Below are positions 1 to 6,415 of a DNA stretch of 6,415 nucleotides, in pieces (position 1 is the first letter of the stretch; each line of letters opens with the position of its first letter). This stretch comes from Desulfuromonas sp. SDB (GTDB lineage Bacteria > SDB-A), in contig LKUE01000224.1 in the NCBI GenBank assembly GCA_001412365.1, forward strand, positions 1 through 6,415, written 5' to 3'. Position numbers and translations under genes: made by a program. The notes under the pieces were generated by a model that saw only the letters and a list, made by a program, of their open reading frames with translations, was not told the origin of the DNA and did not search any database.

Positions 1-8
1 AAAAAACA

Positions 9-2981
9 ATGAAGAAGAATGCAATGAATGACCATGAACTTGAACAGTACGAGCAGAATCTTAAGATTGACAGTGATGTAAATAGAGAATTATCCCCATT
101 TAAAATCAGAGAAATATTACTGGTAGCAACTCTTTACGATTCCTACACCCTTGAACAGGAAGGTCTTCTTTCAGACATGCTGTTCAAGGAATATTTTAAA
201 ATCAGTCTTGCCGACGCTCCCCGGATTACATCGGTATATTCCAAAACAGAAGCGCTAGAGGTGATCAAAGAAAAAAATATAGATTTGGTGATATTGACCA
301 TGAGAATTGATGATTTTCACCCCTATGAGATGAGTATGTCTATAAGGGAAATTGAACCAGATTTGCCTGTTTTCCTCCTGCTCAACGACAACACCGATAT
401 GAAAATTGTTCACCAGTGGAAAGATAAACCAAATGCCATTGATAAAATATTCATCTGGAATGGAGATGCAAAAATTTTTCTGGCGATGAGTAAATATATG
501 GAGGATTTGAAGAATGCGGAAAATGATACCAATTTGGCTTCGGTCAGAATCATTTTACTGGTTGAAGACTCTCCGGTATATTACTCCAAATACCTGCCTT
601 TGCTGTACAGAGAAATTATCAGACAAACTCACTGCCTGATACTGGAAGAAAAATTTGATGAAACCAGGAAGATAACCCGCTACAAGACCAGACCAAAAGT
701 GCTGCTTGCTTCCACTTACGAGCAGGCAGTGGAAATGTATGAAAAATATAAGGACTATTTGATGTGCCTGATAACCGATTCCCGGTTTCCCAAACAACAG
801 GAGCTTGCTGATAAGGCGGGGATCAGTTTAATTGAAAAAATCAGAGAGACTACCCCTCAGTTGTTCATCCTTCTCCAGTCATCCGAACCATCCACTGCTC
901 AACTGGCCACAAATTTGAATATTTCCTTCATCCTCAAAAATTCTGAAACTCTTTCTTCTTCGGTGAAAGATTTTGTCACCAATGATCTCGGATTTGGACC
1001 GTTTGTATTCCGAAATGCAAAAAGAGAAGTAATAGACCAGGCAAATAATATGGAAGAATTTGAAAAGAAAATTGAAACAATACCAGATCAATCCGTATTG
1101 TACCATTCTGAACGAAATGATTTTTCCACCTGGTTTATGGCCCGGGGTGAATTTAAAATAGCGGAAAGTCTCCGCAGAATGAAAGTATCGGATTTTGAAA
1201 GTTCCAAAGATATCAAATATCACCTGTCCAACCTTTCCAAGCTGGTAGAATACAAAAAGTCAAAAGGTAAAATAATCAACTTTGAAGACAGGTATTTAAC
1301 TGAAGGTCACAACATCGTGAGGTTGTTTGCAGGAGCCCTGGGGGGCAAGGGAAGGGGAATTGCCTTTATTAATTCACTGCTGCAGAACAGCGCTCTGGAA
1401 AATTCAGTTTCTGGAGCTAGCATCAGGATTCCCAAGACTTTTATCATCGGAACCGATTCATTTGACCAATTCATGGAAAATAATGATCTTCTTCAGTATG
1501 CAATTTCCCAGGAAGATTATACTTCAATAAAACAAAAATTTTTAACAGCAACTCTTCCCCAGGAACTTGAAAATAAAATCAAACTGCTGCTGAAAAAAGT
1601 AAAACATCCCCTGGCAGTAAGATCTTCAGCAGTTTTCGAAGATTCAATATCACATCCTTTCGCCGGCATTTACGAAACCTACATAATACCAAATGCAAAT
1701 TATGATTTTGAAATACGGTTAAAACAATTTACCGATGCAGTAAAGATGGTTTACTCATCAGTGTATTCAGATGTGGCTAAAACCTACTTTGATTCTATCG
1801 GTTACAAGATTGAAGAAGAAAAAATGGCGGTAGTGGTGCAGAAGCTGGTGGGCAAGGAAGCAAATAACCGTTTTTATCCTTCTTTCTCCGGAGTAGCCCA
1901 ATCTTATAACTACTACCCGATTTCTTATATAAAACATGAAGATGGAATTGCCGTGGTTGCTCTAGGGCTGGGAACTTATGTAGTGGATGGAGAAAGAGCT
2001 TATAGGTTTTGTCCTAAACATCCCAAAATTGATTTTTACACTCCAGAAGACCTTCTGAAAAATTCCCAGAATTACTTCTGGGCACTGGATATGAGTAAAA
2101 GTAACTTTGATTTATCTCAGGGTGAAAATATTACCTTGATAAAATCAACTCTGGAACAGGCTGAGCAGGACAACTCCCTGCAGGATATTGCTTCAGTGTG
2201 GGATTGGCAGAACAATAAGTTTTCCACCTATCTGGGAACCAAAGGAGCTAAGGTTATAAACTTTACCAATATTCTTAAGTACAATTCTTTTCCTCTTTCT
2301 GAAATACTGACAAAACTGCTTAATGTATTTAAACTAGCACTGGGAACCCCGGTGGAGATTGAATTTGCAGTGGAAATGGGAAAAAGACCGATTTTCTATA
2401 TACTTCAACTAAAACCATTTGTACGTAATTTTGAAGACTATGAAATTGATTCCGAAGAACTCAAGGATAGAGAATTTTTTATTTTGACCGAACAGGCTCT
2501 GGGAAACGGAAAAGTAGAAGATATTAAAGATATTGTCTATGTTCTACCGGAGAACTTTGACAAAATGGCAACCATGAAAATTGCATCAGAAGTGGAATAC
2601 TTTAACCAGAAACTTAAAAATGATCAGAAACCTTATCTTCTCATCGGACCGGGAAGATGGGGTACTAATGAACATCTTTTAGGAATACCAGTGAAATGGA
2701 ATCAGATTTCCGGTGCCAGGACCATTGTGGAATACGGAATGAAAGATTTTCAGATTGATCCCTCCCTGGGTTCCCATTTCTTTCATAATATCACCACTTT
2801 AAACATCGGATATTTAACCATACCCTATAATCAGGAAAAAGATTTTATCAACTGGGATATTATTAAACAGTTACCGGAAGTGGAAAGAAAAAATTACTGT
2901 GCCCATCTGGAAGTTCCCCAGGGGATGACTATCTTGATGGACGGGAAAAAGGGTTTGGCTGCAGCTTATCTGGGCAACTAA
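9..2981 (+). CDS. Double receiver-like domain + PEP/pyruvate-binding (PPDK N-terminal, ATP-grasp) protein
   Basis: A 990-residue protein of unknown exact function. Residues about 33-165 look like a degenerate receiver domain: the acidic pair and acceptor Asp are missing (the acceptor strand reads ILTMR around 95-99). Residues about 178-325 form a second receiver that keeps the key positions E186-D187, D257, S291 and K310, with roughly 25-30 extra residues before D257. Residues about 435-805 are the ATP-grasp part of PEP synthase/PPDK: GGKGRG at 445-450, AVRSS..ED at 536-545, FAGIYET at 551-557, VVVQKLVG at 608-615, EIEFAVE at 783-789 and ILQLKPF at 798-804. The C-terminal block at 879-886 reads IGPGRWGT and is typical of this uncharacterised family. 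The phosphohistidine swivel domain and PEP-using barrel of true PEP synthase are absent. It is probably cytoplasmic, as no signal or membrane segment is seen. Only 8 bases precede the ATG, so the start could lie outside the window; M6 is an alternative. Confidence 0.88.
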   Translation: MKKNAMNDHELEQYEQNLKIDSDVNRELSPFKIREILLVATLYDSYTLEQEGLLSDMLFKEYFKISLADAPRITSVYSKTEALEVIKEKNIDLVILTMRIDDFHPYEMSMSIREIEPDLPVFLLLNDNTDMKIVHQWKDKPNAIDKIFIWNGDAKIFLAMSKYMEDLKNAENDTNLASVRIILLVEDSPVYYSKYLPLLYREIIRQTHCLILEEKFDETRKITRYKTRPKVLLASTYEQAVEMYEKYKDYLMCLITDSRFPKQQELADKAGISLIEKIRETTPQLFILLQSSEPSTAQLATNLNISFILKNSETLSSSVKDFVTNDLGFGPFVFRNAKREVIDQANNMEEFEKKIETIPDQSVLYHSERNDFSTWFMARGEFKIAESLRRMKVSDFESSKDIKYHLSNLSKLVEYKKSKGKIINFEDRYLTEGHNIVRLFAGALGGKGRGIAFINSLLQNSALENSVSGASIRIPKTFIIGTDSFDQFMENNDLLQYAISQEDYTSIKQKFLTATLPQELENKIKLLLKKVKHPLAVRSSAVFEDSISHPFAGIYETYIIPNANYDFEIRLKQFTDAVKMVYSSVYSDVAKTYFDSIGYKIEEEKMAVVVQKLVGKEANNRFYPSFSGVAQSYNYYPISYIKHEDGIAVVALGLGTYVVDGERAYRFCPKHPKIDFYTPEDLLKNSQNYFWALDMSKSNFDLSQGENITLIKSTLEQAEQDNSLQDIASVWDWQNNKFSTYLGTKGAKVINFTNILKYNSFPLSEILTKLLNVFKLALGTPVEIEFAVEMGKRPIFYILQLKPFVRNFEDYEIDSEELKDREFFILTEQALGNGKVEDIKDIVYVLPENFDKMATMKIASEVEYFNQKLKNDQKPYLLIGPGRWGTNEHLLGIPVKWNQISGARTIVEYGMKDFQIDPSLGSHFFHNITTLNIGYLTIPYNQEKDFINWDIIKQLPEVERKNYCAHLEVPQGMTILMDGKKGLAAAYLGN

Positions 2982-3216
2982 ATAATTAGACTGATTTCTA
3001 AATTTCACAATCCTGATTTTTTTCATTTTCCCCATTAGAGTTTAAGAAGTATTTTTGTTCCATAATCAATTATCTTTGCTCATTTATTCATACTTATAAA
3101 CGATTTGATATACTCACCTAGTATAGGGATTAATATTTTCAAAACAATAGTTTCTGGTCATTAATATATTACTTAATTTACAAAATATCATTGCGCAGAA
3201 TCGGAAAGTCAAAAAA
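2982..3216. other. AT-rich convergent intergenic gap, no gene found
   Basis: This 235-base gap separates the 3' ends of the large + strand gene and the - strand higA gene. No reading frame with a recognisable protein was found. A GC-rich hairpin followed by a T run, which would mark a classic terminator, is not visible. Weak hairpins exist: CAGAAT at 3196-3201 pairs with ATTCTG at 3220-3225, and ATACT/AGTAT flank positions 3111-3125. These are too weak to call. The gap is a likely boundary between the conserved gene and the TA cluster. Confidence 0.5.
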
Positions 3217-3513
3217 CTAATTCTGAATATGGATCTTCACTTCTTTCTCCAAACGGTTTTTCAACTTATCCTTCTCCATTTCCAAATCATATCGTGCCTG
3301 AAGATTGATCCAAAAACGTTCTGACATTCCAAAATACCTTGATAATCTCAAAGCGGTATTAGCTGTAATTGCTCTATTTCCATGCACAATCTCATTGATC
3401 CGCCGTGGGTGGACATTTATATCCTTAGCTAGTTTGTACTGACTTATCCCCATAGGCTTGAGAAATTCTTCCATCAGTATTTCTCCTGGATGTATTGGTG
3501 TAAGCTTATTCAT
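3217..3513 (-). CDS. higA: HigA-type antitoxin (XRE/Cro-type helix-turn-helix, VapI subfamily)
   Basis: A 98-residue DNA-binding antitoxin. The start PIHPGEIL (residues 6-13) is the signature opening of the HigA/VapI family. It is followed by the helix-turn-helix at about 24-60: ISQYKLAKDINVHPRRINEI, then GNRAIT and ALRLSRYFG. Next comes FWINLQARYDLE at 67-78, also family-typical, and a charged C-terminal helix. It should bind the upstream HigB toxin, block its RNase activity and, as protein or complex, repress the shared promoter. It lies 8 nt after higB in the toxin-first order usual for higBA. Its ribosome site (AAGGGG) overlaps the higB stop codon, so translation is probably coupled. Length is normal for the family. 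Confidence 0.95.
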   Translation of the reverse strand: MNKLTPIHPGEILMEEFLKPMGISQYKLAKDINVHPRRINEIVHGNRAITANTALRLSRYFGMSERFWINLQARYDLEMEKDKLKNRLEKEVKIHIQN

Positions 3514-3517
3514 TATT

Positions 3518-3523
3518 CCCCTT
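3518..3523 (-). promoter_or_regulatory. Ribosome binding site of higA
   Basis: On the - strand AAGGGG ends 4 nt before the higA ATG and overlaps the TAA stop of higB. It contrasts with the toxin gene, which shows no ribosome site. The antitoxin may therefore be translated more efficiently than the toxin from the same message. Confidence 0.65.
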
Positions 3524-3803
3524 AATGATAATCAACTATCTCAACTTCATAGGCATCTTGTTTTCGCCATTTGAAGCAGATCCGCCATTGACTGTTAATT
3601 CTTATGCTGTATTGCCTTCTTCTATCTCCTGATAAATTCTCAAGATGATTAGAAGGTGGGATTTTCAAATCCTGTAAAATCTCTGCAGCATCAAGTATTT
3701 CAAGTTTCCTTCGACCTATCCGCTGGATACTCTGTGGTAATTTCCGTGAAAATTGCCGATTAAATAATCTACTAGTTTCTTTACAGGCAAAACTTTTTAT
3801 CAT
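3522..3803 (-). CDS. higB: HigB-type toxin (RelE/ParE superfamily ribosome-dependent mRNA interferase)
   Basis: A 93-residue toxin starting MIKSF and ending IVDYH, both hallmarks of HigB. The core GDRRRQYSIRIN-QWRICF (59-77) matches the RelE-fold beta strands. H53 and the C-terminal D91-Y92-H93 line up with the residues known to form the Proteus vulgaris HigB active site (H54, D90, Y91, H92), so the toxin looks catalytically intact. HigB toxins cut mRNA in the ribosome A site. It is the first gene of a two-gene operon with higA. The start is supported by the family N-terminus, yet no Shine-Dalgarno site precedes it. A strong promoter ends about 9 bases upstream of the ATG, suggesting a leaderless or ultra-short-leader message. 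Confidence 0.95.
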   Translation of the reverse strand: MIKSFACKETSRLFNRQFSRKLPQSIQRIGRRKLEILDAAEILQDLKIPPSNHLENLSGDRRRQYSIRINSQWRICFKWRKQDAYEVEIVDYH

Positions 3804-3812
3804 TCAATCAAT

Positions 3813-3835
3813 ATAATAGCGTGATACGCTATTAT
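3813..3835. promoter_or_regulatory. Palindromic operator of higBA
   Basis: ATAATAGCGT / ACGCTATTAT: two perfect 10-bp arms around a 3-base centre (GAT, 3823-3825). The palindrome covers the whole -10 box and the spacer up to the -35 box of the higBA promoter, so a bound dimer would block RNA polymerase. The likely ligand is HigA or the HigBA complex, since this family autoregulates through such palindromes. Confidence 0.85.
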
Positions 3836-3841
3836 TGTCAA
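3813..3841 (-). promoter_or_regulatory. Sigma70-type promoter of higBA
   Basis: On the - strand a perfect -35 box TTGACA (3836-3841), a 17-base spacer and a -10 box TATTAT (3813-3818, 5 of 6 consensus). The predicted transcription start falls at about 3804-3809, only 0-6 nt before the higB ATG at 3803. Confidence 0.85.
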
Positions 3842-3957
3842 GTGTTAATAATATCTAAACAACCTGATCAAATATTAATATGTAGTATAATTTCTTCTAT
3901 TAAAAAATTAGTAAACAAAATTTATCCATTAATACTATAACCGAAAAATTTTTCTAT

Positions 3958-4755
3958 TTATCTCTGGTAATTTTCAATCAATTCCAGGATAACTGTATGG
4001 GCATTTTCAATTAATTTAATTTCAGATTCATCAAATAAAAATGGCTGAAGAATTTTAGCCTGTCTGGACAGTTGTTCTGATGGTATTTTTGATATGCTTT
4101 CAAGTATAAATTCCAAAGGTTCATTTTTTATATCTAGAATACTTAAAACATCCTTATCTGGTATAAACTTATTTACCAGACAGAAGATTAAATCGTAAAT
4201 ATCCCTACCACGATTTTTTTTTCTAATTGCATCAATTTTATCAGAAAATAAAACTGATTTATCGGCACACAAGCAGGGAAAGATTTCACCAAAGCCCGAA
4301 ATAATGTGAGATTTACATTCAGCTCGTTCATAATATTTACTTGCTTCTATCTTTATCATAATACCTGATTTTTTTGAATATTCAGAAACTACTCCGTATT
4401 TATTTTCAATTTCCTTAAAAATTAATTTTCCTACAAAATTATTATCCCAGTGAGTATAATTGACCTCTGTATTAAAGCCATATCTTTTTAATTCAATTGC
4501 CGTTTTCTCCATTAAATTTTCAAATCTGTCTCTATTCATTTGATGGTAGTAAAAATCCAAATCCTCAGAAAACCTTTTATTTTGAAAAACCAGTCTTAGA
4601 AAAGTACCTCCAGTAAAATACAATTCATTATGATGATTATTATTGAGTATTTTCAATGTCAGTATCTGTAAATACTCCCGTAGAATTGTCCTAATTTTGT
4701 TGAGGGGTAATTCTCTAAGTTTAGCCTGCTGAACTAAATTTTCATAATTGAGCAT
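3958..4755 (-). CDS. abiEii: AbiEii/AbiGii-family nucleotidyltransferase toxin
   Basis: A 265-residue member of the DUF1814/AbiEii family, the toxin of type IV TA / abortive phage infection systems. The DNA polymerase beta-like nucleotidyltransferase motif is clear: GGTFLRL at 49-55 followed by RFSEDLDF at 61-68, with metal-binding D65 and D67. The second motif MIKIE is at 133-137. The later family motif SDKIDAI..K..GRDIYDL (171-189) supplies K173 and the RDxYDL block. Characterised relatives transfer nucleotides, in some cases to tRNA acceptor ends, and stop growth. The first codons overlap the end of abiEi by 22 nt in another frame, so translation is probably coupled; only a weak GCGGA precedes the ATG. 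All motif residues are present and the length is usual, so the gene appears intact. Confidence 0.93.
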   Translation of the reverse strand: MLNYENLVQQAKLRELPLNKIRTILREYLQILTLKILNNNHHNELYFTGGTFLRLVFQNKRFSEDLDFYYHQMNRDRFENLMEKTAIELKRYGFNTEVNYTHWDNNFVGKLIFKEIENKYGVVSEYSKKSGIMIKIEASKYYERAECKSHIISGFGEIFPCLCADKSVLFSDKIDAIRKKNRGRDIYDLIFCLVNKFIPDKDVLSILDIKNEPLEFILESISKIPSEQLSRQAKILQPFLFDESEIKLIENAHTVILELIENYQR

Positions 4756-5345
4756 ATTTCATTCCGCTTATGGTAAAGAGTTGAATACTTAATAATTTTT
4801 TTCATGTTCATTTTTTCTAAAACTGACAAGTCTATTCGGGTATCTTCAAATGTTAATAATTTCTCCCTGATTATTCTGAAATAAATATAATCAACCAGAG
4901 CTTTTTCCGGTTCAGCCATAAATATTTCAAATTGATTAATTTTCTCAATATTATAACCACTGAATTTTTCAGGAGTTACAGTTTGATAGATGAATAAACC
5001 ATGGTGATTTTTAAATCTCCTGGTTGGTTTTGTAGTCAGAGATGTCACCGACATGGATACTTCCGGAATAATGCTGAAATTTGACAAGGCAGTTTCCAAG
5101 GAAATATAGGAAGGACGATATAGCTTATTTGCAATGAATAGATCTGGAATATGATAATCATCAGGATAAGTTAATTCATATAAATTTCTTTTCAAGGATT
5201 TAATCAATCCTTTTTTCTTCCACAAATAGAGTGATTTTTTTATACTGTATTTACTCTCAAGAGGAAATAAAATTTCCAAGTCTCTTACTGAAAATACGTA
5301 ATATTTATTATTTAAAAGCTTTTTTATAAAATCATTATATTTCAT
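4734..5345 (-). CDS. abiEi: AbiEi-family antitoxin / transcriptional regulator
   Basis: A 203-residue partner of the AbiEii toxin. Residues about 1-60 form a winged-helix DNA-binding domain: FSVRDLEILFP, then KKSLYLWKKKGLIKSLKRNLYEL in two blocks. The rest carries the AbiEi family pattern: IANKLYRPSYISLETAL at 71-87, a VTS.TTKPTRRF strand at 100-111, and AEPEKALVDYIYF at 144-156. Known AbiEi proteins bind inverted repeats in their own promoter and counteract the toxin without a stable protein complex (type IV). Its ATG is preceded by AAAAAGG with about 8 bases between, a reasonable ribosome site. It is first in the operon, antitoxin before toxin, with a 22-nt overlap into abiEii. Confidence 0.9.
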   Translation of the reverse strand: MKYNDFIKKLLNNKYYVFSVRDLEILFPLESKYSIKKSLYLWKKKGLIKSLKRNLYELTYPDDYHIPDLFIANKLYRPSYISLETALSNFSIIPEVSMSVTSLTTKPTRRFKNHHGLFIYQTVTPEKFSGYNIEKINQFEIFMAEPEKALVDYIYFRIIREKLLTFEDTRIDLSVLEKMNMKKIIKYSTLYHKRNEICSIMKI

Positions 5346-5373
5346 TTAGTATACCTTTTTATCTACTAACTGA

Positions 5374-5402
5374 AATATAACCTATTTAATAATTAAAATC
5401 TA
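5374..5402 (-). promoter_or_regulatory. Possible promoter of abiEi-abiEii
   Basis: On the - strand TATATT (5374-5379) is a good -10 candidate, 17 bases from a poor -35, TAGATT (5397-5402). The predicted leader of roughly 20 nt would include the ribosome site of abiEi. It is much weaker than the three other TA promoters in the window, and AT richness makes chance matches easy. Confidence 0.35.
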
Positions 5403-5419
5403 GTTTAATGAAAATTAAA
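5385..5419. repeat. Two tandem TTTAAT/ATTAAA inverted repeats upstream of abiEi
   Basis: TTTAAT-A-ATTAAA at 5385-5397 and TTTAAT-GAAA-ATTAAA at 5404-5419 use the same 6-bp arms with different centres (1 and 4 bases). The first lies in the spacer of the possible abiE promoter. AbiEi proteins are known to bind inverted repeats ahead of their own gene, so these are candidate operators, but the DNA is very AT-rich and chance is not excluded. Confidence 0.4.
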
Positions 5420-5450
5420 TTTTTTTCAAATTAACATAAATTTTCAAGTT

Positions 5451-5705
5451 CTATGCGTGATAATGAGTCCTTGTTTTATGTATGTAGATTACTTTACTTT
5501 TTTCATCAATACTGTAAACTATTCGATCTCTATAATTTAATCTAATTGAATAAAAACCTTTTAAATCTCCTACCAATTTTTTCCCTGAATATGGTTCTAT
5601 TGATATTTGATTCTTGATGATTTCTTTTAATTTCTTAATAATTTTAGGAGATTGTTTTTCAATATCTTTTATAGCTTCTTTGGTAAATAAGATTCGGTAA
5701 GGCAT
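5451..5705 (-). CDS. yoeB: Txe/YoeB-like toxin (RelE/ParE superfamily)
   Basis: An 84-residue toxin, the same length as E. coli YoeB. The family core is at 43-64: KLVGDLKGFYSIRL followed by RDRIVYSI. The C-terminus THYHA resembles the RYHY end of YoeB. Aligned by eye, the catalytic Arg65 and His83 of YoeB correspond to R61 and H81, and Tyr84 to Y82. The position of general-base Glu46 is K42 here, so the chemistry may differ. YoeB toxins cleave mRNA on the ribosome. The ATG shares its A with the stop of the upstream antitoxin gene (TAATG) and has no ribosome site of its own, pointing to coupled translation. A generic RelE/ParE toxin is the alternative call. Confidence 0.85.
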   Translation of the reverse strand: MPYRILFTKEAIKDIEKQSPKIIKKLKEIIKNQISIEPYSGKKLVGDLKGFYSIRLNYRDRIVYSIDEKSKVIYIHKTRTHYHA

Positions 5706-5965
5706 TATTGATCTTTATTAAATACTTCTTCAAAAGGATATACTTCACCCTCCTCAATATTTCTTACCGATCGGCTTATGCTTTCTCTAAATCCCGGGAT
5801 TGATAAAAGATTTAATGTTTCCTGAAGACTTTCATATTCCTCTTCTGATAAAAGTACGACATCACCTTGCTTATGCCGTATATGAAAGATTTTATGTTTA
5901 TTTACAGCATCCTTGATTATTTCAAATAATTTACTTCGTGCTTTTGTAGCGGTTAAATTTATCAA
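5705..5965 (-). CDS. yefM: Phd/YefM-family antitoxin, TTG start
   Basis: An 86-residue antitoxin. The N-terminal DNA-binding half has the Phd/YefM pattern: INLTATKARSKLFEII at 2-17, then FHIRHKQGDVVLLSEEEYESLQETLNLL at about 27-54 with the typical VLLS-EEYES-ETL sequence, and SIPGFRESI at 55-63. The acidic tail EEGEVYPFEEVF should wrap the toxin. The start codon is TTG: the only upstream in-frame codons lead to a TAA after 8 codons with no ATG or GTG, the family N-terminus begins here, and GGGAGG sits 5 bases before it. It is the first gene of the operon with the YoeB-like toxin (1-nt overlap). It is expected to repress its promoter through the TGTACA boxes upstream. Confidence 0.92.
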   Translation of the reverse strand: MINLTATKARSKLFEIIKDAVNKHKIFHIRHKQGDVVLLSEEEYESLQETLNLLSIPGFRESISRSVRNIEEGEVYPFEEVFNKDQ

Positions 5966-5970
5966 TATTT

Positions 5971-5976
5971 CCTCCC
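5971..5976 (-). promoter_or_regulatory. Strong ribosome binding site deciding the TTG start of the YefM-like gene
   Basis: On the - strand GGGAGG is followed by 5 bases (AAATA) and then TTG. This near-perfect anti-16S match fixes the unusual start codon and may compensate for its weakness. Confidence 0.85.
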
Positions 5977-5980
5977 AGGG

Positions 5981-5998
5981 CGTACATATTTATGTACA
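5981..5998. promoter_or_regulatory. YefM-type operator (paired TGTACA boxes)
   Basis: A perfect TGTACA at 5993-5998 and a one-mismatch copy CGTACA at 5981-5986 have centres 12 bp apart. Together they form the perfect inverted repeat GTACATA-TT-TATGTAC (5982-5997). The pair touches the -10 box and covers the predicted transcription start of the antitoxin gene. Paired TGTACA-core palindromes are the known binding site of E. coli YefM and YefM-YoeB. Confidence 0.85.
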
Positions 5999-6026
5999 TT
6001 ATCTAAAAATTTTAATATTTTGTCAA
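5998..6026 (-). promoter_or_regulatory. Sigma70-type promoter of the yefM-yoeB-like operon
   Basis: On the - strand a perfect -35 TTGACA (6021-6026), a 17-base spacer and -10 GATAAT (5998-6003, 5 of 6). The predicted start is near 5991, inside the operator, leaving a leader of about 25 nt with the GGGAGG ribosome site. Confidence 0.87.
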
Positions 6027-6050
6027 GATATTTTAATAACTAAAATTCAG

Positions 6051-6079
6051 TTGACAAATACGTATAAAATATTTATATT
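6051..6079 (+). promoter_or_regulatory. Sigma70-type promoter of the DUF6364/PIN module
   Basis: A perfect -35 TTGACA (6051-6056), a 17-base spacer and -10 TATATT (6074-6079, 5 of 6). The predicted start is near 6086, about 13 nt before the ATG at 6099. It is back to back with the yefM promoter; the two -35 boxes are 24 bp apart. Confidence 0.87.
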
Positions 6080-6087
6080 AATACGTA
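6059..6087. promoter_or_regulatory. Inverted repeat around the -10 box, candidate operator of the DUF6364/PIN module
   Basis: TACGTAT (6059-6065) and ATACGTA (6081-6087) are perfect 7-bp arms separated by 15 bases. Each contains the self-palindrome TACGTA, and AATACGTA also reads as a direct repeat at 6057-6064 and 6080-6087. The arms bracket the -10 box, as expected for a VapB/VapBC repressor site. Confidence 0.65.
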
Positions 6088-6092
6088 AAGGA
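6087..6092 (+). promoter_or_regulatory. Ribosome binding site of the DUF6364 gene
   Basis: AAAGGA ends 6 bases before the ATG at 6099. It overlaps the right arm of the inverted repeat by one base and lies at the extreme 5' end of the predicted message. Confidence 0.6.
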
Positions 6093-6098
6093 TAAAGT

Positions 6099-6341
6099 AT
6101 GGATACTAAATTAACATTGAAATTAGATAAGCAAATTATTGAAAGTGCAAAAAAATATGCTAAAAATAAAAACATCAGTTTATCTAAAATGATTGAATTT
6201 TATCTCAAATCACTTGTCGGATCAGGTTCAGAAAATATAGAAATCACTCCATTTGTTGACAGTATCTCTGGGGTTATAAAACTTTCAGGTGATGAATATA
6301 AAGAAGGTTATTTTAAATACCTAAATGAAAAATATAAATAA
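6099..6341 (+). CDS. DUF6364-family small protein, VapB-like antitoxin
   Basis: An 80-residue protein. The N-terminal TKLTLKLDKQIIESAKKYAKN block (3-23), then ISLSKMIEFYLKSL (26-39), has the beta strand-helix-helix pattern of ribbon-helix-helix DNA-binding antitoxins and matches the DUF6364 family. The C-terminal half (ITPFVDSISGVIKL at 49-62, then YKEGYFKYLNEKY) is the part expected to contact the toxin; the short motif around SGV is common in such antitoxins. It overlaps the next gene, a PIN-domain toxin, by 17 nt, which is the usual vapBC-type antitoxin-first layout. It has its own strong promoter, ribosome site and candidate operator. The start is the first ATG after AAAGGA. Confidence 0.85.
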   Translation: MDTKLTLKLDKQIIESAKKYAKNKNISLSKMIEFYLKSLVGSGSENIEITPFVDSISGVIKLSGDEYKEGYFKYLNEKYK

Positions 6342-6415
6342 AAAATTGTTAATTGATACCAATATAATCATTGATTTATTGGCAAAAAGAAAAAAATTTT
6401 ATCAATCTGCTGCAA
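6325..6415 (+). CDS. PIN-domain (VapC-like) toxin, N-terminal fragment cut by window edge
   Basis: Only 30 codons are visible. After MKNINKK comes LLIDTNIIIDLLAKR (8-22), the classic first strand and helix of PIN-domain nucleases. D11 is the first of the conserved metal-binding acids. The start ATG lies inside the end of the DUF6364 gene (17-nt overlap, different frame), so the two are probably translationally coupled; no good ribosome site is at the right distance. PIN toxins are Mg-dependent RNases, often of tRNA or rRNA. The remaining roughly 100 or so residues lie beyond the window, so integrity cannot be judged. Confidence 0.85.
   Translation, partial: MKNINKKLLIDTNIIIDLLAKRKKFYQSAA

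Follow-up and report, generated by a model that had tools for sequence, protein, structure and literature searches.

A toxin-first higBA operon with a predicted near-leaderless toxin message and a ribosome site for the antitoxin, and the occurrence of this layout among HigB relatives

The stretch of DNA analysed here (the window, 6,415 nt in full) carries on its minus strand a two-gene operon, higB–higA, which lies downstream of an abiEi–abiEii gene pair (Table 1). The first gene encodes a RelE-like toxin. Its best match among solved structures is GraT (6f8s, E=2.7e-25), and HigB structures were matched as well. The C-terminus of the protein, VEIVDYH, aligns with GraT and with HigB 4mct, and the conserved DYH of the HigB/GraT active-site region is present. 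The gene of the HTH antitoxin HigA follows directly 3' of higB at a distance of 8 nt, the order being toxin first. Judged from these protein matches, the pair is a HigBA type II toxin–antitoxin (TA) module, and its family function would be that of a ribosome-dependent mRNase that is neutralised by the antitoxin. GraT of P. putida is the closest solved toxin; higBA2 of V. cholerae and HigB of P. vulgaris are more distant.

The start codon of higB (ATG, 3803–3801) is fixed because the in-frame codon directly 5' of it is TGA and because MI[KR]SF-type N-termini are found at the same position in HigB relatives. A wrongly annotated higB start is ruled out on the same grounds. Further TA or defence genes lie nearby: positions 3217–6415 of the window contain four such pairs in 3.2 kb, namely higBA, abiEi/abiEii, a yefM/yoeB-like pair and a DUF6364 (RelB/ParD-like) gene that is followed by the start of a PIN-domain gene. 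The latter is cut by the contig end, and its PIN_3 match is weak (E=0.005).

Table 1. Positions of the genes and of the regulatory features at the higBA locus of the window.
Feature	Position	Strand	Description	Evidence
Gap from abiEii to -35 box	3842..3957	-	116 nt, AT-rich	
-35 box, TTGACA	3836..3841	-	part of the higBA promoter	sequence, promoter scan
Perfect palindrome, ATAATAGCGT-ATC-ACGCTATTAT	3813..3835	.	23 nt, 10-nt arms, 3-nt centre; putative HigA operator	
-10 box, TATTAT	3813..3818	-	17-nt spacer from -35 box; 9 nt to higB ATG	
Predicted transcription start region	3803..3808	-	G3805, 2-nt leader; A3808, 5-nt leader; A3803, no leader	predicted from -10 spacing
higB	3522..3803	-	RelE-like HigB toxin, 93 aa, MIKSF...VDYH	PF05015 E=1e-21, residues 3-93
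SD of higA, AAGGGG	3518..3523	-	overlaps higB stop codon TAA (3524-3522)	
higA	3217..3513	-	HTH antitoxin, 98 aa	TIGR02607 E=1.9e-33; HTH_3; HigA/GraA structures

The higB promoter matches the consensus at 11 of 12 positions and is the top promoter-like site in the 2.7 kb scanned. When the 100 nt 5' of higB were dinucleotide-shuffled 3000 times, 0.5% of the shuffles reached the score of this promoter, and none of them did so at 4–10 nt from the gene. The 9 nt between the -10 box and the higB ATG read ATTGATTGA. The usual distance from the -10 box to +1 is 6–7 nt, which places the predicted +1 near 3807–3805. The higB message is thus predicted to be short-leader or leaderless, with a leader of 0–5 nt. 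Here a leader of 2–5 nt appears likelier than a true 5'-terminal AUG, because the 9-nt spacing is longer than the spacing at which the family peaks (see below). We found no terminator-like site on the minus strand in the interval from abiEii to the -35 box; read-through from abiE could thus occur.

The whole promoter spacer and the -10 box are occupied by a 23-nt palindrome, which is absent from the earlier note on this DNA. Of the shuffled sequences described above, 0.1% have palindrome arms of at least 10 nt. The palindrome is placed as is the footprinted operator of V. cholerae HigA2, which begins after the -35 box and reaches over the -10 box (PMC11006873). Promoter palindromes are also what the antitoxin HTH dimers of GraTA from P. 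putida and of HigBA from P. aeruginosa and V. cholerae bind (PMC6393540, PMC6987408, PMC11006873). We consider it probable that the palindrome is the HigA operator, through which HigA would repress its own operon.

The two genes differ in their ribosome sites. The anti-SD pairing energy is +0.6 kcal/mol at higB, which corresponds to no Shine–Dalgarno (SD) site, versus -8.3 kcal/mol at higA. In this, higB of the window also differs from graT, for which the GraTA authors mention a native SD (PMC6393540). The sequence TAAGGGG at 3518–3524 has a counterpart in many relatives, where a similar TAAGGAGG-like arrangement stands after the DYH codons; thus, the codons after the conserved C-terminus of the toxin and the antitoxin SD share sequence. 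The earlier note had placed TATTAT 9 nt before the higB ATG, had seen AAGGGG at higA and no SD at higB, and had fixed the higB start by its MIKSF N-terminus; we found all of these as described. Its reading of the higB message as leaderless agrees with a start predicted 0–5 nt from the AUG, but short-leader or leaderless is the more exact wording.

The host itself is an ordinary SD user. In a survey of 178 genes in 286 kb of genome stretches, an SD (energy ≤ -4.5) preceded 49% of the genes when the leftmost ATG was taken as the start and 65% when the best candidate was taken, compared with 12% at random positions. Of 26 strong promoters, only 3 lay 4–10 nt from a leftmost ATG. Host-wide leaderless initiation is thus unsupported as a trivial cause of the higB layout. 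In a search for the anti-SD tail of 16S rRNA, the host gave a single 16S match, which ends near a contig end, and three relatives gave none. The antitoxin-first genes of the window, DUF6364 (6099, plus strand) and yefM (5965, minus strand), both have a strong promoter; their -10 boxes lie 19 nt and 32 nt away, and their SD energies are -5.4 and -10.2, respectively.

We compared the higBA locus with 80 HigB relatives from many phyla, which were collected by one similarity scan of GTDB contigs with the HigB protein of the window. A sigma-70 weight matrix served to score promoters at these 80 loci, in the window and at two further loci, L002 and L003. In a non-redundant set of 57 HigB loci outside the Bacteroidota (upstream regions <70% identical), the -10 box of the best promoter lies 4–10 nt before the toxin start at 46 loci, compared to 6.2±2.3 loci (maximum 14) in 200 shuffles. 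The spacing is narrowly distributed: among the 47 HigB loci with a spacing of ≤10 nt, 37 have 5–7 nt, with a peak at 6 nt, and a single one has less than 5 nt. At this peak, +1 falls on the AUG of the start codon. The difference in ribosome sites is also found across the relatives, with an SD (energy ≤ -4.5) at 7 of 56 higB genes versus 46 of 56 higA genes (Wilcoxon p=5e-9). The second higBA copy of this genome (L002; G000:C22, 1–501) encodes a HigB that is 53% identical and has the promoter TTGACA-17-TAGGAT, whose -10 box lies 5 nt from a GTG start; in the family relative L003, the spacing is likewise 5 nt. Both copies of the genome and L003 share the layout, and two of these three genes start with GTG. 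Leaderless initiation at codons other than AUG is poor in E. coli. The GTG starts at a few of the conserved HigB loci, L002 among them, count against a leaderless reading.

As far as the scanned promoters tell, the near-leaderless higB layout is frequent but not universal. The higBA loci of Bacteroidota have another promoter type (TAnnTTTG), a palindrome 3' of the box and a leader of about 20 nt. Among the individual loci, most of which are from Bacteroidota (L039, L050-L057, L060, L065, L066, L068, L070-L073, L076 and L080), the TAnnTTTG-type box is followed by a GCGTTAnTAACGC-like palindrome before the ATG. As this palindrome sits between the box and the ATG, the operator would be at the transcript start and not in the promoter spacer. 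Leaders, some of them with an SD, are further found in cyanobacteria, Lactobacillus, Acinetobacter plasmid loci and part of the alphaproteobacteria. In a separate, broader alphaproteobacterial HigB set, 4 of 9 strong promoters lie at 4–10 nt, and with promoters of any score 12 of 22 do, with spacings from 4 to 10 nt. Within this class, subgroups L246-L249, L267 and L269 have a leader and, for the most part, an SD-like stretch, and several have the N-terminus MI[VA][GS]FRD. The mode of initiation has apparently switched within the family in such alphaproteobacterial subgroups. Lastly, 3 of 10 annotated plasmid records have a promoter at 6 nt (Rhodococcus, Treponema, Alcaligenes), and the rest have leaders or no clear promoter.

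Our main reading, to which we give a probability of about 0.7, is that higBA is an autoregulated toxin-first module in which a leaderless or near-leaderless, poorly translated toxin and an SD-driven antitoxin offset the unfavourable gene order. HigA would bind the palindrome that covers the promoter core and would thereby repress the operon. Upon derepression, RNA polymerase would start 0–5 nt before the higB AUG, and the toxin cistron, with no room for an SD, would be initiated weakly at its 5'-proximal AUG. On the same mRNA, higA would be translated efficiently from its own SD. The antitoxin would thus stay above the toxin in spite of the toxin-first order, and an internal higA promoter would be unneeded. 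Such internal promoters are present in mqsRA and rnlAB, reverse TA operons in which an antitoxin promoter inside the toxin gene shifts the balance towards the antitoxin. We rejected an internal promoter of this kind for higB: the best score within the gene is 8.5, and in the family the median equals that of codon-shuffled genes, with none above chance.

A different division of labour is known from E. coli hicAB, where the P2 transcript (Turnbull & Gerdes 2017, as described in PMC7167474, PMC5535158 and PMC6957337) supports, according to a review, the synthesis of HicB only (PMC7167474). Deter et al. distinguish an E. coli class of TA systems (Class 2) in which toxin translation is weakened by a promoter near the toxin ribosome site; HicAB is the sole example of this class (PMC5535158). 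In H. influenzae, a toxTA transcript begins within the toxin gene (PMC6957337). Applied to the window, the short transcript would yield the antitoxin only, and the toxin would come from a longer transcript that originates from abiE read-through or from an upstream promoter. In the secondary accounts of hicAB, the similarities to higBA are that the toxin gene is first and that the transcript of the autoregulated promoter lacks a good toxin ribosome site, which favours the antitoxin; hicAB differs in having a second, upstream promoter whose mRNA includes the hicA site, and in its protein families. At higB the promoter is likewise too near for a toxin ribosome site, and the 116-nt gap in which we found no terminator-like site would admit a longer transcript. 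However, such a transcript gains no SD, as there is none upstream of higB, and in it the palindrome would form a hairpin of 10 pairs that ends 9 nt before the ATG. The promoter-like sites further upstream are weak (9/12 matches). Furthermore, a hicAB-like split predicts that starts inside the toxin gene (spacing <5 nt) and starts at the AUG occur equally often, whereas the observed spacings concentrate at 5–7 nt. The conserved HigB spacing puts the AUG at +1, whereas P2 is described as removing the toxin from translation. As starts inside the gene are nearly absent, the toxin seems to be meant for poor translation and not for none. We thus consider a hicAB-like split rather unlikely.

The layout may also be a by-product of compactness, in which the operator overlaps the promoter in a small mobile cassette, the gene follows directly and leaderless initiation serves no separate function. 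In line with this, the palindrome coincides with the spacer and the -10 box, with the start codon immediately next, and in Bacteroidota the start codon is also close after the palindrome despite the other promoter type and the longer leader. Yet antitoxin-first modules are as small and mobile and retain SD leaders, and the spacings cluster narrowly where the AUG is +1 and are not spread over 0–10 nt. This makes compactness by itself quite unlikely as the explanation.

In M. tuberculosis, most TA pairs belong to VapBC and MazEF, which are antitoxin first. Among the TA pairs with a primary start, 32 of 37 are leaderless, and leaderless messages increase upon starvation (PMC3898074). The transcriptome of M. 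tuberculosis includes a large leaderless part in general (PMC3898074), whereas the host of the window uses SD sites. The earlier note had proposed that a changed ribosome state under stress leads to more leaderless translation of higB and raises the toxin:antitoxin ratio. The starvation response of M. tuberculosis is in favour of this proposal; within the literature that we found, however, a general rise of this kind is shown in that species alone. The specialised ribosomes that MazF was thought to produce are contested, as two later studies found neither leaderless transcripts nor such ribosomes (reviewed in PMC7167474), and neither the window nor the relatives contain a pointer to a stress switch. 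We thus regard the switch as very unlikely. The bias towards the antitoxin, which the note had also proposed, is, like the near-leaderless toxin and the SD-bearing antitoxin, well supported by the conserved spacing, the SD pattern and the transcription-start and reporter data on C. crescentus described below.

In C. crescentus, the primary start of higBA was mapped genome-wide at 3281528 and the start codon of higB is at 3281524 (PMC13384398); by our own subtraction, this corresponds to a leader of 4 nt. The same study describes a higB translational fusion that was almost undetectable while the transcriptional fusion was active, and its authors invoke an unknown post-transcriptional regulator (PMC13384398). 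The design of these fusions was not aimed at leader length. A near-leaderless start would explain the silent fusion without a further factor, which is our reading and not that of the authors. When LexA was absent, higB translational activity was reported to be high (PMC13384398), suggesting that the short-leader message can be translated when it is abundant. As predicted for the window, higBA of C. crescentus has a start just before higB, and HigA binds upstream of the gene; unlike in the window, the operon is described as being also repressed by LexA, as including higX and as having overlapping higB and higA genes (PMC13384398). PF05015 is present in our Caulobacter control genome. A main start further upstream, by abiE read-through or from another promoter, which would give the toxin message a leader and leave the proximal promoter minor or silent, is compatible with the abiEii–higB interval in which no terminator-like site was found but highly improbable in view of the proximal promoter (11/12 matches, 17-nt spacing, overlapping palindrome), its presence across phyla with unrelated upstream sequence, and the C. 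crescentus start mapped 4 nt upstream of higB (PMC13384398).

Other TA families were scanned in the genomes that carry the higBA loci, where promoters above the 95th percentile of shuffles were counted as strong. Strong promoters at 4–10 nt were found in the toxin families Gp49 (9/13), BrnT (7/13) and HicA (4/8), which are mostly toxin first and were classed here by family, not operon by operon. In the antitoxin-first families, the counts were 0/14 for PhdYefM and 1/19 for RelB. Pooling all toxin-family sets gives 59/83 versus 1/33 for the antitoxin-first families (p=3.6e-12), and 24/43 remain without the first HigB set (p=4e-7); these p-values indicate strength and are not exact, because transferred related cassettes are not fully independent. 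Start codons were set by a promoter-blind rule (mostly the ATG nearest to the domain start), by which single assignments may be wrong.

In reverse-order TA operons, where the toxin gene is first, the question arises of how an excess of antitoxin is produced. Known answers have been given case by case, by internal promoters (mqsRA, rnlAB) or by the truncated P2 message of hicAB. Our comparison suggests that the layout in toxin-first pairs is a widespread way of making less toxin than antitoxin, and it points to a simple answer, in which the mode of initiation is set by the spacing between promoter and AUG. Whether a leaderless toxin cistron (AUG at +1) with an SD-bearing antitoxin is generally the rule in reverse-order type II TA operons (HigBA, Gp49-type, BrnTA and part of HicAB) across phyla, SD-using hosts included, such that gene order and initiation mode co-evolved, seems to us evenly balanced. 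If true, such a rule would in addition explain why the Caulobacter higB translational fusion is nearly silent. A statement that toxin-first operons are generally leaderless was not found in the open-licence papers searched. The cross-phylum pattern can readily be tested on existing maps of transcription start sites. As a single locus, higBA of the window is an ordinary HigBA module; it is more interesting as a case of a cross-phylum pattern that is tied to gene order.

Outside the TA and defence-type genes, the plus strand of the window encodes a 990-aa protein (9–2981) with an N-terminal response-regulator receiver domain and an ATP-binding domain of the PEP-synthase/PPDK type (PPDK_N). The remaining dikinase is absent among its Pfam matches, and the fusion of these two domains is unusual.
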